Source: Natronorubrum halophilum | GTDB taxonomy: Archaea; Halobacteriota; Halobacteria; Halobacteriales; Natrialbaceae | Length of the DNA stretch: 64,000 bases | Assembly: GCF_003670115.1 (NCBI RefSeq) | Contig: NZ_QQTY01000002.1 | Coordinates: 496,001-560,000, forward strand | Direction: 5' to 3' | Shown: positions 1 to 64,000 of the stretch, one piece after another | Layout of the letters: each line of letters begins with the position of its first letter | How positions within the stretch are numbered: the first letter of the stretch is position 1 | Position numbers and translations under genes: made by a program | The notes under the pieces: model-generated | What the model was told of the DNA's origin: nothing | Databases searched by the model: none | The model's input: only the letters and a program-made list of their open reading frames with translations

Positions 1-138
1 CCCTTGAAAACGGCCAAGCACCCATCCGGTAACCGAATGATGTACAGCGCTGTGACAGCAGCCTCGGGCACCGTCTCGAGGCGTCGCCATCGGCGGTGAC
101 CGACAGGATCAAATGGGCGCTTTCGCTACGAACGCTCC

Positions 139-822
139 ATGGGAACCCCGCTCGAGAGTCGCGAGGAGCAGGCCGAGGAAGTCATCGAGCGCCTCGAGGA
201 GGCGTATCCGGACTCGACGATTTCGCTGCGGTATTCGAATCGCCTCGAGTTGCTGATCGCGGTGATCCTCTCGGCGCAGTGTACGGACGAGCGCGTCAAC
301 AAAGAGACGAAACACCTGTTCGAGAAGTACGACGGGGCCGAAGACTACGCGAACGCGCCCCAGGAGGAACTCGCGGAGGACCTGAGTTCGATCACGTACT
401 ACAACAGCAAAGCGGAGTACATCCGCACCTCCTCCCAGACGATCCTTGAGGAACACGACGGCGAGGTGCCGGATACGATGGACGAGCTGACGGAGCTGTC
501 GGGCGTCGGTCGGAAGACGGCGAACGTCGTCCTCCAGCACGCCCACGACGTCGTCGAGGGGATCGTCGTCGACACGCACGTCCAGCGCCTCTCCCGTCGA
601 CTCGGGCTGACCGAGGAGGAGCGTCCGGAGCCGATCGAGCAGGACCTGATGGGGGTCGTCCCCGAGGGCTACTGGCAGCAGTTTACCCACCTCTGTATCG
701 ACCACGGACGAGCGACCTGTACGGCTCGGAACCCCGACTGCGCCGACTGCGTGCTGGCCGATATCTGCCCCTCCGCGAAGGGTGACAGCGAGATCGATCT
801 CGCCTCCGGCGAACCCTGGTAG
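139..822 (+). CDS. nth: Endonuclease III (DNA glycosylase/AP lyase)
   Basis: Base-excision repair enzyme that removes oxidised pyrimidines and cuts the abasic site; cytosolic. The 227-residue protein has the complete family signature: a helix-hairpin-helix LSGVGRKTANVVL with the lyase lysine at about K126, the catalytic aspartate in VVDTHVQRL at about D145, and a C-terminal 4Fe-4S loop with cysteines at 194, 201, 204 and 210 in the canonical C-x6-C-x2-C-x5-C spacing. Length is normal for the family. The ATG at 139 is the first that leaves only a short N-terminal extension. It stands alone, with a small acidic gene downstream on the same strand. Confidence 0.97.
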   Translation: MGTPLESREEQAEEVIERLEEAYPDSTISLRYSNRLELLIAVILSAQCTDERVNKETKHLFEKYDGAEDYANAPQEELAEDLSSITYYNSKAEYIRTSSQTILEEHDGEVPDTMDELTELSGVGRKTANVVLQHAHDVVEGIVVDTHVQRLSRRLGLTEEERPEPIEQDLMGVVPEGYWQQFTHLCIDHGRATCTARNPDCADCVLADICPSAKGDSEIDLASGEPW

Positions 823-930
823 TCGGCCGAGACCGCAGTCGAGATGCCCGGTTTCGACGAGAGCACGCCGCCGACACACGCAAGCCCAACGTCTTTTCAG
901 GAATCGACAGTATCCCCAATCGGGATCAGT

Positions 931-1182
931 ATGTCCGAACACACCGACGACACCGGCAAAGACGAGCACGGGCGGGACGTCGAACTGACGCACGAAGATA
1001 CCGACGCCGAACGAGCGCCCGAAGAGGAGGAACTCACCGACGAGGAGAAGGAAGCGCGGGAACGCCGGGACGAAGAACAGCGCCGGCAGGACATCGAGCA
1101 GAAGTCCGACGAGCGAGAGAACGACGCCCGCGAGCACACGAATCCGGATAACCACCGCGACGAGGAGCCGTTCAACAGCTAG
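931..1182 (+). CDS. Small highly charged hypothetical protein (83 aa)
   Basis: Unrecognised. The product from the ATG at 931 is 83 residues, almost entirely Glu, Asp, Arg, Lys, Gln and Thr, with no hydrophobic core, so it is probably disordered or a single charged helix (residues 33-60 are rich in E/K/R/Q heptad-like stretches). Similar short acidic proteins are common in haloarchaea. It lies 108 bases after nth on the same strand and ends before the convergent NAD-kinase-like gene. The reading frame and composition look like native haloarchaeal coding DNA, but function cannot be inferred. Confidence 0.7.
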   Translation: MSEHTDDTGKDEHGRDVELTHEDTDAERAPEEEELTDEEKEARERRDEEQRRQDIEQKSDERENDAREHTNPDNHRDEEPFNS

Positions 1183-1307
1183 CGGAGCCGTTCGACAGCC
1201 AGCGTTCGTCGAATCGACTGCGACGCGACGATCCGCCGCCATCCGCCGGTGCCGGTACGTTTTCTTCCGACGGACTCGAGGTCGGCCCGATCACCGAGAG
1301 CGACTGC

Positions 1308-2174
1308 TCAGTTCGACTCGAGGGCGTCGTCCGGAACCGAGAGCGTCGAGAGCGTCCCGTCGGCGGTGATGCTGACTCGCGAGCCGACGCCGATCGCGTC
1401 CACGGAACAGTCGTCGACGACGAGCGTGACGGCACCCTCGTCGCGTTCGACCGCGAGGGTGACGTTGTCATCCGGGAGCACCCACCGACGGGTCTGCGTG
1501 ACGAACGGGGCGATCGGGGCGACGGCGACCGCGTCCACGGCCGAAGCGAGGTGTGGAGCGTCGACGGCGCTGGCGTATCCGTGACTGCCGGCCGGCGTTG
1601 CGACGACGACGCCGTCGGCGCGGAACCTCGCGAGAGCGTCGCCGCAACTCTCCACGCTGTACTCGGAGATCCGCGCCGGTTCGTCGGTCACGAGCGTTAC
1701 GTCGAACAGCGCCCGTTCGCGGGTTTTGTCGGTATCATCGCTGGTGTCGTCGCCGGCGTCGTCACCCTCGACCACGACCCCCAGTAGCGACCGCTCGGAG
1801 ACGGTGGCGGTTCCCTCGAGGACGGCTCCGAGCGCCGCCGGAAGCTGCGCTCGCGCGACGGCGTCGATCCCGGAAATGTCGCCGACCGGCAGGACGGGAC
1901 CGTCGAATCCCACTCGAGCGACCGCCGACAGATCGCGCTCTCCCCCGGTCACCAGCAGCGATGGCGCTGCGGCGAGAACGTCCTCGAGGTTGCCACGGAG
2001 GGCCGTGGCGTCGTGGGCGTCCAGAACCGCGTCGAGGGAGTCTTCCGCCCGGATCGATCGGCTACCCGAGTCGTCGCTGACGTTCCCCACCAGTTCCGTT
2101 CCGATTCCCGTCGCTGTCTCCGAGTTGACGATCCCGACGACCGGCCGCTCGTCTTCGGACCACGCGGCGTCCAT
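1308..2174 (-). CDS. NAD kinase-like protein with degenerate active site
   Basis: NAD kinase superfamily by pattern: residues 187-200, DGVVVATPAGSHGY, match the conserved DGLIVATPTGSTAY segment, followed by a VDAPHLASAVDAVAVAPIAPF stretch equivalent to the family's SAGGP...TPICPH region. However, the phosphate-binding GGDGT motif is replaced by GGERD (residues 77-81) and the NAD-binding Asn-Glu pair appears as TDE (163-165). NAD phosphorylation is therefore doubtful; it may bind a nucleotide or act as a regulatory paralogue. Length is 288 residues, with an acidic insert near 137-150. It is convergent with the small acidic gene and followed upstream by the M28 peptidase gene on the same strand, 37 bases away, possibly cotranscribed. 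Confidence 0.8.
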   Translation of the reverse strand: MDAAWSEDERPVVGIVNSETATGIGTELVGNVSDDSGSRSIRAEDSLDAVLDAHDATALRGNLEDVLAAAPSLLVTGGERDLSAVARVGFDGPVLPVGDISGIDAVARAQLPAALGAVLEGTATVSERSLLGVVVEGDDAGDDTSDDTDKTRERALFDVTLVTDEPARISEYSVESCGDALARFRADGVVVATPAGSHGYASAVDAPHLASAVDAVAVAPIAPFVTQTRRWVLPDDNVTLAVERDEGAVTLVVDDCSVDAIGVGSRVSITADGTLSTLSVPDDALESN

Positions 2175-2211
2175 GTCGAGCCGTTGGCGCGGGTCGGAAA
2201 AAAGCGTGGGG

Positions 2212-3522
2212 TTATGCGTCGTCGGGCCAGTCGCCCGTGACGCGCATTCCCTCCGCCAGTCCCTGTTCCTCGAGGCCCGTGGCGATTCCTTCAGGATCCC
2301 GGTGCTCGACGGTCGCGTCCTCCCGGGTGAGGGTGACGACGAGGTCGGTCAGCAGGATCGCTTGCTCCCGGAGCGTCCGCGGCTCGAGTTTCTCGAGCGT
2401 GTCGGCGAAGGTGTGCCCCCAGCCGCGACCGACGTCGTCCGAGGTCGATTTGACGTGATAGCCCGGCACGCCCCGTCGGACGAACGGCCAGTGATCGCTG
2501 TGGGGCCCGAGTTTCGGGATCGTCTCGATCGGATGGTCGTAGCGCTCCGCGACGTCGTTCGCGGCGGCCTCGAGTTCGTCGAAGCCGTGGGTCGTCAGCG
2601 AGAGCGTTCGGTCGCTGACGACGCCGTCGTTGTTGACGATCGCGACGATCGTCTCGCGGTCGGTCGACTCGGCGTGGTGGGAGGAGCCGACCAGTCCGAC
2701 CTCCTCGGCACCGTAGGCGACGAACTCGACGCGCGTCTCGAGGGCCGCCTCGCGATCGGCGAGGGCGGTCGCGATTTCGACGAGCATCGCCGTCCCCGCG
2801 CCGTTGTCGGACGCGCCCTCGGCGATGTCGTGGGCGTCGACGTGGCTGGTCACGAGCACGCGCTCGTCGGTGTCGGGGCCGAGTTCGGCGTGGACGTTCT
2901 GGCTCCGGGCCGCGTGGATCGCCGCCTCGACGGCGAGTTCGATCTCGTCCCCGTCGAAGCGCCGCGCCAGCCGCGCACCGACCTCGCTCGAAACGCCGAC
3001 GGCCGGAATCTCGCCGATCGGCTGCTCGTCGGTGCCGACGCTCCCGGTCGGCGGCAGGCAGCCCTCGACGTGATTGCGGTAAACGAAACCGACGGCCCCG
3101 TTCTCGACGGCGCGGTAGTACTTCTCTCGACGGTGGATGTAGCGTCCGTGGTACGCCGGAATGTCGCTGCGGACCATGACGATGGCTCCCTCGAGGTCGC
3201 GCTCCTCGAACTCCGCGGGCAGGCCGTAGCCGAGGTCGACCAGCGGTGCCGCGACTCGCTCGGACGGGCTTCGGGGGAGCGCGATGCACTCCTGCGTCCT
3301 ATCGCCGGCCGCGATCGAACTCTCGCCGCGCGTCCACCCCTGAACGTCGAACGAATCGAGACGAGCGTTTCTCGCACCGGCAGACTCGAGCGCGTCACGC
3401 GTCAGTTCGGCGGCCTCGCGCTCGCCGTCGCTGCCCGCCATTCGATTTCCGATATCGACCAGTTCTTCGAGGTGGTCCCAACCGACGTCGCTCCGAAACA
3501 CATCGCCGATCCAGTTCGTCAT
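2212..3522 (-). CDS. M28 family zinc aminopeptidase
   Basis: Co-catalytic two-zinc peptidase of the M28 (aminopeptidase Y/S) family, predicted to release N-terminal amino acids. All five metal ligands can be placed: H227 and D239 in SHVDAHDIAEGASDNGAG, E274 in AYGAEEVGLVGS, D299 in IVNNDGV and H370 in GWGHTFADTLEKL; D229 and E273 are the catalytic aspartate and general base. Residues about 90-200 form the PA-like insert typical of these enzymes. No signal peptide is visible, so it is probably cytosolic. The ATG at 3522 gives a 436-residue protein; the frame stays open further upstream, but that stretch is antisense to the next gene. Confidence 0.93.
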   Translation of the reverse strand: MTNWIGDVFRSDVGWDHLEELVDIGNRMAGSDGEREAAELTRDALESAGARNARLDSFDVQGWTRGESSIAAGDRTQECIALPRSPSERVAAPLVDLGYGLPAEFEERDLEGAIVMVRSDIPAYHGRYIHRREKYYRAVENGAVGFVYRNHVEGCLPPTGSVGTDEQPIGEIPAVGVSSEVGARLARRFDGDEIELAVEAAIHAARSQNVHAELGPDTDERVLVTSHVDAHDIAEGASDNGAGTAMLVEIATALADREAALETRVEFVAYGAEEVGLVGSSHHAESTDRETIVAIVNNDGVVSDRTLSLTTHGFDELEAAANDVAERYDHPIETIPKLGPHSDHWPFVRRGVPGYHVKSTSDDVGRGWGHTFADTLEKLEPRTLREQAILLTDLVVTLTREDATVEHRDPEGIATGLEEQGLAEGMRVTGDWPDDA

Positions 3523-3669
3523 GTCAGCCGTGTTGGCGTCCGGTGGGGTAACTGTACCGCTCGAGATCTCACGGACGCGGTACGGCGGCGAGGTGGGAGT
3601 AGCCAATTCGTTCGTCGCTGACAGGACGAACAGGGAATCTTTTTTACGCCCCTCCCTCTCGAGACGTGT

Positions 3670-4734
3670 ATGCGGGAGACGCTTGCCGACTGGCGACCGG
3701 CCATTGACGAGACGATTGCCGATCTGGTCCCACGCGAAATCGACGCCGACTACCTCGAGTCGTTCTTCGGCGACCCGACCTACGAGTACGATCCCACCGG
3801 CATCCAGCGCGCCCTCTCGACGCCGCTGTGGGATCTGCTCGACCGAGGCGGAAAGCGGTGGCGGGCGATCCTGTTTCTCGTCTTCATCGAGGGATTCGAC
3901 GAAGACCCGGCGGAGTTCCTCCAATATGCCTGTATTCCTGAAATCCTCCACAACGGGACGATCATCGTCGACGACGTCGAGGACGAAGCGACGATTCGCC
4001 GCGGCGAGCCGGCGCTCCACCACGTTTACGGTCAGGACATCGCGCTCAACGCCGGCAACGCGATGTACTTCTTGCCGTTGAAAATACTGACGACGAACCC
4101 GGCCGACCTCCCGGCCGACCGCCGACTCGCCGCCTACGAGATGCTGATGCAGGAACTCAACCGAACCCACCTAGGCCAGGGGATGGACATCTGCTGGCAC
4201 AACGAACGCGGGGTCCGGATCACGCCCGAGCAGTACCTCGAGATGTGTGCGTGCAAAACCGGCTGTCTCGGCCGGATCGTCGCGCGCCTCGCGGCGATCG
4301 TCACCGACCAGTCAGCCGAGGTCGAACGGGCCGTCGCGACCTACGCGGAACTGACCTCGGTCGCGTTTCAGATCGGCGACGACATCCTGGACGTCGAGAA
4401 CTCGCTGGGTCGAGCCGGCGAGTTCGGCAAGGAGTTCGGCAACGACATCCGCGAGGGGAAAACGACGCTGTTGGTCATCCACGCGATTCAGGAGAGCGAG
4501 CCGGAACGCGCTCGCCGCCTTCGGGAGATCTTGAGCGCCGAGACGACCACCGACGAGGAGATCAGCGAGGCGCTGTCGATCATCGAGGACGCCGGCAGCC
4601 TGGCGTACGCGCGCGATCACGCCCTCGAACTCGCCGCACAGGCCCGCGAATCGATCGATCGACTCGAGTTCGACGACGAGACGACGCGGAAACTCCGGGA
4701 GTTTACCGAGTTCGTCATCGACCGCAAGGAGTGA
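3670..4734 (+). CDS. Polyprenyl diphosphate synthase (idsA type)
   Basis: trans-Isoprenyl diphosphate synthase that condenses isopentenyl diphosphate with allylic diphosphates to build isoprenoid chains for archaeal lipids or quinones. The first aspartate-rich motif is DDVED at 101-105, followed by EATIRRGEP; the second is FQIGDDILD (237-241); a basic GGKRWR motif (60-65) binds the substrate diphosphate. The residues just before the first motif are NGTIIV, so position -5 is glycine rather than an aromatic residue, which by the general chain-length rule favours products longer than C15. Length is 354 aa. It is divergent from the M28 peptidase gene and has no obvious operon partner. Confidence 0.93.
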   Translation: MRETLADWRPAIDETIADLVPREIDADYLESFFGDPTYEYDPTGIQRALSTPLWDLLDRGGKRWRAILFLVFIEGFDEDPAEFLQYACIPEILHNGTIIVDDVEDEATIRRGEPALHHVYGQDIALNAGNAMYFLPLKILTTNPADLPADRRLAAYEMLMQELNRTHLGQGMDICWHNERGVRITPEQYLEMCACKTGCLGRIVARLAAIVTDQSAEVERAVATYAELTSVAFQIGDDILDVENSLGRAGEFGKEFGNDIREGKTTLLVIHAIQESEPERARRLREILSAETTTDEEISEALSIIEDAGSLAYARDHALELAAQARESIDRLEFDDETTRKLREFTEFVIDRKE

Positions 4735-4875
4735 GGACCGTCTGCTGACCGCCACTCGTCGCCGGTTCCCGACTCAAAGCTGATACGGCGGGGACAGCCA
4801 TCGCACGGCACATTCACGAGAGTCGACAGGATTCCCTAGCTTCTACTAGCCGGCTGTGGTAGGTACGCCTCAGAG

Positions 4876-5262
4876 ATGGCCGATCACTCGAGCGCGAACG
4901 ATCGAGAGCGACCGACCGCCAGCCCGTGGCCCGTCCTGATCGCTCTCGGGCTCGTGTTCTCGGAAGTCGGCATCGTCGTCGGCCTCTTTCCGGTCGCCGT
5001 CGCCGGCCTCGTGCTGTTCGCCGCGAGCGTCGCCGGCATCCTCGCCGAGTCGAGCCACGTCGCGAGTCCGTGGCCGCTTACGGTAGGCGCTGGTCTCGTG
5101 TTCGTCGCCGCCGGATCGGCGCTGTACGCCCTCGGCACCGGAGCGCTGGTCGTCCCCGCAATCGACGGGCTCACGGGACTCGCGAGCCGCGGCCTCGCGG
5201 TCGCCGTCGCCGGCGTCGTCACCGTCGTCGGCGCGGGTATCGTCCGGTACCGGAAGCGCTAG
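4876..5262 (+). CDS. Small membrane protein (DUF7541-like, cox-cluster type)
   Basis: A 128-residue protein with four hydrophobic helices, at roughly residues 17-36, 38-56, 65-88 and 105-122, ending in a basic RYRKR tail; no catalytic residues are visible. It resembles small haloarchaeal membrane proteins annotated near cytochrome c oxidase genes (I recall the label DUF7541, cox cluster protein; assignment from memory). The next gene on the same strand is another protein of this kind, 73 bases on, so the two are probably one transcript. No oxidase subunit is present in the window, so any role in oxidase assembly is inference. Confidence 0.8.
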   Translation: MADHSSANDRERPTASPWPVLIALGLVFSEVGIVVGLFPVAVAGLVLFAASVAGILAESSHVASPWPLTVGAGLVFVAAGSALYALGTGALVVPAIDGLTGLASRGLAVAVAGVVTVVGAGIVRYRKR

Positions 5263-5335
5263 CGACCGCGCTCGAGCGACGCTGACGCGGCGGATCGAAT
5301 CGCCGAATCGAACCCACACCGAACCCACACCACAC

Positions 5336-5605
5336 ATGAGCCGAAGCGCATTCGACGCCGAAATCACGCTGGATCTCACGGTCAACCTCATCCCCCTCGC
5401 GATCATCGTCTTCTTCACCGCGCTCTTTGCGGTGTTCAACCCGTGGGGCTTCTCGCCGTTGCAGTCGACGATCCAGTTCGCGATCTTGCTTTCGATGAGT
5501 TTCCTCCTCGGACTCGCCACCTATCTCGCGGCCCGCGCGATCGAAGGTGACGACCGGACACAACACGACTCGGCGGAGACGGAATCGGAATCGGAGTCGC
5601 CGTGA
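5336..5605 (+). CDS. Small membrane protein (DUF6684-like, cox-cluster type)
   Basis: An 89-residue protein with two transmembrane helices (about residues 16-36 and 46-68) and a disordered acidic tail. The motif FNPWGFSPLQ between the helices and the general layout match a haloarchaeal family I know as DUF6684, often described as a cox-cluster protein (recollection). It follows the preceding four-helix protein on the same strand. Its end is separated by only 10 bases from the stop codon of a convergent small membrane protein gene, which supports the reading of all three as real genes. Confidence 0.8.
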   Translation: MSRSAFDAEITLDLTVNLIPLAIIVFFTALFAVFNPWGFSPLQSTIQFAILLSMSFLLGLATYLAARAIEGDDRTQHDSAETESESESP

Positions 5606-5615
5606 CCGCCGGCCG

Positions 5616-5771
5616 TCAGTTGATGATGAGCACGAACCCGGCCAGTGCCATCAGGAGTGCGATCCCGACGAGGAGCAACAGGAATAGTTCCTTCTCGGAC
5701 AGCCCTCGACGGCCGCTCGAGTCGCTGGAATCGCCGGCGTCGGAACCGGTCGTACGTGAATCGGAGTGCAC
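5616..5771 (-). CDS. 51-aa single-span membrane protein
   Basis: A small frame that starts with GTG at 5771 and ends at TGA 5616. The product has a Ser/Asp/Gly-rich N-terminal half (residues 1-21), a KEL boundary, then one strongly hydrophobic helix (about 28-51) running to the C terminus, so it is a tail-anchored-looking protein. An in-frame TAG at 5790-5792 leaves GTG as the only sensible start. Location between two sets of cox-cluster-like small membrane proteins suggests a shared role. Confidence is moderate because the gene is short and has no ATG. Confidence 0.55.
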   Translation of the reverse strand: MHSDSRTTGSDAGDSSDSSGRRGLSEKELFLLLLVGIALLMALAGFVLIIN

Positions 5772-6086
5772 GGGTGCTCTGGTTCGGGGCTACATCGCGG
5801 GGACTCAAAAAACGGTGTGGCGACGAGCGCGAGTAGCGAGCGCAACGACTGCATTGTACAGCCGTTCGACCGATGATAACGGTCCCCGGTGAGTACGGGT
5901 TACGGATGGTCGGCACGCAAAAGACGGGGGTGGGGGTGCAACGACGGGGTGACAGCGTCCGGCGCTGACGACCTCGCCGTACGTCATCGTAACACCCGCC
6001 GTGAATACCGGTGACGCCAAACAAATTTGGTAGTCGTATGCTATCGCCCGGTCGGACCGGAGACGGCCACTCGAGTCGGCTTCCCG
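5772..6086. other. Intergenic stretch with AT-rich inverted repeat
   Basis: No convincing gene between the 51-aa membrane protein and the next plus-strand gene. Toward the right end there is CCAAACAAATTTGG (6017-6030), an inverted repeat with five-base arms that contains the eight-base palindrome CAAATTTG. It is the most AT-rich spot in the gap and is the best candidate for the promoter of the following gene, which would then have a leader of several tens of bases. Confidence 0.4.
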
Positions 6087-6410
6087 ATGACGCGTCGATT
6101 CGAAAACGCAACCGCCTCGTGTCCGCGCCGAGAACGGTCGGGCGTGACTGACGAGATCGAACTCGGCGGTCGGCGCGTTGTCGCCGGCCTCGTCTGTGCG
6201 CTGGTCGCCGTGACCGCTGCCTTCGGTGCCGTGCTCGGATACGCGCTTCCCGCGCGGACCGACCTCGAGGAGATCGTCGTTCTCGAGATGGCGGTTCCCG
6301 TGACGCCGGTCACGTTCGCCCTCTACGGCGGCGTCTCGGTCGGCTTCTTTCTGGTGACGTTCCTGCTCGTCGTCCACGCGATCTCCCGGTTCGACGACGA
6401 CGCGGTGTAG
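6087..6410 (+). CDS. Two-helix membrane protein (DUF7520-like)
   Basis: A small protein with two predicted transmembrane helices, RRVVAGLVCALVAVTAAFGAVLGYAL and PVTPVTFALYGGVSVGFFLVTFLLVVHAI, joined by an acidic loop. It resembles a haloarchaeal family I recall as DUF7520, also reported near cox genes. The start is uncertain: ATG 6087 gives 107 residues with an unconserved-looking basic N terminus, while GTG 6144 would begin directly at TDEIELGG and leave 88 residues. The latter may be the true start. It completes a group of four small membrane proteins between 4.9 and 6.4 kb. Confidence 0.7.
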   Translation: MTRRFENATASCPRRERSGVTDEIELGGRRVVAGLVCALVAVTAAFGAVLGYALPARTDLEEIVVLEMAVPVTPVTFALYGGVSVGFFLVTFLLVVHAISRFDDDAV

Positions 6411-6475
6411 CCGCGGTGTCGGACGGCCGCCGGTCGGTCGCGGGAGTTATCCTCCCCGGACCGTAATCGTCCGTT

Positions 6476-7336
6476 ATGCCGTCGACGGACGTAATCATCG
6501 TGGGGGTTGCGGCGCTGTTCGGACTCGTCGTCCTCGGGACCGGCTTGTCCATCACTTCCATCGGCGTCGAGCGGGTTCGGACGGCTCGCACGCTCCGCGA
6601 GGCCGGACCGACGGCGCTGGGTGATGTCCCCGAGGCGCGCGGCCTCGTCAAGTTCGAGGGGGTCGCGCGGGAACTCGACGGGGAGACGCTCGAGGCACCG
6701 GTGTCCGACGCGACGTGTCTGGCGTACACGGTCCGCGCCCGGACTCGAGACGACGCGGGCCGCGCAGCCGAGACCCGTTCCGACGAGCCGACCGACGCTG
6801 TCGGGAGCGACGAGGGCGATGATGCGTGGCGCTTCGATGGTGGGGTCTCCGCCAGCGTCCCTTTCGCGGTCGAAGACGGGATCGACCGCGTCACGGTCGA
6901 CCCGGCGAACGCGGTGTTATCGCTCGACGGGTGGTGGACGACCCAGACCGCGTGGACGGACGACTCCGACCTCGCTGCCGACGCGCTGGATCGGCTGGAA
7001 GCGGCCGGCCGCTCCGAACCCGACGACGATATTACCGACTCGAGCGCGTCCGGGTACCGTCAGTACCGCGAACAGCGCCTCGAGTCGGGGGATGATGTCC
7101 ACGTCTTTGGCGCATCCGTCGCCCGAGCGGGCGCTCGCGGCGGCGGTTCCGACGATCCCGTTACCGTCGTCGGCGACGACTGGTTCGAAATTTCGATCAG
7201 TGACGAGCCGTCCGTGATTCCCGAACGGTACAGATCCGGATCGCTCTACGTCATCTTCGGCGGCCTGATCGCGGTTCCGGGGATCGGGTTTACGCTTGCG
7301 GGTGTCGTCGGACTGATCTCGACACTGCTGTTGTAA
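6476..7336 (+). CDS. GIDE-like membrane protein
   Basis: A 286-residue protein with an N-terminal transmembrane helix (about residues 5-28), a central soluble domain, and a C-terminal pair of short hydrophobic helices (about 250-286). The architecture and motifs such as ARGLVKFEGVAREL, LEAPVSDATCLAYTVRAR and the late FEISISDEP-PERYRSG segment match the archaeal/bacterial GIDE (MUL1/MAPL-related) family. That family name comes from a eukaryotic mitochondrial E3 ligase, but no RING domain is present here, so ligase activity is not implied. It sits 65 bases after the two-helix membrane protein on the same strand. Function in archaea is unknown. Confidence 0.75.
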   Translation: MPSTDVIIVGVAALFGLVVLGTGLSITSIGVERVRTARTLREAGPTALGDVPEARGLVKFEGVARELDGETLEAPVSDATCLAYTVRARTRDDAGRAAETRSDEPTDAVGSDEGDDAWRFDGGVSASVPFAVEDGIDRVTVDPANAVLSLDGWWTTQTAWTDDSDLAADALDRLEAAGRSEPDDDITDSSASGYRQYREQRLESGDDVHVFGASVARAGARGGGSDDPVTVVGDDWFEISISDEPSVIPERYRSGSLYVIFGGLIAVPGIGFTLAGVVGLISTLLL

Positions 7337-7371
7337 CGGTCCCCGCACGACTGACAGCAGAAGGAGCCAGT

Positions 7372-7728
7372 CTACTCCGTGAGCTGATCCTGGAGCCTGT
7401 TTTTCGCTTCGGTTCGGCGCTTGCGCGAGAACCGCGGCTTCACGTCCGAAAAGTCGATTTCTATCTCGTCGAGCGTTCGACGATAAATGTTCGTTCGCCG
7501 TCCTTCCTCGGAGAGTTGCCGTCCCTCACAGGTCAACAGGCCAGCATTGACGAGTTCTTCGATTCGACGGTAGCAGGTGGCGATCGGAATCTCGATATCC
7601 TCGCTCAACGCTTGCGCCGACTTCGGCGTTCCCGCTGCACAAAGAATCTCCGCGCTGTATTTGCTCCCGAGCGCTGAGAGGACCGCAGTCGAGTTTGACT
7701 CGGTTTCTTCCGTCCGACTCTGAGACAT
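7372..7728 (-). CDS. Winged helix-turn-helix transcription regulator
   Basis: A 118-residue DNA-binding protein. Residues 14-75 form an ArsR-like winged helix: ALGSKYSAEILCAAGTPKSAQALSEDI, the recognition helix in IPIATCYRRIEELVNAGLLTCEGR, then a wing ending in RRTNIYRRTL. The C-terminal 35 residues are basic and may add DNA or protein contacts. No metal-binding cysteine pair typical of ArsR sensors is present, so the signal is unknown. An inverted repeat overlaps its own promoter region (7749-7761), suggesting autoregulation. The gene is divergent from the CinA-domain gene. Confidence 0.88.
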   Translation of the reverse strand: MSQSRTEETESNSTAVLSALGSKYSAEILCAAGTPKSAQALSEDIEIPIATCYRRIEELVNAGLLTCEGRQLSEEGRRTNIYRRTLDEIEIDFSDVKPRFSRKRRTEAKNRLQDQLTE

Positions 7729-7748
7729 CGTTTACTCTGTAACAATCT

Positions 7749-7761
7749 ATTCAGATTGAAT
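7749..7761. promoter_or_regulatory. Inverted repeat at regulator promoter
   Basis: ATTCA-GAT-TGAAT, a perfect inverted repeat with five-base arms, lies 21-33 bases before the ATG of the minus-strand winged-helix gene. That is where a haloarchaeal TATA box for a leaderless mRNA should be, so a dimeric regulator bound here would block transcription. Inference from position and symmetry. Confidence 0.45.
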
Positions 7762-7806
7762 CTTATGGTTGTGTGTAAGTCTTTATTCCGTGATTGTAAC
7801 TAAAAT

Positions 7807-7821
7807 TGACAATTTTTGTCA
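7807..7821. promoter_or_regulatory. AT-rich inverted repeat in divergent promoter region
   Basis: TGACAA-TTT-TTGTCA, six-base perfect arms with a three-base spacer, sits in the same AT-rich stretch (7733-7830), between the winged-helix gene and the CinA-domain gene. It could be a second operator for the regulator or part of the plus-strand promoter. Confidence 0.4.
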
Positions 7822-7923
7822 GTGATACACAACGATCGGTCCGAACGGAGAACCGGCGGGCGACACCGAACCGGGCCGACGGCCCTCGATACTCGTTTGC
7901 CGCTCCGGTCCGAACGGTACGCC

Positions 7924-8610
7924 ATGAATGTCGCGGTCGTCACCGTCGGAGACGAACTGCTCGCCGGACGAACGACGAACACGAACGCCACGTGGCTCTG
8001 CGAACGGCTCACCGAGCGCGGAGTTTCCGTCGAACGCGTTACGACGGTCCCGGATCGCATCGCCGACATCGCCCGCGTCGTCAACGAGTACCGCGCCGAG
8101 TACGACGCCGTCATCGTCACCGGTGGCCTCGGTCCGACCCACGACGACGTCACCGTGGAGGGCGTCGCCGCCGCGCTGGGTCGCTCGCTCGAGGAACACG
8201 ACGGAGCGCTCGCTTGGCTCGAGGAAGACGGCTACTCGCGCGCCGACCTGACCAAAGGGACGGCGGACCTACCGCGGGGCGCGCGGGCGCTGCACAACCG
8301 AAACGGCGTCGCCCCCGGCGCGGTCCTCGAGGGGGTCTACGTCCTTCCCGGCGTGCCGTCGGAGATGCGGGCGATGTTCGAGTCGATCGCGACCGAGTTT
8401 TCGGGAACCAGAACGTACCGCGAGGAGGTCGTCGCCGCCGAACCCGAGAGCGCGCTGCTCGATCGGATCGCGGCGGTGCGCGAACGCTTCGACGTCGTCA
8501 TCGGCAGCTATCCGGGCGAATCGGTTCGGCTCTCGCTCCAGAGTACGGACGAAGCGACCGTCGCCGAGGCCGCCGCGTGGCTCCGCGAGCGCGTCGAACA
8601 GCCTGAGTAA
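7924..8610 (+). CDS. Molybdopterin-binding (MoaB/CinA N-domain) protein
   Basis: A 228-residue protein with the MoCF-biosynthesis fold: VAVVTVGDELLAGRTTNTNATWLCERL at the N terminus, then AVIVTGGLGPTHDDVTVEGVAAAL, the signature GGxGPTxDD phosphate-binding loop, and the family's PPG-like segment GVYVLPGVPSEMRAMFE. This corresponds to the N-terminal domain of CinA without the C-terminal amidase domain, as usual for archaeal stand-alone homologues annotated as competence/damage-inducible or nicotinamide-nucleotide enzymes. Its exact substrate is uncertain (molybdopterin precursor, or ADP-ribose-type pyrophosphatase as in bacterial CinA). The ATG at 7924 aligns with the conserved start; the frame is open further upstream. 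Confidence 0.87.
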   Translation: MNVAVVTVGDELLAGRTTNTNATWLCERLTERGVSVERVTTVPDRIADIARVVNEYRAEYDAVIVTGGLGPTHDDVTVEGVAAALGRSLEEHDGALAWLEEDGYSRADLTKGTADLPRGARALHNRNGVAPGAVLEGVYVLPGVPSEMRAMFESIATEFSGTRTYREEVVAAEPESALLDRIAAVRERFDVVIGSYPGESVRLSLQSTDEATVAEAAAWLRERVEQPE

Positions 8611-8680
8611 CGGTTCGACCGCCGAGACGAGCGTGGCTCGAATAGCGTCGCTGCCACGGTCAGACGGTCTCGTGAGGTGA

Positions 8681-8803
8681 TTACCGGTACAGGTAGGCGA
8701 GCCATCCAACCGTCACGAGCAAGCCCAGCCCGAAGACGACCCAGCCTGTTTGCTCCGGCAATTCCGTCCCCGTTTCGAGAACGACGGACGCGAGTTCGTT
8801 CAT
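8681..8803 (-). CDS. 40-aa single-span membrane microprotein
   Basis: A complete ATG-to-TAA frame (start 8803, stop 8681) encodes 40 residues: a short mixed N terminus (about 20 residues with ELPEQ), then one hydrophobic helix, WVVFGLGLLVTVGWLAYLYR, ending in Tyr-Arg at the membrane edge. Codon use fits the neighbours. It lies between the CinA-domain gene (convergent) and an NAD-kinase-superfamily gene. No family name can be given with certainty. Confidence 0.6.
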   Translation of the reverse strand: MNELASVVLETGTELPEQTGWVVFGLGLLVTVGWLAYLYR

Positions 8804-8997
8804 GGTCCGCGATCCGTTCCCACGCCTCTTAACTTTTCAGAAAGCCGCCGCGTCGGACGCGTCGCTCGAGCCGATCCGGTATAGTCACGACTCGGTGACC
8901 CCGCTGTCGAAATCGACGGCAGGAGAAGCGTCCGTCACGAACGCCACGCGCGTCGAGCGGACCACACGCTTTTGGATCGGCTTTGCCTACAGCCGCC

Positions 8998-10197
8998 ATG
9001 GAGTCTCTCGGTGTCGTCGTGAACCCGATCGCGGGGATGGGCGGTCGGGTCGGGCTGAAGGGGACCGATGGCAAACTCGAGGAGGCGCGGAGGCGCGGAG
9101 CGAAGGCGCGAGCGCCGGATCGGGCGCGCGACGCACTCAGCGCGTTGCACCGGCGCGAGCCCGAGCTGACCGTCTACACGGCAGCGGACGTGCTGGGCGA
9201 ACGCGCGGTTCGGGACGCCGGCTACGAGCCGGTCGTCGTCTACGATCCGATAGCCGGGGAATCCGACGCTGCCGCCGGTGACGACGGCGACGGCGGCTCG
9301 AACGGCAGGACAGGGTCGGTCGAGCCTGCGGCCGCCGAGACGACGGCGGCCGACACGCACGCGGCCGTCCGCGCCTTTCTCGAGCGCGGCGTCGATTTGA
9401 TCTGTTTCGTTGGCGGCGACGGGACGGCCGTCGACGTCGCGGAGGTCATCGAGCACGACGCCGGGAGTCATGCGGCCGATCCCGACGACGCGACGAGCGC
9501 GTCTCCGGACGGGGACGTGACCCCGATGCTCGGTGTGCCGGCTGGCGTCAAGATCTACTCGTCGGTGTTCGCCGTGACGCCCGCCGACGCCGGCCGGATC
9601 ATCGCCGAGTTCGATCGCGTCGCGCCCCGCGAGGTGAACGACATCGACGAGGACGCGTACCGCGAGGGGGAGGTCCGAGCGGAGCTCAAGGCCGTCGTTC
9701 CGGTCCCCGTCGCACCCGACGTCCAGTCGGGCAAGCAGGTCGCGAGCGGGAGCGTCGACTCGCTGGCGTCGGGGTTCGCCCGCGAGGTCGACCCGGATCG
9801 AACGTACGTGTTCGGCCCCGGAAGCACCGTCGGCGCGATCGAGACGGAACTGGGGATCGAGCCCTCGCCGCTCGGCGTCGACGTCTGGCGCGACGGGACG
9901 GTCCTCGCACGCGACGCGTCCGAAAGCGAGATCCTCGAGGCCCTCCCGGAGCCGGCGACGATCGTGATCTCGCCGATCGGCGGACAGGGCTTCGTGTTCG
10001 GTCGCGGAAACCACCAGATTTCGCCCGCGGTCATCCGCCGAGCCGACGAGATCGAGATCGTCGCTTCGGACGAGAAACTAGACGGGATCGACTCGCTGCG
10101 CGTCGATACCGACGACGAGGACCTCGACGAAACGCTTCGCGGCTGGGAGCGGGTCCGAACGGGACGATTTACCACCAGACTCGTGAACGTTGTATAA
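8998..10197 (+). CDS. ATP-NAD kinase superfamily protein (COG3199-like)
   Basis: A 399-residue protein whose N terminus, LGVVVNPIAGMGGRVGLKGTDG, and intact phosphate loop VGGDGT (about residues 138-143) identify the NAD kinase/diacylglycerol-kinase-like superfamily, specifically the longer archaeal type with a C-terminal half containing YVFGPGSTVGAIETELGI and ISPIGGQGFVFGRGNHQISP. Unlike the 1308-2174 paralogue, the GGDGT motif is intact, so it can be expected to bind and phosphorylate a nucleotide or AcoX-like substrate; the true substrate is not known. An acidic low-complexity insert lies around residues 82-120. The ATG at 8998 follows an in-frame TTG at 8983. Convergent with the 40-aa microprotein gene only in the sense of a divergent start region of about 195 bases. 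Confidence 0.85.
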   Translation: MESLGVVVNPIAGMGGRVGLKGTDGKLEEARRRGAKARAPDRARDALSALHRREPELTVYTAADVLGERAVRDAGYEPVVVYDPIAGESDAAAGDDGDGGSNGRTGSVEPAAAETTAADTHAAVRAFLERGVDLICFVGGDGTAVDVAEVIEHDAGSHAADPDDATSASPDGDVTPMLGVPAGVKIYSSVFAVTPADAGRIIAEFDRVAPREVNDIDEDAYREGEVRAELKAVVPVPVAPDVQSGKQVASGSVDSLASGFAREVDPDRTYVFGPGSTVGAIETELGIEPSPLGVDVWRDGTVLARDASESEILEALPEPATIVISPIGGQGFVFGRGNHQISPAVIRRADEIEIVASDEKLDGIDSLRVDTDDEDLDETLRGWERVRTGRFTTRLVNVV

Positions 10198-10270
10198 GGT
10201 ACGGGGTATGCGCCCGCTCATAATCAACCATATAACTATCCGAGTCAGATATAATGACCATATAGTCAAG

Positions 10271-10277
10271 ATTAAGG
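10271..10277 (+). promoter_or_regulatory. Candidate TATA element of the PhoU-domain gene
   Basis: AAGATTAAGG, with ATTAAGG at 10271-10277, lies 24-30 bases before the ATG at 10301, the correct distance for a leaderless haloarchaeal mRNA. The sequence upstream (10213-10268) is unusually AT-rich, with several ATATA-type tracts and TGAC...GTCA half-arms at 10255-10268 that might bind a regulator. Confidence 0.4.
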
Positions 10278-10300
10278 TTCGGTCCTTCCTAAGAGGGCGT

Positions 10301-11332
10301 ATGGAAACGCGGAAAGTGCAACGATTGGGTCCGTCGACGCTCGCCATGACTCTCCCCGCCGAATGGGCGTCCGAACACGACGTCGAGAAGGGCGACGAAG
10401 TATCCCTCCGAACCAGCGGTAAAGGGACGTTGACCGTCATGCCCGAATCGGCAAGTACGGAGGAAACGGAGGCTATCATCCACGCCGACGACCTCGACGC
10501 CGACGCCGTCGAGCGCGCGATCGTCGCCCAGTACGTTCTCGGGCGACGCGTCATCCGCATCGACACCGAGGACGGGGCTCTCGAGTCTGACCACATCAAC
10601 GCGGTCTACCAGGCCGAGACGCAGCTGATGGGGCTCGGCGTCATCGAAGAGACCCCCGAGAGCATCTCGATTCGCTGTTCGGTCGATCCGGAGGATTTCA
10701 CGCTCGACAACCTCCTCGAGCGCCTCGAGCGAACCGGCCAGACGATGCGCGGCGAGGGGATCAAGGCGCTGGCTCACGGCAACCCCGACCTGGCCCAGCG
10801 AGCCCTGAACCGGGAACGACAGGCGAACAAGATCTTCGTCCTCCTGCTTCGGTTGATCTTTACGGCCTACCAGAATCCGAACCTCGCGCGGGCGATCGGC
10901 CTCAACAGCGGCTTCCCGCTGATCGGCTACCGCTCGATCGCGAAGAACCTCGAGTTGACGGCGGACAACGCCGAGGACATCGCCGATATCGTCATCGAGA
11001 CGGAGGGCCACACCCTCGATGTCGACAGTTCGGTCATGCGCGACATCCGCGAGCTGAACGAGCTGGTCGACGAGATCACCTCCATCGCGGTCGAGGCGGC
11101 CGTCGAGCGCGATTACGACAAGTCCAACAGGGTTCGGGCGCTCTTCCACGAGATCTCCGACCGCGAGAAGGAGATCCTCGCCGACCTGCCCGAGATGGAG
11201 AACGACGACCTGCTGCGCGTCCGAGAAGTACTTGTCAGCCTCCAGCAGACCGCACAGTACGCGATGCGAAACGCCGAAATCGCGGCAAACCTCGCGCTGA
11301 ACGAGGAGTCCGAGCACACAACGATCAACTGA
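10301..11332 (+). CDS. AbrB/PhoU domain regulator
   Basis: A 343-residue cytosolic protein. Residues 1-48 look like an AbrB/SpoVT swapped-hairpin DNA-binding domain (METRKVQRLGPSTLAMTLPAEWASEHDVEKGDEV). Residues about 115-335 contain two PhoU-type three-helix repeats, with conserved acidic stretches such as LTADNAEDIADIVIETEG and SNRVRALFHEISDREKEILADLPEME that bind metal clusters in PhoU. PhoU proteins modulate phosphate uptake and sensing; the fusion with AbrB suggests a direct transcription regulator. No pst transporter genes are next to it. The ATG at 10301 was chosen because it starts the AbrB motif and has a TATA-like element at the right spacing. Confidence 0.9.
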   Translation: METRKVQRLGPSTLAMTLPAEWASEHDVEKGDEVSLRTSGKGTLTVMPESASTEETEAIIHADDLDADAVERAIVAQYVLGRRVIRIDTEDGALESDHINAVYQAETQLMGLGVIEETPESISIRCSVDPEDFTLDNLLERLERTGQTMRGEGIKALAHGNPDLAQRALNRERQANKIFVLLLRLIFTAYQNPNLARAIGLNSGFPLIGYRSIAKNLELTADNAEDIADIVIETEGHTLDVDSSVMRDIRELNELVDEITSIAVEAAVERDYDKSNRVRALFHEISDREKEILADLPEMENDDLLRVREVLVSLQQTAQYAMRNAEIAANLALNEESEHTTIN

Positions 11333-11491
11333 TCCCGGCCGAGCCGCGCAGGGACGACCGCGCGACGCGACCTACCACGCGACTCGCCACGCGGTCGCGT
11401 CCTCCCTTTTTCCCGGCCGTTCGTTCGGTGACCGCGACTCGAGGCTCGAGCGCCGGCGTCGGTCGATACCCATCGGTGGCCGGACCGTCCG

Positions 11492-12463
11492 TTACGCGTC
11501 CCGGACGTCGATGGAACCGACCATAGTCTGTTTGTGCGGCTCACAGACGTAGCGGTCCATCGTCGCAGTTGCTTCCACGGAGACCGAAACGACGTCGCCC
11601 TCGTTCTCCGTGAAATCGGTTTCCGCGAGGCCATCGTCCGCCTCGTCGCGGATCTGTAGATTGTGCGTGAGACCGTCGCCGTTTCGCCACTCGATCGCGT
11701 ACTCCCGGCCCTCGAAGAGGAGGAGCGTCGGATTCTCGACCTCCTCGATCGGCGCGGGTTCGACGCCGACCCAGTTGGCGGCGGCGCCTTCCAGAACGAT
11801 CTCGTCGACGTCCTCCCAGGCGGCCGGCTCGAGCGCTTGTTCCCGCTCGTCCCCATCGTCACCACTGCCCTCGTCGCGACCGTCGGTAGTCTCGCCGTCC
11901 CCACAGAGTTCAGGTCCTCCCCGTGGGGAAAGGAGGCCGTACCAGTCGCCGTCGATTTCGACGCCGTTCACGAACGCCGACTCGGTGACCGTCTCGCCGC
12001 CGTCACCGTACGCGACCGAGAATCGAAGCTCCACGGCGGTCGCCACCGTTCCCGTGATATCCGCCTCGAATCCGGCGCGGGCGTCGTCCGGGTAGGGTTC
12101 GACGCACTCACAGGTGACGTCGTCGACGTCGGCGTCGATCCACTCGAGGTCTGTCGGCCAGCCGTTCTCGAGTTCCTCGGCGATGTCGGCCTCGTCGAGG
12201 GCTTCGTCTTCGAACTGTTCGACGGGATAGTACGACGCAGCGGTCTCGAAGTCGCCATCGCCGAGCGCGGCGATCATGGATCGACCCACGTCACGCGCCG
12301 GTTCGTCCGACGTGGAACTGTCCCCCGGTTCGTCTTCGTCGGACGGATCGGTGGTCTCGTCACCGTCTGTCTCGAGCGTACCGATACAGCCGGCGACGGG
12401 AGCGACGATACTGGAGGCGACGACGGCTTTGAGCAACTGCCGTCGAGCGGGGCCGTTCGGCAT
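11492..12463 (-). CDS. Tat lipoprotein with C-terminal cupredoxin domain
   Basis: Predicted extracytoplasmic copper protein. The N terminus has a twin-arginine pair and lipobox (RRQLLKAVVASSIVAPVAGC, lipid cysteine C26), so it should be exported folded and lipid-anchored. Residues 30-60 are an acidic linker and about 60-190 an unassigned domain with a CECV pair. The last 110 residues are a halocyanin/plastocyanin-like cupredoxin: H267 in LTHNLQI, then C307, H310 and M314 in YVCEPHKQTM, the four type-1 copper ligands. It probably carries electrons at the membrane surface. It has a TATA box just upstream and is divergent from the MFS transporter. Confidence 0.88.
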   Translation of the reverse strand: MPNGPARRQLLKAVVASSIVAPVAGCIGTLETDGDETTDPSDEDEPGDSSTSDEPARDVGRSMIAALGDGDFETAASYYPVEQFEDEALDEADIAEELENGWPTDLEWIDADVDDVTCECVEPYPDDARAGFEADITGTVATAVELRFSVAYGDGGETVTESAFVNGVEIDGDWYGLLSPRGGPELCGDGETTDGRDEGSGDDGDEREQALEPAAWEDVDEIVLEGAAANWVGVEPAPIEEVENPTLLLFEGREYAIEWRNGDGLTHNLQIRDEADDGLAETDFTENEGDVVSVSVEATATMDRYVCEPHKQTMVGSIDVRDA

Positions 12464-12483
12464 ACTACTGCTTCATTGATACG

Positions 12484-12491
12484 TATATAAT
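12484..12491 (-). promoter_or_regulatory. TATA box of the cupredoxin lipoprotein gene
   Basis: TATATAAT lies 21-28 bases before the minus-strand ATG at 12463, giving a leaderless or near-leaderless transcript. It is embedded in a short AT-rich stretch (12476-12494) that contrasts with the GC-rich surroundings. Confidence 0.55.
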
Positions 12492-12596
12492 ACGGTTGTG
12501 AACGTTTTCAAATAATGGCACAGTTCGGGAGTTGGAAACCGGCGGCCACCTTTCGCTTCGAAACGGTAATCGGACGGGGCGACGCACGTACGTTCA

Positions 12597-13913
12597 ATGC
12601 GGGGTCTGCCTCGTCGGATCGTCGCACAGTTCGCCGTCGACCGGCGAGTGCTCGCGCTGGCGTTCGCCCGGATGGCCGACGGGATCGGGAACTCGTTTCT
12701 GATCATCGTCATCCCGCTGTACGTCGCGAGCGGTATCGTCCGTGGGGCGACGTTCGGGCTCGAGGAAGCGATGGTCATCGGGATCATCCTCTCGCTGTTT
12801 GGCTTTCTCAACAGCAGTTTTCAGCCGCTTACCGGCCGACTCTCCGATCGGTTCGGGAAGCGCAAACCCTTCATTCTGATCGGACTCGGCGGCCTCGCGG
12901 CGACGAACCTGGCGTACGTCGTCGCGGAGTCGTACCTCTCGCTGATCGTTATCCGCGGCCTCCAGGGCGTCAGCGTCGCGTTTATCATTCCGGCGTCGAT
13001 CGCGCTCGTCAACGAACTCGCGACGACGGAGGATCGCGGCGGCAATATGGGCGTCTACAACACGTTTCGGCTGATCGGGTTCGGTGCCGGCCCCGTCGCG
13101 GCCGGCGCGGTCGTCAATCTCGGTCCGTACACCCTCCCTTCGGACGTCGCGATCGTCGGTATCCCCGCGGACGTCTCGATCAGTGGTTTCGATGCCGCCT
13201 TCTACGTCGCCGCGGTGGCGGCTATGATCGGGTACGCGCTGGTGACGGTCCTCATCACCGATCCCGACGCGACGAAGGCGAACGCGGGCGCGGATCTCTC
13301 GATCCCGATCCGCGACCGCTCCGGCAAACACCTGCTCGACCCGATCTTCACCCTCGGCGTCGCGTCGCTGTTCATGGCGGCGGCGATCGCCCTCTTCGCG
13401 ACCATCCAGCCACAGGTCAACGCTCGCCTCGAGCAGGGTTCGACCTGGTTCGGCCTCCAGTTTGCGGCGTTCATCCTCGCCCAGGTTCTCCTGCAGACGC
13501 CGATCGGGCGAGCGTGTGACTACTACGGACGACGGCCGTTCATCGTCGGTGGAATGGCCCTGCTCGTTCCGACGACGCTCGTACAGGGGTTCATCTTCGG
13601 CTCCGAGGTGATGTTCCTCGCACGGCTTGGTCAGGGCATCGCCGGCGCGATGGTGTTCGCGCCGTCGCTCGCGCTCGCGGGCGATCTCGCCGGCGAGGGC
13701 GAGTCCGGATCGAAACTGTCGGTGCTCACGATGGCGTTCGGATTCGGAATCGCCATCGGTCCGCTCTCCTCGGGCGCGCTGGTCGGCTACGGCTTCTACG
13801 CGCCGTTCGTCTTCGGGGCCGCACTCGCCGCCCTCGGAACGGTTCTGGTGTACACGCAGGTCGAAGAGACGCTCGAGACGACGCGCTCGATACCGGGAAG
13901 GAGCGACGAGTGA
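12597..13913 (+). CDS. Major facilitator superfamily transporter
   Basis: A 438-residue polytopic membrane protein with about 12 hydrophobic helices. The inter-helix 2-3 motif is GRLSDRFGKRKPFI, the family's canonical DRxGRR-type sequence, and the later GRACDYYGRRPFIVGG repeats it in the second half, confirming a two-bundle MFS fold. Substrate cannot be predicted; overall layout resembles drug/multidrug exporters. The start at ATG 12597 places a basic cytoplasmic N terminus before helix 1. It is divergent from the cupredoxin lipoprotein gene. Confidence 0.92.
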   Translation: MRGLPRRIVAQFAVDRRVLALAFARMADGIGNSFLIIVIPLYVASGIVRGATFGLEEAMVIGIILSLFGFLNSSFQPLTGRLSDRFGKRKPFILIGLGGLAATNLAYVVAESYLSLIVIRGLQGVSVAFIIPASIALVNELATTEDRGGNMGVYNTFRLIGFGAGPVAAGAVVNLGPYTLPSDVAIVGIPADVSISGFDAAFYVAAVAAMIGYALVTVLITDPDATKANAGADLSIPIRDRSGKHLLDPIFTLGVASLFMAAAIALFATIQPQVNARLEQGSTWFGLQFAAFILAQVLLQTPIGRACDYYGRRPFIVGGMALLVPTTLVQGFIFGSEVMFLARLGQGIAGAMVFAPSLALAGDLAGEGESGSKLSVLTMAFGFGIAIGPLSSGALVGYGFYAPFVFGAALAALGTVLVYTQVEETLETTRSIPGRSDE

Positions 13914-14064
13914 CGCGGAACAGCGGTCAGCGACGGATCGCGATCACCCGCCGGTCCGGCCCTGGGAACCGCGCCCGCAGAGCGCCGTCCGACGTTTCGA
14001 CTCCCTGTACACGAGAAGCGACGGGACGCAACGCAAAAGTAGGGGATCCGCATACGATTCGACG

Positions 14065-14568
14065 ATGACGCTCTCGGAGGAGGCCACAGAACGGTTGGCA
14101 GACGTGGTGGAGTTACAGCCGACGAAAAACGGGGAACTACAGGAGCGGTGGGACATGGAAAGCGGCAGCGAGGTCCATCAGTTCCTCGAGAACGAACTGG
14201 GTGACTACTACTTCCGTGACGATAACAGCCTGATCCGCGCGACGGCCGAAGCAGCGGATCTGGTGGACGTCGAACCCGGTATCGAGAGCGATCCGGAGAA
14301 CGACGGGGTTCCCTCTCGGATCCGCGTGCCGGAACTCCAGAGTCAGATCGTGGCGGTGCTCGCCGGACCCGACGACGAGTCCCAAAGCGTCGTTTCGGTG
14401 CTCCACGCCCTCCGAGACGAGTTCGATGTCGATCCCGAAGCCGAAGACGTTCGCTCCGGCCTGCAGAGCCTCCGGCGCAAAGGCGTCGTCGAGGTCGAGT
14501 ACCGAACCGTTCCGACGTTTCGGCTGACCGTCGCGCGCGAGGACCTCGAGGTCGGCATCTCCGATTGA
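14065..14568 (+). CDS. DUF5797 family protein
   Basis: A 167-residue soluble protein. Residues 1-75 (TLSEEATERLADVVELQPTKNGELQERWDMESGSEVHQFLENEL) and residues about 90-160 each read like a small helical domain; the second, with VVSVLHALRDEFDVDPEAEDVRSGLQSLRRKGVVEVEYRTVPTFRLT, has the helix-turn-helix-wing order of a winged helix. The family is known only from haloarchaea (DUF5797, from memory). Probably a transcription regulator or adaptor; no effector is visible. It is preceded by about 150 bases of non-coding DNA after the MFS gene. Confidence 0.82.
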   Translation: MTLSEEATERLADVVELQPTKNGELQERWDMESGSEVHQFLENELGDYYFRDDNSLIRATAEAADLVDVEPGIESDPENDGVPSRIRVPELQSQIVAVLAGPDDESQSVVSVLHALRDEFDVDPEAEDVRSGLQSLRRKGVVEVEYRTVPTFRLTVAREDLEVGISD

Positions 14569-14603
14569 ACCGTCGTGCGGGTGCCGGTCTCGAGTCCGCT
14601 ATA

Positions 14604-15653
14604 TTACAGCCCGGGTCGCCGTCGTCGCCGACGGTCCTCGAGTAACCGTCGACATCGTTTTCCTGGGCCGCCCTCGATCGGCCACCCCTGCGTCCGCCAG
14701 ACCGGCGGCTCCGGTTCGAAGTCGGCACAGTTCCCGGAACACTCCGCGGCCGTCTGACACCGTCCCTTCGCAGCGCAGTCCGGCGAGAGTTGCCGTCCGT
14801 CTCGAGCGCGCAACTCGAAGTGCCGGCAGTCGGGTCGCATGGTATCGACGAACAAGCGCCAGCCGCGTTCGTAGGCCCGCTCGGCGATGGCGAGCCGTTT
14901 TTCGGCTTTCGTCGCCGGGTCGACGTACTCGAAGCGCGCCGCCGAACCGTCTCGAGCCCCGCCGTCCGGTCGCTCGAGGATCCGCGTTCCGCGCTCGTCT
15001 ATGGGGAGCGAACGGGGATGCCACGCGACATCGACGGTGAGGGCTTCGGGCTCGAGCGCGAGAATGCCCGCTTCGATCGGCAGATCCTCGAACAGCGCCG
15101 GTTCGACGGCGCTGCCCGTTTCGCGCGTCGCAACCCAGACCTCGTCGGCCAGCCCCATCGCGACGTCGTACTCGAGCTGAGAGCCGAGCGCGCGAGCGGC
15201 GCTGGCGTCGAGGTCGGGTTTGTTCTCGATCGCGACGATCCGCTCGAGCCAGTCGGGATAGCGCCACTTCCTGCGGATTTCGATTCGGTTCCCGTTCTTT
15301 CTGGTCGCGACGATCCCGCGGTCGTCGGCTCGGTGGATCGCCTCGCGAACGTAGCGCCACGGGTAGCCGGGGTGGGGAAGGCAGTCGCGGTAGTAGGTCC
15401 ACTCAGCAGGCGCGTTCCGGACGACGTGTAACAGATCGCTATCGAGCCGTTTCCCGCCGAAATTCGCCCGCTCGCGGAGGGCGTCGGGGTTGCACTCGAG
15501 GACGATCGTGTCCCAGCGGCGGCGTTTCGTCCCGAGTTGGCGAGCGACGACGACCGCGCGGTCGTCGCTGGCAACCGTCTCGAGCGGCCAGGCGCGTTCC
15601 GCGAAGCGACAGGTTCGGAGTTCGAACGCGAACTCGCTCGTGTACCGGTCCAC
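14604..15653 (-). CDS. DUF5787 family protein
   Basis: A haloarchaeal family of unknown function (DUF5787). From the GTG at 15653 it is 349 residues. Visible features: SEFAFELRTCRFAE at the N terminus, a charged central region with KNGNRIEIRRKWRYPDWLERIVAIENKPDLDASAARALGSQLEYDVAMGLADEVWVAT, whose I-E-N-K-P-D strand and following helix resemble a PD-(D/E)xK nuclease-like core, and a C-terminal cysteine-rich knuckle (CAAKGRCQTAAECSGNCADF) followed by a basic tail. A nuclease role is only inference. No ATG precedes the conserved start in frame without overlapping the NUDIX gene, so a GTG start is assumed. Confidence 0.75.
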   Translation of the reverse strand: MDRYTSEFAFELRTCRFAERAWPLETVASDDRAVVVARQLGTKRRRWDTIVLECNPDALRERANFGGKRLDSDLLHVVRNAPAEWTYYRDCLPHPGYPWRYVREAIHRADDRGIVATRKNGNRIEIRRKWRYPDWLERIVAIENKPDLDASAARALGSQLEYDVAMGLADEVWVATRETGSAVEPALFEDLPIEAGILALEPEALTVDVAWHPRSLPIDERGTRILERPDGGARDGSAARFEYVDPATKAEKRLAIAERAYERGWRLFVDTMRPDCRHFELRARDGRQLSPDCAAKGRCQTAAECSGNCADFEPEPPVWRTQGWPIEGGPGKRCRRLLEDRRRRRRPGL

Positions 15654-15850
15654 GGCGGTGCTTGGAACCGCGCGAGCAAAAGCGCTGCTCGATCGGCCGA
15701 CGGTGCTCGAGGGGGCGATATCGGATCGAACCGACTCCGATCGCTCGAGCAGCGGCGCTACGGAACGCCGGCCGGCGGAATTGGCCCGGGCGGCGTTACG
15801 GAGCGGGCAGTGGCCCGCTCGGTTGCCGACAGCCCGCTCGAGACGAGGTG

Positions 15851-16294
15851 TTACTCCTCGTCTTCGTCCTCGTCCTTGCGGTCGTCGAGAAACCCGTGGG
15901 CCTGTTCGAGGATCTCCCGCGGGCCGTCCTGCGTGACGGTGTTTACCGCCTGGTCGTAATCTCGCCACTGGAGATCTCGATGTTCGCTTGACAGTTCCGC
16001 GCTCGCCTCGAACGACTTCGCAACGAAGAGGTGAACGGTCTTGTGGATCGTCTTACCGTTCGCCTGGAACACGTAGTTGTAATCCTCGCGAAAGCCGTCG
16101 AGAAGTCGGAACTGTTCGATACCTGCCTCTTCCTTTATTTCGCGGATCGCCGTCTGCTGTAGTTCTTCATCTCCTTCGACACCGCCCTTGGGAAACTCCC
16201 AATCGCCTGGGCGGCTCTTGAGTAGAAGATACTCGCGCCGGCCCCGCGTATCGCGGAAGAGGATCGCGCCTGCGCTCGTAGCTTCGACTGCCAT
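15851..16294 (-). CDS. NUDIX hydrolase (Ap4A pyrophosphatase-like)
   Basis: A 147-residue NUDIX enzyme. The Nudix box is complete: GGVEGDEELQQTAIREIKEEAGI matches GX5EX7REUXEEXGU, giving the Mg-binding helix. The N-terminal AGAILFRDTRGRREYLLLKSRPGDWEFPKGGVE and length are typical of bis(5'-nucleosyl)-tetraphosphatases (MutT/Ap4A type), which remove signalling dinucleotides. The C terminus is an acidic tail (DDRKDEDEDEE). The DUF5787 gene follows on the same strand about 200 bases downstream. Confidence 0.92.
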   Translation of the reverse strand: MAVEATSAGAILFRDTRGRREYLLLKSRPGDWEFPKGGVEGDEELQQTAIREIKEEAGIEQFRLLDGFREDYNYVFQANGKTIHKTVHLFVAKSFEASAELSSEHRDLQWRDYDQAVNTVTQDGPREILEQAHGFLDDRKDEDEDEE

Positions 16295-16481
16295 TAACTG
16301 TGCTAATAGGTGCGACGTTAAGAGAATATCGGACTGTTCGTCCAGCGTATATCCGATTCGGCCCGATACCCGCTCGCGCTCTCCCGGTCTACCCCGTCGG
16401 ATTCGGTCGCCGGCCGCGGCGCAACTGGGCGCATCTCAGCAAGTTTTTACGCGCCGGCCGTTGACGATTGGACGATACATC

Positions 16482-16817
16482 ATGACCTTCGTTACCCGCC
16501 TCACGCTCCAGAGCGGCGATCGCGCCGCACTCGACGGGATCGTCGAAGACATCAAAGCCAACGCCGAGCGCAAAGGTGCCGCCCTGAAAGGTCCCCACTC
16601 CCACCCCCCGAAGACGTTCTCGGTCCCCCAGCGCTGTCGGCTCCACGCCGACGACGACCGCCAGTTCGCCACGTGGGGGTACACCGTGTTCACCCGCGAA
16701 CTCGAGATTCACGGCCACGACAGCCTCGCGCGCAACATCGCCGAACAACGCTTCCCTGATTCGGTCCACATCGAGGCCGAAGTCGAGCAGATCCACGGCG
16801 CGGGGCGCGGAAACTGA
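16482..16817 (+). CDS. S10-like protein (uS10/mL48 family)
   Basis: A 111-residue protein with the ferredoxin-like fold of ribosomal protein uS10: TFVTRLTLQSGDRAALDGIVEDIKANAERKGAALKGPHSHPP, then the beta-loop RCRLHADDDRQFATWGYTVFTRELEIHGHD. The PP pair after GPHSH matches the S10 loop. Haloarchaea carry the true uS10 in the translation elongation factor operon; this copy stands alone next to a peptidase, so it is probably a paralogue with a special role (antitermination or ribosome-associated). The ATG at 16482 begins the conserved region. Confidence 0.85.
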   Translation: MTFVTRLTLQSGDRAALDGIVEDIKANAERKGAALKGPHSHPPKTFSVPQRCRLHADDDRQFATWGYTVFTRELEIHGHDSLARNIAEQRFPDSVHIEAEVEQIHGAGRGN

Positions 16818-16916
16818 GCGCTCTCGGCTGCCGACCGACCTTTCGGGTCCGAACCTGTCTCCGACCCGAACCGACGTGAGGTGAGTACTTTTCACCGCTC
16901 CCGACGAGAATCGGAT

Positions 16917-18191
16917 ATGAGCACGACAGACCTCGTTTCGCTCCGCCGAGACCTCCACCAGCGACCCGAACCCGCCTGGCGAGAGTTCTACACGACCGCA
17001 CGGATCGTCGAGGAACTCGAGTCTCGACTCGACCTCGACGAACTCCACGTCGGTCCCGACGCCATCGCGGGCGAGCACCGCATGGCGGTCCCCGACGACG
17101 CCGAGCTGTCCGTCTGGTACGATCGAGCCAAGGAAGCCGGGGCCGACGAACGGATCCTCGAGCAACTCGAGGGAGGCTACACGGGCGCGGTCGCCGTCCT
17201 CGAGCGCGGCGAGGGTCCGACCGTCGGGCTTCGGGTCGATATCGACGCGCTCCCGGTCGAGGAGTCCGGCGAAACCGGCCACCTCCCCGCAGCGGAGGGC
17301 TTTCGCTCCCGACACGAGGGGGCGATGCACGCCTGTGGGCACGACGCCCACGCGACGATCGGTATCGGCGTGCTCGAGCAGGTCGCCGCGAGCGACTTTT
17401 CGGGGACGCTGAAGGTGTTCTTCCAGCCCGCAGAGGAAGTCGTCGGCGGCGGGAAATCGATGGCGAAAGGCGAGCACGTTCGAGACGTCGACTCGCTGCT
17501 CGCGGTCCACGTCGGACTCGATCACCCCACCGGCGAAATCGTCGCCGGTCTCGACGGCTTTCTGGCGGTTCGCCACCTCGAGGCGACGTTCACCGGCGAG
17601 GGCGCACACGCGGGCGGCCATCCCGAACAGGGCCGCAACGCGGTACAGGCGATGGCGACCGCCGTCCAGAATCTGTACGGCATTCCGCGCCACAACGACG
17701 GCAAGACACGGGTCAACGCGGGCGTCGTCGAGGGTGGCAGCGCCGCCAACGTCATCCCCGAGGAGGCGCGCATCCTCGCCGAGGTCCGTGGCGAGACGAC
17801 CGCGCTCATGGAGTACATGCACGATACTGCCCGCCACGTCATCCGGAGCGCCGCCGAGATGCACGAGTGCGAGGTCGCGTTCGGAATCGGCGCCGAGGCG
17901 CCGAGCGCGACGAGCGACCAGCGACTCGTCTCGATCGTCGCCGACGTCGCGGGCGAAACCGCAGGCGTCGAGCGCGTCCTCGAGCGCGACGAACTCGGCG
18001 GCAGCGAGGACGCGACTTTCCTCATGCGGACCGTTCAGGAAAACGGCGGCGACGCGTGCTACGTCGGCGTGGGAACGGATCACCCCGGCGGCCACCACAC
18101 CCCGACGTTTGACGTCGACGAAGCGAGCCTCGATCACGGGATCGACGTGCTCGCCGGTGCGATCGAACGGATCAGTCTCGAGGGCGTTTGA
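16917..18191 (+). CDS. M20 family amidohydrolase/peptidase
   Basis: A 424-residue metal-dependent amidohydrolase of the M20 (hippurate hydrolase, N-acyl-amino-acid hydrolase) type. Key motifs: LHQRPEPAWREF near the N terminus, HACGHDAHATIGIGVLEQ with metal ligands at about residues 138-145, the catalytic FFQPAEEVVGGGKSM segment with the EE base, and AEVRGET near the dimerisation domain. It should hydrolyse N-acyl amino acids or similar amides in the cytosol. Start ATG 16917 is preferred over an upstream in-frame GTG because it begins directly at the conserved helix. Confidence 0.92.
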   Translation: MSTTDLVSLRRDLHQRPEPAWREFYTTARIVEELESRLDLDELHVGPDAIAGEHRMAVPDDAELSVWYDRAKEAGADERILEQLEGGYTGAVAVLERGEGPTVGLRVDIDALPVEESGETGHLPAAEGFRSRHEGAMHACGHDAHATIGIGVLEQVAASDFSGTLKVFFQPAEEVVGGGKSMAKGEHVRDVDSLLAVHVGLDHPTGEIVAGLDGFLAVRHLEATFTGEGAHAGGHPEQGRNAVQAMATAVQNLYGIPRHNDGKTRVNAGVVEGGSAANVIPEEARILAEVRGETTALMEYMHDTARHVIRSAAEMHECEVAFGIGAEAPSATSDQRLVSIVADVAGETAGVERVLERDELGGSEDATFLMRTVQENGGDACYVGVGTDHPGGHHTPTFDVDEASLDHGIDVLAGAIERISLEGV

Positions 18192-18412
18192 GCCTCCGAC
18201 TCCCGAGATCTCCGTTTTACTGACTTCGCTTCGCGCTGCGCTGTCGAACGCTCCCCGTGACTCGAGCACGGCGGCCGGAATTCCTCCCAGCGAAACGAAC
18301 AGTTATAGTACGCGAAGAGTGTAGGCTGCAGGCAACGCGATCGGTTTGCGCCGGTCCATCGCGCCGCGGGCGTTTCGGACGGATTCCGAACTCGACGGCG
18401 CGCTCGATACCT

Positions 18413-19660
18413 ATGGGAGGAACAGCCAACCGCCGCGTCCGTCTCGGACTCTGGATCCGAATGCTCGCCGCGAGCGCGCTCTTGCTCGGTGCGCTCTTGC
18501 TCCTGCTCGTCGTCGAGTTCCTGTTCGTGTTGTTCTTCGGGGGGCTGGTCTACTGGTTCGCGCTCGGGACGATCTTCTCCGTGATCGCAGCGGTGCCGAC
18601 TGTCGCGGCCGTCCTCGGCGTCGGCTGCTACCTTGCGGTGTGTCTCGTCGGCTTCCACGCGTTCCGGGCCGCCCGCGCGGGCGACCTCGAGCACGGACCC
18701 GATACCGTTGCTACAGCGATGGGAACGTCGCTCGAATCCGTTCGCCGACGGTTGGGCGTTCGTGGGCGCGTCGCCGTCGCCGGAACCATGCTCGCGCTCG
18801 TGGCCGCGAGTCGCTGGCTCGTCGAGGCGGTCGGCGTCGAACTGTACTTCCTCCCCCTGACGATAGTCGCGGCCCTGTTCGCCGTCGTCTCGCACTCCGT
18901 TCACATCGCTCACGACGAACTGAACGGCGACGTCGCGGTGCTCCGAACGCTCGACGAGTCCGTCCACCTCTCTACCGACCTCGAGCGCGATCCCGAACTC
19001 GAGACGATCCGTCGGCGTGCCGATCGACTGGCGCGACAGGCCGGCGTTCCGACGCCGTCGATCGCGATCGCGGTGACGCGGACGCCGACGGCGCTCACCG
19101 TCGGCTATCGTCCCGCCGAGTCCACGATCGTGCTCTCACGCGGACTCGTCAAGGAACTCGACGAACGCCAACTCGAGGCCGTGTTGGCCCACGAACTCGC
19201 ACACGTGGTCAACCGGGATGCAGCCGTCATGTCGATCATGTCGATTCCGGCGGCGAAAGCCGAGGCGTTCGCCGAGCGGTACGACGGCGTCGGCTCCCTC
19301 CTGGTGCTCGCGCTGATGCTGCAGGGGCTCTCACGGTGGTGCGTCGTCGTCGTCGCTCGCCACCGGGAGTACGTCGCCGACGACGGTGCCGTCGCGATCA
19401 CGGGCGACCCGGCGGCGCTCGCGAGCGCCCTCGAGACGCTCGACCGGTCGGTCGCCCGGCGACCCGTGAGCGACCTGCGACGCCACCGCACCGCGGCCGC
19501 GTTCTCGATCGTGCCGCCGCCGTGGGAGGAACGCGGCGTTCTCGACCGTACGCGCCGGTTCGTCTCACGCCGGCTGTTCGGCACGCATCCACCGACCGAA
19601 AAGCGGATCGAACGGCTTCGGCCGGTGTCGATTTCCTCGGCAGTTGCGTCCGATCAGTAG
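18413..19660 (+). CDS. htpX: M48 family membrane metallopeptidase (HtpX-like)
   Basis: A 415-residue zinc protease of the HtpX/Ste24 type that degrades or processes membrane proteins. Four hydrophobic helices occupy about residues 8-50 and 45-75 and two more near 120-165. The zinc motif is HELAHVVNRD at about residues 260-269, and the following glutamate ligand lies in REYVADDGAVAI. After the ATG at 18413 the first helix starts. An upstream TATA-like TTATAG near 18302 would leave a leader of some 80 bases. Its stop codon overlaps the stop of the convergent DUF4397 gene by seven bases. Confidence 0.9.
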   Translation: MGGTANRRVRLGLWIRMLAASALLLGALLLLLVVEFLFVLFFGGLVYWFALGTIFSVIAAVPTVAAVLGVGCYLAVCLVGFHAFRAARAGDLEHGPDTVATAMGTSLESVRRRLGVRGRVAVAGTMLALVAASRWLVEAVGVELYFLPLTIVAALFAVVSHSVHIAHDELNGDVAVLRTLDESVHLSTDLERDPELETIRRRADRLARQAGVPTPSIAIAVTRTPTALTVGYRPAESTIVLSRGLVKELDERQLEAVLAHELAHVVNRDAAVMSIMSIPAAKAEAFAERYDGVGSLLVLALMLQGLSRWCVVVVARHREYVADDGAVAITGDPAALASALETLDRSVARRPVSDLRRHRTAAAFSIVPPPWEERGVLDRTRRFVSRRLFGTHPPTEKRIERLRPVSISSAVASDQ

Positions 19661-20442
19661 TCGTCGCCCTCGTAATCGACCACGACCTCGAGATCGAATG
19701 GCTCGTCTGCGGGTGCGCTCTCGGGTTCGAGGTACCCCACGGCGAACGCCGTGTAGACGGTTCCGGCCGCGGGCTCGATGTCGAAGGTCGCAACGACGTC
19801 GCCGTCGTTGTCGTCGGTCGCAGCCCGAACCTCGAGCGTGTACGTACCCGGGGCGACCTCGACGGCCGCTGTGTCGCCGAAGGCGACGTTCTCGAACAGG
19901 ACCGTCTCGCCGTCTCCTACCGTGACGTCGACCGCGGGAGCGTCGGGCGAGGCGTGAACGAGGCGGATTCGAGCGTCGTCACCGGGGCCGCTCAGGTCGT
20001 CTTCGAGGACGGCCGCCTCGAAGGGCTGGGTTTCCTCGCCGAGTTCGCCCAGTGCGGCGATGGTGTAGTCGCCGTCGCCGACCTCGACCTGGTCGTCGAA
20101 GACGACGGTGTCGGCGTCTCCGGCGGCCGTGATCATCACGTCGTACGTCTCGGGCGGGAGTTCGAGGTACTCGCTGACGGTTCGGTAGGGCACGTCCTCG
20201 AGGACGGCGTCGCCGTCGACCCAGACGTCGACGTTCGGCGCGTCGGGTGAGAGATGGGCAACGCGGACGCCCGCGTTCTCCTCCATCCCGTCGTCCTCCA
20301 TTCCGTCGTCCGTTTCGTTATCCATTCCACCGTCGGTCATCTCGTCGTCCGTATCGTCGCCACCCATGCAGCCGGCGAGCGCGATTCCACCTGTAGTTCC
20401 GATCAGTGTCAGTGCGTGCCGGCGCGTGTGGTTTTGTGACAT
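19654..20442 (-). CDS. DUF4397 domain Tat lipoprotein
   Basis: A 262-residue exported lipoprotein: N terminus HTRRHALTLIGTTGGIALAGC with twin arginines and lipobox cysteine C25, then an Asp/Met/Gly-rich linker (residues 26-58), then two DUF4397 repeats, the first from GVRVAHLSPDAPNVDVWVDG and the second from RIRLVHASPDAPAVDVTVGDG. DUF4397 domains are beta-sandwich modules of unknown ligand on prokaryotic cell surfaces. The ATG at 20442 directly follows an in-frame GTG at 20445. Upstream, 282 bases hold a set of hairpins. Confidence 0.88.
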   Translation of the reverse strand: MSQNHTRRHALTLIGTTGGIALAGCMGGDDTDDEMTDGGMDNETDDGMEDDGMEENAGVRVAHLSPDAPNVDVWVDGDAVLEDVPYRTVSEYLELPPETYDVMITAAGDADTVVFDDQVEVGDGDYTIAALGELGEETQPFEAAVLEDDLSGPGDDARIRLVHASPDAPAVDVTVGDGETVLFENVAFGDTAAVEVAPGTYTLEVRAATDDNDGDVVATFDIEPAAGTVYTAFAVGYLEPESAPADEPFDLEVVVDYEGDDY

Positions 20443-20558
20443 CACAACACGTTACTTGAGGGGCAGAAAAGTCGAAAGTCCCTAGCAGAGTAGGGCTACA
20501 ATCGCAAGATCAGACATGTAAAGCGATGTTAGATTTGTCGAGGGAGATCGCCCTGTGC

Positions 20559-20701
20559 GGCAGCGTTGCTGCCGTCAGCGCGACAGACCGTGGTTCGAAA
20601 GATGCCGAAGGCGTCTTTCGTCACTAAGCGGAGCGAAACCCTGTGGGGTCCAAAAGAGCCTCCGACTCTTTTGAAGATCACGAGAGAGCGGAACTCTCTC
20701 G
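20559..20701. repeat. Cluster of five consecutive hairpins
   Basis: Within 143 bases there are five perfect or near-perfect stem-loops in a row: GGCAGC-GTT-GCTGCC (20559-20573); an 11-base stem with three-base loop, arms CGAAAGATGCC and GGCGTCTTTCG, one G-T pair (20596-20620); ACCC-TGTG-GGGT (20638-20649); arms CAAAAGAG and CTCTTTTG, seven-base loop (20651-20673); and arms CGAGAGAG and CTCTCTCG, five-base loop (20681-20701). They lie just downstream of the geranylgeranyl reductase gene and upstream of the DUF4397 gene. Chance occurrence of all five is unlikely. Possible roles: a terminator or processing block, a small RNA, or a multiply folded repeat element. Confidence 0.6.
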
Positions 20702-20724
20702 AACGACAGAGTAAAACGCCGGTG

Positions 20725-22131
20725 TTAGTATTTGGGCTCCGCTCCGGTCGTCTCGTAGACCTGCTCCATCAACTGGTCGCGGCGGTCCTGCCAGCCCGAG
20801 AGCCCCGCGGGACTGGTCGGATACTGCTCGTAGTGGGCCAGCAGGTCGTCGGCGCAGCGTTTCGTCTGGTAGAGGTTCCAGATGGTGCCCCAGTGGCCGC
20901 GGCTCTTGAGTAGGGCCTCGAGCTTGAGCTTCAGGCCGATGTCCGTGCTCCCCGAGTAGAGCGCCTCGGCGAGTTTGTCGCCGGGCATCGCGGCGAGCAA
21001 GCCCATCAGGTCGTCGACGTCGACGGCCGTCGAGAGGATGTTGTAGACGTCGAGTGCGGCGTAGCGAGCGCCGAAGTGGTCCATGACGCGCTCGTTGTAC
21101 TTCCAGAAGGTGGCCTCGCTGTAGTCGCCGGTCTCGAGCGCTTCGATCGCCTGGTCGGCGGCGTACTTGCCGCCGTAGGCCGCGCCGGCGATGCCGCCGC
21201 CGGTGGTCGGGTTGACGTGACCCGCGGCGTCGCCGACGGCCATGTAGCCGGGGTGGACCGCGGAGTCGTAGGGCCGCCGCGTCGGAAGGGCTGCACCGAG
21301 TTTGTCCTCGACTTTCGCGCCCTCGAACTCGGGGCGGTTCTCGAGGTCGCGTTTGAGGTCGTCGACGAGGTGCATCGGTTCTTCGGTCATCTGGAAGCCC
21401 AGGCCGGCGTTGATCTCGGTGTCCGTCCGCGGGAAGTACCAGAGGTACCCCGCGGCGCGTTCGGTCGGCTTGAACACGAGGGCGTCGTGCCACTCGACGG
21501 GTTCCTCGACGTGGACGATCTCGCGGTAGGCCGAACAGAAGTGCGAGTAGTTGACGTTGGTGTCGAACGTCGACTCCGAGAAGTCGACGTGGTCCTGCAA
21601 CACCGAGAGCGATCCCGCGGCGTCGATGACGATATCGGCCTCGTAGCTGATCGGGTCCCCCTTTCGGATGGCTTCGACCCCCGTCACGCGGCCGTCGTCG
21701 GCCTGCGTGACGGTTTTGACGACCGTGTCGTACTTGAATTCGACACCGGTGTCTTCGGCGCCGTCGATGATCCGACGGCCGTACTCCCAGCGGTCGATGA
21801 CCGCCAGTTCGCCGGGCACCGGAATCTCGAGGACGGTGTCCTCCTGTGGGATCTCGAAGCGGCCGTGATCGACGCCCGTGTTGGTGAAGGCGGGCTCGAG
21901 TTTCGACTTCGGGATCGCCTCGGGGAAGGCATCCGCGCCCTTGAGTGCGTCTCCACAGGCGATGTGGCCCGCTTCCTCCTCGGACTTGCGCTCGAGGATG
22001 ACGACATCGTATCCTTCGCGTGCGACGGTCGCTGCAGCGTAACATCCTGCAGTCCCGGCACCGACGACGACCACGTCCGGCGAGCGGGTTTCGGATGCGG
22101 TCGTCGCGGCCGACTGCTCCTGCGTGCTCAT
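20725..22131 (-). CDS. Geranylgeranyl reductase family flavoprotein
   Basis: FAD-dependent reductase that saturates the geranylgeranyl chains of archaeal membrane lipids. The 468-residue protein has the dinucleotide-binding VVVVGAGTAGCYAAATVAREGYDVVILERK (residues about 20-50), the family CGDAL motif after the helix, the substrate signature YLWYFPRTDTEINAGLGF, and the second FAD motif GYMAVGDAAGHVNPTTGGGI. It is predicted to act on the cytosolic membrane face using reduced ferredoxin. The ATG at 22131 is the first start that begins the conserved region. Its promoter region is shared with the divergent ferredoxin gene; downstream lies the hairpin cluster. Confidence 0.92.
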   Translation of the reverse strand: MSTQEQSAATTASETRSPDVVVVGAGTAGCYAAATVAREGYDVVILERKSEEEAGHIACGDALKGADAFPEAIPKSKLEPAFTNTGVDHGRFEIPQEDTVLEIPVPGELAVIDRWEYGRRIIDGAEDTGVEFKYDTVVKTVTQADDGRVTGVEAIRKGDPISYEADIVIDAAGSLSVLQDHVDFSESTFDTNVNYSHFCSAYREIVHVEEPVEWHDALVFKPTERAAGYLWYFPRTDTEINAGLGFQMTEEPMHLVDDLKRDLENRPEFEGAKVEDKLGAALPTRRPYDSAVHPGYMAVGDAAGHVNPTTGGGIAGAAYGGKYAADQAIEALETGDYSEATFWKYNERVMDHFGARYAALDVYNILSTAVDVDDLMGLLAAMPGDKLAEALYSGSTDIGLKLKLEALLKSRGHWGTIWNLYQTKRCADDLLAHYEQYPTSPAGLSGWQDRRDQLMEQVYETTGAEPKY

Positions 22132-22157
22132 ACACACATGATCCACACCACGGGAAG

Positions 22158-22167
22158 AAAACGTTTT
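22158..22167 (-). promoter_or_regulatory. Palindrome at the geranylgeranyl reductase promoter
   Basis: AAAACGTTTT is a perfect 10-base palindrome 27-36 bases before the reductase ATG, overlapping a TATA-like ATAAAA on the minus strand. It may be part of the core promoter, an operator, or both. Confidence 0.35.
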
Positions 22168-22346
22168 ATGTGTGATTTGTTGGGCTGACGGGGGCGAAAC
22201 CGGGAGACGACGTCCGGGTTCGTGCCGGTTCGACCGTTCGGGCGGGCTCACGCCACCGAACGGGTTCCAGAAATCGAGTCTCGTTGTCCCTATCACAACA
22301 GATCGGGGAATAAAGAGTTTTAGTGCGGTCTTTCGTAGCGGCCTGT

Positions 22347-22679
22347 ATGACAGAGTACACGATCGAGTTCGTCGGAACGGGCGAGACGATCACCTGCACC
22401 GACAAACAGACGATCCTCAGTCGCTGTCTCGAGGAGGGCATCGCCCAAGAGTACTCCTGCCGGGTTGGGATGTGTCTGGCCTGTTCGGCCGAGATTCTCG
22501 AGGGCGAGATCACCCAGCCCGCGGCGCGGGGGCTGACGGAGGAGGAAGCCGAGAACTACGCGCTCACCTGTATGGCGCGCCCGCAGTCGGATCTCAAACT
22601 CGATCGGGGCAAGTACCCGCCGAGCATCGAGGGGGACCTCGCAGGCGGCGCAAACGACGGTGCGGTCGCCGACGACTGA
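22347..22679 (+). CDS. 2Fe-2S ferredoxin
   Basis: A 110-residue plant-type ferredoxin. The four cluster ligands are C38, C43 and C46 in SCRVGMCLACSAEI and C75 in LTCMARP, the standard C-x4-C-x2-C-x28-C pattern. The N-terminal TEYTIEFVGTGETITCTDKQTIL is the beta-grasp start, and the acidic C-terminal tail is a halophilic addition. It is divergent from the geranylgeranyl reductase gene, which makes it a good candidate electron donor. A TTTTAGT about 24-30 bases before ATG 22347 is the likely TATA element, giving a leaderless mRNA. Confidence 0.94.
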   Translation: MTEYTIEFVGTGETITCTDKQTILSRCLEEGIAQEYSCRVGMCLACSAEILEGEITQPAARGLTEEEAENYALTCMARPQSDLKLDRGKYPPSIEGDLAGGANDGAVADD

Positions 22680-22685
22680 GATCCG

Positions 22686-23873
22686 TTACTCTGCAACCGC
22701 ACAGTTGTTCGGCCCGAGTTCGAGTTCGAACGCCGTCTCTTCGTCGATATCCTCGAGTCCGAGATTCGCCGCCACGATGCGCTCGTGGTTGGCCGGTCGT
22801 GTCGGGAGATCGTTCGTCGTGTGAGTGACGAACTCGTCTTCGTCCATCGAGAGCGTTGCGAGCCGATCGCGCAGGGCCTCGAGTCGGATGGCGTACGTTC
22901 CGTCCGCCCGCGGCTCGGCGGCGTCGCTGTAGTGACCCGGTGAGATCGTCATCCCGTTCGGCTGTACGAGGACGCGATCCCGAACGCTCTCGTACAACCG
23001 TCGAGCGGCGGCGGCCGCACCGGCGTCGCCGCGTTCCAGATCTGGTCGACCGACACCCTCGAGAAACAGCGCGTCGCCGGTGAACAGGATACCGGAATCA
23101 CCGCCCTCGAGACGAAGCGAAATCGATTCGGTCGTGTGGCCCGGCGTCGCCATCGCGGTCAGCGTTGCGTCCCCGACGTGAAGTTCGTCGCCGTCCTCGA
23201 GGGTCGCCGCGTCGAACGTCAGCCCGCGATCCGTCGCCCCTACTGGGACGACCGCGGCCGCACTGGTCCGTTCCGCGAGCGTGCGGACGCCGCTGACGTG
23301 ATCCGCGTGGACGTGCGTGTCGATGGCGTACCGGATCTCCGCGTCCCGCTCGTCGGCAGCGGCGACGTACCGGTCGGCGAACGCTCGAAGCGGATCGATC
23401 ACCGCCGCCTCGCCGCCGCTGTAAATCGCGTACGCGAGACATCCGCTCGAGGGGCGGTCGTACTGCACCACCGTCGCGGGCGCGTCAACGTCGAGTTCGC
23501 GAGCAACGTAGAGGTCGGCCCAGGCGTCCATTCCGCCGGCGAGGTTGCGCGCCTCGATGCCCGCTTCCCGGAGGAGGCCGACGGCGTGTGCACTCGCTTC
23601 GCCGTGGCCACAGACCGCGAGGATCGGTTCCTCGAGATCGGACACGAGGTCGGTCACGTCGCCGGTGGCCTGGGCCTGAACGAATTTCATGTGCGGAATC
23701 TGGACGGCCTCGACCCCGTCGCCTGCGAGGTGCCAGCGCTCGAACTCGTCGCGGTCGCGGACGTCGAGGACGGTCATGGAATCGTCGGATCGAAGGCGGT
23801 CGGCCAGCGCGCCGGGAGCGATGGAGGGCGTTTCGTCGGCCGATCGCTCGTCGGCATCGTTCCGGTCGGTCAT
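22686..23873 (-). CDS. Rhodanese-MBL fusion (persulfide dioxygenase-like)
   Basis: A 395-residue two-domain protein. Residues about 15-115 are a rhodanese domain with the active cysteine in ILAVCGHGEASAHAVGLLREAGIEA. Residues about 125-370 are a metallo-beta-lactamase domain with the iron-binding THVHADHVSG motif, ATPGHTTESISL and FTGDALFLEGVGRPDLERGDA, which is the ETHE1 (persulfide dioxygenase) signature. Such fusions process glutathione or protein persulfides in sulfide detoxification; haloarchaea may use another thiol. The ATG at 23873 precedes an acidic N-terminal stretch. Convergent with the ferredoxin gene, six bases from its stop. Confidence 0.9.
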   Translation of the reverse strand: MTDRNDADERSADETPSIAPGALADRLRSDDSMTVLDVRDRDEFERWHLAGDGVEAVQIPHMKFVQAQATGDVTDLVSDLEEPILAVCGHGEASAHAVGLLREAGIEARNLAGGMDAWADLYVARELDVDAPATVVQYDRPSSGCLAYAIYSGGEAAVIDPLRAFADRYVAAADERDAEIRYAIDTHVHADHVSGVRTLAERTSAAAVVPVGATDRGLTFDAATLEDGDELHVGDATLTAMATPGHTTESISLRLEGGDSGILFTGDALFLEGVGRPDLERGDAGAAAAARRLYESVRDRVLVQPNGMTISPGHYSDAAEPRADGTYAIRLEALRDRLATLSMDEDEFVTHTTNDLPTRPANHERIVAANLGLEDIDEETAFELELGPNNCAVAE

Positions 23874-23961
23874 GGCAGTCGATACGCGTTCTCGGCGGTT
23901 AAAGTCGTGGCCGGGTCGGACTGTCACCAACGTTCAACAGGCTCCGCGGTGTCGTCTCGGT

Positions 23962-24594
23962 ATGGACGCCGCCGAATTTCGGGACTCAGTCGAAGAATCG
24001 ATGTCCGACGAACTCGAGCGACTCGGATCGTCGAAACTCCTCGTTGCGCTCACCGACGCGGACCTGACCGAGAAGACGGTCCTTCGGACGGTTGCGAACA
24101 GCGAACGCGCCGCCATGGAGACCTTCGAATCGTGGGCCGATGACGAGGAACACACGGACGCACGGGACGCCTTCGCCGACTGTTACGATCAAGAGCGCGA
24201 ACACTACGATCGAGTCGTGGCTTTCCTCGCTGACGAGTACGAAGCCGACGCGGACGCCGGCGAACTGCACGATCGGCTTCGATCGCTCGAGACGACGGCG
24301 GCCCGCCTCGGCGGGCTCGTCGGTCGATCGCTGATCGGCGAACGGACGCACCTGCAGGTCGTGAGCTTCTTCGTCAACGAAGGAGACGAGCGGCGCGCCG
24401 ACGTTTTCCGGGAGCTGCGGACCGAAACCGCGGCCCAGGGTGATCGGGCAGCCGAACTGCTCGAGACGGTCTGTAAAGAGACCGAGGACTGGAATCGCGC
24501 ACGGACGGCCGCCGAGGAAGCCATCGACGCCGCCTACGATGCGTACGCGGACTCGATGGATGACCTCGGCCTCGATCCCAAACCGATCTGTTGA
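23962..24594 (+). CDS. Ferritin-like/rubrerythrin-type helical protein
   Basis: A 210-residue, fully helical acidic protein. Two helix pairs carry possible metal ligands: AAMETFESWADDEEHTDARDAFADCYDQEREHYDRV (E-R-E-H pair) and LIGERTHLQVVSFFVNEGDERRADVFRELR, together reminiscent of the E/ExxH pairs of a ferritin-like four-helix bundle. I recall the same family labelled a transcription antitermination protein in some haloarchaeal annotations; the sequence does not settle which. No DNA-binding motif is obvious. Start ATG 23962 is the only good one. It follows the divergent rhodanese-MBL gene by about 90 bases. Confidence 0.65.
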   Translation: MDAAEFRDSVEESMSDELERLGSSKLLVALTDADLTEKTVLRTVANSERAAMETFESWADDEEHTDARDAFADCYDQEREHYDRVVAFLADEYEADADAGELHDRLRSLETTAARLGGLVGRSLIGERTHLQVVSFFVNEGDERRADVFRELRTETAAQGDRAAELLETVCKETEDWNRARTAAEEAIDAAYDAYADSMDDLGLDPKPIC

Positions 24595-24738
24595 ACGGTA
24601 GCGGGACGGATCGATCCAGGATACTCGACGAATCGAACGACTGGTCGGACGGAAAACGATAGACGAACACTGGGCTCGAATTCTTCGCTGCCACCGGACG
24701 CGTCGACCGATCAATCGAGACGACGATCGCAAGTGGCG

Positions 24739-27700
24739 TTATCGTGTTCGGGCAGCGAGTGCGATCAGGAGGGCGATGATTCCAGCAACTGCGCCGAAGC
24801 CGGGGGTATCGTCGGCGTCGCCACCGTCTCCGTCATCACCGTCTGTATCCTCGCTCTCGTTATCCGAATCGGTGCCGTTTTCGCTCTCGTCTTCGGCATT
24901 CGATCCATCGTCTTCGTTGTTCTCGTCCGAATCAGTGTCGTCGTCACTCGAGTCATCGTCGCCTTCGTCACTGTCATCGACGGTATCGTCCTCATCGTCC
25001 GACGTATTCGAACCGCTGTCTCCGCTACTGGGACCGTCCTCGCCACCGCTGTCGTCAGCACCATCACCACCGCTGCCGTTATCGGTACCGTTCGTCGAAA
25101 TTTCGACGCTGCCGGCGGAGTAGTGGACGTCGAGGTCGATCTCGATCCCGCCGGAAACGTTCCGAGCGTCGAACGTCGACTGGTTTCCTCGATAGCCCGC
25201 GGTGAGCTGCGTTGGATCCGTAACGTTCCACTCCGAGAGGAGGGTGTCGGGCAGGAATGCCTCGTAGAAGCCAGTGTTCGTGTGGTTGTCGACAGTGAAG
25301 TGCGGACCACCGATGAGTAGCGACAGGTTCGCCGGCTCGTCGTCGACCGCCGGCGTGTAGAGTGGTTCGTCGAACAGTTGGGCGTCCGTCGCGATGATCG
25401 CACCGTCGAGTAGCGTCTGCTGGTCAGTCGGCTGGTCGCTCAAGTCGTCGACGGCCATCGACACCGTCACGTTAGTCCGCTCAGTCGCGGAGTCGTCGTC
25501 CCCCTCGGGCCAATCGTTCAAATCGGGCGTGGTGCACGTGCCGGCACCGTCACACTGCCAGATCGACTGCGTTTCCACCGGGCGCACGCGAACCGACACG
25601 TCGGTGGTATTCGTTCCGTTCTCGGTCCGCTCCCAGTTCGTCACGTTGCCCGCGCCCAGTAGAAAACGCGGCTCGTAGTTCTCGACCGTGAGATTAATCT
25701 CGAACTCGGTAGTGTGGTCGACGTTGAGACTCTCGAGGTTGTACTCCCCGTGTTCCGACGATCGGAGGGTGAGCTGAAGCAGTCCCGCCTCGAAAGACGT
25801 TTCGACGTGGGGTAGCTGACTCGGGGTCGTGCCGCCGGTGGCGGTGATCGAGTTAACGATTGCCGTCTGCGAACTCGAGTCACCGGTTCCGTCCGTCACC
25901 TCGACCGACAGCGAGTCACTATCGTTTTCGGAGGTAACCGTTGCCGTATACTGGCCCACGTCCGCATCTCCGGTCACGTAACTGAGCGTAACCGTCGCCG
26001 AGTCACCTCTATCGAGTGTCACGCTCCGATCGTCGACATCGGTGCCGTCGAGATCGAGAGCGACTGTTTGGGTCCCGCTCTCGTCACCGGTGTTCGTGAT
26101 GGTCGCGTTCACCTCGAGCGTCTCGTTGGCTTCGACGGGACTGTTGGTCGAATCGATGCTGACGTCGAGGTACGCCGGGTCGACTCCGTCCGCTGGGGCT
26201 GCCAGTGGTAGATGATCGGTATGGCCGGTTTCGAGCGTGTACGCGGAGTCACAGATCCCGTCTCCGCGATCGGTGCACGTCTCGCTGAATCCAGTGGCGC
26301 TTTCGTTCGCCCAGTAGTTACCGCCGATAGTCGGTCCGCCGATCACGTTGGTCTCGGTAGTTGTAGTGGCGTTCCACGTTGCGTTCGTCGCGCCAGTGGC
26401 GTTCAAGAACACGACGTTGGCGGTATTGTTGAAGGAGTTGTCAGAGACGGTGAGGTTGTCGTACTCCGTCGGAACCTCCACTCCGATAGCGTTGCCTATA
26501 AGCTCGTTCCCCCGGATGATGTCGCCGAAGCCTCGAGTGCCCAGATCGATTCCGATGTCGACGTTGTCGGTGATTGTATTCTCGAGGATTCGGTTTCCCC
26601 TCACGGTCGTCGAGTCGTCGCTGTCCTGATTATTCAATCTGATACCGGTTACGTCGTTACCACTGATCGTATTGTTGACGACGTGATTGCTTTCCTGATA
26701 CAGACCGAAATACACGCCGTTTCCGGTGTTGTCCTTGATCTCGTTATCGGTGACGTTGTTGCCTTCGGCGTAGTGATCGAAATCCACGCCGTCGCCATCG
26801 TTGTTCGCGATGGTGTTTCGGGTGATCGTCGTGTTGTGGACGTACCGGTCGGCACGGATCGCGTCGCCGCCGTTGTTTTCGATGACGCTGTCACGGACGA
26901 CGCCGTGGGCGGCCGAGTCGAAGTCGAGGCCACCCCAGTCGTTATCGCGTACCGTCGAGTTCCTGACGGTGAGCCGGTCGCTTCCGGAACTTCCCGACCG
27001 GACGGCGATCCCACGTCGGTCGCTTCCGCTGATAGTGGCGTTATCGAGCGTTGTGTCCGGTGAATCGGTATTTAAGTAGACGCCATAGCCGCCCGAGTTC
27101 GTGATCGAGGTGTTCACGATCTGGGTTTTCGTGGCTTGGAAAAGCGTAATTCCGCGACCGTAATTGAAGCGGCTGTCCTCGATTCGGGTCCGGTCGCTCC
27201 CCTCTCGGATTCGCACCCCCGACCAGCTGGGCATCGTATCGACGTTACGGATGACGGTGTCGCCGGCCTCGAACAGCATGATGTTCTCCCAGTTGTTCTC
27301 GGTAAAGTTCATGTTGGCCACGGTCGCATTCTGAGTTCCAACGAGGCCAACCCAGCCCGCGTTGGGATCGACCGTCACGTCGGTTTCGTTGACGTGATAC
27401 GCGACGGGACGCCCCTCGACGGTATTCGAGGCGTCGATCGAGTGTGAGAGACTGCTCCAGTTTCCACCGCTTCCGAGATCGAGGTTGAACCCGTTCCCGG
27501 CCAAGGTGTTGCCCGAGAGGGTGGCTTGATGGGTTCCGAGGAAGATACCGGCTCTCTTTGGGTAGCGGCCGTTGTTCACGATGTGGTTGTCGATGATTTC
27601 GTGACCAGAACCACCGCTCACGCGAAGGCCGTAATCCGAGTTCCCACTGTCGGTGCCGCTGATCGAGTTGTTCCTGAACTCGATCCGTTCGGAGTGCTGA

Positions 27701-28551
27701 ATGAGGATCCCCCAGTTACACTCTTCCATGGTGTTGTTGGCAATGAGGTCGTCCGAAGCGCCATTGATCGTCATTCCTCCGCAGTCCGCGCCGGTGGCGT
27801 ACCTGGAACTCTCGTAGACGGTATTGTTCGTCACCCGGTTTGCAGGTCCGCTTGACCCGGTAATACCCCCGAGAGAGCCGTCTACGATCGTATTATCGTC
27901 GACGAGTACCCCACCACTATCGCGGATCGTAACCGCGGCGCTCCCATCGAACGTGCTGTCGTGGACGGTCACGTCCTGACTATTCCAGACTCGAATTCCC
28001 GACCCATCGTCGACACTCGTGAAGTTCGTGATCGTTACTGCAGTGCTATCAAAGACCAACATCCCCTGATCAGAAGTTGGGTTCTCAGCGGTGTCGCTGT
28101 CGGTTACGGCGATTCCGTTGCTGTTCCGAAGCTGAATGCCCTCCTCGTAGTTAGAAGCCGACGAAACGTCGTGGATGACGCTGTTATCCACGTAGTCGTA
28201 GTAGATTCCCGTCTCCCAATCGTCGGCCGAAATGTTCCTTACGGTAACGTTACTCAGGCGGTTTCCTGCGGTCCCGTTGACGTACACGCCGATCGTATCG
28301 AAGCCATCGCTTCCGACGATGGTGTGGTTCGCTCCCTCGAGAATCACGTCGCTCGAGCGAATTTCGACGTAGACGTCGGCCGAACTGTCCGCGACATTCT
28401 CGTTGATCGCGTAACAGCCGGGTTGATCGATTACGAGCGGTCCCGAGATCTCCGTACACGAGTCCGACGCGGAGACACCCCCTACGGATCCGATCAGGAC
28501 GACAAGTAATATTCCCAGTACACCGAGTCCCACCCCAAACCGTCGTTGCAT
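24739..28551 (-). CDS. Giant beta-helix surface protein with PGF-CTERM
   Basis: A 1270-residue exported protein. N-terminal signal peptide (about residues 1-30, ending SGGVSAS-like); about residues 50-760 are a right-handed parallel beta-helix of NosD/PbH1 repeats, seen as recurring IxNNTIxxN- and GxVxxNxI-type rungs; residues about 790-880 a CARDB-type beta domain (SIDSTNSPVEANETLEVNATITNTGDESGTQ); about 900-1150 an unassigned domain; about 1155-1245 an Asp/Ser/Glu-rich stalk; and the C terminus is DDTPGFGAVAGIIALLIALAARTR, a PGF-CTERM tail processed by archaeosortase A and lipid-anchored. It probably binds a polysaccharide or another surface ligand. A TATA box and a FilR1-type regulator lie on the divergent side. 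Confidence 0.9.
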   Translation of the reverse strand: MQRRFGVGLGVLGILLVVLIGSVGGVSASDSCTEISGPLVIDQPGCYAINENVADSSADVYVEIRSSDVILEGANHTIVGSDGFDTIGVYVNGTAGNRLSNVTVRNISADDWETGIYYDYVDNSVIHDVSSASNYEEGIQLRNSNGIAVTDSDTAENPTSDQGMLVFDSTAVTITNFTSVDDGSGIRVWNSQDVTVHDSTFDGSAAVTIRDSGGVLVDDNTIVDGSLGGITGSSGPANRVTNNTVYESSRYATGADCGGMTINGASDDLIANNTMEECNWGILIQHSERIEFRNNSISGTDSGNSDYGLRVSGGSGHEIIDNHIVNNGRYPKRAGIFLGTHQATLSGNTLAGNGFNLDLGSGGNWSSLSHSIDASNTVEGRPVAYHVNETDVTVDPNAGWVGLVGTQNATVANMNFTENNWENIMLFEAGDTVIRNVDTMPSWSGVRIREGSDRTRIEDSRFNYGRGITLFQATKTQIVNTSITNSGGYGVYLNTDSPDTTLDNATISGSDRRGIAVRSGSSGSDRLTVRNSTVRDNDWGGLDFDSAAHGVVRDSVIENNGGDAIRADRYVHNTTITRNTIANNDGDGVDFDHYAEGNNVTDNEIKDNTGNGVYFGLYQESNHVVNNTISGNDVTGIRLNNQDSDDSTTVRGNRILENTITDNVDIGIDLGTRGFGDIIRGNELIGNAIGVEVPTEYDNLTVSDNSFNNTANVVFLNATGATNATWNATTTTETNVIGGPTIGGNYWANESATGFSETCTDRGDGICDSAYTLETGHTDHLPLAAPADGVDPAYLDVSIDSTNSPVEANETLEVNATITNTGDESGTQTVALDLDGTDVDDRSVTLDRGDSATVTLSYVTGDADVGQYTATVTSENDSDSLSVEVTDGTGDSSSQTAIVNSITATGGTTPSQLPHVETSFEAGLLQLTLRSSEHGEYNLESLNVDHTTEFEINLTVENYEPRFLLGAGNVTNWERTENGTNTTDVSVRVRPVETQSIWQCDGAGTCTTPDLNDWPEGDDDSATERTNVTVSMAVDDLSDQPTDQQTLLDGAIIATDAQLFDEPLYTPAVDDEPANLSLLIGGPHFTVDNHTNTGFYEAFLPDTLLSEWNVTDPTQLTAGYRGNQSTFDARNVSGGIEIDLDVHYSAGSVEISTNGTDNGSGGDGADDSGGEDGPSSGDSGSNTSDDEDDTVDDSDEGDDDSSDDDTDSDENNEDDGSNAEDESENGTDSDNESEDTDGDDGDGGDADDTPGFGAVAGIIALLIALAARTR

Positions 28552-28573
28552 GCCCAAGCATCGAAGCAGTCGT

Positions 28574-28582
28574 ATCTATATT
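28574..28582 (-). promoter_or_regulatory. TATA box of the beta-helix surface protein gene
   Basis: AATATAGAT on the minus strand lies 23-31 bases before ATG 28551, as expected for a leaderless haloarchaeal transcript. The 94-base intergenic region also holds the palindrome TGAATTCA (28595-28602), which may be a binding site for the regulator encoded on the other side. Confidence 0.5.
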
Positions 28583-28645
28583 CATTCGCTGAACTGAATT
28601 CACCGGATGAAAAGATTCTTGGCCGAAACTTTCCATGTGGGAGCA

Positions 28646-29431
28646 ATGAGCGTCGATCAGTCCGGGACCGAATCCGAGGCCGACCTCCTAGAACTGGTCC
28701 GGCGTCACGAGGTGTTCGACGTGCTGGCCAGCGAACCACTCGAGAAACCCGAACTGGCCGCGGCGCTGGAGGTTTCGCCGGCGACGGCACACCGGATCCT
28801 CACGTCGTTTCGCGAGAACGACTGGATCACGCGGACCGACGACGGATATGTATTGACCGCGGTGGGAAAACGAATGGGACGGGCGGTGGACAACTACCGC
28901 TCCGCCGTCACCGAGACGCAACGGCTGGCACCGCTGTACGAATTGCTCTCGTCGACGGCACTACCGACCGCCGCCGATATCGACTGGTTCGCCGACGCGA
29001 CCGTCACGGTGGTCGACCAACACGATCCATACCAACCGTTGAATCGGTTCATCGACCTGCTCGCTGACACCGGCGCGCTCCGCGGCTTCGATACGACGTC
29101 AGTCGCCCCCACATACGTCGACGACATTCACGAGCGCATCCTCGCGGGGATGTCGGTTGAGATCGTTTTCGAACCGCCGGTGATCGACCAACTCGCGACG
29201 GAGTACACCGATCTCGCCGAGGTGGCCTTCGAACGAGAGAATCTCTCGCTGTTCGCTCGCGACGACCTCCCGTTCGGTCTGGCGCTCTTCGACGACCGGG
29301 TGGGGATCGGCGGCTACGATCCCGAAGTAGGTATTCTCTCGGTCTTCGTCGATACTGACGACGAGGACGCCTACGCGTGGGGAGAACAGCTGTTCGACCA
29401 GTACCGATCGACCGCCGACCGAGTCGTCTGA
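28646..29431 (+). CDS. FilR1/DUF1724-type winged-helix regulator
   Basis: A 261-residue regulator. Residues about 10-75 form a winged helix-turn-helix: LLELVRRHEVFDVLASEPLEKPELAAALEVSPATAHRILTSFRENDWI. The C-terminal domain (about 110-260), with VTVVDQHDPYQPLNRFIDLLADTGALRGFDTTSVAPTYVDDIHERILAGMSVEIVFEPP, matches the methanogenesis-regulator FilR1 (DUF1724) family that senses an unknown ligand. It is divergently paired with the beta-helix surface protein gene and probably controls it. Start ATG 28646 places the HTH near the N terminus. Confidence 0.88.
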   Translation: MSVDQSGTESEADLLELVRRHEVFDVLASEPLEKPELAAALEVSPATAHRILTSFRENDWITRTDDGYVLTAVGKRMGRAVDNYRSAVTETQRLAPLYELLSSTALPTAADIDWFADATVTVVDQHDPYQPLNRFIDLLADTGALRGFDTTSVAPTYVDDIHERILAGMSVEIVFEPPVIDQLATEYTDLAEVAFERENLSLFARDDLPFGLALFDDRVGIGGYDPEVGILSVFVDTDDEDAYAWGEQLFDQYRSTADRVV

Positions 29432-29781
29432 TCGCCGGTCTCACTCCGGAATCGGTTCCGGTCGACCAACGGCCTCATTCCTCGAGCGAGACCAGCGTCA
29501 TCTCGACGTCACGTTCGCCGATATCGTCGGAAATCGTGTGCGGAGCCAGCTCGAGCAACGCTCCAACGGGGGAGAAGTTCGGGTGACGTACCAGCGAGAG
29601 GGAACTCCGTGACGTACCGACGACCTCCGAAAGCGGTGACGAAGGGACTACCGACGCCGATAACGGGTTTCCGAATCGACACGTCGCGAGATCTGACAGG
29701 GACGAGAAGCAGTGAAAGGGGTCAGCGAGTTCGCCAGCTGCTGCCGCTGAAACGCGTCACCGAGGCGTGGCCTGTTGACGA
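29432..29781. other. 350-base non-coding gap with a gene remnant
   Basis: No intact gene lies between the FilR1-type regulator and ftsZ1. The left third holds what looks like the C-terminal end of a minus-strand reading frame without a start (29475-29583). The right part (about 29600-29780) shows no convincing coding signal or strong hairpin on either strand. Confidence 0.5.
29475..29583 (-). pseudogene. Possible 3' remnant of a lost gene
   Basis: On the minus strand, the frame ending at TGA 29475 encodes FSPVGALLELAPHTISDDIG followed by ERDVEMTLVSLEE, which has the composition of a real haloarchaeal C terminus. No start codon serves it, and upstream the same frame becomes serine-rich and unlike protein. 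It may be the tail of a deleted gene next to ftsZ1. Evidence is only sequence style, hence low confidence. Confidence 0.3.
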
Positions 29782-30948
29782 TCAGTCGACGAAGTCGATG
29801 TCGTCGCCCTGCGCAGGCGCTTCGGGCCGGACGCCCTCGCCGTCCGGCTGGCCGTAGATCTGTGGCGACTCGACGCCCGTGACGACGATCATCGTTCGCA
29901 TGCTGCCCTCGAGGCTCTCGTCGATCGAGGTCCCCCAGATGATGCGGGCGTCGGGGTCGATCCGATCGTAGATCTCTTCGACGACGCCTTCGGCTTCCTC
30001 GATGGCCATGTCGTTGCCGCCGGTGACGTTGACGAGGGCGGAACTCGCGCCGGAGATATCGACGTCGAGCAGCGGCGAGCGCAGTGCGGTCTTGACCGAG
30101 TCCTGGGCTTTGGCTTCCGAGTCGGACTCGCCGAGGCCGATCATGGCGACGCCGCCGCGTTCCATGACCGTCCGAACGTCGGCGAAGTCCAGGTTGACGA
30201 GGCCGGGTTTCGTGATGAGTTCGGTGATGCCCTTGACCGAGCGCATGAGGACCTCGTCGGAGACCTTGAAGGCTTGTCGCACGGGCAGTTTGCCGACGGA
30301 GTCGAGCAGACGGTCGTTGGGGACGACGATGACGGTATCGGAGACGTCGCGCAGGCGCTCGAGGCCGGCCTCCGCGTTGGTCCGTCGGACCTCACCCTCC
30401 GCGGTGAAGGGCGTCGTGACGATCGAAATCGTCAGCGCACCGGCCTCGCGGGCGGCCTTGGCGACGACCGGCGCGGAGCCGGTTCCGGTGCCGCCGCCCA
30501 GCCCGGCGGTGACGAAGACCATATCGGAGCCGTCGATCGCGTCGTAGATGTCCTGTTGGCTCTCGAGGGCGGCTTCCTCGCCGACTTGCGGGAGCGAGCC
30601 GGCACCGCGGCCGCCGGTCTTCTCCTCGCCCATCAGGATCTTCGTGTCGGCGTCGATCTCGACCAGGTGCTGAACGTCCGTGTTGGCGGCGACTAGCTTC
30701 GCGCCGTGGATGCCTTCCTCGTGCATCCGATTGACGGTGTTACCGCCGGCACCGCCGCAGCCGACGACCGTGATGTCCGTCTGCAGGTCCTGGAGGACGT
30801 CTTCGAGTTCGTCGTCGGTCATCGTTCCCGTTCGGTTCAATGCGTCCCCGGCCGGCGACTGCCCTGTTTGCGACGGGGCGTCTTCGGAGACGTCCGACGG
30901 CTCCCCGTCTTCGGCCTCGTCGATGGCGTCGTCGATAATGGAGTCCAT
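29782..30948 (-). CDS. ftsZ1: Cell division GTPase FtsZ1
   Basis: Tubulin-superfamily GTPase that forms the archaeal division ring. The 388-residue protein starts with an acidic extension, then [19 protein letters not shown], the G-box [12 protein letters not shown] (about 150-160) and the T7 loop NLDFADV (252-258) that completes the neighbour's active site. The N-terminal wording ([14 protein letters not shown]...[18 protein letters not shown]) and [18 protein letters not shown] tail match haloarchaeal FtsZ1 rather than FtsZ2. Haloarchaeal work shows FtsZ1 acts with FtsZ2 in ring assembly. An 18-base palindrome and a TATA element lie upstream. The gene stands alone on this strand, followed by about 350 non-coding bases. 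Confidence 0.97.
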
Positions 30949-30973
30949 TCTTGGCCAACCCTAGAAGATGGAG

Positions 30974-30981
30974 CATAATTA
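30974..30981 (-). promoter_or_regulatory. TATA box of ftsZ1
   Basis: TAATTATG on the minus strand lies 26-33 bases before the ATG at 30948, consistent with a leaderless ftsZ1 transcript. The flanking GGTAATTATGC fits a haloarchaeal BRE-TATA arrangement. Confidence 0.5.
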
Positions 30982-30995
30982 CCTTTCCCCTACAC

Positions 30996-31013
30996 GTCAG
31001 ACACCTGTCTGAC
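30996..31013. promoter_or_regulatory. 18-base palindrome upstream of ftsZ1
   Basis: GTCAGACACCTGTCTGAC: two perfect eight-base arms (GTCAGACA / TGTCTGAC) around CC. It sits 48-65 bases before the ftsZ1 start, just upstream of the TATA/BRE, an ideal activator or repressor site. Cell-cycle regulators of the RHH class (CdrS type) control ftsZ2 in haloarchaea; whether such a factor acts here is inference. Confidence 0.55.
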
Positions 31014-31082
31014 ATAGTAAGGATATGTTACTCGCCGCTCGAGAGATTCCGAAACCACGGTACCGAGGGGCGAAAGCGGGTA

Positions 31083-32444
31083 TTACTGGTCCTTTCCGTC
31101 CGAACGCACCGGGAATCGCTCCGTTCGCTCGCTGCGAACTCTCTCGGGATTGACTGTTTCCCCGTCGACCGTGACGGCGTCGCCGTTCGCGAGCGCGCCG
31201 AATTTGGGACCCTCCGGAACGCCGGTCACGCGCGCCAGGTGCGGGTCGAAGACCGTCCGCTCGGCGACGACCGCGTCGTCTTCGAGCGTGACGGTGTCGT
31301 ACTTCTCCTCGAGGACGGCCGCCAGGTCCGCGATGATCGCCGCTCTCGGCTCCGGCGAGCGAGCGTCGGGTTCGGACTCCGGGAGTGCGACCCGCGACCC
31401 GACGCGACTGCCGCCGTTTTCGGTCGCGAAGGCTACGGTGTGGGTCTCGAGGATCGCGCGCACGCTTTCGGGATCGATTCCCTCGGCCGTATCGATCAGT
31501 TCGGCCGGCAGGTCGACGACGGCGAACGAGTCGTCACGGCGGTCGCCGAACCGAACTCCGTCGTCGACGGCCCCGAGGGAGGACTCGACGGCGTCGACGA
31601 GGGCGAGCGGTCGATCACCTACCTCGCGAAGCCAGGTCTCGCTCACGACCCGACGGTCCAGTTCCGCGAGCGTCTCCTCGAGCACCGGCCACTCGCCGTC
31701 GAGGACGGCGATGTCGGCCTCGCTTGCGTCGAACGCGGCCTCGAGTACGTCGCGATTGGCGCTCGGATGCCCCATCGCCTCGAGACCCCAGTCGGCCGCG
31801 ACGTGTCCCACCGCCCACGGCGTTTCGCGGACGATGCGTCCGAACCGCGGCGCGTAGTGGTTGCCGCCGAAGCCGACGACCTGCTTCGGGCGGTGGGCCG
31901 GAACGTCCCGAAGGGCGAGGATTCCGCGGGCGACGGCGAGCGCGCCGTCGGGGTCGTCCCACTGCTCGTCGCTGCTCCCGAGCTCCGCGAAGAGCGACGG
32001 GCAACCGACGTCGGTGGGACCGTGATGGGTGCACTCCATTCCGACCTCGTAGCCCTCGGGGGCGTGGTCGTCGAACGCCTCGAGCAAGCGCGCGAGCGCG
32101 TTCGGACAGGCCCGGGCGACGGCGTTATCCTCGCCGCCGAACTCGGCCGGGCCGAAATTTCCCGTGAAGTGGCCCGTCAGGAGCGCTCCCGTATCGCCGG
32201 AGTGGCGCGAGGCGAAGACGAGCAGGTCGGGGTCGCAGTCGAAAGCGTCGACGGGGCGCTCGAGTTCGAGGTGGAGCGCGTCGAAGGACCGCAACTCGGC
32301 TCCCTCGATGCGATAGTAAGAACCGCCGCCGTCGGCCGCGGGCCGAGACTCGTCCGTCAGGGTCTCCCAATCGGCGACGGTTCGGAGTTGCTCACAGATG
32401 TGGACCGACGCGCGGTCGGCCCGGCTCTCGACGATCGCGATCAC
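31083..32444 (-). CDS. dtd2: D-aminoacyl-tRNA deacylase (DTD2)
   Basis: A 453-residue archaeal DTD2 (GEK1-type) enzyme that removes D-amino acids or aldehyde-modified residues from tRNA. It begins MIAIVESRADRASVHICEQL; the core FASRHSGDTGALLTGHFTGNFGPAEFGG, the MECTHHGPTDVGCPSLFAELG histidine-rich motif and FGGNHYAPRFGRIV are characteristic and metal-binding. The C-terminal part (about 280-453) is the variable extension. Start ATG 32444 has no earlier in-frame ATG. It lies downstream of a regulator gene pair on the opposite strand and has no close operon partner. Confidence 0.93.
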   Translation of the reverse strand: MIAIVESRADRASVHICEQLRTVADWETLTDESRPAADGGGSYYRIEGAELRSFDALHLELERPVDAFDCDPDLLVFASRHSGDTGALLTGHFTGNFGPAEFGGEDNAVARACPNALARLLEAFDDHAPEGYEVGMECTHHGPTDVGCPSLFAELGSSDEQWDDPDGALAVARGILALRDVPAHRPKQVVGFGGNHYAPRFGRIVRETPWAVGHVAADWGLEAMGHPSANRDVLEAAFDASEADIAVLDGEWPVLEETLAELDRRVVSETWLREVGDRPLALVDAVESSLGAVDDGVRFGDRRDDSFAVVDLPAELIDTAEGIDPESVRAILETHTVAFATENGGSRVGSRVALPESEPDARSPEPRAAIIADLAAVLEEKYDTVTLEDDAVVAERTVFDPHLARVTGVPEGPKFGALANGDAVTVDGETVNPERVRSERTERFPVRSDGKDQ

Positions 32445-32551
32445 GTGCGACCGTCCGGCGCGGGCGTTCGAATACCCTGCGCTTTCGGCTCGCTCGAGTC
32501 CGCGTCGTTGTCGGCTTCGGTCCCGCCGATGGTCGGCGACCGCTCGCCATA

Positions 32552-32566
32552 ATCATAATTAATGAT
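32552..32566. promoter_or_regulatory. AT-rich inverted repeat in divergent promoter region
   Basis: ATCAT-AATTA-ATGAT, five-base arms, at the AT-rich centre of the gap between dtd2 and the PAS regulator gene. It may be an operator or promoter element for either; ATG 32666 is about 100 bases away and ATG 32444 about 108. Confidence 0.35.
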
Positions 32567-32665
32567 CGTGTGATAAACGCGTGGCAGGGGCTACCGTCGG
32601 TTTTTCCCGCGTTCGGCTGGTAACCGTCGACGGGAACCGCCGTTCCTGCCCAGAACTGATCGCCA

Positions 32666-35170
32666 ATGACCGATCAATCGTCGGAACAGAACGACGGCTC
32701 GGACGAATCGGACGGTTCGGAATCCCCCGGTCGGGGCGTCGATTTTCCGGACGATTTCAGTCTCGACGCTCGGCAACTGACCGGCCTCTTGAGCGAGTGC
32801 GCCGTCTCGCTGCTCGACTCGAACGGACGCGTCGCCACGTGGAACGACGGAATCGAACAGCTCACGGGGTACGACGCAAACGAGATCCTCGACGCACATT
32901 ACCGCGTCTTCTTCCCACAGGAGACTCGCGAGACGCAGCTTCCGGCGCAGCTCCTAGAGCGGGCGCGAGCCAACGGACGTGTCGAAGACGAGGGCTGGCG
33001 TCTTCGGCGCGACGGCAGCCGGTTCTGGGTCCGCGAGGTGATCGTCCCGGTTCGTGATACGGATCTGGACGGTGCGTCCGGGTTCGAAAGCGACCGTGAT
33101 TCCCACGGCGGAAGCGATGACCGGCCCGCCGAACTTCGGGGCTACGCGAGAGTGCTCCACGACCGAACCGACGAACACGAGCGCGAACTGGAACTCCACG
33201 AGGAGCAGGTGGTCGCGGAGAGCGTCCTCGAGGCGCAGCCGGACATCGTCTACGCGTTCGATGAGGACGGCACCTTCCTCGAGTGGAACGATCGCGTCCC
33301 GGACGTGACGGGGTACACCGAGGCGGAACTGGCCGAGATGACTCCCACCGAGTTCATCGCGCCCGAGCACCGAGATCGGATCGCCGACGAGATCGCGGGA
33401 CTCCTCGAGGAGAACGAGTACGTCACCGTCGAAGCCGACCTCCTGACGAAAGACGGTACGCAGATCCCCTACGAGTTCAACAGCGCCCGCATCACCGACG
33501 AGAGCGGAACGACGCTCGGGTTTACCGGTGTCGGTCGCGACATCAGCGACCGCAAGGCCCGCGAGCGAGAACTCCGCGAGGAGAAGGCGCTTACCGAGAG
33601 CATCTTCGAGGCGCAGCCGGATCTGCTCTACGCGTACGATACCGAGGGACGGCTCATCCACTGGAACGAGCGATTCGAGCAGTTTACCGGATACGACGCC
33701 GACGAACTCGAGGGAATGAACCCGCTCGATTTCATCGTCCCGGCCGATCGCGACACCATCCGCGACGCGATCGAGCGAATCCAGACGGACGGCGACCGCG
33801 TCACCGCCGAAGGACGAGTGTTGACGAGCGACGGCGAACACATCCCCTACGAGTTCAACAGCGCTCGAATCACGGACGCTGACGGCACGGTCCTCGGATT
33901 TACGGGCGTCGGCCGCGACATCAGCGACCGCAAGGCCCGCGAACGGGAACTCGAGCGACTCGAGCGACTCAACGCGACGATCCGGGCGATCGACGAAACG
34001 ATGGTCGCGGCGGAAACCCGCGCCGAGGTCGAGACGGCGATCACCGAGGCGTTCGCGGCCGCTGACGCCTACCAGTTCGCCGCGATCGGACGAGTGGACG
34101 CGGCGGTTGCGACCGACCAGCAGCCGTGGGACCCGCAGGCGTGGGCCGGGATCGATTCGACCGGCGTCGATGCCGTCCTCTCGTCGTTCATCGGGCCGAC
34201 CGCCGACGCTCCGGGCGAGTCCGTCCTCGAAACGGGATCCGTCCAGTGCTATCACTCCCTTCGCGAGAGCCCCGTCGACGACTGGCGGGCCGGCGCTCGT
34301 ACCCACGACTACGGCTCGATCGCCATCGTTCCCATCGTCGCGAGCGGCCGCACGTTCGGCCTCCTCGTTATCGCCGCCGAGGAGTCGACGGCGTTCACCG
34401 ACCGGGAACGGGAGGTGCTCCAGGAGTTCGGCGGGACGATCGGCCACGCGATCAACGCGATGGCGGTTCGCCGACTCCTCTATCTGGACACCGTTATCGA
34501 ACTCGAGCTCGAGTCGACTACCCGACGGGACGTCTGTATCGATCTCTCGGCGCAGGCCGGATGCCGGTTGACCCTCGACCACGTCCTGCCGCTGACCGAC
34601 GAGCGGTTCGTCTACTACGTCACCGCCGTCGGCGTCGACTCGGCGCAGGTCCGAGCGTACGCCGCGGACGAGCCCGCGATCGAGGAGTTCCGTCGTATCG
34701 ACGCTGTCGTAGCCGAAAGTCAATGGGAGTTCATCGTCCGCGGCCCGACGATTACCGGTCTGCTCGCGGATTACGGCGCTCGAATGCGATCGATGACCGT
34801 CGATGACGGCGTCTCGAACGCGGTCGTTCAGGTGAGCCCCGACGTGGACGTCCGTGAGGTCGTCGACGCGGTCACGACGGCCTATCCCGACACGCAACTG
34901 CTGTCGAAGCGCACCGTCGAGCGCCCGGTCGAAACCCGCGGCGACTTCCGGCGACAGGTCGAAACCGAGTTGACCGACAAGCAACGAACCGCCCTCGAGG
35001 CCGCCTACTACGGCGGGTATTTCGAGTGGCCGACGCGAAACAGCGACGCCAGCGACATCGCCGACCGACTCGACATCGCTCGCCAGACGTTCCACCAGCA
35101 TCTCCGGGTCGCCCAGGAGAAACTCTTTACGGCGTACTTCGAAGGAAAAGGCGAGAGACAACGGGAGTGA
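32666..35170 (+). CDS. Bat-type PAS-GAF-HTH_10 transcription regulator
   Basis: An 834-residue sensor-regulator of the bacterio-opsin activator (Bat) type. Order: an N-terminal acidic region; PAS1 about 36-140; PAS2 about 189-300; PAS3 about 312-425; a GAF domain about 445-600; a Bat-family middle domain about 620-760; and the C-terminal HTH_10 (LTDKQRTALEAAYYGGYFEWPT...DIADRLDIARQTFHQHLRVAQEKLF) at about 768-830. PAS2 and PAS3 are near copies: IPYEFNSARITD and GFTGVGRDISDRKARERE occur in both. No kinase domain, so it acts directly on DNA. The signal is probably light, redox or a small ligand. Start ATG 32666. Confidence 0.9.
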   Translation: MTDQSSEQNDGSDESDGSESPGRGVDFPDDFSLDARQLTGLLSECAVSLLDSNGRVATWNDGIEQLTGYDANEILDAHYRVFFPQETRETQLPAQLLERARANGRVEDEGWRLRRDGSRFWVREVIVPVRDTDLDGASGFESDRDSHGGSDDRPAELRGYARVLHDRTDEHERELELHEEQVVAESVLEAQPDIVYAFDEDGTFLEWNDRVPDVTGYTEAELAEMTPTEFIAPEHRDRIADEIAGLLEENEYVTVEADLLTKDGTQIPYEFNSARITDESGTTLGFTGVGRDISDRKARERELREEKALTESIFEAQPDLLYAYDTEGRLIHWNERFEQFTGYDADELEGMNPLDFIVPADRDTIRDAIERIQTDGDRVTAEGRVLTSDGEHIPYEFNSARITDADGTVLGFTGVGRDISDRKARERELERLERLNATIRAIDETMVAAETRAEVETAITEAFAAADAYQFAAIGRVDAAVATDQQPWDPQAWAGIDSTGVDAVLSSFIGPTADAPGESVLETGSVQCYHSLRESPVDDWRAGARTHDYGSIAIVPIVASGRTFGLLVIAAEESTAFTDREREVLQEFGGTIGHAINAMAVRRLLYLDTVIELELESTTRRDVCIDLSAQAGCRLTLDHVLPLTDERFVYYVTAVGVDSAQVRAYAADEPAIEEFRRIDAVVAESQWEFIVRGPTITGLLADYGARMRSMTVDDGVSNAVVQVSPDVDVREVVDAVTTAYPDTQLLSKRTVERPVETRGDFRRQVETELTDKQRTALEAAYYGGYFEWPTRNSDASDIADRLDIARQTFHQHLRVAQEKLFTAYFEGKGERQRE

Positions 35171-35284
35171 GTCCTGCGGTGGGAGGATACGGCGGGCTCC
35201 GGAACCGACCGGTTCGGTCGATCCCTTTCGGTGACTCATATTCGCCCGCTCGAGCGATGGATTACGACGAAGTATCGCTCGGTC

Positions 35285-35304
35285 ATACCAGAGCACGCTG
35301 GTAT
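35285..35304. promoter_or_regulatory. Inverted repeat upstream of DUF7344 regulator
   Basis: ATACCAGAGCACGCTGGTAT: perfect seven-base arms (ATACCAG / CTGGTAT) around AGCACG, 35-54 bases before ATG 35339. It overlaps GGTATACC (35300-35307), a possible TATA/BRE region. Looks like an autoregulatory operator; inference. Confidence 0.5.
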
Positions 35305-35338
35305 ACCCCTTTCGTGCATTCATCATCTTTATCGGTCA

Positions 35339-36637
35339 ATGAGTTCGCATTTGACTACCGAGCGCACGACCACTGCGTTCGACGTTCTCGCTGCACCTCA
35401 TCGTCGATACCTGCTTTCGACTCTTTACGAACGGCGTCACTCGAGCGATTCGACTCCATCACCGCAGTCACGCGCAATCGCGATCGAGACGCTCGCGACT
35501 GAAATTGCCGTTCGCGAGCACGGTTCACCGATCGTCACCGAAGATCAGTCCCGGGACATCCAGATCCGACTCCTTCACCACCACGTGCCGCGACTGCTCG
35601 ATGTCGGCCTGGTGACCGAGCACACCGGCGGCGACGCGCGAGCCCTCGCTCTCGCCGATCACCCGATCCTCGAGTCGGAGTGGGTCACCACCCTCCTCGA
35701 GAACCCGACCGGCGAGGCGGTCAGCACCGAAACGGAACTGAACCGAACGCTCGAGGCGCTGCAATCCGCACGCTGTCGGCTGGCCTGTGACATCCTCTCG
35801 AGACGGGATGGCGACCTCGCCGTTACCGACCTCGCCGTGATGATCGCCGCTCGGGAGAACGATTGCAGACTCGTCGATGTCGCCGAAACGGAGTGGAAGC
35901 CGATCACCACGACGCTCGTACACAATCACGTACCCGCGCTCGCGGACGCCGGCCTCGTCGAATACGACCGCTCGACCGAGTCCGTCGCGATCACGGCCGA
36001 CGCGCCCCAGTGGCAGGCGGACTGGCTGGCTGCGAGCCCGCTCGGTGCACTCGCGACGGACCTCGAGACGCCGCAGAAACGGGCCAGAACCGGCGCTGCC
36101 GGTCTCGGATCAGACGCGGCGACGGAGACCGATCCGACGGGTGCGGGCGTCTGCTGGACGATCGAAGGCTCCGAGAACGTCGTCGCGAGGGGCCACGAGA
36201 TCGCCGACACCGCCGACGAGGAGCTGTTCGTGACGCTGCCCGATGCGGGACTGATCCAGCAGCGCTGTCTCGAGCGCTGGCGGGCCGCGGCGGATCGCGG
36301 GGTCGATCTCTACATCGGTTCGCGCTCACCGCGGGTACGAGATACCGTCCGGTCGGCGGTTCCCGACGCGACGATCTGTGAACTCCGGTCCGACTGGCTG
36401 AACTTCCCCGTCGAACGGATCCACCACGGCCGCGTCGTGTTCGCCGACCGTGAAACGGTGATGCTCGTAACAGTAGACGACGCGGACGGCGACCCCCGCG
36501 CGACAGCGATCACCGGGGACGGAGCGGGAAATACGCTGGTAAAACTCGTCCGCGAACTCGTCGGCCCTCGAATAGATCGCTTGGAGTCGGCGTCCAACGA
36601 CGGTGATAGTCCGGACGAGCGAGCGACACTGCTCTAA
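35339..36637 (+). CDS. Double DUF7344 winged-helix regulator with C-terminal sensor
   Basis: A 432-residue protein with two tandem haloarchaeal DUF7344 winged-helix modules, residues about 12-110 (FDVLAAPHRRYLLSTLYER...IQIRLLHHHVPRLLDVGLVTEH) and about 130-220 (LEALQSARCRLACDILSRR...ITTTLVHNHVPALADAGLVEYD), and a C-terminal domain (about 265-420) with VARGHEIADTADEELFVTLPDAGLIQQRCLERWRAAADRGVDLYIG resembling the TrmB/PLD-like sensor domain of some archaeal regulators. ATG 35339 begins directly before the first module. An inverted repeat sits in its promoter region. Confidence 0.85.
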   Translation: MSSHLTTERTTTAFDVLAAPHRRYLLSTLYERRHSSDSTPSPQSRAIAIETLATEIAVREHGSPIVTEDQSRDIQIRLLHHHVPRLLDVGLVTEHTGGDARALALADHPILESEWVTTLLENPTGEAVSTETELNRTLEALQSARCRLACDILSRRDGDLAVTDLAVMIAARENDCRLVDVAETEWKPITTTLVHNHVPALADAGLVEYDRSTESVAITADAPQWQADWLAASPLGALATDLETPQKRARTGAAGLGSDAATETDPTGAGVCWTIEGSENVVARGHEIADTADEELFVTLPDAGLIQQRCLERWRAAADRGVDLYIGSRSPRVRDTVRSAVPDATICELRSDWLNFPVERIHHGRVVFADRETVMLVTVDDADGDPRATAITGDGAGNTLVKLVRELVGPRIDRLESASNDGDSPDERATLL

Positions 36638-36691
36638 GATCGGTTTTCCGGTTCGGTTCTCGTCTCGGTCAGTGCACCGTTTATCGCTCGA

Positions 36692-37636
36692 TTACGGGAA
36701 TAGCAGGTACAGAAATACGAAGTAGCCGGCGACGAGGCCGGCACCGTCGAGCCGCGTGAGTTTCCGGCCGTAGCCCATCATGACGACCGAGACGATCGTA
36801 AAGACGATCAGGACGGGGAGTTCGAGACGAAGCGTACTCGGAGCGATCTCGATCGGCGTGATCAGGGCGACGATCCCCAAGACGGCGATGATGTTGTAGA
36901 TGTTCGACCCGACGACGTTGGCGATGGCGAACTCGGTTTCGCCGCGAAGGGCACCGACGACCGAGGCCGCCAGTTCCGGCAGCGAGGTGCCGAGTGCGAG
37001 CACCGTCAGGCCGATGAACAGATCCGAGAAGCCGAGTTCCGAGAGCAAGCCGGTGCCGCCCGACACGAGCCAGCGCGACCCGAGGACGAGCGCCACCAGG
37101 CCGCCGAGAACGAGCGCCACGTCTCGGAGTTCGATCCCGTCCCCGGCCGCCGGATCGTCGAGTTCGGGTGCCGGATCGGCGTTGACGTAGTAGACCAGAT
37201 ACGCCGTGAACCCGGCGAGGACGACCAGCAAGATCGCTCCCTCGAGGCGACCGATCGTACCGTTGACGCCGAGGACGACCAGCAAGACCGCCGCGAAGAT
37301 CATAAACGGAACGTGGCGGCGCATCGCGATATCGCTGATCTGCAGGGGCTTGATCAGCGCAGCGAGGCCGAGGACCAGCCCGATGTTGGCGATGTTCGAG
37401 CCGATAACGGCCCCGAGTCCGATATCCGTCGAGACGTTCAGCGCACCGATGGTCGAGACGAACAGTTCGGGCGCGGTCGTCGCGAACGCGATCACGGTTA
37501 CGCCGACGGTCGCCGCTCGGAGGCCGATCCCCAGTGCGAGTCGACCGGCACCGGCGACGAGTAACTCGGCACCGCCGTAGAGCACGACGATACCCGCGAC
37601 GAGGAGGGCGAGGTAGAGTGGGATTCCCGAGAGCAT
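36692..37636 (-). CDS. Calcium/sodium antiporter (CaCA family)
   Basis: A 314-residue cation antiporter of the YrbG/NCKX-related CaCA family. The two inverted alpha repeats are clear: TVIAFATTAPELFVSTIGALN...GAVIGSNIANIGLVLG near the N terminus and LALGTSLPELAASVVGALRGE...IANVVGSNIYNIIAVLG in the second half; the conserved acidic residues in TAPE and SLPE bind the exchanged ions. About ten transmembrane helices. Function: expelling Ca2+ (or K+/Ca2+) in exchange for Na+. It is divergent from aroE and convergent with the DUF7344 regulator gene. Confidence 0.94.
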   Translation of the reverse strand: MLSGIPLYLALLVAGIVVLYGGAELLVAGAGRLALGIGLRAATVGVTVIAFATTAPELFVSTIGALNVSTDIGLGAVIGSNIANIGLVLGLAALIKPLQISDIAMRRHVPFMIFAAVLLVVLGVNGTIGRLEGAILLVVLAGFTAYLVYYVNADPAPELDDPAAGDGIELRDVALVLGGLVALVLGSRWLVSGGTGLLSELGFSDLFIGLTVLALGTSLPELAASVVGALRGETEFAIANVVGSNIYNIIAVLGIVALITPIEIAPSTLRLELPVLIVFTIVSVVMMGYGRKLTRLDGAGLVAGYFVFLYLLFP

Positions 37637-37751
37637 GATCGCCGCTACTCGTGAACGGCCTAAAAGCGACCCGAAACGATGTTCTCGAGCGAGGAGTGGC
37701 CGGAAGTCACACCGGTTATGACCCCGCGCCGTCGACTATGGGGATATGGCT

Positions 37752-38570
37752 ATGGACGTCTTCGGGTTGCTCGGCAACCCGGTCGGTCACTCGCTGTCGC
37801 CGCCGATGCACGAAGCGGCCTACGACGAACTCGGCCTCGAGGCGCGGTACGTCACCTTCGAGCCCGAACCCGAAGCGATCGAGGACGCGATCGACGGTGC
37901 CGCGGCGCTCGGTATTACGGGGCTGAACGTGACGATCCCGTTCAAGCGGGACGTCCTCGAGCGCGTCGCGGCCGACGAGTTGGCGACCCGAATCGGCGCG
38001 GTCAACACGATCGATTTTACGGGGTCCGGGCGGCCGACGGGACACAACACCGACGCGGTCGGCGCGCTTCGCGCCCTGCGGGACCACGACGTGACCCTCG
38101 AGAACGCACGCGCGGTCGTCGTCGGCGCGGGTGGTGCCGGCCGGGCGGTCGCCTTCGGACTCGCGGACGCGGGTGCGACGGTCGAGATCGCCAACCGGAC
38201 CGAATCGACGGCCCACGAACTCGCAGGCGAGGTACCGAACGCGACGGGACACGGTCTCGAGGGGGGAACGCTCGCCGAATTACTCGCCGATGCTGACGTG
38301 CTGGTCAACGCTACCAGCGTCGGCATGAAAACGGACGAAACGCCCGTTCCCGCCGAGGCGCTCCACGAATCGTTGGCCGTGATGGATGCGGTCTATCAGC
38401 CCCTCGAGACGCGACTGCTTCGGGACGCGGCGGAGGCGGGGGCGACGACCGTCGACGGCGCGTGGATGTTGCTCTACCAGGGCGTCGAGGCGTTCGAACT
38501 GTGGACGGGTGCATCCGCCCCCGTCGATGCGATGAACGAGGCGCTTCGCGGGCAGCTCTCGCGGTCGTAG
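37752..38570 (+). CDS. aroE: Shikimate dehydrogenase
   Basis: NADP-dependent enzyme of the shikimate pathway, reducing 3-dehydroshikimate. The 272-residue protein has the full signature: [17 protein letters not shown] with the substrate-binding serines, [12 protein letters not shown] with the catalytic lysine, GHNTDAVGA with the catalytic aspartate, the NADP loop [20 protein letters not shown] with NRTES, and [14 protein letters not shown]. Two ATG codons compete, 37746 (MAMDV) and 37752 (MDV); the latter matches the usual start. It supplies chorismate for the nearby pab operon. A short leader region separates it from the antiporter gene. Confidence 0.96.
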
Positions 38571-38749
38571 CTCGTAGCCGCCGAACGTCGTTTTTATCCG
38601 GTCGCACAACGGCTGTTCGATCGGTTCAAAACATGTTCGGTCGGAATGATACGTTTCAGTCGGGGGCGGTAACTCACACGTGCAGTGTTCGGACGGGGCT
38701 GTGTCGGTATCAGGCGAATTTAAGTGATGGAGACGACTATATCGAGATA

Positions 38750-39529
38750 ATGGCAATCCTCCAGAAGCTGAAGTCGCTGCTTGGACTCGGCGAGTCGGAG
38801 TCGGAGCGAGGACGCTCTCGAGAGGTCGGAGTAACGGTCGAACGGGAAGGATCGCGGGAAGACGACCCGGAGCCCGAACCGGAATCGCTCGAGTCGGAGG
38901 CGGAGACGGAACCGCCAGCCCCGTCGAGCGCCACGTCCGAGGAGGCCGATTCGGCCGGAACTGAGACCGAGACGGACGAGACGGAAGTTGACGCGGACGA
39001 GACAGCGGATGACGGTGATGCGTCCGCCGCCGATGACTCGGTCGAGGAATCGGCAGCCGCCGGCTCGGATGCCTCGAGTTCGACCGGCTCGATGACCAAA
39101 CCGACGGACGACCCCGCGTCGGCAGCCGAGCCGGCGGAGGCTGCAGGCCCCACTACGGAGGATGCAGCCCCGACGAGCGAGAAGACACCCGACCTCTCCG
39201 AGGGCGAGGCTCCGGTCGAAGAGGCCGAACCGGAGACGGAGACCGACGAACCGGCCGAGACGGCCGACTCGGAGGCCGAACCCGATGAATCGACCGAGGC
39301 GGTCGACGAAACGGAGCCGGAAACCGACGAACCGGCGGCCGACTCGGACAGCCACGAACCGGTCAACTCGATTAAGGGAATCGGTCCCGCCTACGCCGAC
39401 CGTCTCACCGCCGCGGGCGTCGAGACCGTCGCCGACCTCGCCGGCGCCGATGCGGCCGAACTGTCCGGGGAAACCGACATCTCCGAAACGCGAATCCAGG
39501 GCTGGATCGACCGCGCCGAAGTCAGATAG
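38750..39529 (+). CDS. Acidic low-complexity protein with C-terminal HhH domain
   Basis: A 259-residue protein: residues about 1-20 a short helix (MAILQKLKSLLGLGESE), then about 170 residues of Glu/Asp/Thr/Pro/Ala-rich low-complexity sequence, and a C-terminal helix-hairpin-helix about 205-259, with SIKGIGPAYADRLTAAGVETVADLAGADAAELS, the HhH_5 type found in many archaeal DNA-associated proteins. A linker or DNA-mimicking function for the acidic part is possible. It precedes the pab operon on the same strand by about 150 bases. ATG 38750 has a TTTAAG element about 27-35 bases upstream. Confidence 0.75.
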   Translation: MAILQKLKSLLGLGESESERGRSREVGVTVEREGSREDDPEPEPESLESEAETEPPAPSSATSEEADSAGTETETDETEVDADETADDGDASAADDSVEESAAAGSDASSSTGSMTKPTDDPASAAEPAEAAGPTTEDAAPTSEKTPDLSEGEAPVEEAEPETETDEPAETADSEAEPDESTEAVDETEPETDEPAADSDSHEPVNSIKGIGPAYADRLTAAGVETVADLAGADAAELSGETDISETRIQGWIDRAEVR

Positions 39530-39676
39530 TCCCGCTTCGCGCTCCGATCGCCCTCCACTAACCGACCGACTTCTCCCTCCGCGACAACCGACCCAGTATC
39601 ATCCACACCCGTTCTCGCACCAGCTCTCGTTCCGGAAACCGCAAAAGGATTAGGCTCCCACCCCCTCTCGAGCGAT

Positions 39677-41269
39677 ATGAGCGATCCGCGCGTCGTCACC
39701 TCGCTCGCGTCGTTTCGAGCCGCCGCCCGCGATCGGCTCGAGCGCGACGGGACCGCGACGGCGACCGACGCGGCGACGCGCACCACCGAATTCCGTACGC
39801 CGGTCGAAGTTCGAATCACCGTCGACGATCCGTTTCTCGCCTACCGACGGGCTCGAGATTCGGAAGGGCGCGGAACCGTTTTCCTCGAGACGACAGGCGG
39901 CCAACCCGGCTGGGGCTACTTCGGCGTCGATCCCGTCGATCGGCTCACGGTCGCGCCGGACGCGGTCACGCGATCGCGGGCGGACGACGGCTCCCCGACG
40001 CTCGCGGCCCTCGAGGGGCTGTTCGAGCGGACGGATCTGGTTCGTGGCGACTGCGACGTCCCGTTCCCCTGCGGCGCGGTCGGCTGGCTCTCCTACGACA
40101 TCGTTCGCGAACTCGAGGCGCTTCCCGAGTCGGCCGTCGACGACCGCGGCCTGCCGCGACTCGAGGTCGCCGTCTACGACCGTCTCGTCGCGTGGGAGGC
40201 ACCCACCGACGGCGAGGTGACGCTGCGGGTGACGGCCTGTCCGCGACTCGCGGACGGGGCGGCCGACGGTCGGAGCCGAGACGAGGCGCTTGAAGCGGCC
40301 TACGACCGCGGCCGCGAACGGGCGCTCGCGCTCGCTCGAGCCGCGCTCGAGGGCGATCCGACGATCGGCGACCCCCCGGTAGCGACGCCCGAGGCGACCT
40401 TCGAGAGCGATTGCGGCCGCGAGACCTTCGCGAACCGCGTTCGACGAGTCAAGGAGTACATCCGCGACGGCGACACCTTCCAGGCGAACGTCTCCCAGCG
40501 GTTGGTCGCCCCCGCCGCGGTTCACCCCGTCGCCGCCTACGACGCCCTTCGGCGGGTCAACCCGGCCCCCTACTCGGGCTTACTCGAGTTGCGCGCCGCC
40601 GATCTGGTGAGCGCCAGCCCGGAACTGCTCCTCGAGCGCGACGGCGCGTTCCTCCGCACGGAACCCATCGCCGGCACGCGCCCGCGCGGCGCGACGCCCG
40701 AGGAAGACCGGGAACTCGCGGACGACCTCCGTACCGACGAGAAGGAACGCGCCGAACACGCGATGCTCGTCGACCTCGAGCGAAACGACCTCGGGAAGGT
40801 CAGCGAGTACGGCTCCGTCGCGGTCGACGAGTACCGCCGGATCGATCGCTACTCCGAGGTGATGCATCTCGTCTCGAACGTGACCGGGCGACTCCGAGCC
40901 GACGAGACGCTGGCGGACGCCATCGCGGCGGTGTTTCCGGGGGGAACCATCACCGGCGCGCCAAAGCCGCGGACGATGGAGATCATCGACGAACTCGAGG
41001 CGACCCGACGCGGTCCCTACACGGGCAGTATCGGTATCTTCGGCTTCGACGGCCGGGCGACGCTCAACATCGTCATTCGGACGCTGGTCCGCCACGCCGA
41101 GGAGTACCACCTCCGCGTGGGTGCGGGGATCGTCCACGACTCGGAGCCCGGCCGCGAGTACGACGAGACGCTGGACAAGGCCCGCGCGCTGATCGCGGCG
41201 GTCGACGAGGCCCTCGGCGAGCGCGCGGGCATGGGACTCGAGACCAGCGGAGGTGGGGCGTGTGAATGA
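39677..41269 (+). CDS. pabB: Aminodeoxychorismate/anthranilate synthase component I
   Basis: Chorismate-using enzyme; with PabA it makes the precursor of 4-aminobenzoate. The 530-residue protein carries the chorismate-binding domain: FASRV-type start, then [21 protein letters not shown] (residues 330-338), the catalytic [15 protein letters not shown], and the C-terminal [23 protein letters not shown] and [22 protein letters not shown]. The residue at the E. coli PabB lysine position (PIKGT) is alanine (A332), as in anthranilate synthase and as reported for Bacillus subtilis PabB. Gene order with PabA and PabC strongly supports the PabB role. PabA starts inside its last codons. Confidence 0.9.
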
Positions 41270-41951
41270 CGGGCACAGCACCCGCAAGCGAGCGTCGGCG
41301 AGCGACCGCAGCAAAAGGGTGCTGGTCATCGACAACTACGACTCGTTCGCGTACAACCTCGTCCAGTACGTCGGCGAACTCGCGGACGAGGTCGTGGTTC
41401 GGCGCAACGACGAACTCGAGATCGCGGATCTTCGGGAAATCGACCCGACCGGCATCGTCGTTTCGCCGGGGCCGGGAACGCCGCGGGAGGCGGGGATTTC
41501 GATTCCCCTGTTCGCCGAGACCGAGTACCCCATCCTCGGGGTCTGTCTCGGCCACCAGGCCCTCTGTGCCGCCAACGGAGCCCCGGTCGTCCGCGCGCCC
41601 CACGTCGTTCACGGCAAGCCCTCGACCGTCAGCCACGACGGCGACGGGCTCTTCGACGGCCTCCCCGACACCTTTCAGGTCGGGCGCTATCACTCGCTGG
41701 CGGTCGACCGCGAGGACCTTCCCGACTCGCTCGAGGAAACGGCCAAGACGACCGACGAGCGCGGCGTGTTGATGGCGGTTCGCCACCGCGAGAAACCCCA
41801 CGTCGGCGTGCAGTTTCACCCCGAGAGCATCCTGACGCGCGACCGCGAGGCCGGCGCGAGCGGGGACGGCATCTCGCTTTCGATCGGCAAGCGAACGATC
41901 GCGAACTTCTGTCGGTTCGCCGCGAGGGTCGACGAACGGAGGGAGGCGTAA
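41262..41951 (+). CDS. pabA: Aminodeoxychorismate synthase amidotransferase component
   Basis: Glutaminase subunit supplying ammonia to PabB. The 229-residue class I amidotransferase has [20 protein letters not shown] near the N terminus, the nucleophile C in [10 protein letters not shown], and the H-E pair in [10 protein letters not shown]. The start is uncertain: GTG 41262 overlaps the PabB stop (GTGAATGA) and is preferred, with another GTG at 41253. It is tightly coupled to pabB and pabC in one operon. Confidence 0.93.
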
Positions 41952-41959
41952 CCGCCACG

Positions 41960-42847
41960 ATGAGCGACGATCCGATCTACCACGTCGACGGCGATCTCGT
42001 GCCCGCCAGCGAGGCCACCGTCAGCGTCGACGACCGCGGTTTCAGGTACGGCGACGCCGCCTTCGAGACCCTGCGAGCCTACGGCGGGACGGTGTTCGAG
42101 TGGGACGGCCACCTCGAGCGGCTCTCCGCCACTTGCGGGGCGTTATCGCTCGAGCACGGACTCTCCGCCGGCGACCTTCGCGACCGGATCGACGAGACGC
42201 TCGCGGCGAACGGCCTGGTGGACGCGTACGTCCGACTCTCGATCACTCGCGGCGTTCAACCGGGAAAACTCACGCCCCGGCCCGAGGTCGATCCGACGGT
42301 CGTTATCTACGCGAAACCGCTCCCTCGGGGCGGTCTCGATGGCGACTCCGTCTGGGACGACCCGGCGACCGTCCGGACGGTCGAGACCCGCCGAACGCCC
42401 GACGAGGCGATCCCGGCGGCAGCGAAGACGCACAACTATCTCAACGGGATCCTCGCGCGTGCGGAACTGCGGACCGACAACGGGGCGCTCGCGGCGGACG
42501 AGGCGCTCATGTGCGATCTCGAGGGCGACGTCGCCGAAGGAGCCACGAGCAACCTGTTTTTCGTCCGCGACGGCGCGCTCTACACGCCGACGACCGACGG
42601 AGCCGTGCTTCCGGGGATCACCCGCGAGATCGTCCTCGAGTTGGCCGCCGCGGACGGGATTTCGGTTCGGGAAGGCCGGTATACGCTCGAGGACGTGCGC
42701 TCCGCCGACGAGGCGTTCCTGACGAATCGCACCTGGGAGCTGCGGCCGGTCGAGGCGCTCGACGGGCGGCCGATCGGCGGCGGAGCGGTTACGAACCGGC
42801 TCTCGCAGTTGTACGACGAGCGCGTCGAACGGACCTGTTACGAGTGA
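41960..42847 (+). CDS. pabC: Aminodeoxychorismate lyase (class IV aminotransferase)
   Basis: PLP enzyme that cleaves aminodeoxychorismate to 4-aminobenzoate and pyruvate. The 295-residue fold-type-IV protein has the N-terminal DDRGFRYGDAAFETLRAYGG, the PLP lysine in AAAKTHNYLNGILARAEL, EGATSNLFFVRDG and the LPGITREIVLELA segment. Branched-chain aminotransferases share this fold, but operon position after pabB and pabA fixes the assignment. Only eight bases separate it from pabA. Confidence 0.92.
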   Translation: MSDDPIYHVDGDLVPASEATVSVDDRGFRYGDAAFETLRAYGGTVFEWDGHLERLSATCGALSLEHGLSAGDLRDRIDETLAANGLVDAYVRLSITRGVQPGKLTPRPEVDPTVVIYAKPLPRGGLDGDSVWDDPATVRTVETRRTPDEAIPAAAKTHNYLNGILARAELRTDNGALAADEALMCDLEGDVAEGATSNLFFVRDGALYTPTTDGAVLPGITREIVLELAAADGISVREGRYTLEDVRSADEAFLTNRTWELRPVEALDGRPIGGGAVTNRLSQLYDERVERTCYE

Positions 42848-42876
42848 TCGGGGTCGCTCGAGCGTCCACAGCGCGG

Positions 42877-43263
42877 CTACCGAACCAGCCGTAGCAGTAC
42901 CGCGCCGCCGAGAACCGTCGCGACGAACGCGATCACGCTGGCGTGCATCGAATCGGCGACCAGCGTCCTGGCGAGCAGGTAGCCGCCCGCGAACAGCGCG
43001 CAGGCGGCCGCCGACGCGCCGACGGTCCACAGCACATCCCGCATCCGCGACTGGCCCCGTGACTGGGACGTCTCGTGTGCGTAGGGAACGAGCACGCCGA
43101 TCGTCACGAGCAGGAGGAAACTCCCGGCGAACTCGTCCCAGTACCAGCCGCTCCCGAGGCCGACCGCCATCGCGAGCGGAACCGCCGTGAGCAAGACTGG
43201 GAGGGAGCCCGACCGAAGGTCGTCTCGGAATCGGTCCCGGAGGCTCGAGTTCGTGGAGGACAT
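42877..43263 (-). CDS. Four-helix membrane protein of unknown function
   Basis: A 128-residue protein with four hydrophobic helices, about residues 22-40, 46-64, 80-98 and 105-126, after a basic cytosolic N terminus (SSLRDRFRDDLRSG). No catalytic motif. It is convergent with pabC (30 bases between stops) and followed upstream by another small membrane gene on the same strand, 75 bases away, so a transport-accessory role is possible but unproven. Confidence 0.75.
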   Translation of the reverse strand: MSSTNSSLRDRFRDDLRSGSLPVLLTAVPLAMAVGLGSGWYWDEFAGSFLLLVTIGVLVPYAHETSQSRGQSRMRDVLWTVGASAAACALFAGGYLLARTLVADSMHASVIAFVATVLGGAVLLRLVR

Positions 43264-43338
43264 TGTGTTCTACTGAAACGAGAGCCGCGGATAAAAGTCT
43301 GTCTGCGATCGAGAGGGCCGAGTCCGGTACCGTAGCCG

Positions 43339-43536
43339 TCACGTCTCGCGGGACCGGAGTGGGGCCACCGGTATCGCGACCGTCAATCCTATTCCCGCGC
43401 CGATCGCCCCTGGGACGTATTCCGTCCACCCGAATCGGCCGAAGACGAGCATCTCGAGACACGCGATAGTGACGTAAGCAAAGACGGTCCACGAGACGAA
43501 CGAGAGAACGACGTTGCGGACGATCCATTGACTCAT
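43339..43536 (-). CDS. Two-helix small membrane protein
   Basis: A 65-residue protein with two hydrophobic helices (about 8-30 and 40-60) and an Arg-rich end (PLRSRET). No family name recognised. It shares strand with the four-helix protein downstream and is divergent from the MATE transporter gene, whose start is 69 bases away; the three could be functionally linked, but this is not shown by the sequence. Confidence 0.7.
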   Translation of the reverse strand: MSQWIVRNVVLSFVSWTVFAYVTIACLEMLVFGRFGWTEYVPGAIGAGIGLTVAIPVAPLRSRET

Positions 43537-43604
43537 GTCTCGCCGATCGTTCGGAGGGCGAACGGATAGTCGTATCGAGAACCGACTCCCAATGGGCCGT
43601 CTAC

Positions 43605-45053
43605 GTGGCCGTCCCGTTCTCGAGTGCCGGCTCCAACAGCTTCAAGCACGCCACCGTTCGATTTTCTGTCGTGCTTTCCGGAGGTCGACGCCGACTGTTC
43701 GACGTCTGGCGGCGCGTGTTCGACCTCTCGTGGCCGGTGATGGTCGAACAGTTCCTCCGGACGCTGATGCGGACGACGGACATCGTCGTGACCGGGCTGT
43801 TCTCGCCCGCGGCGGTGGCGGCCGTCGGGTTGGCGGACCTCTACGCCCGGCTTCCGCTTCGGATCGGGCTGGGACTCGGCAGCGGCGTCATCGCGCTCTC
43901 GAGTCAGGATACGGGGAGCGGGGCGACCACGAACCGAGACGAGGCGATCACCCAGGCGATACTGCTCGGTGCGGTCTCGGGGCTCCCGTTCGTGCTGTTC
44001 GGATTCCTGTTCGGCCAGCGGGCCATCGGGGTGTTGGGGGCGGAGTCCGAGGTCGCCCGGATGGGCGGGCTCTACCTCGCGATCATTTTCGCGACGAGCC
44101 CCACCAGACACGTCGCGCTGGTCGCCGCGCGATCGATCCAGGGGGCCGGCGATACGCGAACGCCGATGTACGTCAACGTGGTCTCGAACGGGTTCAACAT
44201 CGTCGGGACGCTCGTTCTCGGCTTGGGTCTCGGACCCGCACCGGAGCTACACATCGTCGGCGTCGGTATCGCGACCGCCGTCGGAAACGTCTTCTCCGCG
44301 CTCGTCCTCGTCGCCGCCATCCGGAGCTCGTGGACGCCGGCCGGGTTCGTCCGCCCGCGGCGGTGGACGATCACCAGACAGTTGCTCGCGATCAGCGTCC
44401 CGCGGATCGCGGAGGGGCTGGTAACGACCGTCCTCGCGTTCCCCTTCAACTCGATCCTGCTCACCTTCGGAACGGAGGTCAACGCGGCCTATCAGATCGG
44501 CCGGCGGGTCTACCAGCAACTCACCGGGCCACTGTCGCGCGGGTATCGCACCGGAACGAGCATCATCGTGGGCCAGACGCTGGGCGACGGCGACCTCGCC
44601 GGGGCGCGGTACAACGGCTGGGCTGCGGCCGCGCTCGGTGTCGTGACCGTCGGTTCGCTCGGCGTGATCCTTTTCATCGAAGCCGAGTGGCTCGTCTCGC
44701 TGTTCACCACCGATCCGGAGACGCTCTCCTACGCGAGCGGCTTCGCCAGAGCCTACGCCTTCGCAGCGCCGGTTACCGTCCTCTACGTCGTGCTCTCGGG
44801 TGCGCTCACGAGCGGGAGTGACACGCGAACGCCGTTCATCGCCCGCGTCTCGGGAATGTCGGTCGGCATGCTCGGCGTCTCGGCCGTGGGCGGCATCTAT
44901 CTCGGCTACGGCGTGCCGGCAATCTACGCTTCCATCGTCGTTTGCTACGCGTGGGCGACGGTCTACGTCGCCGTCGGCTTCTACCGCGGTAGCTGGATCG
45001 AGCGAACGCGGACGATGATGGACGAACGAGGAAGTGCATCCGCTGAGGACTGA
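43605..45053 (+). CDS. MATE family efflux transporter
   Basis: A 482-residue cation-coupled drug/metabolite exporter with about 12 transmembrane helices. The first repeat begins RRVFDLSWPVMVEQFLRTLMRTTDIVVTGLFSPAAVAAVGLADLY and the second RPRRWTITRQLLAISVPRIAEGLVTTVLAFPFNSILLTFGTEVNAAYQIG, the paired six-helix arrangement of MATE proteins. The GTG start at 43605 is assumed because no ATG precedes the first helix; a start nearer 43720 would remove about 30 non-conserved residues and is equally possible. Substrate unknown. Confidence 0.9.
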   Translation: MAVPFSSAGSNSFKHATVRFSVVLSGGRRRLFDVWRRVFDLSWPVMVEQFLRTLMRTTDIVVTGLFSPAAVAAVGLADLYARLPLRIGLGLGSGVIALSSQDTGSGATTNRDEAITQAILLGAVSGLPFVLFGFLFGQRAIGVLGAESEVARMGGLYLAIIFATSPTRHVALVAARSIQGAGDTRTPMYVNVVSNGFNIVGTLVLGLGLGPAPELHIVGVGIATAVGNVFSALVLVAAIRSSWTPAGFVRPRRWTITRQLLAISVPRIAEGLVTTVLAFPFNSILLTFGTEVNAAYQIGRRVYQQLTGPLSRGYRTGTSIIVGQTLGDGDLAGARYNGWAAAALGVVTVGSLGVILFIEAEWLVSLFTTDPETLSYASGFARAYAFAAPVTVLYVVLSGALTSGSDTRTPFIARVSGMSVGMLGVSAVGGIYLGYGVPAIYASIVVCYAWATVYVAVGFYRGSWIERTRTMMDERGSASAED

Positions 45054-45058
45054 GACCG

Positions 45059-46177
45059 TCAGCCGTCGGACTCGAGCGCCGACCGTCCGGGATCGCCGAA
45101 TTCGGCCGGTACGTCGACGAGCTCTCGCGTGGTTCCCTCGAGGTCGAGGACGAACTCGCTTCCGAAGGCCGACGACGGCGTCTGGAAGCCGGTCGGGATT
45201 CGAGCCCGGATGCGGTCTCGTCCGTCGATGACGCGCTCGGCGGCGTCCACGGCCGCTTCGGCCGTCAGCGCGTAGGGGTTGGGCGTCCGCAGCCGGGCGC
45301 GTGTGCGACGACCGGTCGATTCGTCGACGGCCTCGCCCCAAACGACCGCGGAGTCGCTAGCTCGTTCCCGTTCGTTCGGGCCGTCGGCGCGGGCGTCGAT
45401 CAGCCGCCGCAGGACGGCTTTGACCGGCCGGCGCTCGAGCAGCCAGCCCAGCGAGTCGGCGACGGTCATCGCTCGAGCGGCCAGCGGTAGAACGGCCGCG
45501 TACACGACGACCGAGTCGACTCCCGTGCTGTGACCGGCGGTGACGACGTCTCCGCCCGGGACCGTGACGGCGTGTTCGGGACCGGTCCCGAAATCGATCT
45601 CGCGCGTTTGAAACGCGACCGGAACCCTGATCAGGCGGCCGTTTCGGCGGACGACGCCGTCGTTTCCGAGCTGTTCGACGAACGTCCGAGCGGTGCCCCT
45701 CGAGAGCGGGCCGTTACCCTTGACTCCGAGCGACAGGTCGGTGGCTGCGGGTAGCTGTTCGTGAAGAAACGCCGCCAGACAGTCCGAAGGTACGACTTCG
45801 AAGCCGACGCCGGGGAGGAGCGTCACGTCCGCGGCTCGAGCCGCGTCGTCCCGCTGGCGTAACCGCTCGAACACCCGGAACTCGCCGGTGATATCGAGGT
45901 AGTCCGTGCCGGTCTCGAGGCAGGCCTCGACGAGCGGGTCGGCCGTTTTTACGAACGGCCCGGCGCAGTTCAAGACGGCGTCGAAGCGCCGAACGTGCGC
46001 CGCAACGTCGCCGGCCAGGCCGAACGTGCGCCCTTCGACGCCGAGTTCGTCGGCCTGTCGCGTCACCGCCTGCCTGTTCTGGCCGGCGACGACCGGCGAC
46101 CCTCCTCGAGAAACGGCTTCACGGGCGATCAGCCGACCGGTGTAGCCGTAGGAACCGTAGACGAGGAGGGAGTCCAT
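45059..46177 (-). CDS. Saccharopine dehydrogenase-type oxidoreductase
   Basis: A 372-residue NAD(P)-binding enzyme-like protein. The N terminus LLVYGSYGYTGRLIAREAVSRGGSPVVAGQNRQAV is the Rossmann dinucleotide motif, followed by FDAVLNCAGPFVKTADPLVEACLETGTDYLDITGE, typical of the saccharopine dehydrogenase/trans-acting enoyl reductase family. In bacteria this family acts in polyketide or lysine-related pathways, or as lipid saturases; no such genes are near here. Start ATG 46177; promoter region faces the Rieske gene. Confidence 0.88.
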   Translation of the reverse strand: MDSLLVYGSYGYTGRLIAREAVSRGGSPVVAGQNRQAVTRQADELGVEGRTFGLAGDVAAHVRRFDAVLNCAGPFVKTADPLVEACLETGTDYLDITGEFRVFERLRQRDDAARAADVTLLPGVGFEVVPSDCLAAFLHEQLPAATDLSLGVKGNGPLSRGTARTFVEQLGNDGVVRRNGRLIRVPVAFQTREIDFGTGPEHAVTVPGGDVVTAGHSTGVDSVVVYAAVLPLAARAMTVADSLGWLLERRPVKAVLRRLIDARADGPNERERASDSAVVWGEAVDESTGRRTRARLRTPNPYALTAEAAVDAAERVIDGRDRIRARIPTGFQTPSSAFGSEFVLDLEGTTRELVDVPAEFGDPGRSALESDG

Positions 46178-46262
46178 AGCCGTCGTTTGGTTCTCAGGAT
46201 GTTAAAGTTGTGTCAGACGTACACCGTATCGGAACGTTCACGACGACGAACTACTAACCCGG

Positions 46263-46706
46263 ATGGCGATGAACGCGTCTCAACGGATCACCACGCTCGA
46301 GGACGTCCCGTCGGACTCGACGTTTCTCTTCCGCGTCGCGCCCGAGGCGGACGAAGAGCGGGAAGCGATCCTCGTCGAACGCGAGGGGGCGACGCCCGAT
46401 GGCGACGAGGAACCGGTCGCCTGCTGGCTGAACTACTGCCAACACATGACCCACATCAACATCGACAAGGGCTCGGGAGCGCCGATGCGAGACGGCGAAC
46501 TCGTCTGTGCGAACCACGGCGCGTACTTCGATTCCGACTCCGGGAAGTGTACGTTCGGCCCCTGTGAGGGTGCCTATCTCACCGATCTCGAGGTAACGGT
46601 CGCGGACGGTGCGGTCTACCTCACCGACGACGACTATGCGTTCGTCGGCGAGGGACCGATCGACGACGATGACGACCTGACGTCGACCTCGAACGTCAAA
46701 ATATGA
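46263..46706 (+). CDS. Rieske 2Fe-2S protein
   Basis: A 147-residue soluble Rieske protein. Ligands: C59-Q-H61 in NYCQHMTH and C82-A-N-H85 in LVCANHGAYF, the standard CxH...CxxH spacing, with two more cysteines (C96, C101) in GKCTFGPCEG, which could form a disulfide near the cluster. No signal peptide or transmembrane helix, so it is cytosolic, unlike respiratory-complex Rieske subunits; it may be a ferredoxin-type electron carrier for an oxygenase. Start ATG 46263 (a second ATG lies six bases on). Divergent from the saccharopine dehydrogenase-type gene. Confidence 0.92.
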   Translation: MAMNASQRITTLEDVPSDSTFLFRVAPEADEEREAILVEREGATPDGDEEPVACWLNYCQHMTHINIDKGSGAPMRDGELVCANHGAYFDSDSGKCTFGPCEGAYLTDLEVTVADGAVYLTDDDYAFVGEGPIDDDDDLTSTSNVKI

Positions 46707-46727
46707 GCCGTATCGGCGGCGGGGCGA

Positions 46728-47090
46728 CTACTCGAGTGCGACCGGAAAGACCAGATCCCGTTCCTGGTCGTACTCGAGGAGTCCAACGTCGACCAGTCGC
46801 GGCAGGTGGTCGTGATACAGCGAGATGTAGACTTCGTGGACGCACTCGGCGGAGATATTCGATACGTTACGGCCGGTCTCGCGGACGGCGACCTCCTCCG
46901 CAGCGTCCGGGAGGGTGATCGATTCGCCGTAGGTGCGCATAACCTTGAGGAAAAGTCGGCGGCGCTGGTCGGCGAGCAACCCGAACGCCTCGTCGACCGT
47001 TTTCGCTGACGTCTCGCACGTGTCGAGGGTATTGAGGACGCTCAACACGAAATCGACGCAGTCGGACTCGGGATGGGGCGTGGCAGTCAT
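46728..47090 (-). CDS. DUF7344 winged-helix protein
   Basis: A 120-residue haloarchaeal winged-helix protein (DUF7344): VDEAFGLLADQRRRLFLKVMRTYGESITLPDAAEEVAVRE for the helices and VYISLYHDHLPRLVDVGLLEYDQERDLVF for the last helix and wing. Likely a transcription regulator, possibly of the neighbouring Rieske gene, from which it is convergent with 21 bases between stops. No ligand-binding domain is present. Confidence 0.85.
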   Translation of the reverse strand: MTATPHPESDCVDFVLSVLNTLDTCETSAKTVDEAFGLLADQRRRLFLKVMRTYGESITLPDAAEEVAVRETGRNVSNISAECVHEVYISLYHDHLPRLVDVGLLEYDQERDLVFPVALE

Positions 47091-47295
47091 TCGTATCCTC
47101 CGGGGGCGCTCTCGAAGCGGACGAATACCTGTTCAGTGGAGACGAGAGACGGTGACAGGTGTCGATGGGTCGTGCGCGATGGCCGCCCGTTTTCTCGAGA
47201 GTTCGTACGGGTTTCTCGCCTCCCCAGTAAATATTAGTATCGAATCCGCATCAGATTGTCAGCGAACCGTGACTGTCGTTCCGCCCGGAACGCCG

Positions 47296-47586
47296 TCACT
47301 CGATCGTCAGCGCCGGTTCGGAAAGGGACTCGCTCTTGCACTCGGGACACCGCGACGGACGATTCAGCAGGTCGTCGAAGGCGTCGAACCCGCAGTCCTG
47401 GCACGTCGGCGGGGCGACAAGAAACTGTTCGTCCGTGCCGTCGACCGACCGGGAGACGTGTTCGGCGTGGCGCAGCACCGACTCCGGCGTCAACTCGAGT
47501 CGGACGGCGAGTTCGCTCGGCGTTCCGGGTTCGGAACGGAGCGCATCGGCGAGTCGCTGTCGCGTCGTTTCATCGGCTTCGCGCAT
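47296..47586 (-). CDS. HTH regulator with C-terminal zinc ribbon (COG3357-like)
   Basis: A 96-residue protein: residues about 5-60 a helix-turn-helix (TRQRLADALRSEPGTPSELAVRLELTPESVLRHAEHVSRSV), then a single-zinc ribbon CQDCGFDAFDDLLNRPSRCPECKSESL with four cysteines. This is the predicted transcription regulator fused to a zinc ribbon known as COG3357. A TATA-like TATAAAA lies upstream. It is divergent from the sugar nucleotidyltransferase gene. Confidence 0.88.
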   Translation of the reverse strand: MREADETTRQRLADALRSEPGTPSELAVRLELTPESVLRHAEHVSRSVDGTDEQFLVAPPTCQDCGFDAFDDLLNRPSRCPECKSESLSEPALTIE

Positions 47587-47610
47587 ACGTCGGGTGAACG
47601 GGCGTCCGGG

Positions 47611-47618
47611 TTTTATAC
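47611..47618 (-). promoter_or_regulatory. TATA box of the zinc-ribbon regulator gene
   Basis: GTATAAAA on the minus strand lies about 25-32 bases before ATG 47586, giving a leaderless mRNA. The surrounding 180 bases otherwise contain no gene. Confidence 0.5.
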
Positions 47619-47769
47619 TATCGGTCGTCGCCCGTTCGACCGCTGGGTAGCCCCGACAGGTCCGACGCGATGATCGTCGTCCGACGGGACCGATCCCCCG
47701 CCGCCCGACGCGAGATCGACCACCGGTGAAAGGGCAAACCACTTACCCGACGCAGGAGAACAACGATCC

Positions 47770-48744
47770 ATGAAAGCCGTCGTCCTTGCCGGCGGATACG
47801 CGACTCGAATGTGGCCGATCACGAAGCATCGGCCCAAGATGTTCCTCCCGATCGGGGAGTCGACCGTCGTCGATCGTATCTTTGCGGAACTCGAGGGTGA
47901 CGAGCGAATCGACGAGGTCTACGTGAGTACGAACGAGCGATTCGCCCCCGACTTCGAGGCCCACCTCGCCGACAGCGAGTTCGAGAAACCCCAGTTGTCG
48001 ATCGAGGAGACGAGCGAAGAGGAGGACAAGTTCGGCGTCGTCGGCGCACTCGCACAGCTCATCGACCGCGAAAACGTCGACGACGATCTGCTGGTCATCG
48101 CCGGGGACAACCTGATGAGTTTCGACGTCCCGGAGTTCCTCGACTACTTCGAACGGCAAAACGCCCCGACGCTGGCCGCCTACGACGTCGGTTCCCGCGA
48201 AAAGGCAAAATCGTACGGGCTCGTCGAACTCGAGGACGACCGCGTCGTCGACTTTCAGGAGAAACCCGACGACCCCAGAAGCACGCTCGTCTCGATCGCC
48301 TGTTACGCGTTTCCCGCCGACTCGCTCTCCTTGCTCCCGACCTATCTCGAGGAGGGGAACAACCCCGACGAGCCCGGCTGGTTCGTCCAGTGGCTCCAGA
48401 ACCACGAGCCGACCTACGCCTACAGCTTCGAGGGCGCGTGGTTCGATATCGGCACCCCCGAAAGCTACCTCGACGCCGTCGCCTGGCACCTCGACGGCGA
48501 GTCGCTGGTCGCCGACTCGGCGACCATCGAGGAGACGTCGATCGGGGACAACGTCCACGTGATGGGCGACGTCACCCTCGACAACACGAATCTCGATCAC
48601 GCGGTGATCTTTCCGAAGGCGACGGTCCGGGACGCCGACATCCGCCGGTCGATCATCGACGAGGGGACGCACCTCGAGGAGTTGGACCTCGCGGGTGCGC
48701 TCATCGGTGCTCACACCACGATTACGAACGGTTCGAAGCATTGA
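47770..48744 (+). CDS. Sugar-phosphate nucleotidyltransferase
   Basis: A 324-residue enzyme that activates a sugar-1-phosphate with a nucleotide. KAVVLAGGYATRMWPITKHRPKMFLPIGESTVVDRIFAEL holds the glycine-rich nucleotide loop and the lysine; LVIAGDNLMSFDV carries the metal-binding D, and the C terminus (ATIEETSIGDNVHVMGDVTLDNTNLDHAVIFPKATV) is a left-handed beta-helix, as in glucose-1-phosphate thymidylyltransferases and related AglF-type enzymes. It probably feeds S-layer N-glycan synthesis or other surface glycans. ATG 47770 is the conserved start. Confidence 0.92.
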   Translation: MKAVVLAGGYATRMWPITKHRPKMFLPIGESTVVDRIFAELEGDERIDEVYVSTNERFAPDFEAHLADSEFEKPQLSIEETSEEEDKFGVVGALAQLIDRENVDDDLLVIAGDNLMSFDVPEFLDYFERQNAPTLAAYDVGSREKAKSYGLVELEDDRVVDFQEKPDDPRSTLVSIACYAFPADSLSLLPTYLEEGNNPDEPGWFVQWLQNHEPTYAYSFEGAWFDIGTPESYLDAVAWHLDGESLVADSATIEETSIGDNVHVMGDVTLDNTNLDHAVIFPKATVRDADIRRSIIDEGTHLEELDLAGALIGAHTTITNGSKH

Positions 48745-48860
48745 CGCCCGCGGTAACACGCGAGAAGTCACACCGACAGACCGTACCCGTTCCAGTCGGA
48801 TTCCGACGAACTCGGCGACACAGCTATACGTCTCGATTGTGATATGTGTCGACAACGCAC

Positions 48861-49568
48861 ATGAACCAAGCGGTTCAATCGGTCCTCAACCGGTACGCCG
48901 AGGGGGTTCCGACCGGGGACCTCGCGGCGGACTTTCGCGAGCACCGGCGGTGGAACGGCGACGACCCCTGTTTGTTACTCGCCGAAGCTACCGCCTCGAC
49001 GACCGGTCAGCGCTTCGTCGGCGGTATCGAACCGGCCGTCAGCCGATTTCGCGAGTCGTTCGTCACGACCGACCGCGTCAGTTCGTTCGCTGACCTCGCC
49101 GCTCTCGATCTCGAGGACGACGAACTGGTGGCAGCCTTCGGCGCCCGGCGGAAACGCCACGTCCTCCGCGAGGCCGCCGGCGCGCTCGCAGGCCGGCCCG
49201 AGACCGACGATCTCGGGGCGCTGTTCGCGTGGGCCAGCGACGCCGACCACTATCGCTACGACGCCGATCCTCTCGGGTCGATCGCCGGCGTCGGCCCCTC
49301 GAGTTTCCAGTACCTGCGCCAGCTCGCCGGCGTCGAGACGATCAAACCCGATCCGACGGTCGTCCGGCTGATCGACGCCCTCGACGACGACCTCGAGTCG
49401 TCACCGCTGGACGCGACGACGGCCCTGCGGACGATCGCCTCCGGCGAGTGGCTGGCGATCACGTCGTCGTACACCGCCCTCGAGATCGATCGGCTCGCGT
49501 GGTGGCTGTTTACCGACGCCGCCGACCGCGAAGCCGTCCTCGATATCCACGGGACGACGGTCGGGTAA
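48861..49568 (+). CDS. Endonuclease III-fold glycosylase-like protein
   Basis: A 235-residue protein of the helix-hairpin-helix DNA glycosylase superfamily: GSIAGVGPSSFQYLRQLAG at about 139-157 is the hairpin and IKPDPTVVRLIDAL (D164) the segment that carries the catalytic aspartate in Nth/MutY. The position of the lyase lysine after GVG is serine, and there is no C-terminal FeS cluster. If active it would be a monofunctional glycosylase; it may instead be a recognition protein. The ATG at 48861 is chosen; a GTG at 48846 would add five residues. Confidence 0.65.
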   Translation: MNQAVQSVLNRYAEGVPTGDLAADFREHRRWNGDDPCLLLAEATASTTGQRFVGGIEPAVSRFRESFVTTDRVSSFADLAALDLEDDELVAAFGARRKRHVLREAAGALAGRPETDDLGALFAWASDADHYRYDADPLGSIAGVGPSSFQYLRQLAGVETIKPDPTVVRLIDALDDDLESSPLDATTALRTIASGEWLAITSSYTALEIDRLAWWLFTDAADREAVLDIHGTTVG

Positions 49569-49635
49569 TCCGAGCCGAGCGATCGCAGCGAACGGCGCGT
49601 AGCGGGATCGCGCCACGCCGCCTCGTCCGCCGGTC

Positions 49636-50361
49636 TCACTCGAGTTGTGCGTCCGTAATCCGCACCCGCCCGCGCGTTCCGTCCCACTCCGTCTCGTACT
49701 CGAGGTCGATGCGTCGGTCCATGTGCGGTCCGTCGACCACGAACGTCTCGAACTCGCCGCCCTCTCCGAGGATGTGAACGCCGTACTCCTCGTGGAGCGC
49801 TTCGAGATCGGCGATCGCTTCGTGGTCGAGCGTCCGTCCCAGCCACGATTCGTCCAGCCCGGCGGCGGCGACCTGGATGATCGCGATCTCGAAGCCCGCC
49901 TCGAGCATCTCATCGGCGAGTTCTCGAGGGGCTTCCTGCCAGAGCGGGGCGAACAGCTCACAGCCGAGTCGGTCGCACATCCCCCGAATGCGACTCGTCT
50001 GGTACTCGCTCTCGACGGCTCCCGCCGTGACGCCGGCGATGCCGCCCTCGAGTTCGTCGCCGAGGTCCGTCAGGGCGGCCTCGAGGGGCTCGAGTTCGTC
50101 GTCGCCCTGTACCCCCGAGTCGGCCGCCTCGGCGGCCTCGAAGTCGTCGGGTTCGACGTCGACCAGCGGGATGCCGATGCTCTCGGCCGCCAGCGCGGCC
50201 AGATCCGTCGCGGGAACGTGATACATGTAGGAATCGCCCGCGGGGTGGACGGTGACCAGACGGGAAACCTCGAGTCCTTCCTCGAGGGCCTGGTACAACG
50301 CCCACGAGGAGTCCTTGCCGCCCGAAAAGAGACTGACCCACGTACCGTCTGCGTCGCTCAT
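49636..50361 (-). CDS. dph6: Diphthine-ammonia ligase
   Basis: Final enzyme of diphthamide formation on elongation factor 2: ATP-dependent amidation of diphthine. The 241-residue protein starts WVSLFSGGKDSSWALYQALEEGLEVSRLVTVHP, the PP-loop SGGKDSS ATP-binding motif, followed by YMYHVPATDLAALAAESIGIPL and the family's GVTAGAVESEYQTSRIRGMCDRLGCELFAPLW. ATG 50361 begins the conserved start. It is convergent with the glycosylase-like gene. All archaea need this enzyme for EF-2. Confidence 0.95.
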   Translation of the reverse strand: MSDADGTWVSLFSGGKDSSWALYQALEEGLEVSRLVTVHPAGDSYMYHVPATDLAALAAESIGIPLVDVEPDDFEAAEAADSGVQGDDELEPLEAALTDLGDELEGGIAGVTAGAVESEYQTSRIRGMCDRLGCELFAPLWQEAPRELADEMLEAGFEIAIIQVAAAGLDESWLGRTLDHEAIADLEALHEEYGVHILGEGGEFETFVVDGPHMDRRIDLEYETEWDGTRGRVRITDAQLE

Positions 50362-50411
50362 GCTCGTCACTGAGCGCACAGAGATAAATGGATACCGAGT
50401 CGGAAGAGCGG

Positions 50412-51719
50412 TCAGTACTCGCTCGGCTCGGTGTCAGAGTCAGCGTCCGAATCGGGTCCTCGATCCGGGTCCGAACTCGAGTCCGCGGCGGGCCGGCGCG
50501 GCGGCTCCCTCTCCGGACCGCCATCGGTGAGTTCGGACGGCAGGTTGGAGTTCGATTTCGGCTCGACGTCCCTTCCGGCACCGTCGGTGATCTCCCCCTC
50601 GTTTCGGCTCCCGCTAAAGTACGACGCGACTCTCGCACCGACGAGGCTCACGACGAGCGCAGTCACGACGAACAGCGCGAGCCGTTCGCCGGCCGTCACT
50701 GCGAAGCTCTCGTTCGATAGCACGCCGAACTCGTAGGCCGGGACCTCGAACGATCCGATCGCATCCTGTCGCTCGAGGAAGTACGCCGAGAAGCCCCGCA
50801 CGACCAGGCCGACGGCGACGACGATAAAGGGCAGGTTGAGGTAGGAACTACGGATTGGGTCGTCGCTGATCGCCTCGTCGAGCAGTCGGCCGGCGCTGGC
50901 CGTGAGCGCGGCCATCGCGAGCCACGGAACGGCGTAGAAGGCGAACTGCATCGCGGGGATCACCACGCCGGGCGAGTCCTCGAGACTCGAAACGCCGAGC
51001 GCACCGGCGAAGAAGCCGACGAGCGTGAGTCCGGCGGCGACGACGTAGGTGACGACCGAGACCTGTCCGGAGTACAGCGATTCGCGCACTTGGTGGGTGG
51101 CTCCGGTTACCAGTTCGTCGACGTTGAATCCCTTGTACAACAGGAAGACACCGATGACGGTCGTAATCGCGGCAGCACCCTCTGCGGGGCTGAAAACGGT
51201 CGCGAGTATCGGAAAGACGAGTAGCGTCAATCCGATGGGGACGAGGATGGTCTGGCGCAGTTCCTCGTCCGCGAGGAACTGCTTGAGCAGATAGTACGTC
51301 GATTCGATGTCGCGGGCCTGCCGGACGACCACGCGGTCGACCGAATCGACCTGCATGCGGCTCTCGACGATCGGGACCAGTCGTTCGTCCTCCGCGCTGT
51401 CGATGACGACGACCGCCGAGTCGGGATCGTACTCGGCCACGAGTTCGTCGAGTTGGGCCGCGACCGCTCGGTCCGCCGAGACCATCGACTCTCGATCCCC
51501 CGAAACGACCGCGACGACGACCTCCTCGGCCTCGTCGCGAAGGTTCTGGGCGACGCGCAGCGTCTCGAGCAGGGAGTTGACTCCCGAATCCTCCGGATCC
51601 GCCAGGCCGACGTCGGTCACGAGCGCGCGGACGGCTTCCCAGCCGACTACGGGCGACCGAAGGCCGGTCTTGCGACCGACATCGTCGGTCCGGTCGAGAC
51701 AGACGACCAGCGTTGTCAC
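50412..51719 (-). CDS. DUF373 family membrane protein
   Basis: A 435-residue archaeal protein: residues about 1-150 soluble, beginning TTLVVCLDRTDDVGRKTGLRSPVVGWEAVRALVTDVGLADPEDSGVNSLLE with a DHHA1/receiver-like alpha/beta appearance, then about seven transmembrane helices (about 160-370), then a 60-residue disordered acidic tail. The family (DUF373) is known across archaea, function unknown. It overlaps no neighbour; the Dph6 gene follows on the same strand with 50 bases between. Possible conductance or sensor function is speculation. Confidence 0.9.
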   Translation of the reverse strand: MTTLVVCLDRTDDVGRKTGLRSPVVGWEAVRALVTDVGLADPEDSGVNSLLETLRVAQNLRDEAEEVVVAVVSGDRESMVSADRAVAAQLDELVAEYDPDSAVVVIDSAEDERLVPIVESRMQVDSVDRVVVRQARDIESTYYLLKQFLADEELRQTILVPIGLTLLVFPILATVFSPAEGAAAITTVIGVFLLYKGFNVDELVTGATHQVRESLYSGQVSVVTYVVAAGLTLVGFFAGALGVSSLEDSPGVVIPAMQFAFYAVPWLAMAALTASAGRLLDEAISDDPIRSSYLNLPFIVVAVGLVVRGFSAYFLERQDAIGSFEVPAYEFGVLSNESFAVTAGERLALFVVTALVVSLVGARVASYFSGSRNEGEITDGAGRDVEPKSNSNLPSELTDGGPEREPPRRPAADSSSDPDRGPDSDADSDTEPSEY

Positions 51720-51807
51720 GGTATCCGTTCCATGCTGTGTGACGATAAAACCACTTACTCGTTCGACGTGTCGACGGCGCGACCTGCGGGCGACGGGTGG
51801 AGACTGC

Positions 51808-52803
51808 TCAGGTCCGCAAGCGGAACTCTCGCTCCTCGGCGATCCCGGCGATGCCGGAGCCGAACGCGTAGGCCACCTGCTGAGCTCCGGTTCCGACGCG
51901 GGCCATCAGCGGCCGATCGGGTTCGAACTCCTCGACGGCGACGTCGTCCCGCCCGAGTCGATCGGCCAGTTCGGTCTCGAGTTCCCGGCGCGTTCCGAGG
52001 TGGTCGACGAGATCCATCTCGTAGGCTTCCTCGCCGAGGTAGATCCGCGCCTCGGTGTCGCGAACGAATTCGCTATCGAGGTCGCGACCGTCGCTGACCC
52101 GCTCGACGAACGTCTCGTAGTAGTCGTCGATCAGGCCCTGGAGATACTCGCGTTCGTCGTCCTCGAGTTCCTTCAACGGCGTGCCGGCGTCCTTGAACTC
52201 CCCGGCAGCGAAGCGCTCGTAGGAGAGTCCGACCTTCTCGGCGAGGTCGTTCGCGTTCACTCGGGAGCCGATGACCCCGATGGAGCCGACGATGGAACCG
52301 TCGCGGGCCCAGAGTTCGTCACAGCCGCTTGCGATCCAGTAGCCGCCGCTGGCACAGACGTCGTTCGTGTAGGCGACCGTCGGCCCGTCGAACCGCTCGG
52401 CCGCGAGCCGAATATCGTCGCTCGGAACGACCTCCCCGCCCGGCGTGTTCAGCTTTACCAGCAGCGCGTCGACGTTGTCGTCTTCGTCGGCGCGATCGAT
52501 CTGCTCGACGATGTCGTCGGCCGGCGTCCCTCGCGGACTCGAGGGAATCCCACCGCCGCCGCCGTCGCGGGTGATCGGCCCCTCGACGGCGACCTCGGCG
52601 ACGTCGTAGGTCGGAAACAGCGAGTCGGCGACGTTTCCCGCCAGTCGAATCCCGACGGCGATCGCGGCGATCGCGACGAGAACGCCGGCCAGATCGGCGA
52701 GCGTCTCCGGATAGACGACGAACAGCGCGACGCCGAGCGCGGCGAACACCACAGCGCCGGTCGCGACGATCAGCAGACGTACGTTTCCATCACTGCTAGC
52801 CAT
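51808..52803 (-). CDS. sppA: Signal peptide peptidase SppA
   Basis: Membrane-bound serine protease that digests signal peptides. Two hydrophobic helices (about 10-30 and 38-55) anchor the 331-residue protein; the catalytic Ser is S152 in VCASGGYWIASG and Lys is K204 in RFAAGEFKDAGTPLKE, with the same 52-residue spacing as in characterised archaeal SppA. The ClpP-like core continues with LVKLNTPGGEVVPSDDI and SIVGSIGVIGSRVN. The ATG at 52803 follows an in-frame GTG at 52812. Same strand as the DUF373 gene. Confidence 0.94.
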   Translation of the reverse strand: MASSDGNVRLLIVATGAVVFAALGVALFVVYPETLADLAGVLVAIAAIAVGIRLAGNVADSLFPTYDVAEVAVEGPITRDGGGGGIPSSPRGTPADDIVEQIDRADEDDNVDALLVKLNTPGGEVVPSDDIRLAAERFDGPTVAYTNDVCASGGYWIASGCDELWARDGSIVGSIGVIGSRVNANDLAEKVGLSYERFAAGEFKDAGTPLKELEDDEREYLQGLIDDYYETFVERVSDGRDLDSEFVRDTEARIYLGEEAYEMDLVDHLGTRRELETELADRLGRDDVAVEEFEPDRPLMARVGTGAQQVAYAFGSGIAGIAEEREFRLRT

Positions 52804-53016
52804 CGTCGACACCTCGTATCATGGCACATCCTGTGGCTGCCGTCGAGTTAAGGGTACGTGTTTGGACATCGCCCCGTCCGTTGAACCAGTCGCTTCCGGC
52901 CACCGTTTGAACGCGCAAGTCCGTCGTCCCGGCCACGCTCGAGCCCCTGTCGCCGCGACCGCTGGCGGCGCTCGAACCGGGAAAAACCGCAAAAAGACAC
53001 AGGTGGACGAACCGAG

Positions 53017-53898
53017 TTAGAGAAGCCCCGTCTTCTGGAGTTTCATCAGGTCCTCGGTATCGAGGGTTTCGCCGTCCTTGAACTTCTGATAGATCTCTTC
53101 GGCCTCTTCTTTGGCCGCTTCCTTTTTCTTGTCGCGCTGGGACTTGCGCTGTTTTTCCTCTTTCTTGTCCAGTTCGCGCAGGCGCTTCTGGACGCGGACG
53201 AAGTCCTCGTGGTGCTGGTCTGCGGCCTCCTGGGCCTCGACGAAGGACTCGTGCATCTCGTCGGCTTCGTCACGGATATCGTCGGCCTCGCGATAGGCCT
53301 CGATCATCTGGTTGTGATGTTCCTGGGCCTTGTCCGCCAGCTCCGTGACCTTCTGGTGGTGCTGGGAGGCTTCCGATCGCACTTCCTCGGCTTCCTCGAC
53401 GAGTTCTTCTAAGTCCTCGTTCTGATCGAGCTTCTGTTTGCGCTCTTCGTACTCCTCACGCTTTCCCTCGATCTTTTCGATGAGTTCCTTCTCGTCCTCG
53501 CTCGAGAGGACTTCCGTCTGCTGTTTGAACTCGAGCTGTTCGATCTCCTCTTTGAGCTCCTCGAGATCCTTCCCCTCGTCGAGCTCCATGTCGGACTTGA
53601 GCTTCTCGACCTTGTCGAAGAGCGTGTTGGCCTCGGCGTTGAGCTCGTTTCGCTTGTCCTTGTGTTCCTGAACCTTCTCGTTGAGCTCGTCGCGTTTCTC
53701 GCGGTGTTCCTGGGCTTCGTCGACCTTCTCGCGCGTCTTCGCGTTCAGGTCGTCCCGGTTGGACGCTCGCTCGGAGGCCATCTGGTTCAGATCGTTTCGC
53801 CGATCTCGGAGCTGGCCAGCCATCTTGATGAGCTGTCCCTTCGATTTGTTTTCGAGGTCGTCTTCCGTCAGTTCGATGTTCTTTGATTCGTCTACCAT
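53017..53898 (-). CDS. Long coiled-coil protein (COG1340-like)
   Basis: A 293-residue protein that is almost entirely heptad-repeat coiled coil, with many Glu/Lys/Arg/Gln (DELNEKVQEHKDKRNELNAEA; EELVEEAEEVRSEASQHHQKVTELADKAQEHHNQMIEAYREADDI), and a short C-terminal segment ending in DLMKLQKTGLL. This matches the archaeal family COG1340, a predicted structural or partner-binding coiled-coil protein of unknown role, sometimes mis-annotated as phosphoserine phosphatase. It stands between sppA and a 315-base gap. Confidence 0.88.
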   Translation of the reverse strand: MVDESKNIELTEDDLENKSKGQLIKMAGQLRDRRNDLNQMASERASNRDDLNAKTREKVDEAQEHREKRDELNEKVQEHKDKRNELNAEANTLFDKVEKLKSDMELDEGKDLEELKEEIEQLEFKQQTEVLSSEDEKELIEKIEGKREEYEERKQKLDQNEDLEELVEEAEEVRSEASQHHQKVTELADKAQEHHNQMIEAYREADDIRDEADEMHESFVEAQEAADQHHEDFVRVQKRLRELDKKEEKQRKSQRDKKKEAAKEEAEEIYQKFKDGETLDTEDLMKLQKTGLL

Positions 53899-54213
53899 GT
53901 GTTAGTCAATCCTCTGTGCCATACCCGCACCGGCGCGTCTGTCGACGTCTCGAGCGGAACCCGTACCCGTCGGTCGGGTGCGTTCCATCGGGAAGAGACG
54001 AGCGACTGTGTACAGCGTTCGCTCACGATCTGCGAAACCTCGGTGAATAAGATTTCCTGTCATTACTCGTCGAGCGATACGCGCCCCGGTGGCGTTCTGG
54101 TACTCGTTTCTACTGTCGCCTTCAATTTAAATGTACCGGTCCTGAAACCCCTGAAAACCGTTGCCACGGGGCTGCTCGGGTGTGTTGGACCGTAGCACGG
54201 CCGTGGCGCTTAC
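53899..54213. other. 315-base non-coding gap
   Basis: Nothing convincing is encoded. Two AT-rich spots stand out in the right half: ATTTAAAT (54125-54132, palindromic) and TTATAAAT around 54213-54221, the latter overlapping the stop codon of the GH2-like gene. The promoter of the coiled-coil gene should lie near 53915-53940, but no clear TATA box is present there; transcription may start farther upstream, for example near GAATAAGATT at 54042. Confidence 0.4.
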
Positions 54214-56085
54214 TTATAAATGGTACTGGTTGGTAACCGCACGATCGTTACCCCCGACTGTCAGTTCGATTCCGGATGCCGTCCGGGGGATTTCGGCCGT
54301 TCCGGCGTCGGCCGTTTCGAGCGGCCCGACGCGCACAACCGTCTCGTCTCCCGCCTCGCCGGCCCGCCAGGAAACGGTCGTCTCTACTTCCTCGTGCGTA
54401 TCGTTACAGAGGGTTATTCCGACGGATCCCGGTTCGGGCGGGCCGTCGAGAATCGCCTGAACCGGTTCGAACGATCGGGCGAGCGCCCGGTACGCTTCCT
54501 TTTCCTCGCCGGTCCGGGTCAGGACACCCGCGCCGCCACCCGGTGTCGCATCGCGAAGCGTCGCCGCCACCAGCACGCCGCTTCTACGGCGGCGGAGCGC
54601 CTCCGCGACCGTCTTCAGCGTCCGCGCCTGGTACGTCTGGGACGCTTCGACGGTGGGATCGGCACCGACCCAGTGCTCGAGCGCCGCCTCGTCGAGTCCG
54701 GGGATATCGGCGGGGTCGACGTCGGCCGCGGTCAGCGATCCCGCGCCGAAGCCGCCGACGAACGGTCCGATCGAACGGTCGCGCTCGAGCAACCACTCGA
54801 CCGCGTCGGCCTCGAGATACTGCCAGCCCGGAAAGATCAACGCGGCGTCGGAATCGGTGCCGGGCGGTCCCGCGCTCGTAACGACGGGACGATCGTCGGG
54901 GAGCACTTCGGCGATCGCTGCCGTGGAGGGACGATCGGCGGTCGTTCGCCGCGCACGGTAGCGGAACCGCAGTTTCGTCAGGAACCCGCCGCCGTAGAGT
55001 CCGTCGAACGGTCGACTCGGGTCGTCGTGGCCGCCGTAGATCGCGAGGCTCGGGTGGTGGCCGTACGTTCGCTCGAGCGCCGCCGCGAGCAATCGGGTGC
55101 GCTCGAGCGAGCGGTCGGCGTTCGGTCCGCCCGTCGGCAGGTCCTGCCAGACCAACACTCCGGCCTCGTCGCAAGCGTCGTAGAACGTCGGCGGGACGGG
55201 CGTGCGAGCGCGAAGCAGCGTCGCGTTCGCGCCAACAGCGCGCTCGACGTCCGTAGCCGGATCTCCGCCGGGCAGCCGCGTGAACCCGCGGGCTCGAACC
55301 TGCGTTCCGTTGACCAGTATACCCTCCCCGTCGCGTTCGATCTCCCGGAAGCCGACCGTCCGCTCGAGCGACTCCTCGCCCAGTTTCGCTCGAACCGCGT
55401 ACCGCTGTTGGGGGCCGTAGCCGCGCGGCCACCACAGGGACGGCTCTCGGATCTCGAGAGTCCGGGACACCGTCACCCGCTCGCCCGCAGCGGCCTGTAC
55501 CGACGCGCGCTGCATGGTCCCACCGCCGCGGAACCCCTCGGGACGCACGGAGAAGGTGATCGCGTCATCAGTCGACTCGCCCGCGTCGACCTCTGCCTCG
55601 ACGTCGATGACGCCGCCGTCTTCGGTGAGTCGTGACCGGGCCTCGAAGCGGCGAAGGAACGTTCGAGGCCGAGACTCGAAACCGACGCCCCACCGGATAG
55701 CCGGCGTCGCGAATTCGTCCGGTAGCTCGTCGCTCCCGTAGATTCCCGTGAGTGGATCGGGTCGCTCGCAGACGACGACGAGTTCGTTCTCGGGTCGGGG
55801 ATCGAACGCGGCGCGGAACGGGAGGACAGTCGAGTCGTGCGCGCCCAGTCGGTCCCCGTTGAGCCATATTTCGGCTCGAGCATAGATCCCGCGAAGTTCG
55901 ACCAACGCCCGTTCGCCGGCGTCACTCCGCGGATCTCCGAACGTCGTCCGGTAGGCGATCGGTCCCGCGGCGTCGCCGAACGCTGCCGGCCGTCCGGGAA
56001 CGGAAACCGGCAACCACTCCTCGACCGTCGGCGGGCCGTCGTCGCCCCGTCGATTGACGACCCCACCGGTCCACTTGGCACCCAT
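54214..56085 (-). CDS. Glycoside hydrolase family 2-fold protein, catalytically degenerate
   Basis: A 623-residue protein with the GH2 layout: N-terminal jelly roll (about 1-150, with AYRTTFGDPRSDAGERALVELRGIYARAEIWLNG), Ig-like domain (about 155-255, LWWPRGYGPQQRYAVRA), and TIM barrel (about 255-480, ARGFTRLPGGDPATDVERAVGANATLLRARTPVPPTFYDACDEAGVLVWQDLP). The acid/base region HPSLAIYGGHDDP has Asp where W-S-G-N-N-E has Glu (residue 355), and the nucleophile region, usually FVSEFGFQS, is FVGGFGAGS (444-450), so the nucleophile Glu is gone. It is probably a sugar-binding pseudoenzyme or scaffold. Same strand as and just downstream of the CetZ gene; no signal peptide. Start ATG 56085 rather than GTG 56097. 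Confidence 0.8.
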   Translation of the reverse strand: MGAKWTGGVVNRRGDDGPPTVEEWLPVSVPGRPAAFGDAAGPIAYRTTFGDPRSDAGERALVELRGIYARAEIWLNGDRLGAHDSTVLPFRAAFDPRPENELVVVCERPDPLTGIYGSDELPDEFATPAIRWGVGFESRPRTFLRRFEARSRLTEDGGVIDVEAEVDAGESTDDAITFSVRPEGFRGGGTMQRASVQAAAGERVTVSRTLEIREPSLWWPRGYGPQQRYAVRAKLGEESLERTVGFREIERDGEGILVNGTQVRARGFTRLPGGDPATDVERAVGANATLLRARTPVPPTFYDACDEAGVLVWQDLPTGGPNADRSLERTRLLAAALERTYGHHPSLAIYGGHDDPSRPFDGLYGGGFLTKLRFRYRARRTTADRPSTAAIAEVLPDDRPVVTSAGPPGTDSDAALIFPGWQYLEADAVEWLLERDRSIGPFVGGFGAGSLTAADVDPADIPGLDEAALEHWVGADPTVEASQTYQARTLKTVAEALRRRRSGVLVAATLRDATPGGGAGVLTRTGEEKEAYRALARSFEPVQAILDGPPEPGSVGITLCNDTHEEVETTVSWRAGEAGDETVVRVGPLETADAGTAEIPRTASGIELTVGGNDRAVTNQYHL

Positions 56086-56139
56086 TGGCACAGTCACGGA
56101 ACCCGAGGGAAAAAGCTGTTCCGACGTCCGACTCGAGAC

Positions 56140-57228
56140 CTAAAACAGGTTCTCGAGGCGGTCGTCGGCGAACTGTTCTGCGGGATCGGTCCGCGCCTCC
56201 TCGCGATCCTGGGCCGTCTTCGCCTCGCGAGCGCGGTCCATGAACTCCCGAACGCGATCCGATCGTTCCGCCCCACCGAGCAGGACGAGCGCACCGAGCC
56301 GATCGGTCTCGAGGGGGAAGTCACCGCCCCGAACCTGCATGCTGCCGGTTTCGTCCTCGAGCCAGCGCCGCGCTCGTTCGACGCCCTTGCGGGGGATCCG
56401 GTCGGATTCGCCGGCGACGACCAGCAGCGCCGCCTCGGCCGCCCTCGTGTCGGGCATGCTCGTCCCGGTTAGCAGCGCCTGTCGCGAGACGCTCATCGCG
56501 GTCTGGATGTTCTCGGCGCTGTCCTCGCTCGCGAGTTCGCTGGCGTAACCGAGGACGGAGACGCCGCCCGCGCGGAGGGTGTTGATGACCTCGCTCGAGT
56601 CGACCACACTTTGCCCAACGCCCTCGACGGCCTCGCCGGAGGCGAAGAGCAACCCGACGCGCTTGGCGATCTTGCCGTTGATCGTGTCGAACGCGCCCTC
56701 GACGCTCTCGCCCTGTTCGTGCCACGCGTCGTTGTCGATGAGCAGCGTCGAGTCCGCCTCGCGGACGAGCGTCTTCAGGGATCGGCCGGCGTTGGCCTGG
56801 TAGAGCGATCCCTCGTTGCGTCCCGGCAACACGCCGAGCGCGTAGACGGGAACGTCGTAAACCTGCTGGAGGTGGTGGACGAGAACCGGTGCACCGCCGC
56901 TTCCCGTCCCGCCGCCGAGGCCGGCGACGACGAAGATCGCCTCGGCGCTCGAGGTGACCCGCCCGTCGAGCGAGCCGAGTACCTGCTGGATGTCCGACTG
57001 CATGATCTCGGTGCCGAGTTCGTTGTCAGCGCCGACGCCGTGCCCGTTGACGCGGTCCGCGCCGATCAACTGGGTGTCGACGAACTCGAGCGATTGGAGG
57101 TCCGCTTCCGCGGAGTTGACGGCCAGCGCGCCCTGAACGGCACCGAAGCCCATATCCGCGTCGAACCGGGCGAGCCGTTCGGTGACGTTTCCGCCGGCCT
57201 GACCAACCCCGATCAGGGCAACTTTCAT
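56140..57228 (-). CDS. CetZ-family tubulin-like GTPase
   Basis: Tubulin-superfamily protein of the archaeal CetZ group (cell shape and motility in haloarchaea). The 362-residue protein starts MKVALIGVGQAGGNVTERLA and has the G-box [20 protein letters not shown] and nucleotide-contacting PGRNEGSLYQANAGRSLKTL. Absence of the FtsZ wording [10 protein letters not shown] and the GQAGG beginning favour CetZ over FtsZ. The C terminus is charged (TAQDREEARTDPAEQFADDRLENLF). The GH2-like gene follows on the same strand, 54 bases downstream, so they may be cotranscribed. Which CetZ subtype is uncertain. Confidence 0.88.
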   Translation of the reverse strand: MKVALIGVGQAGGNVTERLARFDADMGFGAVQGALAVNSAEADLQSLEFVDTQLIGADRVNGHGVGADNELGTEIMQSDIQQVLGSLDGRVTSSAEAIFVVAGLGGGTGSGGAPVLVHHLQQVYDVPVYALGVLPGRNEGSLYQANAGRSLKTLVREADSTLLIDNDAWHEQGESVEGAFDTINGKIAKRVGLLFASGEAVEGVGQSVVDSSEVINTLRAGGVSVLGYASELASEDSAENIQTAMSVSRQALLTGTSMPDTRAAEAALLVVAGESDRIPRKGVERARRWLEDETGSMQVRGGDFPLETDRLGALVLLGGAERSDRVREFMDRAREAKTAQDREEARTDPAEQFADDRLENLF

Positions 57229-57249
57229 AGCTCTATCATGAAAGGCGGG

Positions 57250-57263
57250 TCAATTGAACGTTC
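57250..57263. promoter_or_regulatory. Overlapping palindromes at the CetZ promoter
   Basis: TCAATTGA (57250-57257) and GAACGTTC (57256-57263) are two eight-base palindromes overlapping by two bases, 22-35 bases before the CetZ ATG (57228). They lie where the TATA element should be and may form a regulatory site. Confidence 0.35.
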
Positions 57264-57397
57264 CGGTGAGCGAGACCGACGGGCGGTCGAATCGGAAGCG
57301 AACTCGAGGGCGGGTCGCCGGCGGGGGTCGGGACGCTGCCGCCGGTCGCGCACGCCCAATGGCAATACCTTTCAGCCCGATGCTCGTTTCATCCGGC

Positions 57398-57823
57398 ATG
57401 TTCTACGAACAGCGGATGACCGTTCCCGACTCGCCCGCTGCTCTCCGTGCGGAGTACGACGAGGACCTCAGGGCGATCGTCGAGCAACGCGGTCCCGACG
57501 CGGTTGCCGACCGGACGGACGTCGACCGCGAGACCGTCGACGCCCTGCTCGAGGGGGGCTCCCCCGACCTCACGCTCGTCGAAGCGGCCCAGATCCAGGC
57601 GCTCGAGGACGGCGAACCCGACCCCGACGAGATGGTGACGATCGCCTGCGAGCACCTGCTCCTGGGCATGTCGACGGCCGTCCTCGACGTCGACGCGATC
57701 GAGAGCGAGGTGGCCCTCGAGATGGACGCAAAGGAGATCCAACAGAAGATCGAACGACGCGCGCCGATGTCGCTCGAGGAGTTCGTCCACGTGCAGTACG
57801 TGATCGCCGACGGCGCTCCCTGA
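57398..57823 (+). CDS. DUF5791 family protein
   Basis: A 141-residue helical acidic protein: MFYEQRMTVPDSPAALRAEYDEDLRAIVEQRGPDAVADRTDVDRETVDALLEGGSPDLTLVEAAQIQALEDG reads like a helix-turn-helix-like N-terminal bundle, then VLDVDAIESEVALEMDAKEIQQKIERRAPMSLEEFVHVQYVIA. Known to me as haloarchaeal DUF5791; function unknown. It is divergent from CetZ across a 169-base region. ATG 57398. Confidence 0.85.
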   Translation: MFYEQRMTVPDSPAALRAEYDEDLRAIVEQRGPDAVADRTDVDRETVDALLEGGSPDLTLVEAAQIQALEDGEPDPDEMVTIACEHLLLGMSTAVLDVDAIESEVALEMDAKEIQQKIERRAPMSLEEFVHVQYVIADGAP

Positions 57824-57913
57824 TCGGCGGCGACGGCGACTGAGTTCGTCCTCAGGGCGGCTCGGTTTCGGCTCGAGCGTTCGAACTATGTGCGCTCGTC
57901 CACGAGTCGGAGT

Positions 57914-58807
57914 ATGAACGTTGCAATCCTGGGCTGTGGCCACGTCGGCCTCGAGTTGGGCCGACAGCTTACGGACCGCGGCCACGACGCGGTCGGCGTT
58001 CGCCGGTCGAACGAGGGCGTCGAGCGGATCGAGGATGCCGGCTTCGAGGCCGTACGAGCCGACGTCACCGACGCGACGGAACTCGAGACGGTGCCGGACG
58101 TCGATGCGGTCGTCTTCGCGGCCAGCAGCGGCGGCCGCGGGGCGGCGACGGCCCGCGAGGTCTACGTCGAGGGACTCCGGACGGCCGTGGAACACTTCGG
58201 CGAGCGCGAGAGCGCTCCCGAGCGGCTGATCTACACCTCCTCGACGGGAGTCCACGGCGACCACGACGGCGACTGGGTCGACGAGGAGACGCCCATCGAG
58301 CCCACGACGGAGAAGACCGAGGTGCTCGCCGACGCCGAGCGAATCGCGCTGGAGTTGCCCCCCGAGTACGGCTTCGAGGGAACCGTCGCGCGCTACGCCG
58401 GCCTCTACGGCCCCGGCCGGTACCGCCTCGAGCGCTACCTCGAGGGGCCGGTCACCGAGGGCTTCCTGAACATGGTCCACCGCGACGACGCCGCGGGGGC
58501 CGTCCGCTACCTGCTCGAGGCGGACCTCGCTCGCGGCGAGGTCGTCCAGGTCGTCGACGACGAACCCGCCCACAAGTGGGAGTTCGCCGACTGGCTAGCC
58601 GAGAACTGCGGCGTCGACGACCCGCCGAAGCGGACGAAAGCCGAACGGCTCGAGGACGCGGACCTCTCGGCGTCGGGCCGGCGTCGAATCCTGACGAGCA
58701 AGCGCTGTTCCAACGAGAAACTGCGAGCCCTGGGCTACGAGTTCGCCTACCCGACGTACCGAACGGGCTACCGCGACGCGATCGAAGCGTACCTGAACGA
58801 CGCCTGA
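57914..58807 (+). CDS. NAD-dependent epimerase/dehydratase family protein
   Basis: A 297-residue short-chain extended reductase-like protein: MNVAILGCGHVGLELGRQLTDRGHDAVGVRRS is a Rossmann motif with a GxGxxGxxL pattern; IYTSSTGVHGDHDGDWVDEETPIEPTTEKT contains the serine region; VARYAGLYGPGRYRLERYLEGP carries the usual YxxxK-like position but as YAGLYGPGR, so the catalytic Tyr/Lys pair is not standard. Sugar epimerase activity is possible but not certain. ATG 57914. Followed after about 65 bases by the DHH phosphoesterase gene. Confidence 0.88.
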   Translation: MNVAILGCGHVGLELGRQLTDRGHDAVGVRRSNEGVERIEDAGFEAVRADVTDATELETVPDVDAVVFAASSGGRGAATAREVYVEGLRTAVEHFGERESAPERLIYTSSTGVHGDHDGDWVDEETPIEPTTEKTEVLADAERIALELPPEYGFEGTVARYAGLYGPGRYRLERYLEGPVTEGFLNMVHRDDAAGAVRYLLEADLARGEVVQVVDDEPAHKWEFADWLAENCGVDDPPKRTKAERLEDADLSASGRRRILTSKRCSNEKLRALGYEFAYPTYRTGYRDAIEAYLNDA

Positions 58808-58871
58808 TCCGGGACGCCGCGAGGTGTCACCTGAGGGTAAATTTCTTGAGGGTGCGATTTGATTGTGGGGT

Positions 58872-60053
58872 ATGAGCGCCCAGATCACCTCGATCAGCGC
58901 CGCGTTCGTCGAGGTGGATCCGCTGGCGATCGAGACGGTCGTCGACCTGGCGCAATCGCTCGAGCCCTTGATTCTTTCGTTGCTCGTATTGGCGGCTGTC
59001 GCCGTCGTTCTCGGCGGCTGGTGGGTCGTACGCTGGTTTCGCCGTCCGCCGGGCGTTCGCCTCCAGCGTCTCCTGGGTAACTACGAGGAGGTCGCGGTGT
59101 TGATGCACCCCAATCCGGATCCGGATGCCATGTCCTGTGCGATGGCGGTCGAACGAATAGCGGATTCCGTCGGGACGGACGCGACGTTGCAGTACGCCGG
59201 CGAAATCCGTCATCAGGAAAACCGCGCCTTTCGGACCGTTCTCGACCTGGAGATGGAGTCGATCGAAGCGAGTTCACAGCTCGCCGCCGACGCCGTCGTG
59301 CTCGTCGACCACAACACGCCGCGTGGCTTTGCGGGCTCCCAGACGGTCGAGCCGATCGCGGTCGTCGATCACCACCCCGGAAACGGGACGGGGACGGAGT
59401 TTACGGACGTCCGTACGGAGTACGGTGCCGCATCGACGATCCTCGTCGAGTATCTGGACGAACTCGGCGCGACGATGGGGGGCGACGGTGGGTTCGACGT
59501 GCCGACGAAACTCGCAACCGGACTGCTCTACGGCATCCAATCGGACACGAACCACCTGACGAACGGCTGCTCGAGCGCGGAATTCGACGCCTCGGCATCG
59601 CTCTTTCCGGGAATCGACGAGGACCTGCTCGATCGGATCGCGAACCCGCAGGTCAGCGACGATGTCCTCCACATCAAAGCGAGGGCGATCACCGAGAAAC
59701 GCGTCGAGGGTCCCTTCGCCGTCTGCAACGTCGGTACCATCTCGAACACCGACGCGATTCCCCAGGCCGCGGACGAACTCATGCACCTCGAGGGCGTGAC
59801 AGCCGTCGTCGTCTACGGCGAAAACGACGGGACGATTCACCTCTCGGGCCGCTCTCGAGACGATCGGGTGCATATGGGAGAGACCCTCCGCCACGCCATT
59901 AGCGACATTCCGATGGCCAACGCCGGCGGACACGCTCGGATGGGCGGCGGACAGGTTTCGGTCGATCACATGAACGGGATCGGCCCCTCCGACGGGGTCA
60001 GTCTGACCGAGTTCGAGGATCGACTCTTTTCGTCACTGGCCGGCGAGCGGTGA
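58872..60053 (+). CDS. Membrane-anchored DHH family phosphoesterase
   Basis: A 393-residue protein: N-terminal transmembrane helix (about residues 32-55, LILSLLVLAAVAVVLGGWWVV), then a DHH/DHHA1 phosphoesterase domain: LMHPNPDPDAMSCAMAVERIA (the D-x-D metal site), VLVDHNTPRGFAG, IAVVDHHPGNGTG (the DHH motif), and C-terminal NAGGHARMGGGQVSVDHMNG with the GGGH-like DHHA1 motif. The family includes RecJ, NrnA and cyclic-dinucleotide phosphodiesterases (GdpP-type are also membrane-anchored), so nucleotide second-messenger turnover is plausible. ATG 58872 follows an in-frame TTG at 58863. Confidence 0.9.
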   Translation: MSAQITSISAAFVEVDPLAIETVVDLAQSLEPLILSLLVLAAVAVVLGGWWVVRWFRRPPGVRLQRLLGNYEEVAVLMHPNPDPDAMSCAMAVERIADSVGTDATLQYAGEIRHQENRAFRTVLDLEMESIEASSQLAADAVVLVDHNTPRGFAGSQTVEPIAVVDHHPGNGTGTEFTDVRTEYGAASTILVEYLDELGATMGGDGGFDVPTKLATGLLYGIQSDTNHLTNGCSSAEFDASASLFPGIDEDLLDRIANPQVSDDVLHIKARAITEKRVEGPFAVCNVGTISNTDAIPQAADELMHLEGVTAVVVYGENDGTIHLSGRSRDDRVHMGETLRHAISDIPMANAGGHARMGGGQVSVDHMNGIGPSDGVSLTEFEDRLFSSLAGER

Positions 60054-60110
60054 GCAGCCGGGGACGACAACAGTTGGTCGGTTGCGTACCGCCGAGGGCC
60101 GACAGCGAAC

Positions 60111-61451
60111 CTATTCGGCGTCGACCGAAGCAACCGCATCGGCCGCAGCAGCGACGATTCCCCGAGCGTCCTCGAACAGCGCCTCGGCTCGCTCCGGATC
60201 GCGCGCCTCGGCCGTAATACGGACGACGGGTTCGGTCCCGCTGGGTCGAACGAGCGTCCAGCCGTCGCCGTGATCGATCCGGAGGCCGTCGAGCGCGTCG
60301 ACCTCGAATTCGCGATCGCGAACCGTTTCCTCGACGCGCTCCATGACCGCCGCCCTGTCTTCGACGTCGATCGAGGTCCGCCGGATCGGGTACGTCTCGA
60401 GGTCGTCGATCGTCTCACCGAGCGGGCCGTCTCGAGCGGCCATCGCCGCGAGTTTGCAAGCGGCCAGCGGACCGTCTGGACAGAGCGTTTCGTCGGGCCA
60501 GATCCACGCGCCGCTGGGTTCGCCGCCGAAGACCACGTCGGGTTCGGTCGCTCGCTCGGCGACGTAGACGTCGCCGACGGCCGTCCGCGTCACGGTGGCG
60601 CCGGCGGCCGACAGCGCGTCGTCGACGGCGAGGCTCGTGTCCACCGGCGCGGCGACCCGCTCCCCGTCGCCGGCCATCTCCCGGGCGAACAGCGCGAGCA
60701 GGAGATCCTTCGGAACGAACCTCCCGCGGTCGTCGACGGCCACCATCCGATCGCCGTCGCCGTCGTGGGCGACGCCGAGATCCGCGTCCGTCGCGCCGAC
60801 GAGTTGCTGGAGGTCCTCGAGTGTCTCCGCGTTGGGCTCGCTGGGTCGGCCCGGGAACCGGCCGTCCTGCTGGCCGTTGAGCGTGCGGACCGAACAGCCC
60901 AGTTCGACCAGCGTATCCGCCGTCACGCTCCCGGCACCGTTGCCGACGTCGACGACGACGTGGAGTCCCTCGAGGTCGCCGACGGTCTCCCGAATCGCCT
61001 CGGCGTGTCGCTCGAGCAGCCCCTCGTGGCGTTTCCGATCGCCCAGCCCGGTCCACGACTCGAGGTCGTAGCGCTCGTTCTCGACGCGGTCCGCGATCGC
61101 CGCTTGGCGCTCGGTATCGAACGCTTGCCCGGACGCCGACCAGAGCTTGATGCCGTTGTCCTTCGCCGGATTGTGCGAGGCGGTGATGACGACCCCCGCG
61201 TCGGCCTCGAGCCAACTGACGCCGCGGGCGACCGTCGGCGTCGGCGCGACACCGACCTCGAGCACGTCCCCGCCGCACTCTCGAACGCCGGCGGTCAGCG
61301 CGTCGACCAGTATCGTCCCGCTCTCGCGGACGTCGCGGCCGACGACGACTCGTTGATACCCTTCGGAGGCGAGTGCTCGCCCGACGGAAAGCGCCAGTTC
61401 GGCAGTCACCTCGTCACCGACCTCCCCGCGAATACCGCTCGTTCCGAACAT
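60111..61451 (-). CDS. glmM: Phosphoglucosamine mutase/phosphohexomutase
   Basis: A 446-residue alpha-D-phosphohexomutase interconverting sugar 6- and 1-phosphates. MFGTSGIRGEVGDEVTAEL is the GlmM/phosphomannomutase N terminus; the phosphoserine is S92 in VITASHNPAKDNG; the Mg site is HDGDGDRM (230-235); the sugar-binding loop is GGEPSGAW; and the phosphate-binding loop is RPSGTEPVVRI. GlmM versus phosphomannomutase is decided mainly by wording and is slightly uncertain. It probably supplies amino sugars for surface glycans. ATG 61451; convergent with the DHH phosphoesterase gene. Confidence 0.93.
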   Translation of the reverse strand: MFGTSGIRGEVGDEVTAELALSVGRALASEGYQRVVVGRDVRESGTILVDALTAGVRECGGDVLEVGVAPTPTVARGVSWLEADAGVVITASHNPAKDNGIKLWSASGQAFDTERQAAIADRVENERYDLESWTGLGDRKRHEGLLERHAEAIRETVGDLEGLHVVVDVGNGAGSVTADTLVELGCSVRTLNGQQDGRFPGRPSEPNAETLEDLQQLVGATDADLGVAHDGDGDRMVAVDDRGRFVPKDLLLALFAREMAGDGERVAAPVDTSLAVDDALSAAGATVTRTAVGDVYVAERATEPDVVFGGEPSGAWIWPDETLCPDGPLAACKLAAMAARDGPLGETIDDLETYPIRRTSIDVEDRAAVMERVEETVRDREFEVDALDGLRIDHGDGWTLVRPSGTEPVVRITAEARDPERAEALFEDARGIVAAAADAVASVDAE

Positions 61452-61636
61452 GCTCGAGTGATAGGACGAGCGGGTACATAAACATCGGAACACCGCCTAG
61501 CGTTTTGAGACAGTTCGTGACGGGTGAGTTGCTATCGATGGCCGTGCGAGGATGCCTCACGAGGTCGGTCGCGAGACCCCTCGAACGGAACTAAACGCGT
61601 TGCTTAAGTCGCTCGCCCCACGTAGCCCGGATACCA

Positions 61637-61945
61637 ATGGAATTCTGCGACGAATGCGGTTCGATGATGAAAGCGGACGACGGCGTCTGGGAGTGTGGGA
61701 GCTGTGGCTATACGAAGCCGAAGGGCGACGCCGACGACTACATCGTCACGGATGATCAAGAGGCGGGCGAGGTTATCGAGTCGTCCGGAGAGACGTCCCT
61801 GCCGGAAACGGACGCCCGCTGTCCCGAGTGTGGCCACGACCGCGCCCACTGGTACATGCAACAGATTCGGTCGGCCGACGAGAGCGAGACGCGCTTTTTC
61901 ATCTGTTCGGAGTGCGAGCACAAGTGGCGCGAAGACGATAACTGA
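61637..61945 (+). CDS. tfs: Transcription factor S (TFIIS-like cleavage factor)
   Basis: RNA polymerase cleavage-stimulating factor that rescues backtracked complexes. The 102-residue protein has two zinc ribbons: C4, C7, C20, C23 and C62, C65, C90, C93 (RCPECGHDRAHWYMQQIRSADESETRFFICSEC). The catalytic acidic pair D81-E82 in SADESETRFF inserts into the polymerase pore. Length is typical of archaeal TFS. A CTTAAG about 30 bases upstream is a plausible TATA element. Confidence 0.96.
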   Translation: MEFCDECGSMMKADDGVWECGSCGYTKPKGDADDYIVTDDQEAGEVIESSGETSLPETDARCPECGHDRAHWYMQQIRSADESETRFFICSECEHKWREDDN

Positions 61946-62059
61946 CGGCAACCACCCGCTCGCTCCCGATCGACGACGCCTGTCATTCGACCGAAAGTTA
62001 CCAGAACGATTAGTATTGTCTGACGTACGTTTATGTGGACGGACGGACCCCTAGCAGAT

Positions 62060-62368
62060 ATGTCGAAAAACCGCGTCGAGGAACTCGAAGCGACGGTTGC
62101 GGAACTCGAGTCGACGGTAGAGGGACTCACGGACGAACTTGTCGAATCGAAGGAGCGCATTCGGGTTCTCGAGGCCGAACTCGATACCGAGACGCCGACC
62201 CGCGTTCCGAAGCGGCGCACCGATAATGCGGACGCGGCGGACGTCGAAGAGACGCAGGAAGCGGCACCGGACGAGGTGGCCGAAGCGACCGCCGATGCGG
62301 ACGTCGAAGAGGACGCGGCCCAGGACGAAGCGGAAGACTCAGGTAGCGACGACATTATTGTCGCATAA
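62060..62368 (+). CDS. Small coiled-coil protein (DUF7518-like)
   Basis: A 102-residue protein with an N-terminal coiled coil (VEELEATVAELESTVEGLTDELVESKERIRVLEAEL) followed by a disordered acidic tail. This family (I recall DUF7518) occurs immediately upstream of smc in haloarchaea, which is also the case here, 80 bases away, so it may be an Smc accessory. The motif VPKRRTDN is a basic patch between the two parts. Confidence 0.8.
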   Translation: MSKNRVEELEATVAELESTVEGLTDELVESKERIRVLEAELDTETPTRVPKRRTDNADAADVEETQEAAPDEVAEATADADVEEDAAQDEAEDSGSDDIIVA

Positions 62369-62448
62369 CTACGTGGCGACGGCGCGGTCACGATCGATTC
62401 GCGCTCGTCTCAGCCACGATCTCTGATGACGGAGGGCTCGCTAAGAGA

Positions 62449-64000
62449 ATGTATATCAAGGCACTCGTTCTGGACAATTTCAAGAGCTTCGGCCGCAAGA
62501 CGAAGATCCCCTTCTACGAGGACTTCACGGTCGTCACCGGGCCGAACGGCTCCGGTAAGTCGAACATCATCGATGCCGTTCTCTTCGCGCTGGGGCTGGC
62601 TCGCACCCGCGGCATTCGCGCCGAGAAACTGACCGATCTCATCTACAACCCCGGTCACGACGGCGGCGACGAGTCGTCGGGGCCGCGCGAGGCGACCGTC
62701 GAAGTGATCCTCGACAACACGGACGAGACGCTCGAGCGCTCGCAGGTCGTCAACGCCGCCGGAAGCGAGGACATCGGCGATATCGACGAGATTCGCATCC
62801 GTCGGCGGGTCAAGGAAACCGAGGACAACTACTACTCCTACTACTACCTCAACGACCGCTCGGTCAACCTCTCGGACATCCAGGACCTCCTCGCACAGGC
62901 CGGCGTCACGCCGGAGGGGTACAACGTCGTCATGCAGGGCGACGTGACCGAGATCATCAACATGACGCCCCACGCGCGCCGGGAGATTATCGACGAGATC
63001 GCCGGCGTCGCCGAGTTCGACGCCAAAAAGGAGGACGCGTTCGAGGAACTCGAGATCGTCGAGGACCGGATCGACGAAGCCGAACTCCGGGTCGAGGAGA
63101 AACGCGATCGGCTCGCCCAACTCGAGGACGAACGGCAGACGGCCATGCGATACCGACGCCTCCGCCGCGAGAAGGAGGAGTACGAGGGCTACAAGAAGGC
63201 CAGCGAACTCGAGGAGAAACGCGAGGCGCTCGGGAACGCCGAGGATCGCGTCGAGAGCCTCGAGGACGAACTCGAGGGGCTCCAGCGCGAACTCGACGAG
63301 CGTCAGGGTACGGTCGTTCGCCTCCAGGAGGACCTCGAGGACTTAAACGCCGAAATCGAACGCAAGGGCGAGGACGAACAGCTCCGGATCAAAAGCGAGA
63401 TCGAGGAGATCAAAGGCGAGATCTCCCGACTCGAGGACAGGATCGAATCCAGCGAGGAACAGATCGAGGAGGCGGAGTCGAACCGCCGTGAGGCGTTCGT
63501 CCAGATCGACCGCAAACAGGAGCAGATCGAGGACCTCGACGGCGAGATGCGCGAGCACAAACTCGAGAAGGCCTCGATCAAAGGCGAGATTCAAGAACGC
63601 GAGCGTGAACGGGACGAACTCGAGGCCGAGATCGACGCCGTCGACACCGAATTCGACGAGTTGAAAGCCGACCTCGCGGAGCGCAAAGACGACCTCGAGG
63701 AGGCCAAAACGGCGAAAAACGACCTCCAGCGCGAGCAGGATCGCCTGCTAGACGAGGCGCGACGGCGATCGAACGCGATCAGCGAGAAAGAGGAGACGAT
63801 CGAGCAACGCCGCACGGAGCTTCCCGAAATCGAGAGCAAGCGCTCCGAACTCGAGCGGGAACTCGAGAAGGCGGAGAAGAATCGGACGAACATCGCGGGC
63901 GTCGTGGACGATCTCAAGGGCGAGAAGCGCCGCCTCCAGTCGGACGTCGACGATCTGGACGACGATATTCAGGCGAAACAACAGGAGTACGCCGAACTCG
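62449..64000 (+). CDS. smc: Chromosome segregation ATPase Smc (N-terminal part, truncated by window end)
   Basis: First 517 codons of the SMC ATPase. MYIKALVLDNFKSFGRKTKIPFYEDFTVVTGPNGSGKSNIIDAVLFALG contains the Walker A motif GPNGSGKS (31-38), and the following ARTRGIRAEKLTDLIYN is the canonical N-terminal lobe. VMQGDVTEIINMTPHARREIIDEIAGVAEFD precedes the first long coiled coil, which begins around residue 190 and continues to the window edge, as in all SMCs. The hinge, second coil and C-terminal Walker B lie outside the window. Function: DNA condensation and segregation with ScpA, whose gene usually follows. The ATG at 62449 is the first start before the conserved region. Confidence 0.97.
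   Translation, partial: MYIKALVLDNFKSFGRKTKIPFYEDFTVVTGPNGSGKSNIIDAVLFALGLARTRGIRAEKLTDLIYNPGHDGGDESSGPREATVEVILDNTDETLERSQVVNAAGSEDIGDIDEIRIRRRVKETEDNYYSYYYLNDRSVNLSDIQDLLAQAGVTPEGYNVVMQGDVTEIINMTPHARREIIDEIAGVAEFDAKKEDAFEELEIVEDRIDEAELRVEEKRDRLAQLEDERQTAMRYRRLRREKEEYEGYKKASELEEKREALGNAEDRVESLEDELEGLQRELDERQGTVVRLQEDLEDLNAEIERKGEDEQLRIKSEIEEIKGEISRLEDRIESSEEQIEEAESNRREAFVQIDRKQEQIEDLDGEMREHKLEKASIKGEIQERERERDELEAEIDAVDTEFDELKADLAERKDDLEEAKTAKNDLQREQDRLLDEARRRSNAISEKEETIEQRRTELPEIESKRSELERELEKAEKNRTNIAGVVDDLKGEKRRLQSDVDDLDDDIQAKQQEYAEL

Follow-up and report, generated by a model that had tools for sequence, protein, structure and literature searches.

The five hairpins at positions 20559-20701 of the window, i.e., of the whole 64,000-nucleotide stretch of DNA analysed here, are one damaged copy of a palindromic post-stop element in which two smaller hairpin elements are nested. 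Placement, covariation, strict pairing and nesting are observed directly: palindromic DNA elements form three nested layers where the geranylgeranyl reductase gene ends. We consider the overall reading probable, in which pairing is maintained in DNA and the host element would serve as a two-way gene-end boundary, the boundary role being its less certain part. If this is true, Halobacteria possess an old element at gene ends, of a kind known elsewhere from bacterial REP/BIME sequences but linked to the stop codon and to specific genes, and archaeal transcription boundaries become directly testable. The nests would also provide numerous natural cases in which one palindrome has inserted into another, a process the mechanism of which is called enigmatic for Haloquadratum in the excerpt of PMC3119063 used here.

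Architecture of the window copy

The window belongs to a haloarchaeal genome of 4.67 Mb (G000). The reductase gene and, in tandem behind it, the DUF4397 gene are both encoded on the minus strand, which is therefore also the coding strand for the inserted block (Table 1). Read on this strand, the stop codon TAA (20725-20727) of the reductase, which is the gene upstream of the element, is followed by 8 nt, TTTTACTCTG, the 116-nt block, CGGTCTG with hairpin 1, CTCCCTCG and a broken 3′ arm of the outer stem P1. The general post-stop motif, TTTTRC-NCTG at 1-23 nt past the stop and then CGGTCTG...CTCG, is present.

The window copy is decayed, and its membership is read from the 5′ post-stop motif, from the inner part P2 and from the orthologous copy in the congener G009 (L004/L036), which has an identical 5′ start and inner hairpin and different inserted hairpins. 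A covariance model of the element, R1, built from 63 short-form copies, gave no match at 20530-20725, where the 3′ arm and the tail are missing. Elsewhere in the window, R1 matches a tail-like sequence without P1 weakly at 28822-28895 on the minus strand (18.5 bits, E 0.0027).

Table 1 Features of the reductase gene end, in minus-strand order
Feature	Positions	Strand	Basis
Geranylgeranyl reductase family gene	20725-22296	minus	Open reading frame, predicted start; TIGR02032 GG-red-SF 239.9 bits, cut-off 158.8
Start of host post-stop element: spacer and 5′ arm of outer stem P1, with coding-strand sequence TTTTACTCTG	20707-20724	minus	Sequence; motif likewise after the reductase stop in relatives
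Inserted 116-nt block, inverted ends TCGTTCGAGAG / CTTTCGAACCA, no target duplication, contains hairpins 2-5	20591-20706	minus	Inverted-repeat pair; limits set by comparing filled with empty copies
Hairpin 5, one end hairpin of the 116-nt block; perfect 8-nt arms	20681-20701	minus	Inverted-repeat search
54-nt second unit at the block centre, TCTTC-hairpin-GGACC-degenerate hairpin-TTAG	20624-20677	minus	Unit also present by itself in the P1 3′ arm elsewhere
Hairpin 4, first hairpin of the nested 54-nt unit; perfect 8-nt arms	20651-20673	minus	Inverted-repeat search
Hairpin 3, degenerate second hairpin of the nested 54-nt unit; arms of only 4 nt	20638-20649	minus	Sequence
Hairpin 2, other end hairpin of the 116-nt block; 11-nt arms with one mismatch	20596-20620	minus	Inverted-repeat search
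P2, inner part of host element, CGGTCTG...CAGGGCGATCTCCCTCG	20539-20590	minus	BLAST to relatives
Hairpin 1, within host P2; perfect 7-nt arms	20558-20574	minus	Inverted-repeat search; BLAST to relatives
Degenerate P1 3′ arm; conserved 3′ tail missing beyond	20525-20538	minus	Sequence; no match to model R1
DUF4397 gene, tandem, downstream	19654-20445	minus	PF14344 156 bits

Hairpins and folding of the stretch

All five inverted repeats that a preliminary description had placed within 143 bases were recovered at the positions given there. Its statement that every arm is complementary to its partner holds for four of the five; the mismatch in hairpin 2 is G.T on the plus strand and thus A.C on the coding minus strand. 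That description had also suggested that the RNA of either strand could fold into a string of hairpins and had proposed a comparison with shuffled sequence as a check. Paired structure is indeed in excess: a 181-nt stretch folds at -76.7 kcal/mol on the plus strand (z -4.00) and at -79.7 kcal/mol on the minus strand (z -4.79), and 0 of 200 shuffles folded equally well for each strand. The minus-strand fold of the whole stretch is, however, not a plain string of five hairpins.

Hairpin density by itself is mildly unusual, and it is the comparative evidence that makes the stretch real. Counting perfect arms of at least 7 nt, three hairpins in 150 nt form the densest cluster in the window; first-order random 64-kb sequences contain such a cluster somewhere in 6 of 20 cases, as would suit a chance accumulation of inverted repeats in GC-rich sequence. 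Chance can nevertheless be dismissed almost entirely, as it is already refuted by the recurrence of the modules in other genomes, where the junctions are conserved and the stems change.

A single intrinsic terminator was likewise rejected, one weak match being found on the plus strand where 0.3 would be expected. On the minus (coding) strand there is no GC-rich hairpin with a directly adjoining T run, and the T4 tract lies before the hairpins. A search of 20300-20900 against Rfam gave 0 matches at E up to 1, as did nine related loci at the gathering score, and a known RNA family was rejected on this ground. The preliminary description had considered a terminator or processing block after the reductase gene, and alternatively a structured small RNA. 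Both are disfavoured by the empty Rfam search and by stem pairing without a sign of selection on the transcribed RNA strand (see below), the former also by the single, weak and plus-strand terminator-like match.

Plan and placement of the host element

With 20440-20730 as query, matches were obtained in seven of ten congeneric genomes, different sub-stretches matching at different places. When these are set side by side, the junctions are conserved and the stems change in both arms together. The third suggestion of the preliminary description, a palindromic repeat present elsewhere in the genome, is therefore borne out in that the pieces recur in congeners, but they belong to three elements and not to one.

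The host element is palindromic and 120-400 nt long. On the coding strand its outer stem P1 reads C-N-A-N-x-TTTTRC ... GYAAAA-y-N-T-N-G, where x and y are often mismatched; after the reductase stops of other genomes it takes the form CGAA-x-TTTTRC, paired with GYAAAA-y-TTCG. The inner variable hairpin P2 is flanked by CTG and CTCGG, and 3′ of it follow CAAAAGCACTCCTCC, a variable hairpin, TCAGTCGTCGGCCCGCTCGCTC and more hairpins up to CTCCCGGCCA, the tail being pyrimidine-rich. The T4 tract and the tail are nearly invariant across copies.

A 19-base piece of the tail matched at least 120 stretches in public genomes, nearly all of them haloarchaeal, with a few bacterial chance matches. The loci compared contain 230 distinct tail matches, 134 of which have a P1-like start, and 131 of these were testable for position. 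Of the 131 copies, 101 lie 1-24 nt past the stop codon of an open reading frame that is 100 or more codons long, compared with 171 of 2620 random positions. A codon-usage gene caller places 110 of 124 distinct copies 1-23 nt past a called gene on the same strand. By this caller, the ORF-based assignment being noisy, the next gene is convergent for 67 of the 124 copies and tandem for 38.

Some copies lie opposite one another at a distance of a few hundred bases, which suggests one element for each convergent gene; examples are G041:C1:345283-345402 (+) with 345550-345671 (-), G125:C1:390080+/390332- and G055:C2:569012+/569270-. Five loci (L072, L079, L088, L096 and L142) have a very similar short form (ACCGAACTTTTGCGCTG...) with no long-frame stop just upstream, and may represent another context.

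Gene set and distribution

Clustering by protein C-terminus groups the 101 post-stop copies into 27 clusters, nine of which hold 74 copies and are each seen in several genomes. The clustered genes include those for geranylgeranyl reductase, acyl-CoA dehydrogenase, the regulator TbsP, the GTPase EngB, the large subunit of DNA polymerase D, ribosomal protein uL16, transcription factor S, an AsnC-type regulator and TrkH. In Natrinema versiforme, the DP2 gene (L115:3000-4730) carries a LAGLIDADG domain, probably an intein.

Class-wide, 99 of 194 Halobacteria genomes match R1 at E up to 1e-6; 13 chosen genomes carry 13-31 copies each, and the ten genomes of the genus carry 2-20. In other families, too, the element stands 3′ of housekeeping genes, directly past their stop codons, and L299 and L059 have it after the reductase. 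Thirty reductase loci were examined, from 41 genomes searched: R1 matches at the reductase stop in 12 of the 30, one of them L059 from another family, and nine of the 12 match at E < 1e-6; L299 provides a reductase copy of the element in a further family. Several congeners have no recognisable element after the reductase stop, and copies are scarce in some of them (two in G001, three in G006); the element is therefore not essential there. Only one of 72,556 plasmid records matches the element, which makes it mainly chromosomal.

Stem pairing

In the 63-row alignment of P1, two-sided changes occur in 72 cells (20.3 in shuffles) and one-sided changes in 2, and 94.5% of the cells are paired, compared with at most 57.1% when slid. 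The covariation extends to the tail hairpin, where column 111 combines with column 143 as GC 33 times, CG 22 times, TA seven times and AC once. The hairpins of the 124 copies together contain 3053 Watson-Crick pairs, 13 G.T, 18 A.C and 35 other mismatches, and a stricter count gives 2745, 11, 16 and 13, respectively. As a control, the acceptor and T stems of tRNAs from the genome itself (30 of 43 tRNAs, stem ends placed by maximal Watson-Crick pairing) hold 344 Watson-Crick pairs, 16 G.T and 0 A.C. Selection on one RNA strand should produce a pattern resembling that of tRNAs, which the element does not, so that its pairing is most simply a property either of the DNA or of RNA from both strands. 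From these pair statistics we infer that pairing is maintained at the DNA level, as a hairpin or cruciform.

The same counts bear on the proposal of an RNA role for the hairpins at the 3′ end of the reductase mRNA, i.e., as a terminator, processing block or stabiliser under coding-strand selection. It would agree with the location of copies directly past stop codons, with the strong folding of the stretch, and with a T4 followed by a purine and C, which comes near the T-stretch-then-C motif of Haloferax volcanii in the excerpted text of PMC7237163. However, G.T is not favoured over A.C (13 versus 18, as opposed to 16 versus 0 in the tRNA control), the sole mismatch of hairpin 2 is of the A.C type on the coding strand, none of the five hairpins is followed by a run of at least four T on that strand, and Rfam is without a match. 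In 121 of 124 copies, moreover, the fold of the coding-strand RNA is less stable than that of the antisense RNA, a comparison that is confounded by the pyrimidine-rich tail and given little weight. Selection on the RNA strand was rejected in view of the G.T/A.C counts and the strand folding energies, and we regard a role as RNA of the coding strand as improbable.

RNA use of both strands could also produce strict pairing, which counts against the DNA reading. The host element would then be a bidirectional terminator with RNA hairpins on both strands, and selection would forbid G.T and A.C alike. The T4 tracts on both strands, the 67 copies between convergent genes and the convergent genes that each have their own facing copy (e.g., G041:C1:345283+/345550-) speak in its favour. 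Against it, 38 copies lie between tandem genes, where G.T is not favoured either (7 G.T versus 6 A.C in tandem copies), and from both directions the T tract is part of the 5′ arm and thus not preceded by the hairpin. On balance, a bidirectional RNA terminator seems rather unlikely, and maintenance of the pairing in DNA is preferred.

DNA-level pairing could also arise without function, if the palindromes were neutral remnants of mobile elements whose arms template-switch (quasi-palindrome) correction keeps matched. Such an origin would explain why pairing intermediates are missing (72 two-sided versus 2 one-sided changes), and the decay visible in the window and in G004, as well as the nested insertions, fit with it. 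However, 28 of the 63 aligned copies have x and y of P1 unpaired, mostly as C.C or G.A, which correction should have erased and which thus argues against mere template switching. The presence of the element at the same genes in several genera and families and the near invariance of the T4 tract and tail also speak for more than relics, and we hold correction without function to be unlikely.

In alignment A1 (columns 6, 85 and 92), the P1-mismatch base y goes with the base z just before AAAAGCAC: where x and y are unpaired, y and z are usually complementary (C-C-G 16, G-A-T 7). The correlation of columns 85 and 92 may reflect subfamilies only.

The inserted block and its nested unit

Comparison of filled and empty copies defines the boundaries of the block as CTCTG, TCGTTCG...CGAACCA and CGG, without duplication; empty copies read CTCTGCGG and filled copies CTCTG-block-CGG. 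In the window, the block sits between CTCTG and CGGTCTG, and its inverted terminal repeats have 13-nt arms (20590-20602 / 20695-20707) that are 85% complementary. The block occurs in a short form of 56-62 nt with two hairpins and a long form of 109-116 nt with an extra two-hairpin unit at its centre; the window block measures 116 nt and those of L020, L016 and L128 109-111 nt. These boundaries and sizes are taken from a strict search, a broader one having given mostly chance matches inside genes.

Related blocks are not confined to the post-stop element. In L241, L222 and L020, such a block interrupts the palindrome CCTCGGGG-CTTGACCCCGAGG, an IS200/IS605 left end, in its loop; at several loci an uninterrupted form of the palindrome closely precedes a Y1 transposase gene, and both Y1 and TnpB-like genes are present in L241 and L222. 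The second unit occurs alone in the P1 3′ arm of other copies, where a script flagged it in 10 of 124, with L045, L106 and L118 altered or degenerate; site-1 blocks were flagged in 8 of 124. Seven loci of G001 (L009, L014, L019, L022, L026, L029 and L031) have the two-hairpin block inside a larger dispersed repeat that has conserved flanks and is not the post-stop element.

Proposed role at gene ends

Of the three layers, the outer one is a dispersed haloarchaeal element that begins a few bases past the stop codon in the orientation of the gene, the middle one a 116-nt block inserted without target duplication and with kin inside the loop of the IS200/IS605 left-end palindrome, and the inner one the two-hairpin unit at the block centre. 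The small elements presumably insert where an existing palindrome has its tip or a mismatch.

The host element itself may be retained because of its T4 tracts and the structure of its DNA. Against a role in termination, T4 is short for such a tract, and its location in the 5′ arm is not the classical terminator arrangement. A T4 tract would be offered to RNA polymerase from either side, and extrusion of the hairpin may be possible, so that neighbouring transcription would be kept apart. That the host element works as such a two-way gene-end boundary is proposed with less assurance than the nesting and the maintenance of pairing in DNA.

More tentatively, the element may possibly mark about 10-30 housekeeping genes per genome throughout the class. 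A DNA hairpin recognised by its structure would lie past the stop codon of the same genes across families, a putative factor would read it as a two-way boundary, and small palindromes would land at the hairpin tips.

Comparison with known systems

The 116-nt block appears to behave like an SMR-A element, a likeness drawn from the description of the HqIRS families. As far as the excerpt of PMC3119063 goes, the SMR-A small mobile repeats of Haloquadratum walsbyi (HqIRS42, 43 and 55) are about 110 bp long, have prominent inverted ends and no target duplication, and insert inside the near-terminal palindromes of PATE/IS605-type elements; no similarity exists among the three families. The block agrees with them in length (56-62 and 109-116 nt, the latter nested), in its inverted ends and in the lack of target duplication. 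As to the site of insertion, related blocks (L241, L222, L020) lie inside IS605-type palindromes. In contrast to the repeats as described there, the host palindrome in the window and in many relatives is the post-stop element and not an IS605/PATE end, and stems vary while junctions are conserved.

In the same excerpt (PMC3119063), palindrome-associated transposable elements (PATEs) are portrayed as transposase-free, palindromic, dispersed and targeted by SMR-like inserts, all of which applies to the post-stop element. PATE palindromes, however, resemble IS605 ends by that account, whereas P1 is unlike the left-end palindrome CCTCGGGG-CTTGACCCCGAGG, and the post-stop copies lie at the same genes across genera, in numbers that do not track those of Y1 transposase. 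For the ten Natronorubrum genomes G000-G009, R1 copies number 14, 2, 8, 16, 7, 14, 3, 20, 8 and 20, and Y1 transposase matches 3, 6, 7, 2, 0, 0, 2, 2, 6 and 3; G005 thus combines 14 copies with 0 matches to PF01797, and G001 two copies with six.

Bacterial REP/BIME sequences are characterised by a position at gene ends and by gyrase binding. They are palindromic extragenic repeats combined in mosaics, according to the parts of PMC2817692 and PMC3733652 consulted, and the post-stop element shares these features. It differs from REP/BIME sequences in being present in 10-30 copies instead of hundreds, in lying a few bases past the stop codon and in its variable stems; no transposase was found beside post-stop elements. 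A REP/RAYT system with a linked Y1 (TnpA-REP-like) transposase was rejected, copy numbers having no positive relation to Y1 numbers. No full element was found beside Y1 genes, the loci of which gave only block ends and one weak tail-like match. The host element shares traits of both PATEs and REP/BIME sequences and fails the tests of both, i.e., IS605-like ends and Y1 linkage. No description of it was found in the open-licence PMC papers searched, and one may be in print elsewhere.

A last point of comparison is termination in Haloferax volcanii, for which a T-stretch-then-C intergenic motif is given in the excerpt of PMC7237163. The host element resembles these terminators in having a T stretch that ends near a C after the gene, and differs from them, as far as that excerpt describes them, in being a palindromic structure of 120-400 nt with a conserved tail and a covarying stem.

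Follow-up and report, generated by a model that had tools for sequence, protein, structure and literature searches.

The window, meaning the whole 64,000-nucleotide stretch of Natronorubrum halophilum DNA that was analysed, carries a minus-strand gene for P0001, a protein resembling the GH2 beta-mannosidases, together with a CetZ gene upstream on the same strand and a gene for a coiled-coil DUF7121 protein downstream (Table 1). The open reading frames, their coordinates and strand, and the 54-nt gap (positions 56086-56139) that separates P0001 from the CetZ gene agree with the original prediction for this locus. The DUF7121, SppA-type peptidase and DUF373 genes recur as a block (window 50412-53898, minus strand), which elsewhere is often followed by Diphthami_syn_2, a diphthamide synthase-like gene.

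Table 1. Genes, sequence motifs and promoter-like element at the P0001 locus, in window coordinates.
Feature	Position	Strand	Basis
DUF373 membrane protein, downstream block	50412..51719	-	locus comparison
SppA-type S49 peptidase, downstream block	51808..52812	-	locus comparison
DUF7121 (PF23435) coiled-coil protein, 293 aa; constant downstream neighbour	53017..53898	-	Pfam, locus comparison
P0001, GH2 beta-mannosidase-like putative pseudo-glycosidase, 623 aa	54214..56085	-	sequence, Pfam, PDB search, AlphaFold2
FVGGFG, residues 442-447; Gly445 at nucleophile Glu position, end of barrel strand 7 in model	54745..54762	-	alignment and model
GGHDD, residues 351-355; Asp355 at acid/base Glu position, Asp354 replacing the clan GH-A Asn	55021..55035	-	alignment
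BRE/TATA promoter-like element GGAACAGCTTTTT	56110..56122	-	like element in like place in nearly all loci
CetZ2-type tubulin homologue, 362 aa; lineage-specific upstream neighbour	56140..57228	-	Pfam, PDB search
DUF5791 gene, divergent from CetZ; start codon uncertain	57425..57823	+	Pfam, locus comparison

The identity of the CetZ gene is clear, its product matching the Pfam models for the GTPase domain (PF00091, 104.5 bits) and the CetZ C-terminal domain (PF21011, 203 bits). Judged from pairwise scores only, the protein is of the CetZ2 type, being nearer to PDB 4b45 (471 bits) than to 4b46 (321 bits), which we take to be the CetZ2 and CetZ1 of Haloferax volcanii respectively. The window also holds a second tubulin-superfamily gene, FtsZ-like (29782-30948, minus strand), with 30% identity to the N-terminal part of the CetZ; at least two further CetZ paralogues are present in the genome besides FtsZ-like genes (contig C2, 129393-130541 and 1172208-1173323, loci L002-L004; 47-56% identical).

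The only Pfam match of P0001 above the cut-off is PF00703, the Ig-like GH2 domain (31.6 bits); the N-terminal GH2 domain is below threshold and the TIM-barrel model PF02836 gave no match in this search. A sequence search of the PDB returned GH2 beta-mannosidases and their relatives, with a best E value of 1.4e-12. An initial AlphaFold2 run with 13 orthologues produced a poor barrel (pLDDT 60.7, pTM 0.37), which was mostly mended by adding distant GH2 enzymes to the input (24 sequences; pTM 0.86, mean pLDDT 79.8). The resulting model starts with an N-terminal beta-sandwich, passes through an Ig-like domain into a partial barrel and ends in a single further Ig-like domain, and the domain order of the GH2 fold superfamily (beta-sandwich, Ig-like, (beta/alpha)8 barrel) is present. 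Seven of the eight barrel strands are assigned, strand 6 is unresolved, and residues 354-384 and 405-426 of the barrel are modelled with low confidence. The full three-domain GH2 architecture previously proposed is recovered in the model, with a partial barrel, but not by Pfam. Foldseek placed GH2 beta-mannosidases as the top PDB matches to the model (E 1e-34, TMq 0.73). Hydropathy gives no sign of a signal peptide or a membrane span (maximum over 19 residues 0.98; N-terminus 0.54), in keeping with the cytosolic location suggested earlier.

The two catalytic motifs of GH2 enzymes are altered in the translated sequence, as the original prediction had it. On alignment with distant GH2 enzymes the GHDD of P0001 pairs with the GNNE that carries the acid/base residue, and its VGGFG pairs with the VSEFG that carries the nucleophile. 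In the model, position 355 lies just after barrel strand 4 (residues 347-353) and position 445 lies within strand 7 (residues 442-446); in a clan GH-A enzyme the acid/base and the nucleophile would be expected at these two sites. The substitutions extend well beyond this pair: where the distant enzymes, from Thermofilum and bacteria, carry HPSIVLWCGNNE, RFVSEFG, RVWGGG, GANWIP and YGWDWG, P0001 has HPSLAIYGGHDD, PFVGGFG, LRARTPV, GFTRLP and YGSDELP. The GWDW, GANWIP, RVWGGG, GNNE and SEFG motifs of the active relatives are all replaced in the alignment, and the contacts of the beta-mannosidase -1 subsite are absent, with T/S-D in place of W-D and R-x-R/H-A/G-H in place of RVWGGG. In active relatives the GWDW loop helps to build the sugar site, and its absence, with that of the other -1-subsite motifs, contradicts the earlier description of the sugar-binding modules as intact.

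Among 104 orthologues the acid/base column holds Asp in 52, Glu in 27 and other residues (R, G, Q, A, H, W and others) in 25, while the nucleophile column holds Glu in 36, Gly in 33, Ala in 18, a gap in five and other residues in 12. Glu occupies both columns in three proteins. The clan GH-A signature of Asn-Glu together with a nucleophile Glu occurs in none; the Asn-Glu dipeptide is found in five, and all five have Ala at the nucleophile. Approximate counts on a FastTree topology, built with the motif columns removed and containing some weak forks, give at least 11 switches between Glu and non-Glu at the acid/base position and at least eight at the nucleophile. Within the haloarchaeal family f1 the nucleophile has been lost in nearly all members except those of genera g19 and g22, and in the Halococcus orthologues (L104-L107, L129 and L130) the barrel segment that bears it is deleted and the flanking domains are kept. 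The reading of P0001 as a pseudo-glycosidase is thus borne out and can be extended to the whole family; we infer, with some force, that the protein has no enzyme activity.

Of the 391 Halobacteria genomes sampled, 134 carry a full-length member of the family, as counted by hand from matches with an E value of 3e-74 or better; the next matches, at about 1e-20, are other GH2 proteins. A phylum sample of 295 genomes contained no orthologue outside the Halobacteria at E 1e-30, and a scan of named genomes beyond the haloarchaea gave ordinary GH2-type matches only (23-33% identity), so that the family has so far been found in Halobacteria only. Identity across haloarchaeal families is 38-64%, no stop-interrupted frames occur among the listed family matches, and dN/dS in 22 close orthologue pairs ranges from 0.13 to 0.37. 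Such purifying selection indicates that the protein appears to be retained without catalysis, and the dN/dS values and open frames together are grounds for rejecting a pseudogene.

The association of the GH2-like gene with CetZ is of narrow distribution. CetZ is the next gene upstream at 25 of the 104 loci, all of them in f1, where the spacing is often about 50-150 nt on the same strand, and it stands at about 3 kb in two more; synteny is thus kept in part of one family and nowhere else, which falls short of the loss in all relatives that the original prediction named as its refutation. In the f1 genera g19 and g22 the upstream gene is DUF371, and as CetZ adjacency is confined to f1 the juxtaposition looks derived within that family, a probable chance of gene order in one lineage. 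A CetZ2-type gene (threshold E 1e-115) is missing from 18 of the 134 genomes that carry the GH2-like gene, including all nine Halococcus carriers (genus g46, assigned through L129 and L130, which match L107 and L104), and 203 genomes have CetZ2 and no GH2-like gene. Co-occurrence of the two genes is not significant (Fisher p = 0.07, from a table counted by hand and uncorrected for phylogeny). The 54-nt gap itself contains a promoter-like element, with CTTTTT 25-30 nt ahead of the P0001 ATG, as for a leaderless transcript. A BRE/TATA-like element stands at a constant distance from the ATG in nearly all loci, whether or not CetZ lies upstream, and a 16-nt string, GGAACAGCTTTTTCCC, is common to the window and to L113 and L114, two loci in which CetZ is not upstream. 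Since the element is conserved in loci without CetZ as well, the gap is more readily read as a putative promoter than as a spacer within an operon, which weakens an operon reading based on its length. A literature search combining CetZ with 'glycoside hydrolase' returned what are apparently fungal and plant papers only.

The downstream junction is, by contrast with the upstream one, almost invariant. DUF7121, identified by a PF23435 match of 489 bits against a cut-off of 29, is the next gene downstream, in the same orientation, at 102 of the 104 loci, at a distance of 208-992 nt (median 276 nt); the two exceptions, L090 and L091, both belong to genus g54. The upstream gene is DUF371 in 43 loci (farther away in four more), CetZ as above, Diphthami_syn_2 in ten, DUF5791 in seven and another gene in 13. 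With at least five arrangements on one side and a near-constant neighbour on the other, gene order makes DUF7121 a more likely candidate partner than CetZ. Where a sampled genome lacks the GH2-like gene, the direct neighbour of DUF7121 is usually DUF371 in Haloferax-type families and CetZ2 in f1, and the GH2-like gene therefore behaves as a unit that is present or absent in a fixed slot. DUF7121 was found in all 391 Halobacteria genomes, with matches also in the Haloferax volcanii and Methanosarcina acetivorans controls; its copies in the fetched loci are 76-96% identical to that of the window. It has no relative in the PDB by sequence, and the sources found assign it no function, a search for literature on DUF7121 having returned nothing. 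The H. volcanii protein HVO_0880, described in PMC10294847 as a coiled-coil protein with heavy lysine acetylation, may be its counterpart in that species.

A protein with this history might still be an enzyme with a non-canonical site, relying either on Asp354 and Asp355 or on substrate-assisted catalysis; its target might then be a glycan or a nucleotide sugar in the cytoplasm. Of the 104 members, 55 retain the D-[DE]-P motif, 82 retain Asp354 and 32 combine Asp355 with Glu445, and in this last group, about a third of the family, weak residual activity could persist. Asp354, however, is often retained where residue 355 has become R, Q, H, W or V, as in several proteins of the Natrinema type that have Arg, Gln or Trp there, and for this reason it looks structural; with the other -1-subsite motifs all lost, and the nucleophile or its entire segment gone from most of f1 and from Halococcus, we consider a non-canonical enzyme improbable. 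The opposite extreme, a decaying GH2 remnant with no present function, would accommodate the free drift of the catalytic residues and the absence of the gene from about two thirds of genomes, apparently through loss in parts of f1. Full-length frames in so many genomes, the constraint on sequence and the conserved promoter-like element argue against decay, and we give it very little weight.

The idea that P0001 assists the CetZ2 cytoskeleton, either by tying cell shape to a carbohydrate or as a scaffold, draws on the close same-strand spacing in f1 and on reports in PMC9856176 that connect CetZ2 neighbourhoods with the cell envelope and with a sugar epimerase. Brown and Duggin (2023; PMC9856176) list arCOG04674, arCOG03095 and arCOG01566 in that neighbourhood, which, matched by description only, resemble the DUF5791-like, sugar epimerase and DHH genes of the window, and the portions of the paper covered would explain the presence of these genes around the window CetZ. 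In those portions (sections 15, 16 and 19) the pseudo-glycosidase and DUF7121 are unnamed, and neither 'hydrolase' nor 'coiled' occurs in the main text. Adjacency never occurs outside f1, some carriers have no CetZ2-type gene, CetZ2 is common without the GH2-like gene, and in f1 genomes that lack this gene CetZ2 simply adjoins DUF7121. A CetZ partnership as a general rule is rejected on these distributions, and coupling to CetZ, raised as a possibility in the original prediction, is very unlikely; the GH2-like gene also has its own promoter-like element. The DUF7121 junction could also have arisen when the GH2-like gene was acquired once, into a block of stable order, in line with separate promoters and the universality of DUF7121. 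The intergenic distance implies that the GH2-like gene and DUF7121 are probably transcribed separately, and DUF7121, being universal where the pseudo-glycosidase occurs in about a third of genomes, does not need the latter.

Taken together, these results lead us to favour, by a modest degree, a cytoplasmic GH2 pseudo-glycosidase that has lost catalysis and is kept for binding, with DUF7121 a likelier candidate partner than CetZ. On this view the protein descends from a beta-mannosidase, has given up both catalysis and the canonical -1 subsite for sugar binding, and is kept for a non-enzymatic role in which its beta-sandwich domains most likely bind a protein or some other ligand. P0001 may accordingly serve in binding or as a scaffold, and, if gene order reflects a partner, it might contact the coiled-coil DUF7121 protein encoded just downstream. 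It is a rather unlikely extension of this proposal that the two form a complex acting as an adaptor on an uncharacterised structural or membrane-associated system universal to haloarchaea. Haloarchaeal members of the family risk annotation as glycoside hydrolases, and the evidence favours treating the whole family as probably non-catalytic. Attention shifts from CetZ to DUF7121, of which the pseudo-glycosidase is a testable candidate partner.

The closest known systems are the GH2 beta-mannosidases, among which BtMan2A (PDB ID: 2je8), the Xanthomonas exo-beta-mannanase (6byg) and the Dictyoglomus enzyme (5n6u) are the top sequence and fold matches of P0001. The shared elements are the N-terminal beta-sandwich, the Ig-like domain, the (beta/alpha)8-type barrel and the mannosidase-type Ig domain. 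In contrast to these active relatives P0001 is about 200 residues shorter (623 as against about 800-900) and is without the catalytic Glu residues, the GWDW loop, the GANWIP and RVWGGG motifs and the last Ig domain. Retention of an enzyme fold after loss of catalysis is known from Klotho (GH1-like) and the chitinase-like lectins (GH18), which serve as binding proteins; P0001 differs from both in belonging to another GH family and in being, as predicted here, a cytoplasmic archaeal derivative of GH2.
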